Assembly: GCA_963556695.1 (NCBI GenBank)
Contig: CAUWAG010000003.1
Location: 4,588,001-4,652,000, forward strand
Length of the DNA: 64,000 nt
Direction of reading: 5' to 3'
Source: Anthostomella pinea
Lineage: Eukaryota > Ascomycota > Sordariomycetes > Xylariales > Xylariaceae
The notes beneath the pieces are model-generated. The model made no database searches. It saw only the letters and a list, made by a program, of their open reading frames with translations, and was not told the origin of the DNA. Both the position numbers and the translations under genes were made by a program. Shown here in pieces: positions 1 through 64,000 of this stretch (position 1 is the first letter of the stretch; each line of letters opens with the position of its first letter).

Positions 1-607
1 AGATAAACGGACACGGCAGTCTTACTATTCTAGGCTCCCGCTCGCCGTCCTAGCCGCCTAGCATGGATTTCTCCAGTTGCCCGCTCAACCTCGGAACAGT
101 TGGACCTTCCCTCGTCTCCCTCCCTGCCTTCCAATCATGTGCTGTCTTCCCCAAATAAACGATGCAGGTGGGGACTGTGGCTAAAATCGCAACGCGCCAT
201 CGCACCTGGACAATTCAGCGTCGGGAACCTAGAAGGCTAGAACCTAGACTACCTACTTAGTAAATCTCACAATATATTCTCTCAACTCCAACACCGAGCG
301 CCCATCTCTTGCTTCAATAAGACTTCGCTGTCGGCCCCGAGCTCTGCGAGTTGGAGCTGGAGCTTGTCGGTTCCACTGCTCCAGTGCTCCTACAATAGCA
401 GGAACGCGCCAAGCTTGCAGCCCAGTGCAACCTGTGCCGTTTCCCCCCATCCCCGCCACCGATTGCGACAAGCCAACAGTTTCCCACGCGCAATCGTCAG
501 CCGTGCCTCACCCAGACATTCCTTGGTTCCTTTTCGTCCTTTCGTTCTTCTGAAGCAACCTGTCAACTCAATTCTCGATACCAGAGCTCAACCCTGAACC
601 AGCAACC
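1..607. other. Upstream region of the BAH gene, no gene seen
   Basis: No supported coding sequence. The last 80 bases before the ATG at 608 are pyrimidine-rich (around 525-560), as is common in promoters and 5' leaders of filamentous fungi. Short open frames here have no recognisable domain and are treated as chance. Confidence 0.5.
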
Positions 608-2065
608 ATGGCGTCCTCACGGAAACGCGCCAGGCCCGACGTCGAGGAAAGCCAGGCAGAATGTCCCTTCGTCGTGACACACCCGGATCCAAACGAGAAG
701 GACAAGAAAGCAAAGCGCAGACGACAAGAGTCGGTCGACAGTCAACAACAGTCGCAGCCCCCCAAGATCCTCCTCCAGGCGTCTCCCTTTTCGCCTTTGG
801 GCAAGTTCAAGGATGCCAACAATACCATGGACCGCCATTACCAGGTCCAGCCATACCGCAGGTGGATGGAGATGACCCGCTACAACAGCTTTGTTTGTAT
901 GTCGCTTCCCTTTGTACCACCCATGCGCCTGGCGGTGAACGTGCTGACAGACAATATAGTAAACGGTGTCAAGTATTGGAGCGAGGGTTTCATATTTGTC
1001 GCCAACAACTCCACCATCGAGCGCCAGAAGAACCCCGGCGAACCTGTACAACCTAGGAAGAAGTCAGACGACGACTGGGTAGCAAGGATTTTGGAGATCC
1101 GCGCGAGCGATGAGCACCACGTGTACGCCCGGGTGTATTGGATGTATTGGCCAGACGAATTGCCGCCCGGGTCACAAGATGGGAAGAGATTTGTCCAGGG
1201 CAGACAGTCATACCATGGCCAGAATGAGTTGATCGCGTCCAACCACAGTACGCAGACCACCTTCCCCTCTAGACGAGTACAGCACGACTAACATGTTACT
1301 ACAGTGGACGTTATCAATGTCGTCAGTGTCACTGCCTCCGCCACAGTGAACCAATGGGACGAGACGAATGAAGAGGAAGTTCAACAAGCGCTGTATTGGC
1401 GCCAGGCTTTTGATGTCCGTAGCATGGAGCTCTCGGTAGGTCAACCCAGTCTTGGGCTTATGGTTTCCCTGGCTAATGGACAATAGTCTGCTGAGCTGCG
1501 GTGCAAATGCAACCGCCCCGAGAACCCCGATAAGCGGCTGATAGGTTGCACGAACGACGAATGCAAGAGATGGATGCACGACGATTGCTTGATCCACGAC
1601 GCGCTCCTGAAGACGCACGCACGCCTAGGTACCGACAAACCCCATAAGCCAGCAGTGCCGGTGAAAAACGAGGAGGACGGCGAGGGCGCCAAAAGACCAC
1701 TCAGTCCAAGCGAAACCGGGGCGGCCCAGACTGCTCAACAATCGATCGACGTGAAGCCAGAGGACCAACAGACCATCAAGCTTGCCGACGTCGAGAACGC
1801 GCTTCCCAAGGTCAAACCCGAAGACACTTCGAACGCCTCGGTCATCTCTGCCTCGGAGCCGAAACGAAGAGGTCGCCCTCGCAAGTCAGAGCCGAATGAC
1901 CCTGGTACTGCGAGACCATACGAGGGCCTATTCGAGGCCGTCATCAAAAATGACCTCAACCCCCCTACCATTGAGATCACAGACCTCCGAGAGAACATCA
2001 CCGGGGGCGAGAAGACGTGGACAGAACCTGTCCACTGTCTGCTATGTGGTCAGGAGGTTCACTGA
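608..2065 (+). CDS. BAH domain protein with C-terminal PHD-like Cys-rich module
   Basis: Probable nuclear chromatin reader. Predicted exons are 608-896, 960-1247, 1305-1435 and 1487-2065, giving 428 aa. The three introns (63, 57 and 51 nt) have GT-AG ends and CTGAC/CTAAC branch sites, and all are multiples of three, so unspliced reading stays open for long stretches and can mislead. After a basic, disordered N-terminus (about residues 1-80), residues about 90-215 form a BAH domain: NSFVLNGVKYWSEGFIFV, then DDDWVARILEIRA and ARVYWMYWPDELPPG. A Cys/His cluster follows at about 242-275 (CKCNRPE..., IGCTNDECKRWMHDDC), resembling a PHD finger. Then come a disordered tail with an AT-hook-like KRRGRPRKSE and a final CLLCG pair. 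BAH-PHD proteins of this layout in fungi are linked to chromatin silencing; that role is inferred. The final exon could be longer if another intron exists near 2040. Confidence 0.85.
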
Positions 2066-3332
2066 ACCGTGATACCCTGCGCCAGCCCTCGCAGAGGCCG
2101 CGTTGCTGGCATGCTCGACGAGTATATAGCCCGACCCTCGCTTTTTCGTATGATGTCCATCATCACCTTCCCTTGGGATTTCTGCCTGGCGTTACTGGAG
2201 AACATGATACCCTGCATCCTTTTTGCGGGGAAATTGACTTTGGGGAGCTACACGTATTGGTCTGTCGCAAGTACAGTCTGAATACTGACTGCACTCGACT
2301 GCACTTGTAGTTCTTGGAGCGGGCTTCTGCTACGAGGCGGGAGGGGATGATCTTGAGGGCATTATTTAGGCGACTGGTGAAGACGAGCAGGAGGAGCCAT
2401 CATGTGTGGGTGTTCTTGTCTGATACTGGTGGAGATTACTGGTATCAGACCTGATGGTTACGGATGGAGGTGGTCATCATCAAGGCCTTGGGTAGATTTG
2501 TACATACATAAGCAAGGTAATTGTAGGGAAATGTCCATCTATATCTGTAGGTGTACCATCACTATCATGTTGTGACCAATCTGTTCGATGGCAATGTTTG
2601 TTTGACCTGCGAGCTCATGCTCGCAATGGGTTCATTCCTCGACAAGGAGGCTCAGCGTGCAGTGAGAATGTCGGAATGCACCAGCCACATCATTGATGCT
2701 AGCTTTCCCCATTAGCCCAATCAACGCCCTCAAGAGACCGTCCCAGTGGGTCCCCGTAGTGGCAGCCCCAGCCTCTTGGATTTTATCAGGGTTGGCGGGC
2801 TGTTGCCCCTTCAATTGAAGGCCCGGCAAGACACTGGCGGTCCACAGCCAGCGCGCTTCGCAACCTTCGAAGTTCGCATCGCATCTCCCTCCACCTCATT
2901 AATTCTTCATCCATCATACGTCTGTTCAATCCACCTGTTCTCTCCGCCCGCTCTGCGACTGCGACTGCGACCACGACAGATCGCAATCGCCTTGCTATTG
3001 CCGTCACTGTCACTCTCGCTACCGATATTGTTGTTGCGCCATAGTTGTACTGCTTCGCATCCCGCGCGCCGATTGAACTGGCTGGGAGAGCTGGTGGTCT
3101 AACGCGGTCCTGCACCTCAAAACAACGCGGTCTTCTCGCCTCTTGTTTACACCCAACCACCCACCACCACTTCCACCACCACCGCCATCCCTCTGGCTTG
3201 GAATATAATCGCGTTATCGCGCTTCGCGAATTGCATCATCATCTTGATGCTATAATACTTTGTAGTAAAGCTGCCCTGTTATAGCTCGCGCAACCTACTG
3301 CTCTTCCGAAACTTTCCGCCGTCGCTCTCGCG
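2066..3332. other. Intergenic region, no gene seen
   Basis: 3' flank of the BAH gene and promoter/5' leader of rad21. It contains CT-rich tracts at about 2880-3020 and a CCACCA-rich stretch at about 3160-3190, both typical of fungal leaders. No open frame has recognisable similarity. Confidence 0.5.
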
Positions 3333-5331
3333 ATGTTCTATTCGGAGACCTTGCTGCAGAAGACCGGGCCTCTGGCCCGGATCTGGCTGTCCGCCAACCT
3401 GGAGAAGAAGCTTTCCAAAACCCATATCCTCCAGTCAAACTTGACCGACAGCATTGATCAGATCATCACCCCGAACCAAGCCCCCATGGCGCTGCGACTG
3501 AGTGGTCAGCTGCTGCTCGGCGTCGTCAGAATTTACAGTCGCAAGGCCCGCTACCTGCTAGATGATTGCAATGAGGCTTTACTCAAGATCAAAATGGTGC
3601 GTCACGGCTTCCGAACGCTGCGCCTGGGCTTCACTAACCCCTGACTAGGCTTTCCGCTCCACGGGCAATAACGATATCCCAGAGAACTTGGCCATGCCGA
3701 ACCGAGAGGCTCTTATGATGCCTGATCGAATCACGCCAGCCGATAACCTGAACATCTTGCCACCGCCAGACGCCAACTGGCTTCTCAGTCAAATGGATGA
3801 TGTAAATGCGACACAAACCAGTTCCGGCACGCGTGGCCGGGGCAGGCCCAGCAATCGCGATATCAACCTGCAGGAGGATTTTAACAACAGCCAGTTCTTA
3901 CAAGGGGATTCTATGGTGGATGATGAACTCGCGCTTGCGCCCATGGACGACTTGGACTTGGAATTGGATTTCGGTATGGATCTCGACGAGCAGCCGCGTA
4001 AAGAGCAAAGCATCGAAATGGGTCGAGACGCGCCTGCTGCCCGAGATGTTGAGGACGACATCTTCAGCGAGCTGGATATGGGACCTATGGCAAAGGGCGC
4101 GGATCGCGAACCGTCCATGAACCTTGACTTCGGAGACGACGGGGTTGTAATCGCGGACGCAGATGGCGATATCCCCATGGATGATGATCTCCAGTTCAAC
4201 ATCGACGACCAGTCGGCCATGCCAGAGATGGGTGCTGCACTCGACATGGACCGTGCTCGTATATCAGAGTCGCCACTGTCCGACATCGACGAGAACATGG
4301 CCAAAGACGTTGAGGAATGGACGCGACTGAACAACACCAGCATCTATGAGCCGGGTCAAGAGCCTGAAGAACCTGAACCATTACCTCAGAAAAAGTCCAA
4401 GAAGCGCAAGGTGTTCGGCCTCGATCCTTCGACCCAGCTTAGCAGCACACACATCAAGGAGCAGCAACAAAACCACGATAATATCCTGAAAGCCCCCAGC
4501 TTCATTTCGCGAGACCCTTACTTCCTAGCCCTTGTCGAGCTGAAGAACAGCGGCAGCTTTGTCTCCAGCATCATGGGTGATGGCCGTAGCAAGGCCTGGG
4601 CCCCCGAGCTGAGAGGACTATTGTCTCTTGACACCATCAGGCCGACAAACGACCTGAAGCGTAAACGAGACAGCGGAGTGGCCGACATGGGTAGCGAGGA
4701 AGAGCAGGGCAATTCCAAATCACCCCGCATTGATGCCGGTGAAGACGATGACGCATTCGCGATGGCGGATGCAGGACTAGGTGAACAAAGCGTTGCCCCG
4801 GAAGGAACCATTCTAGAGATTCCCGCAGACGACGGCGTGGTGATCAACAACAACGACGATGACGACATTCACCAACCGCGCGACGCCAGCCCGATACCGG
4901 CTTTCGATGAGACGACGATACCGTATGTGCATCCCGAGGAGAGCGGCCCCGTGTCGCTAGGTACCAAGCATGCGGTTCACGTACTGAGAGATTTGTTCGG
5001 CTCCGAGGCAGCGGAGGACGAAGAGAAACGGAAGAATTCGTCAGTGGTTTTCCAGGACCTCCTACCTGAGATGAGGGCGACGAAGGCGGACGCCACAAAG
5101 ATGTTCTTTGAATGCTTGGTCCTCGCGACCAAGGATGCTATCAAGGTCGAGCAGAAGGAAGGCTCCCTTGGCGGCCCCATCCGAGTGCGTGGAAAACGAG
5201 GACTGTGGGGTGCCTGGGCCGAGAAAGAAGCTGGTGGAGAGATCGCTACACAAGACACACAAGAGGAGGCTGCCAGACAACCGCCACCTGCGATAGCCAG
5301 TTCTTCTCGGCCAGTGGCTGCTGCTGCATGA
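3333..5331 (+). CDS. rad21: Cohesin kleisin subunit Rad21/Scc1
   Basis: The alpha-kleisin that closes the SMC1-SMC3 ring and holds sister chromatids together. Exons are 3333-3596 and 3649-5331, with one 52-nt intron (CTAAC branch site); the product is 648 aa, close to fission-yeast Rad21. The N-terminal domain (1-105) has the family start [20 protein letters not shown] and the stretch [17 protein letters not shown], which contacts the SMC3 neck. The middle is acidic and disordered. A separase consensus site, SIEMGR, lies at residues 209-214. The C-terminal winged helix (about 560-635; [25 protein letters not shown]) binds the SMC1 head. The separase site argues for the mitotic kleisin rather than meiotic Rec8. 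The gene is GC-normal and intact. Confidence 0.93.
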
Positions 5332-6222
5332 GCCGATTCTCAATACTCGATTTGGGTTAATTGCGTGTCATAGCTTGGAAAGGCTAAGCGATGATTATTG
5401 TACAAATTACTTACTTGTTGGAGACCGTCAAACGACGAAAATGGCGTTTACGGCGTACGGGAATGCCGGGGTTGGGAGATACCATGATGGCAGGTACATG
5501 TTCGTCAAAATCACGATGGGATTCGTTCGGCACGAGAGGGGTGGGCTGCATTGATGATGAACAGTCTGTTTGCTGTAGGTCTACTGGATGTTCAGGAGGT
5601 GGCTTGGCAACAGCGCCTTTCCGGAGTAATGTGTTCAATGCGGGTTCCGAGTGCCGCCTTGGAAAGCAACCATCAGAGTAGTAGTAGTGATAGTAGTAGC
5701 ATAGTCTTGCATTCAGCCTCTGTTAACAGCAAGCGTGGTTGATTCGTATCCCTGGACGTGGTGAGCATTCCATTAGAGCTCTGCTTGTCAGCCTCGTCTA
5801 TTATTAGGGGTGTACCCAAGTACATGCATGTACCTTTAGGTAACCTTCACCCCCACATGGATGTCAGTCTCCCTCCGACTTCATCTTCTCTTGGTGATAC
5901 TTTTGGAACAATGTGCATGTGCTCCCAGCGATCAGTAGAGCCTTCTTTCTCGGAGAAACTCGATGATATCGACCGAGAGCGGTGTCTTGGTCTCCTAATT
6001 CTTCACCCTCAAACGCCGGCCGATTGTCCGAGCTTTTATGGTTTATCTTTGCTTCGCCTCTTTGTTCTCGATTCACCTGGGTGATTGACATAACCTCCAC
6101 AACCTCGCCAGTGAATGTTGAAGAGCTCGTATTGTTACCGACTCGATCAGCAGCAGCCTTTCCAAGGCTGTCCTTCGTACATCTGCCATTGTCTGTGGTC
6201 GAGCACCTGATCACCTGGAACA
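5332..6222. other. Intergenic region, no gene seen
   Basis: 3' flank of rad21 and promoter of the Elongin A gene. Includes an AGT/TAGT-rich run at 5676-5702. Open frames on either strand lack domains. Confidence 0.45.
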
Positions 6223-7733
6223 ATGGTCAAGTCCCTTGTCGAGATATGCACTGCGGTGTGTATCAAGAACATGAGAGGTATTTCACCCGCCCAAAAGCCA
6301 CCACCACGCCACCACCACGCATCACCCAGTCAAGCTTTTTGAAGCTTCTACCTGTAGCCTCGACAATCCTGTTGCTCTGCAAACTTTCTCCCCCTCCTCT
6401 CTCCCATCCACACCTCTGTGTACTACATTGTACGCCCAATTCACCCAGCCTCTAATCAACCACGATCCTGTTCTACAAGTACACACAAATCACTGACACA
6501 ATGGTGCCCGTTAAAGATATCGCCGACATCGGCAGCACGCCCTATTCCGTCGTCCGTCCTCTCCTCCTCAAGATCGACAGTGCCGCCCACCTGCGGCAGC
6601 TGGAGATAGCGTCGCCGCATCTCGAGGGCGACGATGCCGAGTGCTGGAAGCGACTCATCGACCGCAACTTCCCCACACTCTCCAGGAAGATGAACTACAA
6701 GCCAAGCAATCCGACCTCGTGGTATAAGATCTACGCCAAGTACCAGCGCATGGAGGCCGACATGAAGCGGGAGGCCGAGGAGAAGCTAAAGAGCGCCTTC
6801 AAAACCATCAACAAAGAAAAGGCCGAGAACGTCAGCACCCTCGTCGACTACGACCGCAGAAAACTGCCGCGCACCCCGCAGGATCTGAAGGGACAGGCCG
6901 GCGCGCGCAGCAAGGCCAACGGCAGACGAGGCGGCCCCAACGACACGAGCGGATTGCGGTTCACCGGCGGTTCCCGCACCAAGCTCACCACCGGCAAAAG
7001 CATCATCCAGAAGGCGCGGCGCGAGGCCAAGGAGATCACCGCGCGGAACCGACTCAACACACCCGGCGGCGAGCTGGCATCCCGGAGTAGTCAGATGATG
7101 AAAGCGCCCCCGGGCCGGGTACAGGAGATGATCAACAAATCGCGGCCGGCAGGGGGCGTCCGACCGCCGGCGCCGCGTCCGCACCACGAGACTATGAGTC
7201 GCGAGCTGCAGGAACGTGAGGCCCGGCTACGCAAGATGAAGAAGGCGAACGACAAGGATGACAAGGCCAACGTCATCGACGACGACGAGCTCGAGGGTGA
7301 AGCCGATCTCGGCGGCGACGACGAGCTGGATGGAGGCGCCGTTGGTGGTGGGCTCAGCGTCGACGATCTGGAGGGCCTCTTTGATGATGACGGCGAGGAG
7401 GAGGAAAAGCCGAAGTCCTCGCCCCCGGCACGAAATTCGTCCATGAAGACGGGCATCCTATCGCGTAAGCTGCCGTCTTCGCTGGCGGCACCGCCTGCCG
7501 CCAGGAGAGTCGTCCCTGCATCTCCTGCGAAGCCCGCTGCTCAGCCCTCGTCGTCCGCAAGACCTGTGGCCCCGTCCATGTCGCCTCCACAACCACTTGG
7601 CCCGTCCAGCCCTCCTGCTGGTTCGCCCCCGTCTTCGAGCGCCGAGGCGAATCCGAGACCGCCGATGCCGCGCAAGAGGAAGCCCGTTGATATTTTCATG
7701 CGGCCGAGGCCCAAGGTCCAGCGCCGGCAGTAG
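6223..7733 (+). CDS. ela1: Elongin A (RNA polymerase II transcription factor SIII subunit A)
   Basis: Elongin A binds Elongin C and acts in Pol II elongation and in a cullin-based ligase for stalled polymerase. Predicted exons are 6223-6277 and 6517-7733, giving 423 aa. The first exon encodes MVKSLVEICTAVCIKNMR, whose SLVEICTAV fits the Elongin C-binding BC box (SLxxxCxxxV). The 239-nt intron (donor GTATTT, acceptor TTAAAG) joins it to DIADIGSTPYSVVRPLLLKI, the next conserved block of the Elongin A family. Choosing the later ATG at 6501 would drop the BC box, so the upstream start is preferred. Residues about 20-115 complete the Elongin A domain (SPHLEGDDAECWKRLIDRNFP). The rest is basic, then acidic, then proline/serine-rich and probably disordered, ending in RKRKPVDIFMRPRPKVQRR. 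Confidence 0.88.
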
Positions 7734-10521
7734 GTTGTGATTCTTGAGAGAGTTCGGTCGACTGGTGTTCGAATGCTGGAGTTTTAACACTGCAGTTTAC
7801 CATATGGCTGCTTATTATGAGATGCTTCATAGCTCGCTTTGCACGTAATTGTTTGGCACGGAAGCGGCTTTCGGCATGGAAATAGGAAGCGTCTAGGAAC
7901 GGTAATGGAATTTGAGGATTGAGAGGAGTTTACAGGCGTCTAGTTCACCAAAGTTTAGGTCTTGAGGGGACTATCTTGAGATACCCGTTCCTTCGGCTTG
8001 GTAGCTTGACGCTTTTTTTAGGGGGCATTGGTTGTCTGTACTATTTCAGTATGGCACGGTTTCATGGCAAGGCGTGATTATTTCCAGGGGGGTAGGTAGC
8101 TTCTACAGCGGCGGTGCTGCGAGGTAGTAATTTAAACGAGGACAATCTTCCTGTATTTGCTTATGACTTGCTGGCTGTGAAGATCTTTGCTTGGCTGGTA
8201 GGTGACTTGCACTTATCCGGGACAAGGAAACTGGCGGGTCTGGAGATGATGCTAATGAGCAAGTACGCCAGCTGTATTCTTCGAATTCGTCCACGTCTGA
8301 CGGCTTGGTGTGTCGACATTGGATATGAAGATTAAGAAGTTCAGTGGTTTAGGTAGCATGGAACAGGGAACCTCTGACCAAGCCACTCTCACTCCGTCGT
8401 CCCTCGGCAGGAAGTTGAACAGATTTCAGATTAGTCCGTATTGGAAGAGAAGAAGGATAGCTAAAGGGGTTATCTTCCTACTTGAATAGCCAGGAAAGTG
8501 ACCTTCAACAGCTACCTAATTAGGTGATCACATAGTATGACCAGTATACTGCTCATAGTAGTTCATGATACGTCACTGAGCACGTTGAGCAGGTATCTTG
8601 ACAGGTATTGATGATGTGGATGTGTCTGACCCTCACTCGTTGCTACATGTAATGCTCAACCAAGCTGTTTACCTACCTTACCTACCTACCTAGGTAAGTG
8701 TCGTCGTAGACAATAGCAGCACTGGGCTCGGAAGGGTCTACCTATGCTGTAGTGTATGTCATGGTTTGTGGCTGATGGGAGTATCCTAGGTTTCACATTG
8801 GGTAGTGCGTAGCTGCCCACCTGCTCAGTCCTATCCATGTTGGCCAGAGGACGGTTCCAGGGTAGCTGTTTTGAGGTTATCTTACCGATGAGTATATACA
8901 TATATTGCTACACTGTTGTAGGTCCCCTGGCTATATATGTCTTGCTATGTAATTTCGCGGTCACCATCGCCATCTGCTATCTACTATTTTCTGTGCCATT
9001 TCCCGTCCAATCCGTAGGAGTTTCCATTTCTAACTGCTACTCCTACTAAACTTTATAAAACCACCGAACTCATTAACAAACAACTATTCTTGCCTAGGTG
9101 TAGCTGCACTAGTGAGTGTATACCTCGTTCTATTTGTGGCATTCCCTTATGTGATATCCTCGTGTGTTTAATAAACGTAGTGTACTTGTTTAAACGTCTA
9201 TTTTGTATGCGATGCCGTCGGTGAAGTACCGTGGCACACCCAGGAGTCTTTTACCACCTGCTTGGATGGACGCGAGGATATTCCTCTGGTCGGCTAGCTG
9301 CCCATGCAGGGACCGCGCGACTAGTCGTGAGTGTCTAACATTGGTTCTAATGGTGAGCTTCGTACTACGATGAGCTTCTCGACAAGCCTCCCGGCTGGAA
9401 GAGCAGAATCCATTCGTTTAATCCGTCCCCAAGCTGGAAATAGAGTTACGCCATCTTGCGCACTTTTGGCACATGTCCACCACCCGTTTCTCTCTGCACC
9501 CACGACCGGTACAGGATACATAAAAGAGTTTATCAGGTCTATTTAGTAGCCGGGTTGGTACGGCCTAGCGAAATATCCTTACAAAGTATTCTTACGAGGT
9601 ATTCTTGTGGCTCCTCAACCCATTTTCCAGCCACAATGACGGATGGGTCACGGACCAGGATACAAGGTACCTTGGAGCCCAACAGGTACCCGTTTGTACC
9701 TGATTTGTACCCAACTGGGATAATAGCTACTTCTGGGATGGGGACACCACCCATCCCTTCTTTCAATCAACCAACTTCCAGAATACAGACCAATAGCCAC
9801 CATTCGTGACCCTGGTCCTTATTCTGGATACCGCTACCACAAGGCACATTCTTAGGCACAGCGCTTCGATTCCTCTAGCGGTTGACATTCTTTTTCTTTG
9901 GTCGGTTGGGTTGGTTTCCATAGTCTTGATGTCAGCACACAACGACAAGCTGTAAAACCGCTATCGCTTTCTGCTGGGCTTGCTTTCTTAATATGTTTGA
10001 TTGTGCCTCGTACCTACACCCCACTCGCACAAACGGTGGTAATGGAGAGTGGTAGTGGTGCATGTGACTCGATGGTTGGTTTACTGATCGCGCGAGAAGC
10101 ATTCTCACGATAACAGAGTGTACTGGTCAAGAGAGGAAGTGCTACCACCAAATCTAACGGGTGGAGGAAACAGGAACATTCATAAAAATGCATTGGGTCG
10201 ACAGTGCCCAGGCTCCGAGTCTGTCTGTCTAGAGGGTCGCAAATCTCTATTACTTCCTTGCTGCAAAATCACAGGTCGCCAACTCAAGAACCCATGGTAG
10301 GGCCTGACTTTGATCCGCCTGTGGCGCCTCTGCTTCAGCTGTCCTGCCCTCGACATGTTCTGCAGCTGGCTGACCCTATCTTGGATAACCAAATCCAACT
10401 CCCAGTGAGCGCAAGACGCCAGCATGCGGTATTCATGCGTATGTACAAGAACAGACAAGGAAGTGTGCATGGTCGGTTGGGTTCGGTTTGTCGGGTCGGT
10501 TGGTTTGTCGTGAGGTGCCGT
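7734..10521. other. 2.8-kb gene-poor stretch
   Basis: No protein with recognisable similarity and no tRNA or rRNA signature on either strand. It holds a short ACCT-type microsatellite (about 8674-8698), a cluster of GGTACC/GTACC words at 9666-9713, and many TAGGTA-like words. Base composition is moderate, not the extreme AT of the transposon islands. A non-coding transcript or long regulatory region cannot be excluded. Confidence 0.4.
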
Positions 10522-11069
10522 CTAGCATCGGCCTCCTCGCAGCGTTAGGACAAGATGTAGAGTCGCATCGGCCACGACACCACCATCGCTCAGCTTGACC
10601 TGGTCATGCCTAAGAACACTACTGTCAGCAAGATTGTCCGCGTAATAGAGCACGGTATGACCGGTCGGTTCGTGGATATTAAGACAACCATCAGGCCGTT
10701 CGCATAGGGAAGCAGGCGTGGGGGGCGAACAACGTACATTTGCTTGCCGGAGTAGATCAGGCGCTGTTGCGCGGGCAAGATACCCTCCTTCTCCTCGACT
10801 CGCTTCTTGACATCCTCGATCTGTGTGTAAACGCTTGTATTAGCACTCGTTGCGCGGCGCGTGGACAGGCTTTGGCTTTCAACGCTGTGGTGTCGGGACC
10901 AGGGATGGATGTACCGTGTCATTAGGCTCGACGTCGAACTCGATCAGCTTCCCCGTCAGTGTTCGCACCCTGCTTGGCTGTCAGCTCGTTGTCAAGGCGG
11001 ATAGGAAGATAGTGGTGTTGGTTGGGATGTGGACGATGGCGGGATCAAAATGGCGTACTTGATCATCAT
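10522..11069 (-). CDS. rub1: NEDD8/Rub1 ubiquitin-like modifier
   Basis: Ubiquitin-like modifier conjugated mainly to cullins to activate cullin-RING ligases. Four exons on the minus strand: 11069-11059, 10969-10915, 10820-10738 and 10609-10522, giving 78 aa. All introns are GT-AG. The chain begins MMIKVRTLTGKLIEFDVEP, continues RVEEKEGILPAQQRLIYSGK and ends LHLVLTLRGG followed by Arg-Cys, which a protease would remove to expose Gly76. Length to GG is 76, exactly that of NEDD8, with no gap. The surface Leu-Ile-Val patch is kept. Odd points: residue 72 is Thr, not the Ala typical of NEDD8 or the Arg of ubiquitin, and residues about 51-65 are unlike other family members. Ubiquitin itself is less likely because of the RVEEKEGI segment. 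Confidence 0.85.
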
Positions 11070-11738
11070 CTTGGCGACTGTTTGGGGATCTGTGGTTGAG
11101 GCGCGGAGGTGGTATGGGTACAGGGAAGAGCGTTGTCTCGTCCTGCGCAGAATGGTTCAAGTTGGCTGTGTTTGTTGCTTGGTTGTGAGTAGTTGGTGGT
11201 GAGACAAGTTGGGAGGACTGAAGCTCGTAACTTGATGGTGGGGTGTGCTTTACTGAGGCGGGCAGGCGGGGCCCGGTCTTCAAGAGCCTCCAAATGCCTA
11301 ATAATGCCCATGTAACAGCAACTTGGAATTCAAACCTCTATGGATGTCCGCAACCAACGCATTATTCTTGAAGGTGCTGTCAAATTGCTATCACTGAGCA
11401 GTTTGGTGGATAAGTGTTTGCGACTTGATCACACTGTTGCAGGTGTGCATGTGTTCCACTGGTTGTCTTGTATCACTGAGTCCGATTGGGTACACATCTG
11501 TAATGCGTCACCAAGCTAAAAGTCAAGCAACAAACCGCTTCACTGCAAGTATTTTATGTTGATGAGATTCTTTGGCCTAGCAGAAGGTAGAGAGGCGTTC
11601 CCATTCCATCAGTAGAGTTATTGCATTCGCATCGCCAAGTTTCATGCATGCTATGCGGACCAACAACGCAGGCTTCAGTAATTGTACAGGTGATTATATA
11701 GACATACAGTGGAGATTTTTGACCCTCCCAACATCAAC
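11070..11738. other. Region between prohibitin-2 and NEDD8, no gene seen
   Basis: Promoter and 5' leader of the NEDD8 gene followed by the 3' flank of the prohibitin gene; both genes are read leftwards. No supported coding sequence. Confidence 0.45.
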
Positions 11739-12776
11739 TCATCCCTTCTTCTGGTGGTCGTCACTGAACACATTCAGACCCAATCCTTCCGAGTCAAGCA
11801 ACAGCTTATTCCTGCCACCAGCCTCCTGGAGCTGGGTGGCGATGTATCGGGCGTTCTCGATCTTCTTCAGCTCGACATATGCCTTGTTCTTCTTGATGGC
11901 ATCTCCAATAAGCTCGGCCGATCGAGCCTCACCCTGAGCCTTGACAACCATGGCCTGCTTCTCCTGTCTCGCCTTGTCGACTACGAAGGCAGCCCTCTGT
12001 GCCTCTTGCTGCGCTACTTGCTTCGCCTCTACGGCTGCTGTGAACTCGGGGGAGAAGGCAAGGTGCTGGCATTCGCTGTTAGCAGGGTATGGTAAGAAAT
12101 GTAGTGCCAGCCCGAACATACCGTAAGAGAAACATCATCAAGTACGATGTTAAACCGTGCTGCTCGTTTCGACAGGTTCTCCCGGACAAGTTTGGCAACC
12201 ATCTCACGCTGTGTGATAAGCTGGCTAGCGTTGAACTGGGCCACCACGCTCTTGAGCACCTCATTGACGATCGAGGGCAGCACACGTTCGTCGTAGTCCT
12301 GTCCCAGTGTTCTGTAGATTTGCGGTAGTGCCTGGATCTCGGGTCGGGAAAGCACACGGCAGGTGATGTTCACCATCTGCAGATCCTTGGTTCCGGTGAG
12401 GGAAGACACGTTTCTCGGCTTTGCGCGGACATCGTAGGTTACAGGCGTCTCGAACCAGGGGATCACCAAGTGAGTTCCTGCGCAATAACGGGTCAGTAAG
12501 ACAGTTCAGTATGCAGTCGGACGGACCGGACCGACCTTCGGTGTAGATTTCCTTGCTGACACCGCTTGTCCTCTTGTACTTGATGGCTCTGTGACCTCCG
12601 TCGACGTTGAACAGGGAGTTCTGAAGTAGGATAGCGCCGCCTCCGAGGAGCATCAGAGCGCCTACTCCAAATCCGAGTCCTGCAGGAGGTCGACCGCCAC
12701 CGGGTAAGCTACCACGGTTCTGGCGCACCATGGTCCTCATCTTCTCGACATATTCGTCCATGGGGGAGCGCGGCAT
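11739..12776 (-). CDS. phb2: Prohibitin-2 (mitochondrial inner membrane)
   Basis: Forms ring complexes with prohibitin-1 in the mitochondrial inner membrane, acting as a scaffold for proteases and respiratory assembly. Minus-strand exons are 12776-12536, 12477-12122 and 12065-11739 (introns of 58 and 56 nt), giving 307 aa, the usual length for fungal Phb2. The N-terminus [19 protein letters not shown] is followed by a hydrophobic segment ([20 protein letters not shown]) that anchors the protein. The PHB/SPFH domain follows ([45 protein letters not shown]), then a long coiled coil ([19 protein letters not shown]) and the tail ending [12 protein letters not shown]. The ATG at 12776 puts the membrane helix at about residue 34-53, as in the family. 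Confidence 0.93.
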
Positions 12777-13229
12777 CTTCTCGTGTGGGAGGGCGTGTAT
12801 GCAGCTTCGGGAGATGGGCGACGCGATGCAAAGAGCTGAAGAGGAGCTCTCTGACAAGCTCACTTTAGTGATGATCCGTTTTGCTTGGGAGTTGGGACGC
12901 TTCAGCTGCGGGTCCGGGTAAGTGCCACAGAGTGGGTCCACAGGAAGGTCCACGTCCGGGGCCGTCAGCCTTCACTTGGCTCTGGGGGTGGTCTGTGCGC
13001 CGACATCAGTTTGGGTTTGCCCCAGGCCCTAATGAGAAACAGCGATGAGTTCCGGGTTGAAAGAGTTCCATCTTACAAATTCAAGGACCATGAACACTTT
13101 CTTCAGACGACAACAGCAAATCTGGATGGCCTGCATCAGTTTATAGTGCAGGTCTGAGTGAGTGTGAGCTAGAGGGTTTCCTTTCCAGGCTTCCTTCAGG
13201 GGCAGCACCTCTCAGCACATATTCAGATA
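12777..13229. other. Upstream region of prohibitin-2, no gene seen
   Basis: Promoter and 5' leader of phb2 running up to the MITE at 13230. Nothing codes here that I can recognise. Confidence 0.4.
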
Positions 13230-13442
13230 CACTCGGCCCTCATAAGTCTCTGTACGCGCCATATTGACAGACTCCAGATCACCCGTGGAAATTTCGAAAT
13301 ACTGGAATAAGCATACAGGAATAAGAAGCTGTGTTTTAATACGCCACTTTCAATGCTTATTCCGGTATGCTTATTCCGATTCGATAATATTACCGTTGTT
13401 TGCTGACACGGGTGGTGTACGGAGACTTATGAGGGTTCAGTG
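13230..13442. mobile_element. MITE copy 1, TIR element with TA target duplication
   Basis: 213-bp non-coding element. Left end CACTCGGCCCTCATAAGTCT and right end (reverse complement) CACTGAACCCTCATAAGTCT are terminal inverted repeats. It is flanked by TA on both sides (13228-13229 and 13443-13444), the duplication produced by Tc1/mariner-type transposases. A second copy lies at 60550-60753. An inner inverted pair, GGAATAAGCATAC and its near complement GTATGCTTATTCC, also lies within the element. Confidence 0.8.
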
Positions 13443-13801
13443 TATGTCTTTCATCATTGCCCAGGGAGTAATCCTTAGGAGGCAGGCTTGAAGGGTATAT
13501 AATACGTGCTTTGGAACCTGGCCGCTTTTGGGGTGTATGTTCTTAAGAGATCGACCATCCTAGAGACTGGTATGTGTTGGATTCTTCCCAGCAAACACGA
13601 GTATTGTATTCACGACGGCCTATCCGGCTCGAGTTTGAGTTTGTGAATAGAGCCCTACCAGGTCGTTCATCATCGTGCAGGGCAACTTGTAGATGACGGT
13701 GGACTCCAAATTAATACCACCCGCTGGAAGGTCAGCCGCTTTCAACGGCAGCAACTCAAGAGCAAACCGGACCTTCCGTGGAGCGAACGCCTTCAGCCGG
13801 C

Positions 13802-14976
13802 CTACTCGATACAGACTACAGATCGTCTGCGCAACGCCAGCACCCTCCTCACTTCCATGGCAGATGCCCACTCGCTGGGTTGCATGTTGTTCTCGAGCGT
13901 TGCATCAAATCTCCCCGCCTGTCCTCGTTGCTCCATCGCCGACTGCCCTGCTTCTGACTTGCCCATACTCATTCTGAGGTTATACCTCCTGGATAGTGGG
14001 TCATGTCTCTCGAGTGAAAATTGTACGTCTTTGTATGCCTTCCACTCGAAGACATCGCGTCGCCTGCCCTTCACTGTGTAGAGAAGGCGAAGAACGTCGA
14101 TCCTGCCGTCCGCGAGCATTTGGCTCATCTCACGCCATGCGTAGCAGTAAGAGGTGTATGAGTGGTCGGGCGGCACATATAGCGCGACTTCGTGTAGGGC
14201 TGGAAGTCCGTGATGAAGCAGAAGGGAAAACGGCGTCCATTTGCCGCTGAAGTCGCCGGGACAACCTCGCCAGGCTGGGGCACATGTCTCGACATGGAGG
14301 TACAAATTATTGCGCCCAATCACCAGGGAATGCGTATGGGCACGTATAGCATCCGGGAGCCTCCTCAGAAAAGACATGGAGCTTATGGCGTTCGAACTTA
14401 ATTCGAGCCTGCTGTTGCTCCACAGCTCGACCATTCTCGAATGCACAGGCTGTTCAATCACCTCGCCTCTGATTGACTGCCTGATCAACAGGTGCAGACG
14501 AGGAGTAAGGCGACGAACAACTTGCTTGACCTCGCAGGACACTGCGGTTGATACCAGCAGAAGGGGTGTGAATGTTGACAGTCGGTATCCAAGTACATCA
14601 GTCGCTATGTCGCGGGTTGTATGCGGAAAACTGGCGGTATTCCCAAGACCGACAGCGCACCAGCTATACTCGTCTCTGTGACCCCACACCCTCTCATCAT
14701 TCTTATTGACCGCATATTCGTCTAGGTATGGGTAACGCATCTGAGGACACGCCTCGTCTAGCTCATCTTTGTCGATATGTGTGAAGGGCGCCTTTGGCTC
14801 GACGGCAAGTGCGTAGATCTGGTCACGCAGTTCAATAGGAAGTTGAAGGAAAGGGAACCTGAGTTCCACATTTGGTCAGCATATGTAGTAGGTAAAGCGA
14901 GCCCGTGGGTATTTGCGAAGATTACGTACGATGATGTCTTGTCCGACATAGTTGAAGTCAGGTCAATCACCTCCAT
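13802..14976 (-). CDS. 2EXR/F-box-like protein of unknown function
   Basis: Predicted exons are 14976-14930 and 14858-13802, giving 367 aa. The 71-nt intron has donor GTACGT, branch GCTGACC and acceptor CTCAG. It joins MEVIDLTSTMSDKTSS to FPFLQLPIELRDQIYALA, the start of the domain seen in many fungal 2EXR or F-box-like proteins (FxxLPxELRxxIY). An unspliced start at 14869 also gives an open frame and remains possible. The remainder has no motif I recognise. Families of this type are numerous in Pezizomycotina and mostly uncharacterised; a role in protein ubiquitination is only suggested by the F-box resemblance. The 3' end is uncertain: another frame stays open downstream of 13871, so a missed intron is possible. 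Confidence 0.72.
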
Positions 14977-15709
14977 GATGATTGACTCAAGCTATACCCA
15001 CGTGACAGCGTGATTGACGCGAGGAAGACGCGATGAAGCGCGTTATATGCTTGATGCTGATGCCCTAGATTGTCTGATATCATCAGAGCAACTCTGATCG
15101 AGAGACAGCGAAATCCCCAGTCGAAATGAGATGCTTCTGCACAAGTGCAACGAAGAGCAAGAATGTGCAGTGTGCTGAGGTAGGTATAGGTACAGTGTGG
15201 TCATGGTCGTCTGTTTGAGACAGAGCCCGCAGGACTTGAGCTGAATATGCAATGCTTATGAAGGTTTATGCCCCTAGCGCACATATTGAATTACTGAGCT
15301 CAGTGCAGACAAGCCAATGTGGAGCTCCCGTGTGTTTCCATCTCTCATTCATCAACCCATCCCACAACAGACTCCGGTCACCAGCACCTCAGGTATCTAC
15401 TGAAAGCAGCATCACAGAGGATAGAGCAAACCGGCAAGAGAAGAAGCTACCTTAGAGAGCAGACAACCAAGTAGAAATCCTCTCGCGTTAGTACCCAAGC
15501 ATTGACAGCCTTTGCTTGCTGCATTCATTAGTTGGCAGCTCTCCGTGACGCCGCACATCCTTGTCTCCACTGAACCCGCGACCCACGAGGCCCACCTGAA
15601 CTTTTCCCATAACCTCCAGCTACCTAACATTCCATTGTATCGCTGCCGCGATCCTCGACTTCGACGACTGCTCCGTGCAACCAACAACTCCATCACCACA
15701 TTGCCCACC
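14977..15709. other. Divergent promoter region, no gene seen
   Basis: Lies between the minus-strand 2EXR gene and the plus-strand CstF-64 gene and must serve both. No coding sequence supported. Confidence 0.45.
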
Positions 15710-16753
15710 ATGTCCACAAAGCCGCCCTCTCGGGTGGTCTTTGTCGGCAACATCCCCTATGGTGTGTACCAACATGGACTCGGTCAGCCCTCACAAAACT
15801 GACAAAGGGTGTATTGTAGGCCTCTCCGAAGAACAGATCAGCGATATCTTCACCACCGCTGGCAAGGTTCTGAACTTCCGACTCGTCTACGATCGCGAAA
15901 CTGGACGCCCGAAAGGCTTTGGCTTTGCCGAGTACCCTGACGCAGGTAGGGCCCCCAGACTCACAGTGTGCCAACCGCCGACCTACCTACTGACCACCTT
16001 CCCGTGACAGATTCCGCCGCTTCAGCCGTCCGTAATCTGAACGACTATGAAATTATGGGTCGCAAGCTTCGAGTCGACTATAGTACAGAGGGCCGCGTTG
16101 ATGGTGACGACAGTAATAATTCGTCATCCGGTTACGGGCAGGCTACCAACGGCGCATCACAATTCGTCCCTCAACCGACGACAGCGGGCTCCCTACCTCC
16201 CCTGCCGCCGGGCAAAGAGCTGCCTCCCGGAGTCAGCGCTACCGATGCCATCTCTCGCACTCTCAACACCCTTCCTCCCGCCCAGCTTCTCGACATCCTC
16301 TCCCAGATGAAACAACTTGCGACAACAGACCCGACACGGGCAACGGAGCTTCTTACACAGGCGCCGCAACTCTCGTTTGCCATCTTCCAGGCTCTGCTGC
16401 TGATGGGCCTCGTCTCGTCCGACGCTATACACTCAGTTATCGAGACTGGCGGCGCTGCGCCCCCTGTCATTGCGCAACCCGTTCCCGGCTATCCTCCCTC
16501 TGCGATGCCCGCCTTTGCAGCTCCTGCGAACCCTACACCCCCTGTGCCCACGCCGTATGCGCCGCCCGCGGTATCGGCACCACAGGCCAGCTATGCGCCG
16601 CCTGCGGCCAATCCACCCGCTGCGCAACAAGACCCGGACTCGCTCATGCAGGCAGTCATGAACCTGCCGCAGGAGACGATCGATCAGTTACCCGAGGCAG
16701 AACGCCAGCAGATCATGGCCCTACGTGCGACCTTTTCTGGTCAACGACGTTGA
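15710..16753 (+). CDS. CSTF2: Cleavage stimulation factor CstF-64/Rna15-like RRM protein
   Basis: RNA-binding subunit of the pre-mRNA 3'-end cleavage and polyadenylation machinery; recognises U/GU-rich downstream elements. Exons are 15710-15761, 15820-15945 and 16011-16753 (introns of 58 and 65 nt), giving 306 aa. One RRM occupies residues about 8-86: RNP2 is VVFVGNIPYGLSEEQI, RNP1 is RPKGFGFAEYPD, and the last strand is IMGRKLRVDYSTE. The hinge follows at about 125-205 (ISRTLNTLPPAQLLDILSQM, ELLTQAPQLSFAIFQALLLM) and binds CstF-77/Rna14. A Pro/Ala-rich linker then leads to a C-terminal helical domain (LMQAVMNLPQETIDQLPEAE, QQIMALRATF), which binds Pcf11 in this family. Introns fall inside the RRM. 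The gene is intact. Confidence 0.93.
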
Positions 16754-18067
16754 TGGACACCATCAGCACAGCTATTCTGGTCGGGGCATCCTCGAGCTAA
16801 GGATATTGGCTACAATGAATACTCTCACCAGAGCTTCGGCATTGAAGAATATACGGCAAACTTGGACAGGGTGTGGAAGAACAGGCTGGTGTGATTCCGC
16901 CCCCGCCCACCTGCTACATCTGGCTTCGGTGATATACCCAGGGGTCGTTGATGGATTGGTGAATGGGCCACCTGGGCATGCTTCATGTTTCAGTCACCTT
17001 CTCAGGTTCAGGGTGGTTCTGGCGTTTACGGTCGGGTATTGGCCGTGGGAAATGCATGCAGCTATAAACTCGCACGGGAGCTCGGATAGAGACTCATTTG
17101 TGGTGCTGGTCAACTCTCCGAAGAGAGTAGTTATAGTAAGATAGTTCACTCATCTATGAAGGATGACAACGACTACTTTTCGGCTCAGTTTGAATGACGC
17201 AAATGTGAATGTGTGTCACCTTCAAAGTAGCTTGAGGCCAAGCACGCTGCTTCAAGCTTACAGCCCAGGGCGTACATATGCCACCTGCACTCTGTCGGTG
17301 ACAACGGAATACCACGTGAATTGTGTAATACAGATGAAGGAGTTGAATACATACGAAGGCCACGTAGTACTGTGTACCTAGTCTTTACAATTGTATCACC
17401 GTAGGTCAAGTTGGACGGAAATGCCCTCGGAGCACGCGACAGTATTCCCTTGGAGGTTACTTCTAATAAAATCTACTCCACGTCGCACGCCCCTGTCTAT
17501 CAGTCCTGGGCAGGGGTAGCTTTTTCTTGTAACGGCACAGCGGCACTGCAAGTCTGCAAAGTTCAAAGTTCAAACTAGCCTGAACTGTCTGCGCCTCTTC
17601 AATCTCGGCGGGGTATGACGATGATCGAGTCTTCCATACTTTATTCTACAACTCCCGCCGCAATAGCCACACAATATAGATTTGAACTAGATTCCTGGAG
17701 CCTCCTTGGGAACAAACCCATCATAAGTCCAGGCTTGAGTTTTGAGATTAATCGCCTCGTCGATGGGTGGCCAGACTTTTCCAATACCAGCTCAGAGTCA
17801 GGTCCTGATTCACAGATTCAGTGCCTGTGTCGGTAGCTTTTGGCGGCGCGAGCTTACTTCCAACTTGCACCTGCATGGATAAGTCTGGGTAGGTATGGAA
17901 CACTAAGGTTAGCTGCATCTGCGTTGACATCACCAGAAAACCCTCAACGCCGCCAACAACCACACCTTATTACCTTGGAAGCTAAAGTAATAACTGCCTC
18001 TTTCGTCTTCATCCCCGACACCAACAGCCTAACCCGACGACCTCGAGGCCCATGATTGTGCATTGCA
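16754..18067. other. Intergenic region, no gene seen
   Basis: 1.3 kb between two plus-strand genes. No open frame with recognisable similarity and no RNA gene identified. Confidence 0.45.
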
Positions 18068-20812
18068 ATGGCTGGCCCTCCTAATCCCTTCGCCGCGCTC
18101 GACGCCTCGCGCAATGCTGCCGGGCCCTCGAGCTCTTCTGCACCAAAGAAGAAGCATCGCGCCGGCCGCAAGCACAAGCGCTCGCGACGCAAGTCCTTCG
18201 CTGCCCCGTCCGAGAGCGTCGCTGGCGAAGAAGACCAAGACCAAGCTCCGTCAAACCGCCCAACACTCCCCGACACCTTGTACACGCATGGGAGGAATCT
18301 GAGCAATACCAGCATCGACAGCGAAGTACTTCTAGACCACAGGTACGGCGTCCTAGCGTCCCAGTCAGATAGTCGATGTGTCCGGAACAGCCACCGCCAT
18401 GGGCAGCCAATGCAAAAATACAAAGGCAGGCCTGCGGTCATGTCCGGCACAATAGAATTACTGCTGAGATTGATATAGACTGCTAGGACAAATGAAACTG
18501 ACTATCCTACAGAGATCACCACTACCCACGCCCTCGGCGACCCTCGACGCACGCTACCTCCTTTCAGCTGTCACAATCCGCCACGGCTCGCTTACGGACG
18601 ATGAACTCGAGCCACGGCGGTCAAGACGGCACCGAGGATGACAATGAGAACGCGCCCCTGTTGTCGAGCTCAGGTAGGTTGGACGCCGAGAACTATGGTT
18701 CGAATGACGGCCGATCGCGACCTGGATATGGCCGAAATCGAAGTCGTCGATCCAGCAAATCGAGCCATAAACTACGAGTAGGCCCTATGACGCCATCTGA
18801 GAGATACAACATCAACTACCCACCGTCAATGCCTGGGTCGCCTACCCTGGGTCCCTCAGATCGAATGGATATGAGTTTCGGAGACGTCATGATGAGGGAT
18901 GAGCTGGCACATAGCAACTCTCGTGCCAACAGCATGGCAGAGGCCGACACAGATCCATTGCTTCAATCTTCCCCTTACGAGCGACGGCACACCATCGCAT
19001 TGCAAGCAGAGGAGGATGTATGTTTCCCTCAGGAGGGCATGTCGGAAATCGCAGAGGAAGACCAGCACCAAACCCGGGACAATCGCAGTATGCGCTCGTC
19101 GCGACGGCGGCGGCGGAATAAGTGGCCGGACCTGGCCATTCTTGAAGAGTGGTCTCGCTTCGAAACGGAGGACCGAAACGAGGAGAGGCGGATGAAACGG
19201 ATCACAGAACCACAGCTTATCAACGGCCGACTGCGCCCTTCCCACAAGGGATGGTATCGAACCGAGGAAGACGCTCCTTACCGGTTCACGTATTTCAACG
19301 AGGAATTCCCGAGCACCATCCACAGTCAGACCATCTCAGAGCTGGTTCAGACGGACGCAAGCTTCAGAGAACTCTTCATTCCTGATCCGCCAGTCCTGTC
19401 TGACTCGTCTGATGAAAGCGAAGAAGACGAACCGCTGGTGCAATTTTCAGGCTCAGTGAAGAACGGCGAAAGCGATTCCAAGCGCCCAACCCGACAACCG
19501 TCATTGGCGACGACTATTAACGCAACTACAGAGCATCAACCAGATCTAACTCTTTCGCCCAAGCAGTTGTCCACCCAGTCAGCTGCGCCCTCGAGAGACC
19601 AGTCGGGCGATGTGACGCCCATGCGCTCGAAATCACCGTTTCCTGGTATGAAACCACCCCCTATCGCGGGTGAGAAGAAGCCTCGTTATGGCGAGCGTCC
19701 CGTATGGTGGCTTGATGTACTCAGTCCTACAGAGGCGGAGATGAAGGTTCTCTCCAAAGCCTTCGGTATCCATCCTCTCACGGCCGAAGACATCATGCTT
19801 CAAGAGCAGCGCGAGAAGGTTGAGCTCTTCCGTCATTACTACTTTGTCAACTATCGGTCCTTCGACCAAGACTCCGATTCGGAGAACCACCTTGAGCCGG
19901 TCAACATGTATGTCGTGGTGTTCCGCGAAGGTGTCATCTCTTTCCACTTCAGCCAGACCCCCCACCCGGCCAACGTGCGCCGCAGGATACGTCAACTAAA
20001 AGACTACATGATGCTCAGCTCGGATTGGATCAGCTATGCAATCATTGACGACATCACGGATGTCTACCAGCCACTCATCCAGACTATCGAGGATGATGTC
20101 GATGACATTGATGATAAGATCCTACAGCTACATTCTTCTTCCGATCCAGATTCATCGAGCTCTGACAACCGGAGCGAGAATGAGAAGAACGACACTGCGG
20201 AAAACAATACGTCGTCCGATGGCGACATGCTGCGTCGCGTAGGTGACTGCAGAAAGAAGGTTATGAGTCTTTATCGATTGTTGGGAAATAAGGCCGATGT
20301 CATCAAGGGATTCGCGAAGCGATGCAACGAACACTGGGAAGTCGCACCACGTTCCGAGATCGGGTTGTATCTTGGCGATATCCAGGATCACATCGTCACA
20401 ATGACCGCAAACTTGAGTCACTACGAAGTGTAAGTGTCCCTGCCTCCAAGCCCCGAACATTGTACACTATCTCGACGTGTGCTTTTGCACACTAGGAACT
20501 GGGACCCTCAGCGACGAGACTAATGTTCTGAACAGGATTCTTGCGCGATGCCACGCTAACTACATCGCCCAAATCAACATTCGCATGAACGAGCGGCAAG
20601 AGCAGACTGCCGATGTGTTGGGCAAGCTGACTGTTCTTGGCACCATTGTCCTGCCCATGAACATCATCACCGGCCTGTGGGGCATGAACGTCTGGGTTCC
20701 TGGACAAGAATATGAAGGCGACCTGAAGTGGTTCTTTGCCATCACAGGTGGCTTGCTCGTCTTTGGTCTAGCCTGCTTCTGGATCGCAAAGAGGGTGTAT
20801 AACATTGTCTAG
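18068..20812 (+). CDS. CorA/Mnr2/Alr-type magnesium transporter
   Basis: Divalent-cation (Mg2+) channel of the plasma or vacuolar membrane. Predicted exons are 18068-18342, 18513-20429 and 20536-20812, giving 822 aa. The first intron (170 nt) keeps the frame through to the Met at 18601, so the protein probably starts at 18068 with a basic tract (KKKHRAGRKHKRSRRKS). The second intron has donor GTAAGT and branch GACTAAT; splicing joins LSHYE to VILARCHANYIAQINIRMNE. The long cytoplasmic N-terminus is largely acidic or disordered. The CorA core begins near WWLDVLSPTEAEMKVLSKAF. Two transmembrane helices lie at the C-terminus, and the signature GMN occurs in TGLWGMNVWVPG. The size and layout fit Mnr2/Alr proteins better than the mitochondrial Mrs2 type. 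Confidence 0.92.
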
Positions 20813-21640
20813 TACCGCCTGCGCCGATGGTTGGTATAGTAGAGATATACGATATGCGTACTAACTGTCACTGGAAAAGCGGGCTAGAATATACGACTTT
20901 CAGAATACGGGTGGAAAGACCAGGGCGGCGTTGTAGCTACTTATTCACACCCAACAGAGAGCTCGGCGCTGGTATGAGGTTTGGACTCAAGGGCGGCACA
21001 ACAAGAAAATTGCAATTATGGGCCGATAGTGGACAGTTTGATTCTGGATATTGAGCATGGAACACTGGACCTCTACTGTCGTCCGCCATTGGGTGATACT
21101 CTACTTTCAAGCGACTGGATACAATTGTCGGATGCCACTCCATCTCAGCTTGAACATGACTGCCAGACGCCAACGCTTCATAAAGCGAGTTATACAATCA
21201 CGAGAAGATTCATAGCTACGAGCATGTATTTAGTCCTTACTGATCAATCTCGTTTGTATACCTACCACTGATCTATTGCATCCCCAGTGTCTTCGTTGCT
21301 TGGTAGATCTGACTGCTTCCCCTACCTGACATGTCAAGTGAGTCTTAGGGGCTGCGCGGGTATGGGATGCTGGTAACTTTGAGAAGTGGTACAAGGCCGG
21401 CACGTCGTCCCTTGGTTTTCGATGGTTCACTGCGTAGTCAGGTATTGCTAACTGACCTGGGCGGTATATCATGCTTTCCATGAGATGAGCTGCACTTCGA
21501 TCAACGTCTAGAGCGTTTGGTTGGTCCTTTAACTCATCACGTTAAGGCTGTGACTGTCTATGCAAGGCAGGGGTCCACCAGCTGGATAGGGGATGTCACG
21601 GTGTAAAGTCTCTGTACAGACCGTGAGATTCACTGCGAGT
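20813..21640. other. Intergenic region, no gene seen
   Basis: 3' flank of the Mg transporter gene. No supported gene. Confidence 0.4.
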
Positions 21641-22116
21641 CATCAGGCTGGATGGCGGGGCTGTGTTAGCAGCGCTTTTGTATGGCCATCTGGCCGTCCT
21701 CGATCACGTTTTGTGTATGTACGTTCCCGACATTGGGGACCCTTTGACATGTCCGATTGACGAGGAAGCCCACGACTTTCTCATAATTGCTGCCAAGACC
21801 AAGAAAGGCGGTGTGCAGAGGTTTTTAACTTCTATTCAAACACTGGATAAACGACCTTCACTGGATGCCGGATGTCAAACGCGACCACTGCGACGTTCGA
21901 CATATGGTTGAGTTGGAGATGAGCGGAAGCCTGCCACGGCAGACCCGCTGCATGCCCGCTGCCGTGGTCGGCAACTTCGAGGTGGTGGAGTGGCTCATCA
22001 AAAAAGGGGCACAACCGCTGACGGATTTGCTGGGCAGAACGCCCTACGTTGCGGCTAGAGAGATGAAGCAAGAACAGGTCGTGGCTGTGTTCGAGAAGTA
22101 TGGATATGGGACATGA
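21641..22116 (+). pseudogene. Ankyrin-repeat gene remnant
   Basis: Two blocks in different frames look like parts of one ankyrin-repeat protein. The first is at about 21660-21800 (VLAALLYGHLAVLDHVL). The second, 21865-22116, ends in a stop and contains AAVVGNFEVVEWLIKKGAQP followed by LLGRTPYVAAREMKQEQVV, matching the helix-turn-helix plus GxTP pattern of an ankyrin unit. No start, no upstream repeats and no intron that rejoins the frames were found, so I read it as a truncated, frameshifted relic. Ankyrin proteins are abundant in filamentous fungi; function unknown. A very divergent intron-containing gene is the alternative. Confidence 0.45.
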
Positions 22117-22452
22117 ATGCCAGAAGCATTCGAAGGTCCTGAACGGAGTTGAAGGACCTGGTGTTGGACATGAAGCAAGGGGCAGCTGTGCTCCCATCTC
22201 GGCTCGGGATCGCTTTCGCTTGGCTTACAGGGGCACAAGGCTGGTTGGTTGCTTGGTTGGTTCGACCCTTGCGTGGCAGAAATTCATCACAACCTTCCGG
22301 CCTGCTGCCTGATCACTTTTGTTGAAGACTCCATATCAACATATCTACTTACCATCATTTCTCACGTTGCCCAATTCCTTCTGTGATACCTGATCGCCTT
22401 GTTGCACGACGGCCAAATTGCACCCATTTTCCTCCCACGCGAGTCAATCAAT

Positions 22453-22854
22453 ATGTCATCTTTCTCCCCAACACCCTCATACATCTTCGGCGCACTATGC
22501 ATCATCCTCAGCCTCAACAGCTTCAGATCGCCCGCCCACGAGCACGAGCGCTTCGGCCTGCCCCTGTAGCCACAACGGCGCGCCCTGGCCACGCAGCGTG
22601 AGGGGCCGACGCCCCTGGTCTACGTCAAGGGGCTTCGCGAAATCAGCTACGGCGTCCTGGTGTGCGCGCTTCAATACCAGGGTTTGGAGGTGGCGACCAC
22701 GACTGTCGTCTCTGTCGTTGCTGCGGTGGCGCTCGCAGACGGCTTCATTATTCGGGCGCATGGCAGGGATGGGCTGAGGCATAAGGAGGCTGGGCACTGG
22801 GGCTTTGCTGCGTGCTCTGTTGGCTGGGCTTTGTGGAGGCATTGGAGTAGCTGA
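22453..22854 (+). pseudogene. DUF4267-like small membrane protein with one in-frame TAG
   Basis: Reading from the ATG at 22453 gives a 134-codon frame that resembles the fungal DUF4267 family: a hydrophobic first helix (SYIFGALCIILSLN), the block ERFGLPL, the conserved PLVYVKGLREISYG, two more hydrophobic helices, and the ending HWGFAACSVGWALWRHW. The frame is broken only by a TAG at codon 39 (22567-22569), straight after FGLPL. Everything downstream is open to the TGA at 22852-22854. No GT-AG intron that would remove the TAG was seen. Family members are about 130 aa, matching the length if the TAG were read through. It is either a young null allele, a sequencing error, or a readthrough case. 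DUF4267 function is unknown. Confidence 0.6.
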
Positions 22855-23236
22855 ACGAACAAGCTTGACTTGGACGGTGGATGGTGCACTGGGCTGCTTG
22901 GGTATAGCAGGGTGGACATCGACGATGTCACGTTCAATACCGGCTGTCAGCCCCTTTCCTGCCTCAGTCTCGGTGCATTTCGGATGGCTGTAACTTGGTG
23001 ATAGATGTCATGCGGCAAGATCATCAGCCCAGTCATGATATTATCTTGACTGTGCATCCTGGCCAGTTAGATGACACGGCTACCTAGTGATGCCTCTCGG
23101 TCCCATGATCAGGGGTAATTTTCAATCCCAAGGCTCGCACATCATATGCAGGTCTATCATACTTTCTGTGTTGCCTCGGTCTAACCTGAGTGTATGACAA
23201 GGCTCAAATATCAAGGCGTGTTGACGCTTCGTCATC
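22855..23236. other. Region between converging genes, no gene seen
   Basis: Lies between the 3' ends of the DUF4267-like frame and the FAD oxidase. Nothing recognised. Confidence 0.4.
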
Positions 23237-25219
23237 TTAAGCGGCAGTACCGGTAGACTTTGATATCTTGAAGCCACCCGGCGCCCGAGTCTGGAAGATG
23301 CCCTGGGGATCAAACTTGGCCGCCATCTCTCGGATCTTGGCCACATTCTGGACCCCGTAGCTCGCCAGCGGGTCCTGCCAGCTGTAGGCGTAGTTGATAT
23401 ACTCCCACTCGACCTTCGAGCCCAGGCTGGCGGCGAACGCCATCGTCTCGTCTCCGAGCTTGCGCACCTGCTCCTGGGCGACGGCCTGCTGTTCTTCCCC
23501 GTTGACGGCAAGGGTGATGAGCACCATGACGACGTTCTCCGTCTCACGGTCGAGGCCGAGCTCGTTGCCGCCCCTCTCCTCGCTGTGCTTGGTGAAGATG
23601 GTGGGTATCAACTGGAACACTTTAGGAACTCGCAGTCAGTAATCATGCTTCTTAGATATTTTAGCTGGAACAGGGTGGTACGGCTGTAAGTCTAAACGCC
23701 AACGCTCATGATACAGGCTTGAAGAGAGCCACCGCCAAGGACTGTATAATGGGGAAATGACGAAAATGGAAATTATACACTGGCCTGCGTGACGGAGTCT
23801 CCGTCGGGCGACTGCGCGGACATGAAGTCGCACAGCTCCTCATGCAGAGCGACGATCTTCTCGTACACGCGCTTGTCATTCTTGATGGTGCCCGTCCACC
23901 ATATGTCGCGGTACCCCTTCGGCTGCTCGAGATCGTTGGTTAATTCAAGGTGACTGGCGATTCTCATGGTGCTTGACAGGTTGCCCTGAATAGCCAGGAA
24001 TTCGTCGAATGCCGGGGCCGCCACGTTGCCGCCGGTGTCCTCGTAGGCCCCGACGATGATGATCTCCTGAAGCGCAGGCTGGAAGGTCCAGAAGACGATG
24101 GCGGAGCCGTTGACGTCGTCCTGCACCTTGTTCGTCCAGTCGACGTAGGCGTCGATGTGTTGGGGGCCGGTCGTCTTGTTGTACTGCACTACACCTCCCC
24201 AGAGTAAAGGGGCGGTGAAACCCTGCATGTCAAATCGTGTGACGATGCCAAAGTTGGACTGGCCGTCCTTCAAGGCCTGGTAGAGATCTGGATTCTCATC
24301 AGAGTTGGCATTGATGATCTCCCTGCCCCCTTGATACGGTATTATCATCAGGCGCTCCATCAGCGTTAGCGCTGACGGGTGGGTACAGTGCTTACCCGTT
24401 GGCAAGTACGACCTCAAAGTTCACCACGTTATCACACGCGAATCCCTTCTTCGCCGAGTAGAAGGAGTTCCCTCCGCCTGTCAGGAAACCCGCCACACCA
24501 ACTGAGGCAGCTCGCCCGCCCAGAACGGTGACGCCTAGGGGATCGAGAGTCTCGTAAACCCCACGCCATCGCGAGCCAGGTCGAATGGAAGCCACCTGCG
24601 TCTCCGCGTCGTATGTCGTCGAGTTGGAGAAGCCCAAGTCCACCGTGACTCCTCTCTCGACTGGTGGGCTTCTTGTCAGCAGAGAGCCTCACACGGATGC
24701 GTCACTGATAGCACTGACTGTTATTGGAACCTCCCCATACCATATCTACGGTGATATATGTCAGCAGGCGTCATCTCAAAGTTAATATGGAGGACTCATG
24801 GCCTCCGCTGCGTACAGCAAATTGACATGTTGTATCCCGTACGAGGACAGTGACGGCTGTAGCGACCTCCTCGGTCGATGATGGCTGGGCCTATACCATA
24901 TGTTGTCAGTTGTTCAGTGCTCAAAGGCCTCCGGGTAACAGGTTATGCTGGCTTACGATACACCATGGCGTCAACTGGGAGGTGACAGACCAATACGAAA
25001 GAAAGAGTACGGTTGTCGCATAGATCACCCCCTGGGTATAACACGGATATCCCAGCATCCATCAAGGCTCCGCAATGTAAATATGTCAGTATGTGGCCCG
25101 GCACGCGACGTTATGAAACGAATGCTCACGCATTCTCTCGGGCTGCTCGAGGGACCCGCAATGGCCGGTCCGAGGAGCGCAGTAGCTGTGGCCGAAAGGG
25201 CCAGGAGATGCTGCATCAT
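23237..25219 (-). pseudogene. Berberine-bridge-type FAD-linked oxidase, probably damaged near the N-terminus
   Basis: Secreted or vacuolar oxidase of the FAD_binding_4/BBE family. The start MMQHLLALSATATALLGPAI (25219) is a signal peptide. Downstream blocks: a cysteine-rich exon reading ALMDAGISVLYPGGDL; SYWSVTSQLTPWCI; the FAD-linking RSGGH (near 24795); GVTVDLGFSNSTTYDAE; LGGRAASVGVAGFLTGGG; NGEIINANSDENPDLYQALK; and the C-terminal BBE segment YINYAYSWQDPLASYG with FDPQGIF. Clear introns are 24395-24323 and 23780-23620. From about 24655 to the stop at 23237 the reading is intact. Upstream, an AAAGAAAG run (24998-25005) shifts the frame, and no splice keeps the frame between RSGGH and GVTVDLG. 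The likely bicovalent His is present; substrate unknown. A mis-modelled functional gene is still possible. Confidence 0.6.
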
Positions 25220-26602
25220 GACGAAGCGAAGCCTCGATCGAAGTACAGAAAACAGGAAGCCTGACAATCCGCGTAGGATGACGAAACATGAACCGAAACC
25301 CAATATACCGAAAGGCCAGGAGGGCGCCTTTTTTACGTGACATGTGACGATGGAACGAGCATCGCCACTGCTCTCCCCATGGCTTCTCACTCTCTACCGG
25401 CAGTCTGGCAATGCAACTGTAGACGGTTATTTCATACCATAGTAGACCGAGCAGTCCCTTCCGTGACAATCGTTGCCGGTCGGATGCATCCCGCGGCCCC
25501 GGGCAAGGATCTTCTCAGCGGCAGGGTATACCTGCATCGGTCTTTACCCCGTATAGACTATAGTACTTGGCTATAGCCTATCACAGGGTCTCGGTCACGG
25601 GCCGGGGTGATGGATGAGCTGTCATTTACGATTTGAATTACCCCATTCCGAGGCTCGAAATTGTCCTTATCTTCCACCCCAATTGAACCAATGCATTCCA
25701 GTGATCCCGTGAAGCCCTTACATACTACCCGTCTATCTCCTCGACACAGCGATCATCCATCGGTCCAAGATGGCCCATGTCGGACGTGGGTTGGGCCTCC
25801 GTCTGAGTTGCGAGACTATCAACTATCCGCCAAAGTTATATGCCCACAGGCATTGGGGTTTCTGTGCCTGCGGCTCATGCATGCATGAGAAAACTCCTCC
25901 ATTTTGGCCTATATATTTCGGATCATCGGACATCGATTTGAGGAGATGATATGAGTGACGGGTCGTGATCGATAAACCCCTCAGCTTCTACCGCTGGCTT
26001 TGCAATGCTTTCGACTAGACACACATCTCCATGTCTACCTACAGTCACAAAGAGGTCGAAGGAGCGCATTCCTCGGCGTAGTCGGTCAGTCTGGAGCTCC
26101 TCGTGTAGGAGTAGCACACCCTGCCGCTTGGCTATGAATCACATGATGTGTGAAGTCTCTGTTAGCGTTCCGTCGCCTCGGGTCCAACCCAGACGCATCG
26201 CCAACTGACCCCCACGGCTTCGTACTCAAGAATGCCTCTCTGCCATGCTGGAATGGAGAGCACTAGATGACGCGGCGGATTGTGCTCTACACCGCGGCCC
26301 AGGGCTTCGGGTGTGATGAGATATGGGTTGGTACTTCTCAAGCCTCTCAACGTCAAGGGAACAGAACCCCAGCCAGTTCTCATAGGAGTACGGAAGCAAT
26401 GAGGCAATGTAGGGGCATTAATACTGTCTATGGGAAGGACGCACCCCATATGGATGAAGCCAAAAGGCCCCTAGCCCCCAAGTCCTCCGCGCAAGACACC
26501 GTACGATTCATTCTGTCTTCGCATCTGACCTTTCACGGATGCTCGAAACTACGTTCGGCAAGAGGTAGTCAGTCTAGCGAGCAGCGAAAATGTTCATGAC
26601 CG
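25220..26602. other. Divergent promoter region of the FAD oxidase and rhodopsin-like genes
   Basis: 1.4 kb between genes read in opposite directions. Normal base composition and no coding sequence recognised. Confidence 0.4.
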
Positions 26603-27434
26603 ATGGCGTACAAACCATCATCATATACCGGCCCCAGAAGGCTATGTGGTCAACTTCCGCGATCCACCGCAAATAGGCAAGACTCCGATCTTCGCCGTCT
26701 GCATTGTCGAGAACATCGTGGCCTTCGCTTTCCTGTCGCAGCGCTTGTACACCAAGTTGTTCCTGATGAGGAGCTTTCAAGCAGAAGAATGTAGGCCATG
26801 ATTCCTCGTTCCGTACCCAGGTAACTGGCATGGCGTGAATCTACATTTGCTGACCGCGAGCACACAGTTACCGTTCTTCTTGCCTGGGTGACCTCGGTGG
26901 TGACGCAGGCACATCTCCTTCAGCTATACGTCGTGAAGGCCGTCGGCGTGCACGCCTGGGAGATGCCCTTGGAGCCGTACCGGTACTTCAGCCAGGTGAG
27001 TGCATGTACCCCTATCATTGATCGAACCCGCTGATGACCCCTTTTGTTTGCCAGATGATCTTTTCCGCTCCCTTGGTGTATACCATCACGGTTGGCGCCT
27101 CCAAGGCGACTCTGTGCCTATTTTATCGACGTCTCTCGCCCTTCCACTCGTTCCAGTACTGGGTCTGGGCGACCTTCATCATATGCGTCGGGTCCTCCGC
27201 GGGAATATTCCTCAGCCTACTATTTGCCTGCCGGCCCATCGCCGCCAGTTGGGATCCAACACTGGCGTTGACGGCAAGCTGCGTCGACAGAGGCGCGATT
27301 TATGTAGCAACCACGGCACTGGGCGTTTTCACTGATATTGCCCTCCTGGCCCTGCCAATGCCCACCGCGATGCGATTGCAAATACGGACAAAGCAGAAGC
27401 TTGGCCTCCTGTTACTCTTTGCCGTCGGATCATT
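26603..27434 (+). CDS. Fungal rhodopsin-like 7TM protein, 5' exons
   Basis: First three exons of a seven-helix integral membrane protein of the large Fung_rhodopsin (SAT-type) family: 26603-26790, 26868-26995 and 27055-27434. Segments include PEGYVVNFRDPPQIGKTPIF, a first helix FAVCIVENIVAFAFLSQRLY, then VLLAWVTSVVTQAHLL, YRYFSQMIFSAPLVYTITVG, KATLCLFYRRLSP, WVWATFIICVGSSAGIFLSL, the FACRPIAASWDP motif, and CVDRGAIYVATTALGVFTDI with LPMP. The gene resumes at 35789 beyond a transposon. From the only good ATG (26603), the frame to PEGY requires one C fewer in the run 26632-26635, so either the start is elsewhere or there is a +1 frameshift. These proteins have unknown ligands; they are not light-sensing opsins by any visible evidence. 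Confidence 0.72.
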
Positions 27435-27526
27435 GTTCTTTAAGATTCCGGTGTCCGGGCCTTACCATCCCCCCATAGAAGTCGGACACCCCCACTAGTC
27501 GGACAGCCAAACCCCACCATCACCAC
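27435..27526. repeat. Left terminal inverted repeat (and host intron start)
   Basis: Host intron sequence runs 27435-27464. The element begins at 27465 with CCATCCCCCCATAGAAGTCG and matches the reverse complement of 35692-35755 for about 62 bases, differing mainly by two extra C/G in the right copy. TA at 27463-27464 is the target duplication. Confidence 0.85.
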
Positions 27527-27712
27527 TAAAACACCCCCTTATTCACTTATATACAAATGAAGCCGTTTAGGTTAGAGAAATACAGCGAAATTATTATTCA
27601 AAAGCGTTAAAGCTACTTATGCGTAATATCTAGCCGGCGCTTAAATGGCTCGCCTAAATGGCTCGCCTAAATTGTAATAAGTAAGGCTTTTATATGGCCT
27701 TTAAAACGTCTT

Positions 27713-27943
27713 TGTCACGTTCTGTATAAGGGTTGTTGAGCATAAGGGCTCCAATTATTATATATCTACGAAAATCTCTTGGTGAAGAGAAGGGAAAGAA
27801 GATCAGGTCCCCCAGCCAAATTGGGTGGTGTGATAGATCTGTGCAACCAGCTCCATAACGCTCCACTTTTCGGAACGGGACAACGTTGGCCAAGTCACGT
27901 GACGTGCACGTGACAAGGCCCTAATGGTAGCTGCACTATCACA
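27713..27943. repeat. Solo LTR, 5-bp duplication GTCTT
   Basis: 231-bp island of normal GC inside AT-rich DNA. It begins TGTCACGTTCTG and ends TATCACA (TG...CA ends), and is flanked by perfect GTCTT duplications at 27708-27712 and 27944-27948. No internal region remains, so it is a recombined solo LTR. It is related to the LTR-like segment at 56549 (shared CAGCCAAAT, CACGTGA and AATGGTAGC words). Confidence 0.82.
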
Positions 27944-28973
27944 GTCTTTATTAAAAGCGTTATCTTTATTTTTCTCTTTATTTTTCGATTTAATAAGTAT
28001 TTTTTTATACCTTTATGCGTATGGTAAGGCTAATAATACTTTTTAAAAATAATATTTTTATTATCATCTTAAACTTTTTATTAAGATTAAGGATTTTTAG
28101 CGATTTTTAGCCGTAATTACTTTAATTTAGCCTTTAAAGTCTTAAAACTTTTGATTTAATAATAATATCGGTCGTTTTAGCTTTAAACGCGTTCATTATG
28201 TTTTTATATTTCAGTCTAGTCTTCAAGAAAATATTTTTATAGAAATTTATATTTTAATAGCTTATAATAATAGTTTGTTAGTTTTTTAATTTAAAGGTTT
28301 TAAAAATATAAAGTTTAAAGGCTTTTTTAAGTGATATAAGCACATTTTATAGTTAATAAAATCGCATTTAGTAACCTTAAAGCTTGAAAAAATATTTTAT
28401 TTAATAAAAGTAAAAGTTTTTCGTTTTGTTATAATAACAAGAAAAATCAATCTTATTAACAAGTAAAGTATTTATCAAAGAATTTAACTTAAAGAGCAAT
28501 TCTTGGAAATAAGCTTTTAAAGCGTTATAAAGTCCGTTATTTAGAGGTTATATATTATGATTAATACACCTAAGAAAAAATTGAAGCAAAATGTTATTAA
28601 AATAATACAATGTTATTATTTCGTTTTATTAACACGCGTTAAATTATATTAAATTAAAAAAATTAAAAAGGAGTTTAAAAATTAAAATTGTATATATATA
28701 TGAAGGTATAACTTTTATAGCCATTTAATATTAAAAGGATCGCTTTAAACTGGTTTCTTCCTCGTTTTGCGTTTATTTCTAAGAAAAAACATTTTTTAGC
28801 TATTTGCAAGCAATATTATTCGAAATTTAGCCGTTTCAAAGCATATATAATACTAATTAGCAGTCTTTCAAACTTTTTGATAAACTATTAAACTTAAAAG
28901 GTTTTTTTAAAGATAATGCTTGAATTAAAGATTTTTCTAATTGCTAAAATAGTTTCGATAAAAAAGGGTTAAC

Positions 28974-29187
28974 TGTTACGGCAAGCGTACTGAGGAGCTG
29001 GGACATGGCCGGCAGCAAGCAGCTATTACTCTATTGACGAGAATATCAAGACTAGAGAGGAAAGGAAAAGAGAGAGAGAGATAGGTACAGTAGGAGGTTG
29101 CCCCTTTAAGGGGATCCTCTGGTTAGATCCTTCCCCTATTAGGAAGTATCCGCTTGTCATGTGGGAAGGTCTGTGCAGGCCGTCACA
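28974..29187. repeat. Solo LTR, 5-bp duplication TTAAC
   Basis: 214-bp GC-richer island starting TGTTACGGCAAGCG and ending GGCCGTCACA, flanked by TTAAC at 28969-28973 and 29188-29192. It is a different LTR family from the one at 27713. Confidence 0.85.
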
Positions 29188-29408
29188 TTAACTTTAACTT
29201 CAAAACATTTTTGAAAAGGCTTTTTAAATAACAAAACTACTAGATATAAAAGAGTTAATGCTTATAAATTTAATTAGTGTTGGATCCATGCGATTCCAGA
29301 CTGCAAACCATCTATACCAGGACCCATATGTATGATTAGATAAGATAAGATAGTGGATTGAGAGGGCACTTGGCTAGACCTTCGAGTCCAGCTAGATTCC
29401 TCTCAATC

Positions 29409-29581
29409 TGTTGGATTAAAGGTGAGCCCAGAGGGCACCTTGATAGGTAGACACCAGAACCTAGTTGTTCCGTCCCGATCCAGCCCCCTCTGGCATAAAA
29501 CTGCCACGGTCGCACGAGGACACTCTAAAGAGACAGAATACACAGACACACTTCAACCTCACGATTGGCTCAAATCTGACA
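29409..29581 (+). repeat. Copia 5' LTR
   Basis: Begins TGTTGGATTAAAGG, ends CTCAAATCTGACA. Pairs with the 3' LTR at 34460-34632; same length. Confidence 0.92.
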
Positions 29582-29638
29582 ATTAAGAGTCTCATCGCCG
29601 ATCCCTTTGACTAAACCCATTTATCCTGCATATCTAAA

Positions 29639-32600
29639 ATGCCTGTCCTTTCAACCCTTCGAGAGTCTGAGAAGGCAGACTTCTCAGCATCACTGTCGGA
29701 AGCAAGAGAATGGCCCGAATGGGACCATGAGTTCCAACTGAAGGCAGACAGACGCCTTAGGTCTTCTTGACCTCTTCATTCAGACGGAGGGAATTATACC
29801 ACAACCAGAGATTCCAAATATTGCACGAAAGAAATACAAGAAGAAACGAACGACTCTCGAATCAAGCCAAATCATCGAAGTCAATCCCGATCCGAATGAC
29901 GGAAACGAAGACGACGAAATCATTCAACACAAGCAAAACAATGACATGTGGATGTTATCAGATCTAACGACATTGGGGAAATAAACCTATGAACTCGATA
30001 ATAGCTTTTACGATCAAATCCAGAAGCTGCACAAGAAGCAAGCACTGTCTTTGGAAAAGATCAAAAACCATATACTCAAGTCTGTCACAAACCACTACAA
30101 GACCACCTGCTGCATTCCAAAGCAACCAATCTAGGAGTGGTACGCAAATCTCTAAGCCCAGTGCGGAATGGCAAGTGCAGATGAGCAGAAGGATGCAAGA
30201 CAACTCTACAAGACAGCACTCCAACCCCTCAAAAATCTCAAGAACGCAGCAAGATGGATTACTTCTTGGGAGATCGCCTTTACAAAGGCCCATCAGAAGG
30301 AAGTTCCCGAAACGCTCAGCGTGAGCTCGTGGGCCAGAGACTTCCTGGACGCGGTATCCGAAGCATTTCCCATGTGGTCAAACACTTACGCGGTTACCAA
30401 AGACGAACAAATCCAGCACGGGATTCTCAAACATCGAGATCTTGTTAACGACTTCACAAGAGCTATTTTGCAGACCACCAACAAAGCTGGATGAGCCTCT
30501 AAAGGTGCATTTGGGTCTACCTATAACGGCGAGGGCTCCGGCAAAGGAGAACAAAAAGCCGGAAACAAAAGGCCTAGGAGACAACAGACCAAACGCCGAC
30601 TGAGGAACGAGAGAAGTAGGGATAAAGACCATTCCGAATGTCCAGCGTGTGGAATGGATCACGCATTGGCGAATTGTTTCTATGTCTTCCCGGAGAAGGC
30701 ATGGAAGGGCTTCCGATCTAAGGACTATCTCGTCGAGAAGACGACCCAAGTCTTGGAAGATCCAGAACTACAAGCTCAAATCCGCGCCTTGAAGCAGAAC
30801 AAGACAAAATCAAGCACAAAGACTCCTCAACCTAAAGGAGAAGAGCCTAAAGAGATTCAAGATTGACTCTATGGCAGAACAATGGGCAAGGTGCCATCAG
30901 CCTTCACAGCGGTCAAATCAGACGACTATCCACTGTCCTATTCAGTCATTTTAGACAGTGGAAGTACCATCACGATCACAAACCAAGCATGGCGTCTAAC
31001 CAGCTGGAGGACTGCGCCACCAGGGGATTTTGTATGGTTAGGAGACCGCCCTCTACCCATCTAAGCGTACAGAAATATGCAAGTATGCGTCGGAAGCACG
31101 ATTATCAGCTTCCCAAATACAGCCTACTGCCCCTCACTCTTCACCACTCTCGTATCCCTACGAGAACTCAGACAGAGAGGATATTGGTGGGATAACAAGG
31201 AAAGGCAGACCAGTCTCAAAAAAAGAGACAATACCTTGGTCGGCTATATCAAGGACATGTACGGCCAATATGTCATCGACTACCAACCGAACGACCTGAA
31301 CGCTATGTTTCACACCGCACAATGCAGCAAGAAGCATCTACACAACTCATGGTTCAGAAGACCTCCTCTCACTGGGAACGCATGGCTATGGCATCAACGA
31401 CTAGGACATCCTGGCCCAGAAGCTTTGGAACACCTAGTGCGCGCATCTCAAGGGGTGGTCATCCGAGGACCAACAGGAGTGAAATGCGAGTCATGCGGAA
31501 TGTCTAAAGCCAGACAGCATATACAGAGAGCACCACAATCTAACTACAAAGATCCAGGAAAGAGATTAACTCTTAACTTCCACGACTACGAGAGGTCGCT
31601 GTCAAACGAGTCATCTCATATGGTCTTCACATGCAGAAACTCTGGTGTCTTATAGGACTATGCTCTCGAGAATCGAACTACGGAAACAATCATCCGTGTG
31701 GTGTCAATGCACCTCTTGTGACTGGAACGCCAATACGACATCAAAGTCAAGATAATTAAAACAGACAATGAGATATATATTAACAAGCCAGACATAGAAA
31801 GATGGCTAGAAGCCTGCGCGATCAAGGTAGAGCCCTCGGCTCCCAGTACACAAGCCCAGAATAGAAGTGCCGAGCGCCTAGGGGATGTACTGAAAATGAA
31901 AGCGCGCGCGATGCAAATTAGTGCTAGATTACCGACCTTCCTGTGGCCAGAAATACTCAAAGCGGCTACATATCTCTACAATCAGACACCAAGAAGAAAG
32001 AGTGGATAGAAAAGCCCCTTTGATGTCTTCTTTGAAGCAATTACAAGGAAGACAGGTTGACCAATGGCCCCTGACAAGCGTCCCGACCAGACACATCTCT
32101 GGGTGTATGGCTGCAAGGCCTATGCAATGACAACCGACATGAAGTTGGGTCGCCAAAGGCTAGACAGACTCAGTCCCAAAGCATGGATTGGATACTTGGT
32201 TAGATATCGGTCCTCCAATATCTACCGTGTGTGGGTGCCTCACCTAAACAAGGTGATAAGTACGAGAGATGTCGCTTTCAATGAGAACGAGGTATTTGAT
32301 GGAAATAAAGAGCGGTTCCGAGATGACTTGAAGACGGCGACTGTTGAAGAGATACAGGCCATGGTTAACAAATACGCTCTATCCGAGTCCGACGACTATG
32401 TCCAGGACAAGGAAGAAAATCCTGATGAACTGTAAGCAGACCAATATCCTCCCCCGACGGGGATACAAGTCCAAGAGGACAAAGAGGAAATAGATGTGGG
32501 TATTGGGAATGAGCACCCATACACCACGGCAAAGTTTGCCCTATTACTTTCACTACTGCCTAGTCCTCCGTCTGCCCTGTTATGTCATAGTATTCAGAAG

Positions 32601-34422
32601 GGGAATAAGGAACCCAAAAATCTTCTCCAAGACCCAGGACGAAAAGAGCTCGAGCCTTGGAAAGCGGCGTTTTTAGCAGGCCTCAAGGCTTTGCCCATAG
32701 AACGATTGGGTCAAAACACCCTAGATCGGGCAAGCATTGAGAGAGCCTTGCGAAAAGGATTTAAGCTGTACAGGCGACTCCTGGAAGAAGCGCCACAGCG
32801 GCGCGACAAACTAGCAACCCATTCAATAAGACATCTGTTCAAAATGGCCGAAAAGGATCACCTAAAAAGTCATGACGGCATGAGGTCATGGACTGAGATC
32901 CAAAAGAAAGACCCATCTATACGAGGACATCAAATCTTGGACTGCATGTGGGTGTATGTCTATAAGTTTGATAAGCATGGGAGGTTCATCAAGTGCAAGG
33001 CACGTCTCGTGGTCAGAGGAGATCAACAGAAGGGGCTGCATTCAGAGCAAACGTATGCAGCTACTCTTACTGGAAGATCGTTCAGAATCTTGATAGCCCT
33101 GGCGGCCAAGTTTGACCTTGAGATGATCCAGTACGACGTTGTTAACGCCTTTGTGCACGCCCCTATCAATGAGAAGATCTTCATGCAAATGCCACACGGC
33201 TATCGCAAGAAAGGTACAATTCTTTAGTTGAATAAGGCACTCTATGGGCTGAGGATTTCTCTATTGTTATGGCAAAAGGAGTTCTCAAAGACTCTAGCCA
33301 GCTTGGGATTCAACCCAGTTCCACATGAGCCGTGCTGTTATATAAGAAAAGGAATCATGATATTCTTCTATGTGGACAACGTGATCGTCGCATATAGAAA
33401 ACACGCACAAGAAGATGTCCAAGACGTGGTTCAGCAGCTTCAACGAAGATACGAGATCACTGGAGGCGAGCACGTTCAATGGTTCCTTGGAATGGAAATC
33501 ATTCGGGACCGGCACCAGCAAAAGATTTGGCTATCCCAGACCTCCTACATTAAGAAAGTAACCAAGCTAATCAATCTGACCGACAGACTCCCTGAGGTCC
33601 CAATGGGTACAGAAGAACTACTGCCCTAGCAAGATCACGCCGCCCCCCACAAGATCCAGAAATACCAACGAAAGATTGGTTCTATCCTATTTGCCTCCGT
33701 TTCCACATGACCAGACATAGCCTTTGCAACATCACGCCTCGCTAGATTCTTTACGAACCCAAGTCAGATCTATCAGAATGCCGCCGACCGAGTCATCCGA
33801 TACCTATACAAAACAAGACACTACTCTCTCTAGTTTGGAGGAGGAGACGATTTAGTGGTGGCCAGTGATGCTTTCTTTGCCAATAATATTTCCGACAAAA
33901 AGAGCTCTCAGGCATTTGCTATGACTCTCTTCGGAGGATTGATCGGCTAGAGGGCCAATAAGCAAGACACAGTTACTATATCGACTATAGAAGCGGAACT
34001 ACTTGCACTGGCTCAGGCAGTCAAAGAGACTCTGTATATCAGCCGGCTGGTTACGGAATTTGGTGTTCAACTCGAACATAAGAAGATCAAAGTGGAATGC
34101 GACAATACAGACGATTAAGTTAATGACCGCCAAAATTGCCCTCTTAAAAACCAAGTTGCGGCATGTGGACATACACAACCATTGGCTTCAACAAGAAGTG
34201 GAACGAAGAACTGTCAGCATCAAGTACACGCCTTCACCGAAGATGAAAGCGGATGGGTTGACCAAGGCCTTGCCGGCTCAACGGTGGGCAGGATTTCTGG
34301 ATCAGTTGGGATTGGTAGACACTCGGGCGAGGCAGCTTGATTTGAGGTCACAGGAGGGAGCCATTGAGAAGAGAGAAGGGATTCTGAGTCAAGACCCTGA
34401 AGTAATTTACTCTATAGACTAG
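29639..34422 (+). pseudogene. Copia gag-pol polyprotein, broken by stops and frameshifts
   Basis: Starts at the ATG 29639 with a gag reading that soon hits stops. Recognisable parts in order: gag (KDARQLYKTALQPLKN, 30190s); zinc knuckle CPACGMDHALANC (30640s); aspartic protease ILDSGSTITITNQAW (30950s); the pre-integrase motif HQRLGHPGPEALEHL (31395) and CESCGMSKARQH; integrase pieces to about 32130; reverse transcriptase with YAATLTGRSFRILIALAAKF (33055), YDVVNAFVHAPINEKIFMQM, LNKALYGL and the FFYVDN active-site variant of YVDD (33365); and RNase H (VASDAFFAN, then EAELLALAQAVKET with altered residues, 33990). Several stops are TAG/TAA where CAG, CAA or TGG would be expected, for example 33226-33228, fitting C-to-T or G-to-A decay. 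It is not expected to move unaided. Confidence 0.9.
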
Positions 34423-34459
34423 TTCAGCCAGAGCCGTAGCCTGCCTGGCTGAGGGGGTG

Positions 34460-34632
34460 TGTTGGATTAAAGGTGAGCCCAGAGGGCACCTTGATAGGTA
34501 GACACCGGAACCTAGTTGTTCCGTCCCGATCCAGCCCCCTCTGGCACAAAACTGCCACAGTCGCACGAGGACACTCTAGAGAGACAGAATACACAGACAC
34601 ACTTCAACCTCACAATTGGCTCAAATCTGACA
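34460..34632 (+). repeat. Copia 3' LTR
   Basis: Same 173-bp sequence as the 5' LTR apart from five transitions; followed by the CAATC duplication. Confidence 0.92.
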
Positions 34633-34962
34633 CAATCCAACCATCAGCAACATCATGACCTTGACCCCATACTCGAGTATTATGATTGATCTTTCAAGCC
34701 TGTTCCCACAATTAGATTTTCCTCAGAATTAAAAAGGTAAATATAGCTATTAAAACCCGATATAATGCCGCTTTTATCGACCTTATAAGGTTTTTTTAAC
34801 TTTACTTAGCCGTAATTTCCCCCTCAAAATCGAAAAATTAATTAACTAATTCAAGCGTAAATCTTTTAAAAGGTATTGCTTTTAATTTTTTTATTAATTT
34901 TAATTTTAATTTCAAAGTTGTAGCGCTTAAAAGCTGTTATAAAAGTATCTCTTAAAAGATTA

Positions 34963-35158
34963 TTAGGTAAGAGTTAAGATAGCTGAATGCTAAAGCAAGG
35001 TGATAGCGGTGATTCCAAGAAGTAGGTGTATGAGGATACTTCAATCGATCCTGGTATATTTGTAGGAATTAAGCCTTTTAAGGGGATGTGGTAGTGGAGC
35101 CTTAGGGCTCCGATCAGTGACCAGTCGGCCTGATATGCCGGTGGAATACCCTTATACA
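34963..35158. repeat. LTR-like GC island, no duplication found
   Basis: About 195 bp of moderate GC within AT-rich element DNA, ending CCCTTATACA, so that its complement starts TGTATAAGGG like an LTR. No clear matching target duplication or left boundary; could be a truncated solo LTR. Confidence 0.4.
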
Positions 35159-35691
35159 ATTTTTTTTTTTATCTTTTTAAATAATTTTACGGATTAAAAA
35201 GTGTAAGAAAGCTGAGCTTAATTTTTCTTATAATAAAATCTATTTTATTATAATCCTTTTTTACGTAAAGAAAAGTCTTCATTGCTATATGTAAGTTTTA
35301 ATCTTGATAAGCTTGCCGTTAAGTTAATTACATAGCGTTTAAAACGAAATACCGTGGTTTTATTATCTTTTTTACAAGATAAGCCCTTATTTATAATATT
35401 AAAAATAATATTAGCTATTAAATTCTTTATATACATAAGAAAATGCATTTTAAGCGGCTATATATCGCTGCGTTACATATAAAAGAAGGCTTTAAAGGAG
35501 CTATATAAGACTGTAAATTTATCATTTAAGGTAAAAAACGCGGGATAATTAACAGCTAATTACGTAAGCGCCGCGAGGTAAATTTTATATTAGGAGAAAG
35601 CTTAAGATCAGGGCTATGTAAAATACTAATTATGTTCTAAATAACTTTAATATCGGGCTAAAAGCGTATATGTGAACATGTGGGAGTTTGG

Positions 35692-35755
35692 GTGGTGATG
35701 GTGGGGTTTGGCTGTCCGACTAGTGGGGGTGTCCGACTTCTATGGGGGGGGATGG
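35692..35755. repeat. Right terminal inverted repeat
   Basis: Inverse copy of 27465-27526; ends GGGGATGG followed by TA (35756-35757), which matches the TA before the left repeat. Confidence 0.85.
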
Positions 35756-35788
35756 TACAGCATAGCGCCTCCAGCTGACCAACTCTAG

Positions 35789-36349
35789 AACACTTCTCAC
35801 GTCCATCGCTCGCCTGGTCATTCTACTGCCCAGCTTATACAACCCGGACCAGACATATGCCCTGACCAAGGGGACGCTGTGGATGTAAGTAGAGCCTACG
35901 CAGGGGCTAGAATCATGACTGACGGAATCAGCTGTATCGAGGCCAACCTCCTGATTGTGTGCTGTTGCCTGCCCACACTACGTCAGTTTGTTCGACACGT
36001 AGCACCCAGCATCATAGGCGAGAAGAGCTCGAAGGACAGCGAGGCACCTCAACTACATTACGCACTGCACACATCCGGAGGCTCATCGAGAAAACGGGGG
36101 TATCAGCACCGGTCTTCGCGTTTTGATACCTTGATGAGGACACAGGCCACCCGTCTCGAAGACGACAACTCGAGCTCAACCGCGCATCAAGACCTTAAGC
36201 TCGACACCCGGTATCCTCAGATAACTAGCATCCGTGGTGGCAGGCAGTCGCAGGCTAGTGACGTTGGGCCCGCGAGCTATGATGCCGATGAGGTAGCCCT
36301 GAACTCGAAGACTGTCACTTACGAAGTGAAATACGAACCTGCCGGATGA
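35789..36349 (+). CDS. Fungal rhodopsin-like 7TM protein, 3' exons
   Basis: Continuation of the gene starting at 26603. Exons are 35789-35884 and 35932-36349, separated by a 47-nt intron (donor GTAAGT). They encode LLTSIARLVILLPSLYNPDQ, then TLWICIEANLLIVCCCLPTL (the seventh helix with the EAN and CLPTLR motifs of the family) and a hydrophilic cytoplasmic tail of about 120 residues. The acceptor CTCTAG at 35788 follows a CTGACC branch site, both present in the right flank of the transposon. Together with the 5' exons the protein would be about 402 aa, assuming one C fewer near the N-terminus. Transcription through more than 8 kb of intron containing LTRs is doubtful, so expression is uncertain. 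Confidence 0.7.
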   Translation, partial: NTSHVHRSPGHSTAQLIQPGPDICPDQGDAVDVSRAYAGARIMTDGISCIEANLLIVCCCLPTLRQFVRHVAPSIIGEKSSKDSEAPQLHYALHTSGGSSRKRGYQHRSSRFDTLMRTQATRLEDDNSSSTAHQDLKLDTRYPQITSIRGGRQSQASDVGPASYDADEVALNSKTVTYEVKYEPAG

Positions 36350-37125
36350 CTTAAAGTTCCTGCTAGAGAGACAGTGTCTCTTGAAGGGCACATACCTCTG
36401 AACGTTCCGTCTGCCATGAGAATTTGAGCCCATGCAGATCTGTGCGGACTTCAGTTGGCGGAGGGTACGAAGGATTGTTCATAGTTTGCCCGCGAGACGA
36501 CTACGAGTTGTGTCACGGGCACCGGTGGAGGGATACAACATGTGTACAGCACGCTGCCTAGCTCAATGTTAGTCAATATGTATTCAAAAGACAATTTCCA
36601 TCCTGAGCTTTGTCGAGTTCTTATCAGAATATGTGCTCGTGGCGTATCTAGCCTGAGCCGATATATTGGTCATCCTGTGGGAAGTGACTCGAGATCTTGA
36701 CTTCTAGATACTTCTGATTAGGTACCTACACACTCGAATTGCCAGGTGGTCTAAGAGTTGCTGAGGTAAGCTTGCTGAGGTAATCCCAAAGCACATTACC
36801 GGGGCCCCTAGGTAAAGTTCCTCACTGCCGCCCTGCATTCAGTTCTTTTTCCTAGTCGCAACCTCGACGACCCTTGGGAAGGATTCGCCTCAGCAACAGC
36901 CAAAGGAAAACTCGATACGGACACGAACAGACAACCCGATTCTCGATCGCGCATACATCCATTCTCCGGTCCGACCATCCGATAGTCACCCGAGCGATCA
37001 CCTACAGCACCCGCGCGACTATCGTCCTCTGTCCCAGCCGACTCCCGACTTGAGCGCCGTCACTCACTCAATCACTCACTCACGAACCTACCAACCACTT
37101 CTCGTCCCCCTCCCAAACCGCGACA
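36350..37125. other. Promoter and leader of the U2AF gene, no gene seen
   Basis: No coding sequence recognised. Repeated CACTCA words at 37063-37082 directly precede the U2AF start region. Confidence 0.4.
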
Positions 37126-37755
37126 ATGGCCAACTTCCTCGCCTCCATCTTCGGCACGGAGCAGGACAAGGTGAACTGCTCATTCTACTACAAGATCGGC
37201 GCGTGCCGGCACGGCGACCGCTGCAGCCGCAAGCACGTCAAGCCCTCGTACTCGCAGACGATCCTGCTGCCGAGCATGTACCAGAACCCTGCGCACGACC
37301 CCAAGAACCGGCTTACGCCCGAGCAGTGCCTCAACCACTTCAACGCCTTCTACGAGGACCTGTGGTGCGAGCTGTGCAAGTACGGCGAGGTGGAGGAGCT
37401 GGTCGTGTGCGACAACACCAACGACCACCTGATCGGCAACGTCTACGCGCGCTTCAAGTACGAGGACTCGGCGCAGACGGCCTGCGACGTGCTGAACAGC
37501 CGCTGGTACGCCGGCCGGCCCATCTACTGCGAGTTGTCGCCCGTCACCGACTTCCGCGAGGCCTGCTGCCGTTTGAATAGTGGCGAGGGCTGCGTCCGCG
37601 GCGGGTTCTGTAATTTCATCCACCGCAAGAACCCCAGCCCCGAGCTCGACAACGAGCTCACCCTCGCCACCAAGAAGTGGCTGCGCCAGCGCGGCCCCGA
37701 CGCCAAGAGCGCGAGCCGCAGCCCGAGCCCGGAGCCCACGCGCAAACGTTACTAG
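37126..37755 (+). CDS. U2AF1: U2AF small subunit (U2AF35/U2AF23)
   Basis: Splicing factor that recognises the AG at 3' splice sites and pairs with the large U2AF subunit. Intronless, 209 aa. CCCH zinc finger 1 is C18-C27-C33-H37 (CSFYYKIGACRHGDRCSRKH) with the conserved Ser34. The UHM/RRM spans about 43-143 (HFNAFYEDLWCELCKYGEVE, GNVYARFKYED, WYAGRPIYCELSPV). CCCH finger 2 is C148-C156-C162-H166. It ends with a short RS/SP tail (SASRSPSPEPTRKRY). Codon use is strongly GC-biased, typical of a highly expressed gene. No anomalies. Confidence 0.95.
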   Translation: MANFLASIFGTEQDKVNCSFYYKIGACRHGDRCSRKHVKPSYSQTILLPSMYQNPAHDPKNRLTPEQCLNHFNAFYEDLWCELCKYGEVEELVVCDNTNDHLIGNVYARFKYEDSAQTACDVLNSRWYAGRPIYCELSPVTDFREACCRLNSGEGCVRGGFCNFIHRKNPSPELDNELTLATKKWLRQRGPDAKSASRSPSPEPTRKRY

Positions 37756-39116
37756 GGGGACGCGGTGGTGGAGGCCTAGGCGGCAGCCACGGTGCCGGGG
37801 ACGCCAGGGACGACGATGGCCGAGCACGTGTTGTGAGGAGCAGTCTTGGGCCGAACACAACAGACTTACTGCGCGCACCCCCTTCATGCTGAGCCCTTCG
37901 ACACCCTCGCAAGCAGCAGATTCCGAGGGTGGCCTCTTTACCAAAGACTGATTTTCGGGCTGTACCACAAAAGGGGACGGTCTGGATTGTGACGGATAGC
38001 AATCACAAAGACGGGAACATGGCTCGCTTTGGAGTACTGAGGTCTGCTGTTCTTTTACCGCCTTAATAGCGCACCAGAGTCTGTCGCAAGAGAGAAGTGG
38101 GCTTCGAAGCTCTTTCGTACTCTATTCAGTGGCTTACTTGCTGGAAGGAAAGGGGAATACTTCCAAGCGTACGGCGTTGGTGGAACAATGGTTTATAGGT
38201 ATCGGTCTTGTGTACTACCAATTGACTCGAGAATTTCAATGTCTTGATGCAAATCCCACGCAATTATCGAGGAAATCCTGAATGGAACAGCTTTCGTATT
38301 GAGTCTGGATATTTGCACCTTACCGAAACTCCTTATTTGCACCTTAAGAGGCTTTCATCAAACTCGATCTAATCTGCTAGGCCGGATGGCCATCGCCATC
38401 AGGTTCCGTGTAGTGATGCCATACGATTTCAGATCATCAGGTCCTTTATAACAAGATACGTTGACCTGCTCAGTTAGATGGCGATTGATTAGGTTTAATC
38501 AGGCAGCTCCTCAACGTAGATAGCTACCACGATCGTGTTCTGTATGTCGATGCCATATCATTTCAGATCATCATGCCCCTCGCAGCTGGACCTTGGTGAG
38601 CTTGGTAGGCATCCCGTCGTCAGATGGCTGTCGAGTAGGGGACCGCGCTAAGGTGCAAATATCAAGACTCTTCGTATTTCTCTCACGACTGACATGCTGG
38701 CGGCACGGATGTCCCAAGGGTGCAAAATCTTTATGGAGTCATCGACTTGTTGAGCAACGTGTATTTCTTATTGCACAGCTAGCTGGTAGTGCCCACTAAA
38801 GCTTGAACTTCTGGTCTACCGCTACTCTGGGCGCTCTATCTCTGAATCGGATGTATGTACAGGCGGCGACAGATCACGGATGGGGCAAAAGCAGGTCAAG
38901 ATGCCTGTCCAGACATCTCTGTTTAGCGGCATTGTTACGCATGAAGTAGGCAGAACTGGTATCTCCCGAGTAGCACCCCTTTTCCGATCCCTCAGTGCCA
39001 TATAATCAAGACATTTCCACCTCATCGGTTGGCGACTCTCTTCGGATTCTAACCCAAACAAGACGCCAGATACTCGACTGCGTCTTTGAACCCTGCTTTC
39101 CTCGGAAACAGTCGGA
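37756..39116. other. Region between converging genes; contains a possible MITE
   Basis: 3' flanks of the U2AF and oxysterol-binding genes. A 356-bp segment with 15-bp inverted ends lies at 38308-38663. No coding sequence recognised. Confidence 0.4.
38308..38663. repeat. Possible MITE with 15-bp inverted ends
   Basis: GATATTTGCACCTTA at 38308-38322 is exactly complementary to TAAGGTGCAAATATC at 38649-38663. An internal TTATTTGCACCTTAAG and a near-direct pair, GATGCCATAcgATTTCAGATCATC (about 38418) and GATGCCATAtcATTTCAGATCATC (about 38550), add internal structure. No target duplication found. Confidence 0.4.
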
Positions 39117-41157
39117 TCAACTCTGAGCATCGTAGAAAGCATCACTGCTTTCTTCCGTCTCGGTCCGCTTCATTGCTGGAGGCGGTCCCTTGGCCGGCGG
39201 CAAGTCCTTCTTCATATCGCCTGTAAAGTCAATTAGAGGACCATCCGATTTATGCCCTGTAGATTCGAGCATGTCGTGGATGCTGTTAGCGTTGGTGCTC
39301 GTATCGTGGATATTGGTGGCGGGCTTGCTATCTAGCTTGGGTGCCGACGCAGCATCATCATTCTGGCTGATCTGGCCGAAGTCGATTAGGTCTCCCGGTC
39401 TGTCATCCGAGGCAGGCTTTCCCGCCGTTTTGGGGTTCCCAGCGGAGGCGTTTGGAGGTACGATGTTTCGTTCGCGTGTGTTCTGGCCTGGTATGATGGG
39501 GTATATGCCCATGACCTGTTCAGCTTGTTTCTCGGGCGTTGCGCCGTCACTTTCCTAGTCAGCACAGAGCATGAAATTTAGGGTTAGGGGCCGCTCACAT
39601 CTGAGCGTTGATGATCCATTCCAGCTTTTCCATGTCTGCCCCCTCGCCATCGATATCGGCACGTACCGCCCTGAACAATCGCGGGTGCCAATCTACGCCC
39701 CCTGTCGCTCGGCTTGCCGCCTCTTCACGTTGCTTATCCTCGATTTTGGTTTTCTCGTCAGTAGCAACCTCGTGGTTCTTCTCCTTCACCGCTTGCGCCG
39801 TCTTCTGCCACAGCTTTTGCGATTCTCGCTCATCTTGCTCTTCTAGGGGTCGCACTTGCGGCTTCGACGGTCTAGCTCTTCGAGCATCGAAGAATGTGTC
39901 TTTCTTCCCGTTCTAGAACTGCGTTAGCTTGTAAAGACAACTCTCTGAGGTTAGTGGCTTACTCTGAGATCTTTGATGGTCATCTCCTCACTCCATAAGC
40001 CGGATAGCTCGAAAAGAGCCTCCCCAGTCTGTTCGTTTCGTATCGTTCCTCCGAGCGCGTTGTATGTACCGCTGACCCATCCCTTGGTCTTGAAGTCGAT
40101 CTCAGCCGTAAGGCCTAGCTCGGGGCATTTTACCACGCTATGATCGCCTAATTCGTACTGCATTTTTCCGAACAGGATTCCCCTCGCGTACATGTTGGGT
40201 TGCGTTAGCCAGCTACACGGAACTTGATTAGTCTTTGTCCCATATGTCAGACGATACCACTGCAACAACGTACTATCTTTCTCCTTTCGTGGCGTCTTTT
40301 CCACGGTTAAGCAAGCTGAGCACGGCAACACCTTCCATTAGACTGGCAGCCGAGTTGCCCAGAAACTTGCTCCTCGGCTTGAGCGTGCCGTCTATGCGGA
40401 TGTGATGGTGTGGGGCCAAGTAGAAGTAGCTGGACTTGGGCGGGTGGTGTGATGTCTGTTCGGAGATGTAGTAGGCTCGTGTCTCGCCAGGCAAGTCCCA
40501 GTAGCAGGAGAAGATTTCGCCCAGGACGGGGTTAAGGGGCTTCTTGACGCCACTGTTGGTTGTGTTAGTCCCGACAGCACATGGTCACCAATACAGGTTT
40601 GGGGGAGCCTACGGTGGTCTGATATGCCAGCCGCTCAGGTAAAACTTGACAACCGACACAAAGCGATCGACAGGGTCCTCCATTTCGGGAATGGAGAGGA
40701 GCATCTCGGGATGGCACATGAAGCTGTGGTAGACCATGTTAGAATCCTCGTCTAGAGGCTATCGGATATACTCGAGGCGTTTGCCTACTTCGTGATGCGT
40801 TCCAGCATGCTTCGCGGCTCGAGTATGAAAGTGGGCAAGACGACGCGACTCAGGTCGGCACCGGGTCGAAGTTGGGAGATGATGTGGGTTAGGACTGCAG
40901 ACGAGTGTCAGTATTGACGAGGACATGGTACGCGACAAGACTGAAGCAGACATACCGTTGCCCTGGTCGGGCTCCATGACGGTGCTATCATCATTGAGAT
41001 CGTCCACGCTGCCGGACGATTTGTTGCCTAGACAGGGGGCGATGCAGAGTCAGTAGGCGCACCGGCACAGCACAGAGAGCGAGCGGCATGACATACTAGC
41101 ATTTGAATGCGTCCTACGACGGCGGCTCAAGCCCGCGGTGATCTTGCTTGCGTGCAT
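39117..41157 (-). CDS. Oxysterol-binding protein (OSBP/Osh family)
   Basis: Lipid transfer protein moving sterol and PI4P between membranes. Eight minus-strand exons: 41157-41097, 41027-40956, 40894-40789, 40723-40613, 40552-40274, 40212-39963, 39912-39599 and 39549-39117, giving 541 aa with phases consistent throughout. The OSBP domain spans about 40-400: [52 protein letters not shown], the signature [24 protein letters not shown], and [11 protein letters not shown]. There is no PH domain or ankyrin, so it is a short form like yeast Osh4-7. The extra C-terminal 140 residues are disordered, with two LIDF motifs ([16 protein letters not shown]). The acceptor of the last intron was chosen at 39550 because it alone keeps [15 protein letters not shown] in frame. 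Confidence 0.92.
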
Positions 41158-42529
41158 GTTGGACAACGGGGCGGGTGTTGTTGTTAAATTGTCGCAATGT
41201 GAACGATAGAGAAAGCCCCACGAGAGGGAAGGGGTGGGTGAACCGTGAAGGGACTCAGACAGAAGTTAGAACCCCTCCTTTGCGCCTAGGTAAGGTTCAA
41301 TTATCGGGTATCGGGTAGCCCAGTCGATCGCTCCGATCATCCGATGACCTCACTGACAATAACGTAGTGAATAGGGGGTTGATTTTGCTAGAGGTATGGA
41401 ACACCACTGCCAGGAAACGAAGGGGAAAGAATTAAGTAGTGTTGTAGGTGTTTACTGGCATAGAAAAAGGAAGGTTCTCAACAGTGCATGTGGTTCATTA
41501 TGTGGTGTTGGGAGAAGTTCAGTAGGTAGGTAGTCCGGTAGTCTAGCAAATGCTTGTTGGTGGCGATATCCCCCTACAGCCGGCCCTAACATTGCCCAGG
41601 CGTCGTACCTATCAGTGATCGCTCTCACTGGTCAGGAGGTAACATCCGCATGTACAGCAGGCTTCCGTCACCGTGGAGAATGGAGCGGAAAATGACGAAC
41701 AGGACTGTCAGACCGGGCCACGAGGGATACTACAGGGGTATGATGTATACCCACACAACCTCCTAGAGGCTAGCCGGCATGCAAATGAATGCATGGATAC
41801 ATGGATACATGGATGCAAGGATGCATGGATGCCTCGGATGCAAATAGATAATGGCATAAACCCGCCCATGTCTTGCTACTTGAATATCTCTAGGCTCCAG
41901 AATGTGACCCTTATCTGGCCATGTCACCTGCATAAGATGGATGCGTACGCAAACACTTGCAGCACTCCCTATCAAAAAAGAAGGCAGAAGAAGATGGCTT
42001 GCATCCAGCCTGCTCTTTGTGCGCGATTCATACCACAGCAGGGCACGGAGCTAGGCTGCATATAATATAGTGTGCAGACAGCCTGCTTTCTCATTCTATG
42101 AGCTCTTCATCCTTTTGATCTGATCATCTGGCATGAATTTCGATTTGAATCATCTGTAATGACAGAATTCTATACTCAACATCATTTCCGTCCCCACGAG
42201 ACGAATATCTTAGCCCCGAGAGCTATTGCGTTCAATCATCTCAACTTTATATGCACAGTAGGTCGGCATGTAAGCAGCTCGGACGACGGCGGGAAACATC
42301 AGAAAGCTGGAGTCGCCTGGAACGGACTTTATCTCTGTTCAACGCTTGCTCTGGTCGTTCTAACATGCTGTTCCTCACCCATCCAGCCATCTACTACAGC
42401 CCCAGCTCCCTCCAGTAATCATGGGGTATCTTTACATAATTTTGTACGTATGCAATGCTGTCAAGCAAACCCTCCGCATCTTGTATCGTGTTCTCGTATC
42501 TTCATGTCCCACGTCCGCCCGCCCCCTCC
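41158..42529. other. Intergenic region with a short tandem repeat
   Basis: Promoter of the oxysterol-binding gene and 3' flank of the 1,218-aa gene. ATGGATAC/ATGGATGC octamers are repeated at 41789-41832. No gene seen. Confidence 0.45.
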
Positions 42530-45500
42530 TCATTTGCCTCTGCTCAGCCGGGACCCTTTGACCGGAGCCGGCAGGACCGCGCAAAGCCGGTCTCGCTCTG
42601 TGTATATTGTCAGTTGCAACTCTTTGAAAGAATCTAGGTCGGCTTACCCATGTTGTCATCAAAAAGGATGGTCAGGTCATCATGTTCGCCAGCGAACTCC
42701 GGCATGTCGAGACTAATAAAGGCCATGTCGTCCGTCTTGGGCGCCCCTTCAGCCGGAACTCTCGGAAGCGGGAACTTTGCGTCTGCTAGTTTCAAGCCGG
42801 CTTTTCCGTTTCGACTGAATGCTTCGAACACGTCTGTACCCTTGAGCGCAAAACCCATGCATTCGCCATGGTGCCACTCTTCGAAGAAGGCGAGGAGCTG
42901 CACCGTCTTCTCCCGCTGCACCACCTGAACACGCGTCGTCCCAGCCTCCCACTTCTTATGGATCGGCACCACCATCCGCCGCCGCGAGATGTTCATGCTT
43001 GAAGCAATTCCGTCAAACAGTATCGTGTATCCTGTGAGCCCCGCTTGGAAGGCGTGCAGGTCTTTGAAGCTGGGGAAGCGGTAGGTGCGAAGAGTCTGCC
43101 CGCGCTGGATAGTATTCTGCAGACTGGCAAACTCCCGGTAAGAGTCTCTGGGCACACTGGTTTCCAGCAACGAGACTGTCATATCCAATTGAGCCTGTCG
43201 CATGACCTGCAGCGTGAGGATATCTCGAGTACCGAGTCTCAGCCTCAACTCCCCAGGACCGACGTTGACTCGGTCAGTGATAGTGCTCACAACCCCGACG
43301 CCACTCTTATCCATCGAGTCGATTTCAACTCTCAGTTTTTCTGCCAGCACGGTTGGCGGGTTCTCGAGGTACTTGTCATTGATAATGCGCGCACGTTGCC
43401 ACGGTAGTCGCTGGATAGCCGCGAAGCCCCCCTTTGTGTCAGCAAGTCCTTCTGACATATTCATGCCTTCCAGTGGGACATCAGCGACAACCTCCTCGTC
43501 CTGCTGAACATAGCTTCCACTGAGAAGTCTCAGCATCTTTTCGCGCTCCTTGTCGTCGTTGAATGACAGCACCATACGTCCCTTATCCTTCCCGTCATTG
43601 AAATCTAGCTGGAGAAGGGGCGCGCGTTGATCGCCACGCAACAGAGCAAACTGGACTGGCAATTGCGGAGCAAAGAAATGCGTGACGCCGCTGAGCGTTC
43701 TGATCCTCGGTCCCGTCACCACTGCAACCCGGAACCCGCGATGAAATGTCCTGGTTCCAGTTGGGCTATTCTCTTTCAGAAGTCGTTCGAATAAGCCCAG
43801 CTGGCATTGTCCTACGGCTTCCTTGGGGAACGCCCGGCTTTGGGGATTCGAGTCGAAATAATGGAATGCTCGGAGAGCAATGCTGTGTGTCATTATTTCA
43901 TCCTTCCGAGGATACAGATAGCTTTGCACTTTCGTGCTGAAGTCGTAGATGCCCCACAGCATCTTGAACTCCGGCTGGGAGCATCGAATCACCAGCATGA
44001 AGCCTCTTGGCATCTTGATCTCTAGGGAGCTCGCATCTGGTCGCCACTTTAGATCTTGCCACGTCGCACCTGCTTTCTTGTCTGACTGTACGCGTAATGA
44101 AACACATCGGTTCTGGCTCGCGACAACAAAGTTCAGGCTCGAGTCGTTGTGAGAGCGAACCACGGATAGGATACAGGGAAAACGGGTCTGCATAGAGTCC
44201 ATGCCTTGCTCCATCAAATACACATCAGCTGTTATTCGTGTGTAGTTGAAGTGCTTGGTAGTGTCGCCAATAGGTAAAGCGTCAAGTGGATCCATGGTAC
44301 GAGTGGGTTGCTGCACAACAGCCAGAGCTGATCCCCATGCTCCATTGAGAAGCGCAGTGATATCCTGGCTTAGCGAGGGATACTCCAGCCAGATGGACTT
44401 GTCCATGGTCTGAGGAAGGAATGGCTCTTCGGGTGGCAGAAATCCATTTCGTGACATGGACACAGACAGCTTCCTCAAGTTGGAAACAATCGCCTGTCTG
44501 ACCTCGCCTAACTCTCCATCCACGGGGCTGTATTTGCCTTCTGCTATCTCGGGAAGTGCCTTTTCTGTTAGCCAGTATGCTTTTGCCAAATCGGTGTAGG
44601 CCTGATATCGTGCCATGAGGTGTCGCTGATCGTCGGGGTCTGATGGACGATTCCTGATGGTCATCTCTAGACCCGTTCTCCCTTTCAAAAACCACCACAA
44701 AGAAGCCCTGCACAGGTCATCTGGACGGCAAGTTTCCAAAGGCTTGAGTTGTTCGGCATACAAACGAAATAGCTCGCTCAAATGCTTGGTACGGGCAGTG
44801 AATGTTTCGAAGGCATCGTCTCCTGCCGCAACTACCACCTCGTGCAAGTTTGATCTTGTCCTCTCGGGCGAAGGGGGGAAATAGCCCCGCGACGCGGGAT
44901 TCTGGGTGATGGGTGTCGGCCTGTAAGAGAGATCGGAAGTTGAGTGAACAGAGTTCGTGTATGTGGACGAAGGGCTCGCATCAACTGAGTTCGTATTGAT
45001 CCGTAGCTCTTCGGGGGACATGGGCCGCTGCGACTTGATAGGATCATGGTCAGACTTTGGCAGCGCCTCGTGAGCTGGGAGTGGCGGCAACGGCGATCTG
45101 GTAGATGGTGCTCGCATTGGTGATGGATCCCGAGTAGGTAGAGGCGGCAGAGGCGATCTCACTGATGGATTTCGTGCCGGCGGCGGTTGCGGGGGCGATC
45201 GACGCGCTGGCGGTGGTGGCAGGGGAGATCTCGTGGACTGGGTTCGGAGCATTGTAGATACAGACTCTGATAACGGGGGTGGAGGCACTGGTGCTCGAGC
45301 GGACTTGGTTCTCGCTAACGACGAATTGAAATCCTCCGTCGATGGGGGCGGCACGTCTCTGCGGCGCGGTTGTGTTTCACGGATTGGTTCAGGAGAGGAG
45401 TTCTGCTCGTCCCAGTCGTGTTGGGAATTGGCACTCGCAGTCCTTGCCTCGGCCAATGCCTTTCCCTCTGCCCGACGCTGCTCCTGCTGGTGAGCGTCAA

Positions 45501-46236
45501 TGAACGAGCGACGATTCTCGTCTTTCCCACTGTCAATGTCCAGAAAACGGGATCGTACAGGCTCTCCGGCCGGTATCGTACGCGGCATGGGAGGCTCAGG
45601 AGCACGAGCGGGAGCTGGAGCGGGAGCCGTACTCGAATCCTGTGCGTTGAAATCCGAGATTGATGAGAACCCGGTCTGTGTTCTTCGAATGGGAGTAGGT
45701 ATGAAGCTGTCTTCGCCCTTTTGCGTGTCCTGGGACGCGCCTCCCGGTCTTGCGTATTGGACACCCTGTTTCGTGGGTGCTGATGATGGCACCGACTTGG
45801 ATCTCTTCCTCCGGCCGATTTCTACAGTGGCTGCCTGGCACTCATCTCCACCTTCGCCCATGACCTCGGGGTATGTGTCGGCAAAGCGAACAGTCAGTCC
45901 CTTGTGTTTCCGCGGGCGTGGTGGGCTGTGGGAGCGGGCGCGGAGACTCTGTAACGAGGGATTCGGATTCTCCAAGTGGGTAGGTTTCTGGGATCGAACA
46001 GCCTTGGACGTGTCGAGGGCTAGTGTCGGCGGCCCTGTGTTCTGAAAGGGGGGAGGTCTCGGCGGCGGGTGGGTGACCTGCAGCCTGTCGGAGGTGCCCA
46101 GGAAGGAGGAGATCTCGTTGGCACTCTCTTCGTTTGTCATTTTCCTCTCCCTACCGACGCTGCTGCTTCCAAACAGTTTCCCCATCAGGCGGTCACGTCG
46201 CGAGGAGCGGCCCTCGGTGGGCGGTTCGTTCTCCAT
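42530..46236 (-). CDS. Large fungal protein of unknown function, 1,218 aa
   Basis: Exon 1 is 46236-42648. A 50-nt intron (donor GTAAGC, branch ACTGACA, acceptor CACAG) leads to a short last exon, 42597-42530. Without splicing, the frame ends four codons further on (GKPT). Residues 1-480 are low-complexity: basic start (RSSRRDRLMGKLFG), then proline-rich runs such as RSPLPPLPTRDPSP and RSPLPPPPARRSPP that look like SH3 ligands. From about residue 485 (DDAFETFTARTKHLSELFRL) the protein is folded-looking to the end, with TCRPDDLCRASLWWFLKGRT and RVNVGPGELRLRLGTRDI. No catalytic motif or named domain recognised by me. No membrane segment or signal peptide. The proline motifs suggest a cortical or signalling scaffold, which is inference only. 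Confidence 0.75.
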
Positions 46237-48842
46237 GTTGTGAGGTGCGTGGTTGTCTGGCGGGGCAGCACATGCATATGTGTGTTTTGTTCCAAGACCC
46301 CCAGGCTCCCAGGCTCGCAGACTGTCGCAAAGAGCTTTGTCGTAGCGGGCGTGTGATTTGGCGCGGTTGACGACGATTTGGGAGGTTGTTGGTTAGGTCA
46401 ATTGGAAGAAAGATGCAGGCTGTCCTTTTCACTATTCAGTGCACGACGATCTTGGACCAAGCGGCTGGAGGATTGTCAGGAGTTGGAGGGTCGTCGGATA
46501 GTGCGTAGTGTCGAGATAGCGGGTTTGTTTTTTTAGCCTGGCTGGGCAGAGCTGGGATCGTCGTTTAACAGCGGGTAGTGAGACAACCCAGATGTCCACC
46601 AAGGTCCAAAGTGGAATGCGACGAGCAGTCCGGTCGGGTCGAAACGGCGGGGATGGGAGATGGCAGATGGCAGATAGCACATGGGGAATGGGAAAGAAGA
46701 AAACGCCGTCTGCCCTGATATTCACCACCAACGTGAACTGGCCGTGTATTGTTGTGTGGTCGCGTGCCGTTGGTCGTGTCACTTGGTGATTGACGTTTAT
46801 GTCCACTGTCCAGTCTCTCCCCTCTCTCGGGTGTCTTCGTATGCTGAATGGCTCTTGCTGGTACCTGGTAAGATCATCAGGTTTCAGGATTGGTACCATC
46901 ACGAAGTGGCCCGCTGCATCAATTAAGACTCCCCACTGCGGTACATGTACATCGCGGTGAAAGGACAGTACTTTCAGGGGCCTTTCAGGGCGTTTTCAGG
47001 GCCATCCGGGCCGCGCTAGAGCTGGAAGTAGCTGCAAGAAACGAACCCGAAATGGGCAAGCTCTTGGCAGGTGGGGTCTTGGGGGTCCTGTAAGTGCAGG
47101 GGCTACCCTGGCTTGGCCCCAGCGTCTTCTCAATGGCAACGTGGGGCTTATCGCTCCAGACTCCAAACCGTCGTCTCCAAAGCTCCATTGAAACAACCTG
47201 CGAATTTCGGCTCTGGACCGCAACCCAACCATCAACACCTTGAAATAAATCACCACTACCTGCACACCAAATCTCACCCACATGAACGCCTGTCTGCATG
47301 CATGCATGCATGCTTACCTCGCTCACCCTCTCGCATAGGTTGCCCTATTGGTCATTTCCTCCTATCTGTGTTTGATGAAGAGACTACAGTGCCTCGATTG
47401 GGAAATCATCTGGGACGTGTCTTTACCAACGTCGACTACTGATTGGTGAGGCTCATGACATTGAAGCAAGGGAGCTGTCGTAGATGCATTGTATAGCACG
47501 TGGTCTCCATACCATTGTTGTCTATTGCGTGGCTCTCCCGCTTGCCTTCGTTACCCAGTTTTGACACGTTTCAGTTGAGTCAATAGAGCGGTATGAGCGA
47601 GTGTCATCTGAGCATCTGAACAATCTTGGCATCACTTGCCAGGTCCCAATATCACCTGGCTGATGAAATGAGGTTGGCTTGGTCTGGATCGCCGGGAGAT
47701 CTCCAGGTTGGAAGGTTATTACATTACCTAGGTAGTATATTCACGGTCAGAACCACGAGATCATATTTGAAATGTCGTTTGGACTTTCATTGCCGTATCA
47801 GCTCCCACGTGTGTGCTGGTGTGGCTTCATTAGAGAACAATCTGGTGGTCACGGCTGCTTTCCTGCCATCAAGGTTCGCACGACGGGTGCGGTTGACGCC
47901 ATCGTGAACCTTGATCAGGGACAGCTATGCATTCATTGTGAGATCAGGTCGCCATTTCAACTGGCAACAAGACAATGAACAATACGCACGCTTGGCTTCG
48001 ATCAAAATCCTCCAGTCTTCATACCACCAGCGCGGTCAGCCTCTGGGAGCATGGGGAGTATCAAATGCCAATGCCTGAATCTATACATGTAGATCTGTAT
48101 ATCTATAATGCACAACCGTGGTGGAACGCAAGCTATGACAATACTTCGTCAAATTGAACATGAAGCAAGACAAACAACATAAGGAGGTATCCGGTTCCTA
48201 TACATCATCTAGCAGCCCTCCTCACAGACATGCAAGCCTCAAACCACAAGATCAGGACGCATCGGCAAAGCAGCCCCGACCACATCATCTGTCTGTCTGA
48301 CAAGTCCACCCGTGTCAGAGGAAAAGACACTGATTAAATACATACACAGAATAATTCACCACTCGGACCCAACCAGCAGGCAGGCAAACCCCAAACCCCA
48401 AACGCCCATCGCCCACCCGATAGGCCCGCCAGAACTGAGACCTGCATATCTGACAACAGTAGGCACCTAACATTAGGTAAACTAACAAATCGGCGCGGTC
48501 TAGGGAAGCACAGCATTGAGTGAGCTCCAGGTCCCCAATGGGGGTGCAGTCAGTAACCTAGGTAAAATCAAGCTAGCTAGCCGAGAAGGGCGGGATGAAG
48601 TTATGAACCACAGCACCAGCAGCCTTGTGGGGGCTCTCCGATGGGATGGGAGTGGGAGATGGGAGATGGCTTGCCAGTTCTGGTTGCTTGATCCATCTGG
48701 TCCTCCTCTATCAGTATATCCTTGGCTAGTAGTGGTGGAATGCCGATTCATGCAATAAAATACGTACAAAAATCGATTATGTTGCCCACGGGCGTTCTTG
48801 CTACTGATACACAGGATGTCGATCTGGTCCAAGCCGATCAGA
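46237..48842. other. 2.6-kb intergenic region, no gene seen
   Basis: Lies between two minus-strand genes. Contains CAGGG/TTTCAGGG repeats at 46973-47003 and a GCATGC run at 47295-47312. Several open frames exist on both strands but none has a recognisable motif or conserved splice pattern. Confidence 0.4.
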
Positions 48843-50631
48843 TCACTCTATCACAGCCCGTCGTGCCTCGCCCTCACGCAACTTACGCAAGATATGCACC
48901 CGCGGCTCCATCCGCGGCCCGATCCACCACCCACCAGTCAGCGCCCTCACCCTCTCCCTAACCCTCCCCACGAGCTCGCCTCGCCCAAACACCCTGTCCC
49001 GGCCGCTTTCGACATCTCCCTTCGACGACGCCGAGCCGCCCGGCTTGAGGACCTCGATCCCGGCGAACCCCTCCACCACGCCGACCGTCTCCCACGGGCC
49101 CAGAACCCTGGCCGGATCTTCCGCCAGCGCGTAGTCGAACTTCTCCCAGAACTTGGGGTTGCGCAACGTGCCCTCGTCCTCGGTCTTGTCAAAGACGAAA
49201 GTCAAGGCTTCGTTGGAGGGGCGCGGGTCGTTCGGCCGGTAGGGGTGTTGGCCAAAGAGGGTCACGCCCGTCATACAGGACAGCACGTCTGTGTGTACGA
49301 CAACCGTCTGCAGATCGGGAGACGAGGACGACGTGACGAGGCTTCTAAGCTCGGAGAGCGCCTCGCCCCCGGGGTAGTTGAGGGAGGAGACGATGAGCAT
49401 GGCGGTGCTTATGGTGAAGGACAGAACCACGGAGGCTGCGATCACAGCAGATGCGACTGCGAAGGCGGCTGACTTGGTGCGACGTGTGAAGATGTAGTTC
49501 GCCCCTAAAGCCGCGGCTGCCGTCAAAGGAGGCGCGACGTAGAAGATGAAGCGGGCTTCCTTGTGCGGCTGGAGCGAGTATATGGTCACGAAGAGCAGAC
49601 TCGGTATGACCAGCGCCTGCGCTTGGCGCCTCGTCCCTGGATTACACATGGCGAAGGAGATCAGCGCAATCGAACTCAGTGGGTTCGTTAGGATCTTCGG
49701 CAAGGCAGATGTGAAGTAGTAATGCCAAGGTGAGACTCCCCAGTCCGAGGAGGAACCGAGCAAGGCATTGTAGTAGAACCCCCATAGCTCTGGCCAGAGG
49801 GGCTTTTGCCAGAAGTACGAGTCGATGGGAATCGTCGTAACCAGCGAGAATACGAAGAAGACCAGTAATGCCGGGATGATCGAATTCAGGGGGATGTTGT
49901 GGACCAGTAGGCAGTAGAGGGTTGTGGTCACAAGAAGGATGGCCAACTCTGATCTGAATACCGCCGTGGCGATGGTCAGATGCGCAATGGCCATACTGTA
50001 GCGTCGGTTCTGCTTCTCTGGATCAGGACTTCCTACCAACTGCGCGAACGCCATGGTTGCTGTTGTCCGTCAGTCAGGGGCCACTTACTACAACTGCAGG
50101 ATATCGAACTTACTCAGACCGAAGGCAAACATGTTTGGCAAAGTCCTAGAGGCATAGAACATGACATGAAACTGGCTGGCTTGCAGTAATACATACCACC
50201 GCGCCGTCGAGTTTCCAAAAGCCTTTTCCAACTTCGCACCGAACCACAGGAGGGCTACCGCATTGATCATCCCCAAGACTCCTCTCACGATGAGTTGGGC
50301 ATGTTGGAAGCCAACCAGCGCAATGTAGGGTTGGCTGAGGCCTGCCAGGAAGACTGCCCCGACGAAGGTCCGAGGCACAGCGCCGGGGAAGTCGAAATGG
50401 TCATAGTGAGCTGACAGGCGCTGGTGAATGTCCTTTGTGGGCGTGCCATATGAGATGATATCGTGTGTGGCCTGTATGTTGAATGACTCCTCGACTTTGG
50501 TGTAAGGGGCTACCAGCAGGTGAATGATGATCACAGCTGGTATTGACAGCATAAGAAGCAGATCTGCCATCAGTGTCAATGCCTCCAGTTGCCAAAAGAG
50601 TTATGTGACGTAGCTCACCAATTGCGCCCAT
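48843..50631 (-). CDS. alg12: ALG12 dolichyl-P-mannose alpha-1,6-mannosyltransferase
   Basis: ER membrane enzyme adding the eighth mannose to the lipid-linked oligosaccharide used for N-glycosylation. Minus-strand exons are 50631-50619, 50563-50114 and 50059-48843, giving 559 aa, near yeast Alg12. The first exon codes only MGAI. Family GT22 features: N-terminal helix then APYTKVEESFNIQA (residues 24-36) and HDIISYG, HFDFPGAVPRTF, ASRTLPNMFAFGL, SYFWQKPLWPELWGFYYN, and the HKEARFIFYVAPPL motif near residue 320. Multiple hydrophobic helices. The specificity call (ALG12 rather than ALG9 or PIG-B) rests on length and overall pattern. Shares a 434-bp divergent promoter with YOS1. Confidence 0.9.
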
Positions 50632-51065
50632 CTTGTCTCCTTGGTCTGAATGAGTGCTCTGAAACTTGTGTGTACTTCTAACTAACGAGGACCGTAGTTG
50701 TCGGCTGTTGTGAGAAGGTCCATAGGTGCACTCGCAGCTGGAGTTTCGTAGACTGGCTTCGGGATTAATTGTTGGCAGACCTACTGACCGAGTATCTCCT
50801 CTCTCATTCCTCTTTCCCGTATGAGTAGTTGGATGTGGTCTATGCCGTGAAGCTCTAGTCCTCCGCGGTGTTGATATTCCAACAGCACGGGAAGCTTCGG
50901 CCCCATAATTTTTGCCGACCGCAATGCAATCTGGCGCCGCGCCGTGACACCTGGCCTCGCAGGCTCAACCTCGACCACCAAATCCATCCGCATCAGTCCC
51001 CCTCCCCCAGCTCGTCCACAACCCCAGCCAACTCCCCGACTGCCGCCCAGTTGTCCTCTGCCACG
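50632..51065. promoter_or_regulatory. Shared divergent promoter of alg12 and yos1
   Basis: 434 bp between the two start codons, the shortest divergent spacer in the window. Both leaders must lie here. CCACAACCCCAGCC-type C-rich sequence precedes the yos1 start. No specific factor site claimed. Confidence 0.5.
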
Positions 51066-51557
51066 ATGATACTCTTCGGAAGCCTGATCTACGGTACCTA
51101 CAACCCTACCTCGGTCAACTCCGCAAAGCAGCTCGAAAGCTAACCGCCATACGCAGTGTCGGTCCTCCTCGTGAATGCGATCGCCATCCTCTCCGAAGAC
51201 CGCTTCCTCGCTCGCAGTACGCCCAACCCCCCGGACTCCCCCTTGTCTTCCACCTGCGATAACCGATTGTCGCACGAAAAGCCTTGCTAACAAGTACTTG
51301 CCCGTTCACTAGTTAATCTCTCGTCCGCCGCGTACGACCCGGCATTCGGAACCGGTCCCGACGCGCAGAGCGCAAAGGGGAAAATCATGAACCTGATCGC
51401 GAGCGTACGGACCGTGATGAGGAGTAAGAGACCTGTCTACGTAGCCTTCTGAGCAAGCTATGTGTGGGAGGAGACAATCATGCTGACGAAGAGGACCACA
51501 GTTCCGCTCATAGGGATTAATACGGCAATAATACTCTACGAACTGGTGCTGGGATAG
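51066..51557 (+). CDS. yos1: Yos1/IER3IP1-like ER-Golgi transport protein
   Basis: Small membrane protein of the Yip1-Yif1 complex needed for ER-to-Golgi vesicle transport. Four exons: 51066-51093, 51157-51216, 51313-51423 and 51502-51557, giving 84 aa. Every exon is too short to stand out as an open frame. It reads MILFGSLIYVSVLLVNAIAI (first membrane helix), LSEDRFLAR, a loop with KGKIMNLIASVRTVMRIPL, and the C-terminal helix INTAIILYELVLG. The block SEDRFL and the ending VRTVMRIPLIxxN are the family's hallmarks. Splice phases are all consistent. Its neighbour alg12 also acts in the ER. Confidence 0.9.
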
Positions 51558-52082
51558 GCTATATGGCACTGTAGGGAGGGATCACAGCAATCGCAACTGA
51601 TATGAATATGTCGACTGGAATCTGGCGTTACGGTCTAGCTGTGTTTACGGCGGGAATACGACAGGGGCGTCACAGTCACGGGTTACGGTCACGGTCACGA
51701 TTCACATGGGCTAGATCATTCGCGGCATAACAACGAGCATATGAACGCGGAAGTTGGTCTAAGCATTGGGTCAGGCCAGTTGCAGCAGGAGGAGCAGCTT
51801 TAAGCGCCTGAAGAATATATCTTACAGAGATACAAATGCCATGTTGGACAAATTCAACGACGCAAACATCATTGCCGGTCCAGGAGTGGATGCAGGCGCA
51901 GGTTGCTGTCAGCGGAACGATGCCTATCCCACAACGCACGCTGTGATGTAACCTCAATGTTCGTGCAAATGCTCGACGGCCGTACTGACTCTCAAAAATG
52001 CTCCCATGATGACTCCGTGAATGCATACGCGTAGTTTGTGATAGGTGCAGTGCGATGGTCCCAAACTCCTGGGAGTCTGTCC
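51558..52082. other. Region between converging genes, no gene seen
   Basis: 3' flanks of yos1 and the deubiquitinase gene. A GGTTACGGTCACGGTCACG repeat occurs at about 51679-51698. Confidence 0.4.
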
Positions 52083-52346
52083 TCACGAGAGAACTTTTTG
52101 GCTCTTTTTGCGCCCAATGCCAAAGCTGAGACTCTTCCGGAGTCTGAACTGTTCGGGCTTATCCTGAGCGTGGGATGAGCTCTCACCATTCTGACCATCG
52201 TCAAAAACATCGGTGCTGTCTCTCTTCGACTTGCTGAGAAACCCAAAGCTCCTTCTTGACATCGATTTGCTGCCCCTATGCGATCGACTGAGCGACGGAA
52301 CAACATCCGCCTCTTCCTCTTGATGGACCTCGTCATCGTTATTGTT

Positions 52347-52396
<50 letters not shown>

Positions 52397-54552
52397 CGTG
52401 CTTGCTTGCCTCCAAGGCTTTCTTCAAATCCTCTTGCTCTGTCCTCCGGGCATCACGCAACCGAGCCCCTGCCTCTTTTCGTTGCTTCTCCTTAGCTTTG
52501 AGCTCTTCCTTCTCCGCCAACTTGCGTGCCTTTTCTTGGGCTTTTGCCTCTTTCTTCTCATCCTTCGACTTGGGCTCCGCCTTGACAGTGTTCGACCCCA
52601 GCCGTGGTGCGGGAATCGCACCATCAAGTTGATTTGGTGCTACTGGTAGAGGATTCGTTGGATCGCCCACCATGTCGGGTGCTGTCGCAGCATGATCCAG
52701 GTTGACAAACCCTTCTGGTTCATCGGGTGGCCGACCTGGTAGCGTGACCTGTCTAGATATTCCAGAGACATTCCCGTTCGGTTGACGATTCTCTTGCGCA
52801 ACGCCTGCCTTTTCACTTGCTAGCCTTACTTCCTCCAATCCCTCTTCATCCTGCTCGGCCCGTACCTTTTCGAAGGTTGTCTCCTGATAAAACAACACAT
52901 ACGCGCAGGCCATGCCGGGTTTGTCTCCGAAGAAGTTGCGAACGTAATGCTTGTCGACGGGCTCAACCATTTCATCGTCGAACAAGAGCCATCCCCGATC
53001 CTCTGTCTTGATGACTGAGACGTAGTGCCCGTGGTAGGCGTTACCACCGATATGAATAACAACGGCATATAGCTCGTATATCCGGTCAGGGTCGGCGGCA
53101 TCTTCGGTCGTATTGAACATCCTCAGGTGATAGGGGTATACCACACGATGGAAGAGCTTTTGTAAACGACTGAAGTCTTCCGTGTACTTGAAACGCTTCA
53201 GGTGCAATGCCAACACCTTGGGTAACCGCTTGATCTTCATTCGCTTCTCCGCTTCTTGCAGCCCACCGCAATGATCGCAGTGGAATTTGTTCCTCTCACA
53301 AAGCATCTCTTCTGCCGAGAACTTTCGGAGGCAAGAGGTGACCGATGCATGTTCTTCTAAATCGATGGACAAATCCAAAAACGTCTCATCTCGTTGGGAA
53401 GCCGTCTCGCAGGTTAGGCATTTCGTTTCAGATGTTAAGACACCCTCAAATATATCATGAACCCAGCCTGTCCCTGGAGAGTTTGTCCCATTTGCTGTGC
53501 TCTTAGCCGTCGCCCCTAATGCAGTTCTGAGCGAGTCTGCGAGAGCGTCATCAGTGCGGGCTACCTCACGATTCAACAGCCGTTGGGCACTGTTCTCGAC
53601 GTTGGAGATAACATCGTTTAAGACCAGCCCATAAAACTCGTGAGCGTCCTGGTGCATCGAGGTTCGAAACAACTCGTTGTCGCGCTTGAAGATCTCCAAG
53701 AATCGTTGCGGACTGAGAACACCTGTGCGAACATTGCTCTCAACCAACGTTACGAATATGTCTCTTAATGCAGTGAACGTGCACTCGTCCATCTCATAGG
53801 CGTCGTTATTTTCCTGGGCCAGCTCCAAGATGGGCCCTTTTAGCATGGCTTGCTTCTTCTTGTATTCTGGCGTGTCGGGTTTATCTTCCGGACGGACGGG
53901 TTGATTCGGCGGTGCTTGACCCGAGTTGATCTGTTTCCTCTTCGCGAGGGCTTCTGACGTGGTGAGGCTCTTCTTGCTGTCCGCATCCGCCTGTGCGCTG
54001 CCATATGTGTTTGGTGCTCTTATCTGGACGTTCACCCTGGGTCGATTGCCATTAGGGGTATCTGATGGTGATAGCGGCGGGAAATCTAGCACTTGTTCTC
54101 GGAATGCGACGGTGTAGTAGAGTGCTTGGACGATCGAGTTGCAATAGCTGGGTCTCAATTAGCAGCGGCTAACAGTATAGCGAGAGCTAGTTTCCCTACC
54201 AGGTGTTGCCAAACTGCAAATCATAAGTCAGTACTGTGGTCGCAACATGATACTTCAGCATGAGGACATACATTTTCCATGCCAAAGAACTTGTCGCTCC
54301 CATCTTGTCGAAGGGCCCCAGCACTCTGGAGCATCTTTTCTAAAGGAGTGGTATCTGGAATGGGCTCATCCTTCTTTTTCTGCGCATCTTTGCCAGGACT
54401 GGCGGTAGCCTGACAGTTCGTCAGCCTGTTCGACTACCACTGACTTGAGCAGCTTTGCGACATGCCACCATGGGGGACGGCATCGCAGCGGGACCCAGGC
54501 CACGAGAACTTACCGCAGAGCCCGGCTTCCACTTATTCAGAAAGCTAGCCAT
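52083..54552 (-). CDS. creB: Ubiquitin-specific protease, CreB type (USP12/46, Ubp9/13 family)
   Basis: Deubiquitinase; in Aspergillus CreB acts with the WD40 protein CreC in carbon catabolite repression. Minus-strand exons are 54552-54514, 54409-54272, 54213-54200 (14 nt) and 54147-52083, giving 751 aa. [13 protein letters not shown] leads to the Cys box [16 protein letters not shown] with catalytic Cys64. [12 protein letters not shown] follows, then the zinc-binding CLTC and CDHCGG pairs, and the His box [13 protein letters not shown] with [12 protein letters not shown]. The C-terminal third is disordered, with a charged [20 protein letters not shown] coiled coil (a PEST-like region in CreB) and a run of about 20 Asn encoded by an AAC repeat. 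The 14-nt exon is required to rebuild the Cys box. The ID as CreB rests on the N-terminus and the long insert before the QQD block. Confidence 0.9.
52337..52396. repeat. GTT/AAC trinucleotide microsatellite
   Basis: About 20 repeats inside the creB coding region, encoding polyasparagine in the disordered tail on the minus strand. Likely length-variable between isolates. Confidence 0.9.
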
Positions 54553-55935
54553 AGCCGTAATTCAGGCGATCAGATGGCAATTCCGACGTGGTTAGGACTC
54601 GACAGAAGCCAGCGTCGCAGCGCGGCTGCGGGTCAGCGAGAAGACACAGAACCGACGGGAGACGTCATCCGAAGAGCTGGCTGGTTCTTGCTGTGGAAGG
54701 CTAAACAGGGGAGAGTAGGGCTCCTTTGCAATGGAACCGAATCACGTCTGAAGCTATACAGCTCGAAATGCTGCTGCGTTGCGTATGGATCGAATCGTGC
54801 TGACGTGTAAGTCCCTCAGGTGCGTCGATCGGTAATGGTGGTGGGCGCGCGGGAAAGTGGCGGGCGCGCGGGCGCGGGAGATGGCTGGACGTATGTCTCG
54901 GTCTCGGTGTTCGCGAGGATGCGGGATATCAATCAATTGATTAGATCTAAACGGATATAGTACACGCGATCGATGGCAACTCGTACGGTATAGGGAAAAG
55001 ACAGCATATCATCGCAGTATACACGACAGAAGAAGAAACCCGGAAGGAGGAAAGGGAAGTCGATCGAACTGCTCCAGGGACAAGCACTGGCTTAAGGCGG
55101 GCGTTGAAGGATTCGGACCTTGTAATGCAATACAAGGTAGGTAAAGACCGGAAGAATAGCCGGGGTGCGCGAGCCGTGTCTGGCAAGTGATCACTGATCA
55201 CTGATCACAGCACTTGAGCACTGCCCATCAGTGATGGAGTGGTGCATCCGAGAACACCTGCAGCCCCCGAGTGGATACCTGCCCCTCCATCTGGCAGCCT
55301 CCCAGCGTGGTTCGCCGCCTGGAGCAGCCGCCCAGCCCGCCCTGGAGCAGCCCTCCAGCCCTCCAGCTGGCTGGCCGGGGATTTGCTGCCCAGGTCTGAG
55401 AGGTGGGCTCCCGGAGCTAAAGATGGGGTAAGATCCCAGCGCCCTGGCAGCTGGCTGGGCCCTCGCGCTATGTATTTAGCGGGCTTTAACGGTCCTCCAT
55501 TGTCCAAGGCGCTGGGCGCGCACACTCTTCAAGATTGACTCCCGGTCCTGACCTCACACTGTCGCCTCTACGGCTGCGACTATCTGGCCCGATCAGCTGG
55601 CTACATCGGACTATGAGCTTGACATGCGAACACCACAAACCCTATCGTGGGGCTTTTCCGCCCAGGTGTGACATCTCAAGACGATCGGTTCGCAACGATG
55701 CTTGACAGTCGAAGTTGGAACCAACATGAACCGTCTTTCGCCTATCCCCAAGTTCCAACCGCCTCGCTTACGAATCAATGCCTGCGCTGCTCGCGATTGG
55801 GGATAGGTCCGGATCGGATGTTTCGCTGAAAATGGAAACACTGCCCGTCCGGTCATATCCGCAGGTCACAGGTCACAGGCCACAGGTGAGAGAGGACAGC
55901 CTTCACCTTTCAACCACTCTTGTCATACGCAGGGC
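54553..55935. other. Upstream region of creB, no gene seen
   Basis: Includes a GC-rich GGCGCGCGGG tract at 54844-54876, three overlapping TGATCAC words at 55189-55208, and a low-complexity CCTCCAGC/CTGGAGCAGC stretch at 55305-55380. Open frames there follow the low complexity and are not supported as genes. Confidence 0.4.
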
Positions 55936-56163
55936 CAGGGTCCGAAAAAATACTATTAGTATTCGTACTTAGTATTGTATCGTGTTAGTGTCGTATTGTA
56001 TTAGTATCGTATCGTATAGTATTAGGTTTGAATACTATTTAGTATAAATTTGATGATTTTTCTATGATTTTTAAGCCTGTTTTCTTTTAATAAAAAATTC
56101 TTTTAAAATGAATTTGTTATCTATATATATATAAAGTGTTTTAAATATTCTTTATTTTATTAT

Positions 56164-56423
56164 TGTCAGATTCAAGGGATCTCCAGGGGTGTATGCCCTG
56201 TCGAGTGCTGGCTAGTCAATTGGCTAGTCAAAGAGGCTGCCATGACTAGCACCCTGAATCATACGTTGACTCGGAAAAAGGTGGGCCGGAGGATCGTCTC
56301 CGGCATCTCCGGAGCTGTACAAATAGGTGTAGATACCACACAATTGGGATAGCTGAGAAATGATAACAACGATTGCAGCTACCGTTCAAGACTATAGGCT
56401 TGTCAACTCTTTGAAATTTGACA
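56164..56423. repeat. Solo LTR in the hAT remnant, duplication ATTAT
   Basis: 260 bp beginning TGTCAGATTCAAGG and ending AAATTTGACA, flanked by ATTAT at 56159-56163 and 56424-56428. GC content well above its surroundings. Confidence 0.78.
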
Positions 56424-56548
56424 ATTATTATTTAAATAAAGAAAACACGATATATGTATTCTTCCTATATATTTGAATTTAAATATATATATATTTATTT
56501 ATTTGTATATTTAGATAAATAAAAACGGGTTCTTAAAAAAATTCTATT

Positions 56549-56797
56549 TGTGACGTTTTGTATATGTGAATAGGACATAGAAGCCCTTGTTTACTAAGTA
56601 CGTATAACTATCTCTTACTGAAGAGGAAAAAGAAGATTAAGCGGCACAGCCAAATCTAGTGGGCAACTTGATAAGTGTGTCCGCCCCACAATTCAAAGCC
56701 ATAGTGGGCCTGGGACAACCAGTCGTCCAGGAGGTCACGTGCTGTCACGTGATCCCAGGACCATCACTAATGGTAGCGACGTAGCAACCATAACACA
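56549..56797. repeat. LTR-like segment related to the 27713 solo LTR
   Basis: Starts TGTGACGTTTTGTATA (compare TGTCACGTTCTGTATA at 27713) and shares GAAGAGGAAAAAGAAGA-, CAGCCAAAT-, TCACGTG- and CTAATGGTAGC-like words in the same order. The end is placed at an ACACA, but no clean duplication was found. Confidence 0.55.
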
Positions 56798-57086
56798 ATT
56801 TAAATATGTTCGATTTTATGATAAGAAAATACATAATTTTAAAATATATCAGGCTAGCTTACGTAGGATTATACCTATTATAACAATCGAAAGAATATAG
56901 TCGTATATATTTAAATAAATAAATATTAAAAGTCAATAATAAAAATTTACAAAGATCGGCTCAAAGTAGATCGTCGTATATATTTAGGTAAATAAATATC
57001 AAAAGTCCATAATAAAAAATTATAAAGGTCAAATCAAAAGTTAAATCATAAAAGGTAAAATGATCAAAAAAAAGAATATTAATAAG

Positions 57087-57349
57087 TGTAGGATACAGGT
57101 GCCGTACAAGTGTGTTGGCAGCTGTTCAAGCAGCTGTATCTAACCAAAATAAGTGGTCAAAGGATGAAAGGGGTGAAAGCACTAGAAGTTATGGCTTTCA
57201 GGGTGATAGACAAGGCTTCATTGATTGCCAGATCAATGGATAGGCGAATCTTTGTGCTTTAGTGTGTATTTAGTACTAGATTTGGTCCTCAGATCCGATA
57301 GACGATTATGCAAGCAATTCACCCTAATATTGGACCCTGAATTCTGACA
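57087..57349. repeat. LTR-like GC island in the hAT remnant
   Basis: About 263 bp starting TGTAGGATACAGGTGCC and ending GAATTCTGACA. TG...CA ends and GC contrast suggest a solo LTR; flanking 5-mers do not match. Confidence 0.45.
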
Positions 57350-57894
57350 CTAATGAATTATTTATATTATAAGCCAAGTCGTTTATTAATAACTTCGCTT
57401 TGTATTTATTTGTTAATTTAGCTAGTTTTTATTTTATTTCAAAATTTTATTTTTTAAGTAGTAATATTCTCCGCATTGTTTTAAGTTCCAAATTAACTTA
57501 TAAGCGAGTTATAATATAACTAGCGGTCGAAACCCGGCTTTTTATACGCGTAAAAATAGCTTATATACCTAAATATTGTTTAGTTATAATAGTTAAAACA
57601 AGCCACAAAGTACTTTTGATTTTTTAACAAGTTAAAACATCGACTTTATATTAGCTATTAGTAATTATTTTCATACGCTTAAAATAATGAGATATTATTA
57701 CCTTTCGATTTTTTCTTTTTTCTTTTAAATATTTCATACTTCGAGATATACATTATTATCTTCTATAAATAAACCGTTGTCTTTTGATCTCTACTCTTCT
57801 AAAATATTGTTTATATATTTATTTTGTGTACTTTAAAATATAAACGAATTTGTAAAATTCTAGAAGAATTATAAGCCTTGGGGATGTGAGCGGT

Positions 57895-58046
57895 CGCTGC
57901 AAATATTGTTGTCATTCTCAAATATGCTCGGCAGGGCTAATCTACAGCTAAATACCATACTGCACTATACTAGGGTAGATCCACTGTTCCCTTAACAGCC
58001 CCCTAATGGGTACTGCACTTAAGGGCACCATATCTAGGATCCAACA
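57895..58046. repeat. LTR-like GC island in the hAT remnant
   Basis: About 152 bp; its complement starts TGTTGGATCCTAGATATGG, similar in its first 10 bases to the solo LTR at 29278. No matching target duplication; probably truncated. Confidence 0.4.
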
Positions 58047-58360
58047 TCTGACAAAATCTTATTCTAAGATATTTATATACTCTGTTTTATATATTATTAT
58101 GTTTTAATCCTTATATTTATAGAGAAAGATTTATTATAGTTAAATTAAATTATCAAGATAAAATAAAAGTCTATTTATAACATTATTATACTAATTTTTT
58201 TCTTTTATTTCTTTCATTTAAAAATTGTAACTTAAATTAAAAGGCGCCACTTTCAGATTTTATTAGTACTAATTGTATACTAATCGTATACTATCGTATT
58301 GGTTAATATCGTATCGTATTGGGTCAATACGATACTAAGTATCGTATTTTTCGGACCCTG

Positions 58361-59455
58361 CGCAGGGCCGTCTGCTACTCTTCTATCTTCGATGACAGCA
58401 CTGCTTCAACAGAACCAGCCTTGAGTCAAGCTCTGCAAGCGCAACCGACCAGATCTGGGGCACGGCCGCCGGGGGGATCGGTTACACCATAACATCGGAT
58501 GTCTGGCGGAGCTCCACTTGCCATGCCACTTGCCATGCTCCCAACCTCGACTTCGCAAGCGATTCGGCCATTGAATGCGTTCCGGGGTTCTAGAGCAGGT
58601 GAACGACGGGTCCCAGCACCACGGATACCTACCACTCGACTTGCCGTCAGCATGTCACATCGTTCGCGCACCTCTCATCACACCTTGAGACCCGAAATCG
58701 TGTTCATTGTATTGCGGAACGAAAGACCTTCCTACGGGGTCGGCTGACCATATCGCCCCCAACATCCATGTCCCTACCTACCTCACGTTGGAATTTCTCC
58801 CAAAGCTGCTGTGACCCCTGCTCCTATGCAAACCCTGGTGTGACGCGGCCTCGACGCGATTGAGCATGATGAAATCAAGTGACAAGTAAAGACGCACCGC
58901 TCTGTCGGCACTCGGCCGATATCCTTCCTGAAATGCGGAGGAACAGCGACACAGCAGCAGGGGATTTTCAAAGCTCAGCCTCTCTTGGCGCGTATCTACC
59001 TCCTATTATGTCCGAATTCAGAGCGGTTCCATCGTTCCTCCACATAAAGCCCCATTAGATATGAGCTACCCAGCAAATCCCGTATCAACCGAGTCAAGTA
59101 CCCAAGACAAGAATCGTCGACGATGAAGGCTCGAGGAGCAGATCTCGTCGCCGACATCTTGACCTCTTACAAGATCCCTTGGGCCTGATCTGCAGTTTGG
59201 CGGATCCGAGAAAGCGCCGCCGTGCATTCACTCGGCAGCAGAATCAGCCAACAGGCAGACAATTCCATGGTACGCAGCCATGATGGCGCACATGAGCCAT
59301 GTGTGATGACGAAAGCGGTTGGAGGGACGGACGAGGGCAACCAATCCGCCCATGGGACCATGCTCCCAAACCCCCGCCATGTGGCAGACCCGTCCTTGTC
59401 AGCTGTCGTGAAACCAACGACATGTCCTCGCTACTCGTCAGGGCTATAATCGCCA
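58361..59455. other. Intergenic region, no gene seen
   Basis: GC-normal sequence between the hAT remnant and the inverted-repeat element. No supported coding region. Confidence 0.4.
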
Positions 59456-59836
59456 TTGACCCACTTTTACGGTCGTGCCTCCCTGTAGGTCATGGACATT
59501 GAATCGGTCACATACTTTGAATCGGTCAAAAATAGGATGTGGCTCAAGCACCAAAAATGTTCATTTTCCAGCCACCTCCAGCCACGTCGCCGTCCCCCCA
59601 TCAAAACTTGCCAGAGAAAACAATCTGGAATAAAACAGCAGGAAATGACTCGCATACGCTGTAAATACATACTGTAATAATTAACTATCAGGCCAAGCTA
59701 TTAACATTTTAATGGAATTAATTGCAGTCGATACAAGCTTGCTGCAAGCAAATAAGCTATTTTTGACCGAATCAAAGTACGTAACCGATTCAATGTCCCT
59801 GACCTACAGGGAGGAACGACCGTAAATGTGGGTCAA
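59456..59836. repeat. Foldback element/MITE with about 80-bp inverted ends
   Basis: Left arm starting TTGACCCACTTTTACGGTCG and right arm (complement) TTGACCCACATTTACGGTCG match over about 80 bases, including CCTCCCTGTAGGTCA and GACATTGAATCGGT. The 380-bp unit has an AT-rich centre. No target duplication identified. Confidence 0.7.
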
Positions 59837-60109
59837 GTCGCTTAGACACGTGACGAGTAATGGCTTACATGATGTACCTACGTCGCACTACCAACACACG
59901 GGGCGCTGCAGTTCGCATGATCTGACTCGCTGCCGTGCCAGGACGAACCGCTTCCGTTTGAGCGGAACGATACATCGTGGCTTGGCAGCTGATATCTGAT
60001 CGGCGTCTACAGTTTGTCCAACCGAGAGCCATAATCTGATCTTGCGCTGATCTGGCTCGGTACTAGTTGGCTCTACCCGTCTGGGCCTACTAACCTTCTT
60101 TTATTGCTA

Positions 60110-60228
60110 CCGCCTTTTCCAGGCAAAACAACTTCTTGATGCCTACGTAAGGCCTTCGCGGATTGCTGAAGCCAATCATGCAACAGGTGGTCCGTGAGGA
60201 GTATTCAAGGTTTGCCTGGAAAAGGCGG
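60110..60228. repeat. Short MITE, TA-flanked, perfect inverted ends
   Basis: CCGCCTTTTCCAGGCAAA at 60110-60127 is exactly complementary to TTTGCCTGGAAAAGGCGG at 60211-60228. TA flanks both sides (60108-60109 and 60229-60230). 119 bp, non-coding. Confidence 0.6.
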
Positions 60229-60549
60229 TAGTAGAGGTAGGACTTACGTCGTTGCAAAGCGACGGCTTGACCACACTTCGTGATGCCACGATTGTAATAC
60301 TGAGATACGCCATTGACGAGACAGTTTACGGTGAGATCACTATTGGTTCTGTTGACTTCGGTGTTAGTGTACTAGATATTCTATCAACCGCCTCGCGTTG
60401 GTTGACAGCGAATTGAAAGACCGGCAAACGCTTGTAACAAATATCTTGTAACATTTATCCGTAGGCTAATAAGGAGATGTTGGCATATACGTGCAGGCTA
60501 ATTTGATTTGGCAGTAGAAAAGGGGGTGCGAACGGATGAACGAACGGTA

Positions 60550-60753
60550 CACTTAGCCCTCATGAGTCTCCGTACGCCCCATGTTGGGAGGATTTCCGAT
60601 TACACGTTAAGAATTGGAATTTTTGAAATAAGCAAATAAGAATAAGTAACTCTGGCTTGTTGAATACTTATTTCAGTGCGCTTATTCCAATTTGATAAAT
60701 TTACTGTTGTTTGCTAAAACGGGTGGTATGCGGAGACTTATGAGGGTTTAGTG
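60550..60753. mobile_element. MITE copy 2, same family as 13230-13442
   Basis: 204 bp, left end CACTTAGCCCTCATGAGTCT and right end (complement) CACTAAACCCTCATAAGTCT, flanked by TA (60548-60549 and 60754-60755). Internal similarity to copy 1 includes TTGTTTGCT and ACGGGTGGT near the right end. Confidence 0.8.
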
Positions 60754-61111
60754 TAGTTGTCGGTGTAAAAGCAAGCGCTGACAGATCTTGGACCTGCCAC
60801 CGTACATGTATGTCTTGTCGGTCCATCTGCAGCAGAAGCTTACATTGGGCTCAAACACGCGAACTTGACCTACAACTCAGAATTGAATGACATGGTATTG
60901 TAAGGAAAGTACGGATGACTCCGAGGGATGCTATATAACGAAAAGGAAAAACACGAACACTACATGAAGACGTGTGAACTCCATTGCGCAACTTCGATGA
61001 ACACTCCCAACGTTTTCCGAGCCGTCACAGACTGCATTCGAAGCATGCAGGATGACAGCCATCGTGCACGAGTCCAATCACAACCTGAACGCCAGATCTC
61101 TGGCCACACAT

Positions 61112-62432
61112 CTACTTCTTCTCCTCCGGCGGAGCACCACCACCAGTCGTCGGCAGGCCCATGAAGATCTTGAAGTAATCGTAGATCATCCACTGCAGGC
61201 CAGTGAGCGTCCCGATCATGACGATCCGGACCGGGAGGCCGTTCCAGAGCCCCATGAACCCCATGTCCCTGTAGTTCCGCGCGACGGCGACGCTGAAGCC
61301 CTCGCCGGCCTTGAGGTTGGCGTTGAGCTTGCTGACGAGCACGTCGGCCGGGTGCGAGACGATGGCGCAGAGGATACCGGCGAGGTAACCGGCACTGAAC
61401 GAGACTGCGGTCTGGGCGCCTCGGCCGTATTCGCTCTTCTGCCCTGGAAGCCGGCGGTACATCGCCTCGACGATGGTCTCGAAGGAGGCGAATTTCATCA
61501 TCGTGTACGGTATCTGACGGCCCCATAGGGGGTACAGGCCCTTGTACAGGCCGCCGACGCCCTCGGCTGCGGTGATCTTGGAGATGCCGTCGACCATGCC
61601 GGTGTACGGCGGAGGCATGGTGGTCTGCATGCGGATCTTCACTGCTTCGAAGGGGCAGAGGGCAATGTCGGCTAGGAACTCGGCGGAGGCTGAGGCCGTG
61701 AGGTAGAGGACTGTCTTGTACTTGTGGGCATTCTCGGGACCTGCGAGGTCCGAGTATGTCTTTTTGAAGTACTCATACCAACCATACTGTATGAGGCATG
61801 TCAGCATTTCGAGTGGAAGCTCCAGCTACTACTCCGACATCATGAAGAAGCATAGACTGACCTTGAAGGCCCCCTGAGCAGAGTAGCCAAAGAATGTGGG
61901 ACTCCAACCGGTGAAAATACCCCTGAGCCCTTCTTTGCCGTAGATCAGACGCCATGCCTGGAAGTTTCCCTTGTACAGTTTCGAGTCGACCTGACGACGG
62001 CACTTGACAAGATCCAGCGGCGTCACAGCCGTATGCGTGAGACCCTAAAAGGCAAATACACAATATCAGCCACCGATCGAAACGAAAGCCCGTATTCGGG
62101 TTGGTCAGATATGAGGAGGCCCGAGTGGGTCCGCTGCCACTTACACATGCGAGAAGACCGCCAAAGGTGCAGGCGGCGTAGTACTTGAGCGAGTACAGCT
62201 CGATTCCGCCGGTCTTGGCCTGGGCCGCTTTGCTGGCCTTGTCGAACTCGGCCTGGGCCTCGGCGCTCAGCTTTTGCGCCTTGCTCTTCGCGTCTTCGAT
62301 GACCGAGTAGGTGCCGTACAGCTCGGGGCGGGCCTGGTGTGGAGATGCGCGGGCCGCCGCTGGAGTCCGGAGACTAAGGGGCGGGCTGAATGTCTGCGCC
62401 AGGGTGTGGTGATTGGGGAAGAGGCTGGACAT
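61112..62432 (-). CDS. mir1: Mitochondrial phosphate carrier
   Basis: Inner-membrane carrier importing phosphate with H+ for ATP synthesis. Minus-strand exons are 62432-62145, 62044-61862 and 61786-61112, giving 381 aa. The N-terminal presequence-like extension ([20 protein letters not shown], then an Ala/Gln-rich helix) is followed by three mitochondrial-carrier repeats. Their signatures are [24 protein letters not shown] and [10 protein letters not shown], each ending its first helix. [20 protein letters not shown] marks repeat 1, [25 protein letters not shown] the loop, and [20 protein letters not shown] repeat 3. It ends [10 protein letters not shown]. Introns of 100 and 75 nt. Length is slightly above other phosphate carriers because of the N-terminal extension. 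Confidence 0.94.
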
Positions 62433-62454
62433 TTTGGCATGTGAATCCTGTGAT

Positions 62455-63129
62455 TCACGGTGTTGGCTGTTCGGTGCTGGCACGTGGTGTAGCTTGTATG
62501 CACTCGAGTCCTGCTGATCCCAATTGGCTCGTATAGCTGGCAAGAGGTAGAGCAGGAGATGCGATGTTACTTGGCAAAGACTCACTGGAATGTTGGTTCT
62601 GGAACTGTTCTTCCGGGGGAGGGTTGATCGAGGAGCAGTTGTCATAGAGATTGTTCGCCCACTGAAAGTTCGGAAAGGAACAGCTCGTCCCCCAACAGTA
62701 GTTCCAGAGATTTTTCGCCCAGAGCGAGTTCGCAACGGTACAGTACACCCAGGAACAGTTCCTAAAGGCAATATTTCTCCAGGAACAGCTCCCCCCGGAA
62801 CAGGCTATAAAGGCACGGTTCGTAAATGAACCGTAGTTCTAGAAACAGTTCGTAAAGGAACAGTTCGTCCAGGAACAATTCGCCCAGTGACAATTCCTAA
62901 AGGGACAGTTTGTAAAGGAACAGTTCAACCAGGTAGAATTCGTCCAGGTATACTTCGGAGGGGTATGGTTTGGATCGGAATAGTTCGGATCGGGGTAGCT
63001 GTCGTAACTCCGAGAATCGTCCTTGAAGGTAGAATTCGTCCCGATGGGGATGACCGGAAATGAATCTGACGAATCACCCTGTTGCTGTGGGTTAGGCTCT
63101 TGATTGATCGATTGATGCTGAAAAGACAT
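62455..63129 (-). other. Pentapeptide-repeat-like open frame with one in-frame TAG
   Basis: Reading from the ATG at 63129 gives MSFQHQSINQEPNP and a Ser/Asp-rich leader, then five-residue units such as NCSFT, NCPFR, NCHWA, NCSWT. In register these are C-x-[FW]-x-N, with Cys or Ser two places before a central aromatic, the pattern of pentapeptide-repeat folds (normally A/C-D/N-L/F-x-x). The frame meets a TAG at 62839-62841, then continues open with SFTNR, AFRNC, SWVYC, LWAKN, SFPNF, LYDNC up to 62455, about 25 units in all. It ends 22 bp before the phosphate-carrier ATG on the same strand. It could be a relic or young gene, or simply a minisatellite in the carrier's upstream region; expression evidence is needed to decide. 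Confidence 0.45.
62626..63000. repeat. 15-bp minisatellite, about 25 units
   Basis: Units like GAACAGTTCGTCCAG and GAACAGTTCGTAAAG repeat in strict 15-bp phase with base substitutions but almost no length changes. Because 15 is a multiple of three, several frames stay open, for example a plus-strand T-V-x-x-G pattern at 62650-62829. Confidence 0.88.
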
Positions 63130-64000
63130 ACCGAGAGGATAGCCAGCTGTTTTGTGGGTTTCAGACGTTGAAATCAGCTCCCAGGGTTGAACTCACAGTC
63201 GGAGGGTATTGTTGACGTTGAAATAGATTTCAACTGTCAATTGAGTATCCGCGGACTGTCGATTGATCGTCGTTTCTCAGCTTGAAAATGGTATGATGTT
63301 AGGAAGGTACGAAGTATTGAGAGGATAGCCAGCTGCCGCGAAGGAATGAGAGGCAAGCAGGAGGAGGAGGAGGAAGCTCCGGAATTAAGAGCGAGGTTGC
63401 ATTCGTCACAGCCTCGACCTATAATATCGAAGACGGGATGTAGCAACGGGCCATACGTACCTTCTCTTAGGATCTCGAAATGATGAACAGTCGAAGCGAC
63501 GTCATTTGCTTTCATGACCAGCATTACAGCTTTGCATGAGAAGGGGAAAGGGCTCTGTCTTAACATACATATCTCATCCCTTCACTCACGGACTTAACTC
63601 CCATGTGGTCAACATTGAACTTGTAGGGCTGACGTCGGCGGGGCCCATACCCAAAGCTCTAATCCCTACGTCGGATATATCGCATGCTGATTGGCAGTTC
63701 TATCTTTATATCTGTGGAGGTCAACACTAGGCGTTTTAGCAGTTCCACCAGCATTAGAGGTTAGATGACTTCCAGGCTGAGGACTATCATCAGACGGTCT
63801 ACTAGCAAGCGTTTGGGTCTTTCATGCTGATGTCTAACCAGAAATCCGTCCATATGGATGAGTCCCGCCAGATTAAATCTGCCTGTAAGAGTGCCTGCCA
63901 TAAACTTGTGATGAGTGATACGCCCGTGGTATCCACCAAAGGGACGGACGCTGGCGAGGCCGATCACCAGGGAGGTAGGTGATTTGAAGAGCTTCATGTT
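63130..64000. other. Right edge of window, no gene seen
   Basis: Contains two near-repeats of GAGGATAGCCAGCTG (63133 and 63320) and a GAGGAG run at 63360-63373. Open frames here lack recognisable motifs. Confidence 0.4.

Follow-up and report, generated by a model that had tools for sequence, protein, structure and literature searches.

A membrane-protein gene of the fungus Anthostomella pinea carries a stack of transposons, one inside another, and the locus is probably explained by insertions in sequence combined with a length-dependent C-to-T process whose effect is roughly proportional to age. Because the scars seem to be set by the length and age of each layer, the layers are no simple calendar of repeat-defence activity. 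The features lie in a window, the whole 64,000-nucleotide stretch of DNA that was analysed (Table 1), and all inserted layers are repeats with copies elsewhere in the 53.7-Mb genome, the searches having been made in the same A. pinea genome. The nest is three layers deep and arose by successive independent insertions into a predicted intron (TIR transposon, LTR element C, Copia); a MITE-like short repeat and two further LTR elements, A and B, were inserted alongside it.

Table 1. Features of the locus, in window positions, with the evidence on which each is based.
Feature	Position	With duplications	Strand	Basis
Fungal rhodopsin-domain (PF20684) membrane-protein gene, interrupted	26590..36349		+	homologue alignment
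Predicted intron	27435..35788		+	splice prediction; donor GTTCTT (atypical), acceptor CTCTAG
TIR element, pogo/Fot1-type (Tc1/mariner superfamily)	27465-35755 (8,291 bp)		.	junctions, TIRs, related copies
Solo LTR A	27713-27943	27708..27948	.	GTCTT duplications, genome copies
Solo LTR B	28974-29187	28969..29192	.	TTAAC duplications, genome copies
LTR C	29278-29408 + 34638-34710 (204 nt)		.	ATTAG duplications at 29273-29277, 34711-34715
Copia element	29409-34632	29404..34637	+	CAATC duplications, LTRs, Pfam domains
Short repeat, MITE-like, ~193 bp	~34966-35158		.	genome copies, imperfect terminal inverted repeats

Target duplications are exact at all five insertions (TA, GTCTT, TTAAC, ATTAG and CAATC) and each junction pattern is present exactly once within positions 27000-36500. 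Together with empty sites in related copies, these observations bear out the nested insertions of the initial annotation, including an 8.29-kb TIR element with a TA duplication in a rhodopsin-like gene, an LTR (ATTAG) holding a Copia element (CAATC), for which intact copies of LTR C elsewhere also speak, and separate LTRs with GTCTT and TTAAC duplications. The annotation had also held that the order of events can be read directly, which is true of the series TIR element, LTR C, Copia; for LTR A, LTR B and the short repeat no order relative to LTR C or Copia is legible. The insertions that it listed were all found, and the ~193-bp repeat had been overlooked. Long-read assemblies polished with Racon and Medaka are prone to small indels. 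The present assembly is of this kind, according to the available part of PMC10763133, and the structure of the locus could in principle be an assembly artefact, which we consider highly improbable given the exact duplications at five insertions, the fact that other copies have the corresponding empty sites, and the continuation of the gene across the insertion.

When the flanks are joined across the TIR element, the gene yields an uninterrupted conserved protein, with 57-63% identity in alignment to proteins of Seiridium, Pestalotiopsis and Apiospora and 50% to that of Cucurbitaria. The placement of the whole insertion within one intron, as first proposed, thus stands, the intron being a predicted one: it measures 61 nt minus the element and one TA, and 8,354 nt at present, and its predicted splicing yields VGSLTLLTSIARLVILLPSL, in agreement with the GS.T..TSI.RL pattern that does not vary among seven aligned homologues. 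A start codon near 26603 had also been suggested and was rejected, as it lies outside the conserved frame. As assembled, the 5′ frame is out of register with the conserved one from ~26617-26625, a break that could itself stem from the assembly. With its 8.35-kb predicted intron and this frame break, the gene is probably dead.

The outermost layer is flanked by TA at 27463-27464 and 35756-35757; its ends are similar over ~90 bp, with 83-nt arms that are 92% complementary, and its assignment to the pogo/Fot1 type rests on this duplication, these terminal inverted repeats and the transposase domains of a relative. Four insertions (LTRs A, B and C and the short repeat) lie in its interior, with the Copia element inside LTR C. 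No transposase was recognised in the window copy, the longest frames of which are short; one relative (L042) has HTH_psq (PF05225) and DDE_1 (PF03184) matches in two separate open frames. Twelve relatives were excised (2,133-2,709 bp), with TA on both sides in nine and departing from it on one side in L035, L043 and L048. Matches to the TIR ends number at least 43 in the genome, 40 of 283 candidates having been scored, and these ends are common to many copies. AT-rich (core 22-29% GC) and GC-normal (44-49% GC) copies coexist in the family.

LTRs A, B and C would be solo LTRs left by LTR-LTR recombination, as their duplications suggest. B and C are each a single LTR with TG..CA termini between duplications, and both have relatives that carry two LTRs; A has the LTR and the duplication. 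From its first 30 nt, B is found at 353 places in the genome with at most three mismatches (reversed-pattern control, 0), and C, from its first 32 nt, at 289 (control, 0). Full-length relatives are of Gypsy type for B, where L054 has reverse transcriptase, RNase H and integrase zinc-binding matches in Pfam and an rve match under its cut-off, and of Copia type for C, where L056 has RVT_2. LTR A occurs at seven places, window included, and no full-length relative was recognised at these places in a search that covered the LTR sequence itself. Once the Copia insertion is removed, LTR C can be aligned over its full length to LTR copies at other sites, the best of which reaches 98.5% over 204 nt. 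Duplications were tallied in 21 of 33 rows for C, 16 of 35 for B, 3 of 4 for A and 5 of 17 for the Copia LTR; in these row counts the window copy is contributed by several loci and certain other copies by two, and the LTRs belonging to full-length elements are counted as well. Empty sites, defined as joined insertion flanks spanned by at least 20 bp on each side in the 20 TIR-family loci fetched, were found in 15 for A, 12 for C, 8 for B and 2 for the short repeat. The latter ends in imperfect inverted repeats resembling TGTAAGGGT and ACCCTTACA and has 31 genome-wide candidates, window included, with 71-93% identity beyond the window; no clean target duplication was seen for it in the window. 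A SINE identity was rejected, since its ends are inverted and there is no clean tail.

The innermost layer has LTRs of 173 nt (29409-29581 and 34460-34632, 97% alike) with TG..CA termini, a 5-bp duplication and Pfam matches to gag_pre-integrs and RVT_2, on which its assignment to Copia rests. Its reading frames are broken by stops, and the stop-broken piece at 31722-32006, in the region where an integrase core would be expected between protease and RT, gave no Pfam match. A 601-nt internal probe matched at least 17 places, window included, over all or all but 4 bases (87-100%), 40 of 47 candidates having been scored.

Directional C>T/G>A change is seen in both the TIR element and Copia. The AT shift of the TIR element, already noticed in the annotation, is evident from core pieces of 21-27% GC, the terminal 140 bp being at 44-45%. 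About 55% of C/G sites in the core are C-to-T mutated, and the outer ~70 bp scarcely so. Compared with L042 over positions 300-1000, the window core has 183 C>T/G>A, 19 reverse changes and 39 transversions, with 61 of 82 CpA sites changed; CpA is the highest context, and CpA and CpT are changed above CpG. L048-L051 lay outside this comparison; the partial and partly misaligned L043 was left out of the spectra, and L041, a near-duplicate of L042, out of the rate counts. Misalignment may have raised the transversion counts of AT-rich copies.

Of our findings, the least ordinary is that transposon ends are spared in a graded fashion. With four AT-rich copies pooled, 4% of C/G sites are changed at 1-35 bp from the left end, 8% at 35-70 bp, 23-33% at 70-210 bp, 46% at 210-250 bp and 60% at 250-300 bp; at the right end 7-12% are changed in the last ~105 bp, against 51-62% in the core, with an uneven gradient (23-54%) between 2018 and 2123. 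Of six further AT-rich loci, the five that keep a TIR end have at most 5 of 32-33 sites changed per end bin. Instead of the mutation process, selection favouring ends that can be transposed, or gene conversion with intact copies as donors, could have kept the ends clean, a possibility that we take seriously without favouring it. It would fit the sharing of the ends by many copies, and also the AT-rich L037 and L039, in which the left part is missing and the edge is unspared (8 of 14 and 6 of 15 sites changed). However, the sparing on the left is a gradient reaching ~200 bp, beyond the ~90-bp arms, and the Copia LTRs and the 180 bp ahead of the 3′ LTR likewise carry fewer mutations than the interior at similar transversions. 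Selection or conversion would in any case bear on the end gradient only, and is compatible with the other explanations.

The internal region of the window Copia copy (4,878 bp) has 89 private C>T, 5 T>C and 4 transversions, or 18 C>T per kb. Pooling five copies, C>T affects 447 of 9492 internal sites and 18 of 806 LTR sites (Fisher P=0.0005), with transversions at 36 of 21229 and 3 of 1606, respectively. By context, C>T reaches 9.5% at CpG, 6.0% at CpA, 3.4% at CpT and 2.7% at CpC, over backgrounds of 0.39% for T>C and 0.17% for transversions, an order that is unlike classic CpA-led RIP. The load could reflect the spontaneous deamination that methylated cytosines undergo in silenced repeats, and not RIP, as the leading place of CpG, the roughly clock-like load and four loci matching the DNA methylase family, one of which we take to be Dim-2-like, might suggest. 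We regard this as rather unlikely, as CpA, CpT and CpC all lie far above both backgrounds in Copia and, in the old window TIR core, CpA and CpT exceed CpG.

Pairwise transitions per kb amount to 58 in Copia interiors, 21 in Copia LTRs (solo and full-length LTRs mixed), 19 in LTR B and 8 in LTR C, with transversions at 4.0, 4.1, 3.1 and 2.9, that is, three- to sevenfold fewer transitions in the short LTR families at a similar transversion load; the divergence of B and C is lowered because the best-scoring 40 of 594 and 576 candidates were chosen and C copies below 93% identity to the window were dropped (6 of 29 for C; 1 of 15 for the Copia LTR, 2 of 4 for A, 0 of 29 for B). Singleton C>T to transversion ratios differ between Copia interiors (447:36) and LTRs B and C together (22:8; P=0.002), and non-significantly between Copia interiors and LTRs (18:3; P=0.22). 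Within the window, private C>T/G>A changes number 3 over the 214 bp of LTR B (14/kb, near the 18/kb of the Copia interior) and 1 over the 204 bp of LTR C, which also has 2 transversions, at unequal depths of comparison (28 and 22 other copies for B and C, 4 for Copia). The LTR families are also skewed towards C>T over T>C, by 14 to 3 in B and 8 to 1 in C. The short-LTR counts are thus indecisive at this locus alone, and the length dependence rests on the family-level counts.

Private transversions stand at 34/kb in the window TIR copy and 1.7/kb in Copia, by which the former appears ~20 times older, and the C>T load, expressed as -ln(1-p), is 0.81 and 0.048, or ~17 times higher in the TIR copy. 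RIP is usually fast, so that one would not expect a clock-like load; among copies, the ratio of C>T to private transversions spreads about ninefold. The initial annotation had proposed that RIP was strong while the TIR element stood alone and then stopped or weakened, the LTR elements and Copia arriving later. The coexistence of AT-rich and GC-normal TIR copies, two of which (L047 and L050) are almost without C>T, and the mostly 45-55% GC of full-length LTR elements (L054-L056) and Copia copies (L058-L061) could be read in this way, but we think it unlikely. Private C>T changes are many and reverse changes few in the Copia copies, that of the window among them; the load roughly tracks the transversion clock, which makes a halt or weakening of RIP unnecessary; and the contrary pattern, with C>T per transversion in many long young elements at or above that in old ones, is partly observed. 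RID-like genes are open, the RID methyltransferase candidate having an open frame of 813 aa (annotated, 731 aa) and at least two homologues named 'RIP defective' (Apiospora, 42% and 46%) among 120 listed of 275. RIP typically acts on ~400 bp, according to the available text of PMC10787394, where 150-bp repeats are also hit in Neurospora; the solo LTRs, at 204-231 bp, are shorter, and their unshifted composition is therefore no proof of RIP timing. We rejected them as timing evidence, short LTRs being poor reporters of RIP. The proper witness is the 5.2-kb Copia element, which has itself been C-to-T mutated since its split from its relatives.

A steady, length-dependent RIP-type process would suffice for these loads. 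The differences in composition between layers would then be due chiefly to a C-to-T process governed by homology and length, most likely RIP, that builds up on long repeats roughly in proportion to age, is almost absent from the outer ~70 bp of TIR elements, is roughly halved in Copia LTRs and acts weakly on ~200-bp repeats. In that case the old 2.2-kb TIR core would be AT-rich and the younger 5.2-kb Copia lightly mutated, while short LTRs would be normal in composition whatever their date of arrival. More tentatively, RIP-type mutation may spare a graded ~100-200 bp at both ends of long repeats and act little on ~200-bp repeats, so that transposase and polymerase genes are destroyed and TIRs and LTRs left nearly intact; dead copies could then be mobilised in trans or used as promoters, and solo LTRs could accumulate by the hundreds. 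Should graded end sparing prove general, the very sequences required for mobilisation would survive RIP, which would bear on the persistence of solo LTRs and transposable ends in RIP-competent fungi. An ordered insertion stack with transversions as an independent clock offers a way to ask whether genome defence can be dated from base composition; here it indicates that unmutated solo LTRs reveal little about the dates of RIP activity, for which the long innermost layer is needed instead.

Nested elements, solo LTRs and a length limit of RIP are already known. Fungal pogo/Fot1-type transposons have a TA duplication, terminal inverted repeats, a length of ~2.2 kb and a DDE_1 transposase. The A. 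pinea TIR element shares the TA, the TIRs and the length, with DDE_1 in a relative, and differs in that the window copy is AT-rich, with a mutated core split by four insertions. For the LTR retrotransposon crapaud of Podospora anserina, the available parts of PMC10787394 describe full copies that are bimodal in GC and solo or fragment LTRs that are mostly unmutated, which the authors attribute to small size; the short LTRs of the A. pinea locus are likewise largely unmutated. However, the LTRs of full crapaud copies (339-443 bp) are RIP-targeted (PMC10787394), whereas the 173-bp LTRs of five full Copia copies carry about half the interior load, and in A. pinea the layers are nested in one gene, with transversions as an independent clock. 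In Zymoseptoria tritici (Mycosphaerella graminicola), as far as the accessible sections of PMC4522978 report, transitions are raised in all repeat families, 24 families with an average match below 200 bp (10 MITE, 14 unclassified) are without CpA bias, and one LTR element has a mutated interior and identical LTRs. Those sections show neither a graded end profile nor an order-resolved nested locus such as are seen in A. pinea.

The layering and order of insertions proposed in the initial annotation are confirmed by the junctions, by exact duplications and by empty sites in related loci. Inside the TIR element, exact 5-bp duplications flank the solo LTRs A and B and the LTR C/Copia complex, and a CAATC duplication flanks Copia within LTR C. 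Once the inserts and one duplication per insert are removed, about 2.2 kb of the element remains; most of the 12 copies cut out as relatives have this length (range 2,133-2,709 bp). The empty site was spanned in 15 (LTR A), 8 (LTR B) and 12 (LTR C) of the 20 fetched TIR-family loci, and in 2 of the 20 for a short repeat, a further insertion that the initial annotation had overlooked. As a kind, the finding is ordinary.

Features of the insertion stack and of other repeats in the window
Feature	Position	Description
TIR element	27465-35755	TA both sides; junction placement in window
LTR A	27713-27943	solo LTR
Copia	29409-34632	nested in LTR C
Short repeat	about 34966-35158	further insertion in TIR element
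Direct repeat pair	38385-38578	60 nt each, 73% alike; starts 134 nt apart
AT-rich patch	56001-57000	GC alternates 21-23% and 48-49% in 200-bp bins
AT-rich stretch	57001-58400	GC 22-36%
L057-like segment	57848-58057	89% identity to part of L057, a locus of the same genome
381-bp element	59456-59836	inverted arms 80 nt, 93% complementary; foldback or MITE-like

The interrupted gene encodes a PF20684 rhodopsin-domain protein (best match among 81 proteins listed: Seiridium unicorne, 62%). Its interruption within an intron holds as a sequence-based prediction, since joining the flanks and taking out a 61-nt intron, whose predicted donor GTTCTT is atypical, restores the conserved VGSLTLLTSIARLVILLPSL. 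Homologue N-termini (e.g. MVT-VDGVEVIMAPPDGYVVNF) cannot be traced in the window unless the reading phase shifts near 26617-26625, in a 5' exon region (26590-26680) where this shift adjoins a CATCATCATATA stretch; the gene would therefore either carry a second lesion there or be affected by an assembly error of a base or two.

The searches covered the genome of 53,736,082 bases in 16 contigs, the window included; the A. pinea F5 isolate came from a lichen (PMC10763133). In L042, a relative from the TIR family, HTH_psq and DDE_1 domains point to a transposase of pogo/Fot1 type, encoded on the strand that runs against the left-to-right order of the window. Copia contains gag_pre-integrs and RVT_2 domains, and full-length relatives exist for LTR B (Gypsy-type, L054) and LTR C (Copia-type, L056). 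With up to 3 mismatches, a 30-nt LTR B probe matched 353 genome places and a 32-nt LTR C probe 289 (reversed controls 0 for both). LTR A, by contrast, has 7 places in the genome, among which no full-length relative was recognised. In two full-length LTR B elements (L054, L055) both LTRs run on into identical GCCGT sequence, which suggests tandem copies with a common LTR.

Four TIR copies are AT-rich (the window's, L033, L035 and L038; core GC 21-29%) and others GC-normal (L040-L042, L047-L051; 44-49%). Between the window and L042, C>T/G>A changes (C>T below) outnumber the reverse by 183 to 19 at positions 300-1000 and by 229 to 24 at 1000-1900. Pooled over the four AT-rich copies, the share of C/G sites changed is 4% within 35 bp of the left end and 8% at 35-70 bp, rises to 23-33% up to 210 bp, then to 46% and 60% up to 300 bp, and is 51-62% in the core; the right side is uneven (32%, 54%, 23%, 40% and 52% between 1928 and 2123) and ends at 12%, 7% and 10% over the last ~105 bp. 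Six further loci were profiled (L034, L036, L037, L039, L043, L052), and the end-keeping ones, five of the six, show at most 5 changes in 32-33 sites per TIR end bin. L037 and L039 are without the left part, being truncated or interrupted, and their first bins are changed at 8/14 and 6/15 sites; that left edge is therefore unspared. Elsewhere in the window, the GC alternation of one AT-rich patch looks as if short unmutated elements lay in a mutated host.

The window's Copia differs from each of four full-length copies at 275-324 of ~5,090 sites, merely 10-21 of them transversions. Its internal private changes, those confined to one copy in the comparison set, are 89 C>T, 5 reverse and 4 transversions (86, 5 and 4 with other bins), and its LTR pair differs at 5 sites, transitions only. 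Over five copies pooled, C>T reaches 447/9,492 internally versus 18/806 in the LTRs (P=0.0005), while transversions are similar (36/21,229 and 3/1,606); the 180 bp preceding the 3' LTR are also low (6/433). By context, C>T counts are 83/875 at CpG, 144/2413 at CpA, 94/2758 at CpT and 52/1903 at CpC.

In pairwise comparison, transitions per kb amount to 57.9 in the Copia interior (5 copies) and 20.8 in the Copia LTRs (14 kept); the figures for the short families are 19.3 in LTR B (29 copies) and 7.9 in LTR C, where 23 of 29 copies were kept. Transversions per kb are 4.0, 4.1, 3.1 and 2.9 in that order. The LTR B and C copies belong to the top 40 by score among 594 and 576 candidates, respectively, and are therefore those closest to the window's own. 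Among singletons, C>T and transversions stand at 447:36 in Copia internal sequence versus 22:8 in LTR B and C pooled (P=0.002), and 18:3 in Copia LTRs (P=0.22). Even in short elements C>T exceeds T>C (LTR B 14 to 3, LTR C 8 to 1). The window's own LTR B (3 private C>T per 214 bp) and LTR C (1 private C>T and 2 transversions per 204 bp) give too few counts to decide against Copia's 89 in 4,878 bp, LTR B's load not being clearly below Copia's, and the case for length dependence thus stands on family-level counts.

The TIR core of the window copy has 34 private transversions per kb and those of the other AT-rich copies have 21, 41 and 62, counts that misalignment may inflate in all these old copies. 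The seven GC-normal copies used have 1.3-10, and Copia, where 'private' refers to 4 other copies rather than 10, has 1.7. C>T load, as -ln(1-p), is 0.81 in the window and 0.56, 0.82 and 0.67 in the other AT-rich copies, 0.006-0.089 in GC-normal copies and 0.048 in Copia. The initial annotation had RIP acting before the solo LTRs arrived, or weakening later. The ratio of C>T to transversions, with an about ninefold spread between copies, does not support faster mutation of old copies per unit time, so a weakening of RIP, which may have occurred, is unnecessary. We replace the timing argument with an account, supported at family level, in which C>T load depends on element length, position and age.

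Two open frames in the genome, at L105 (contig C5, 813 aa) and L106 (contig C4, 864 aa), both contain SPPCQ..SPAHT and would represent two RID/Masc1-like methyltransferase genes. Among the matches listed for L105, two Apiospora homologues (42% and 46%) are named 'RIP defective'; L106 we take to be RID/Masc1-like from the shared motif. PF00145 matched four loci, of which L104 is presumably Dim-2-like.

In the literature searched, which was covered largely at listing level, we found no account of transposons with a graded profile at their ends. RIP typically requires ~400 bp, although repeats as short as 150 bp are exceptionally affected, and most solo LTRs evade it (PMC10787394). Short repeats that lack CpA bias, and one element with a mutated interior but identical LTRs, have been described in Zymoseptoria tritici (PMC4522978). 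In Neurospora constructs with interspersed homology, a distal ~130 bp was able to evade RIP (PMC4858203).
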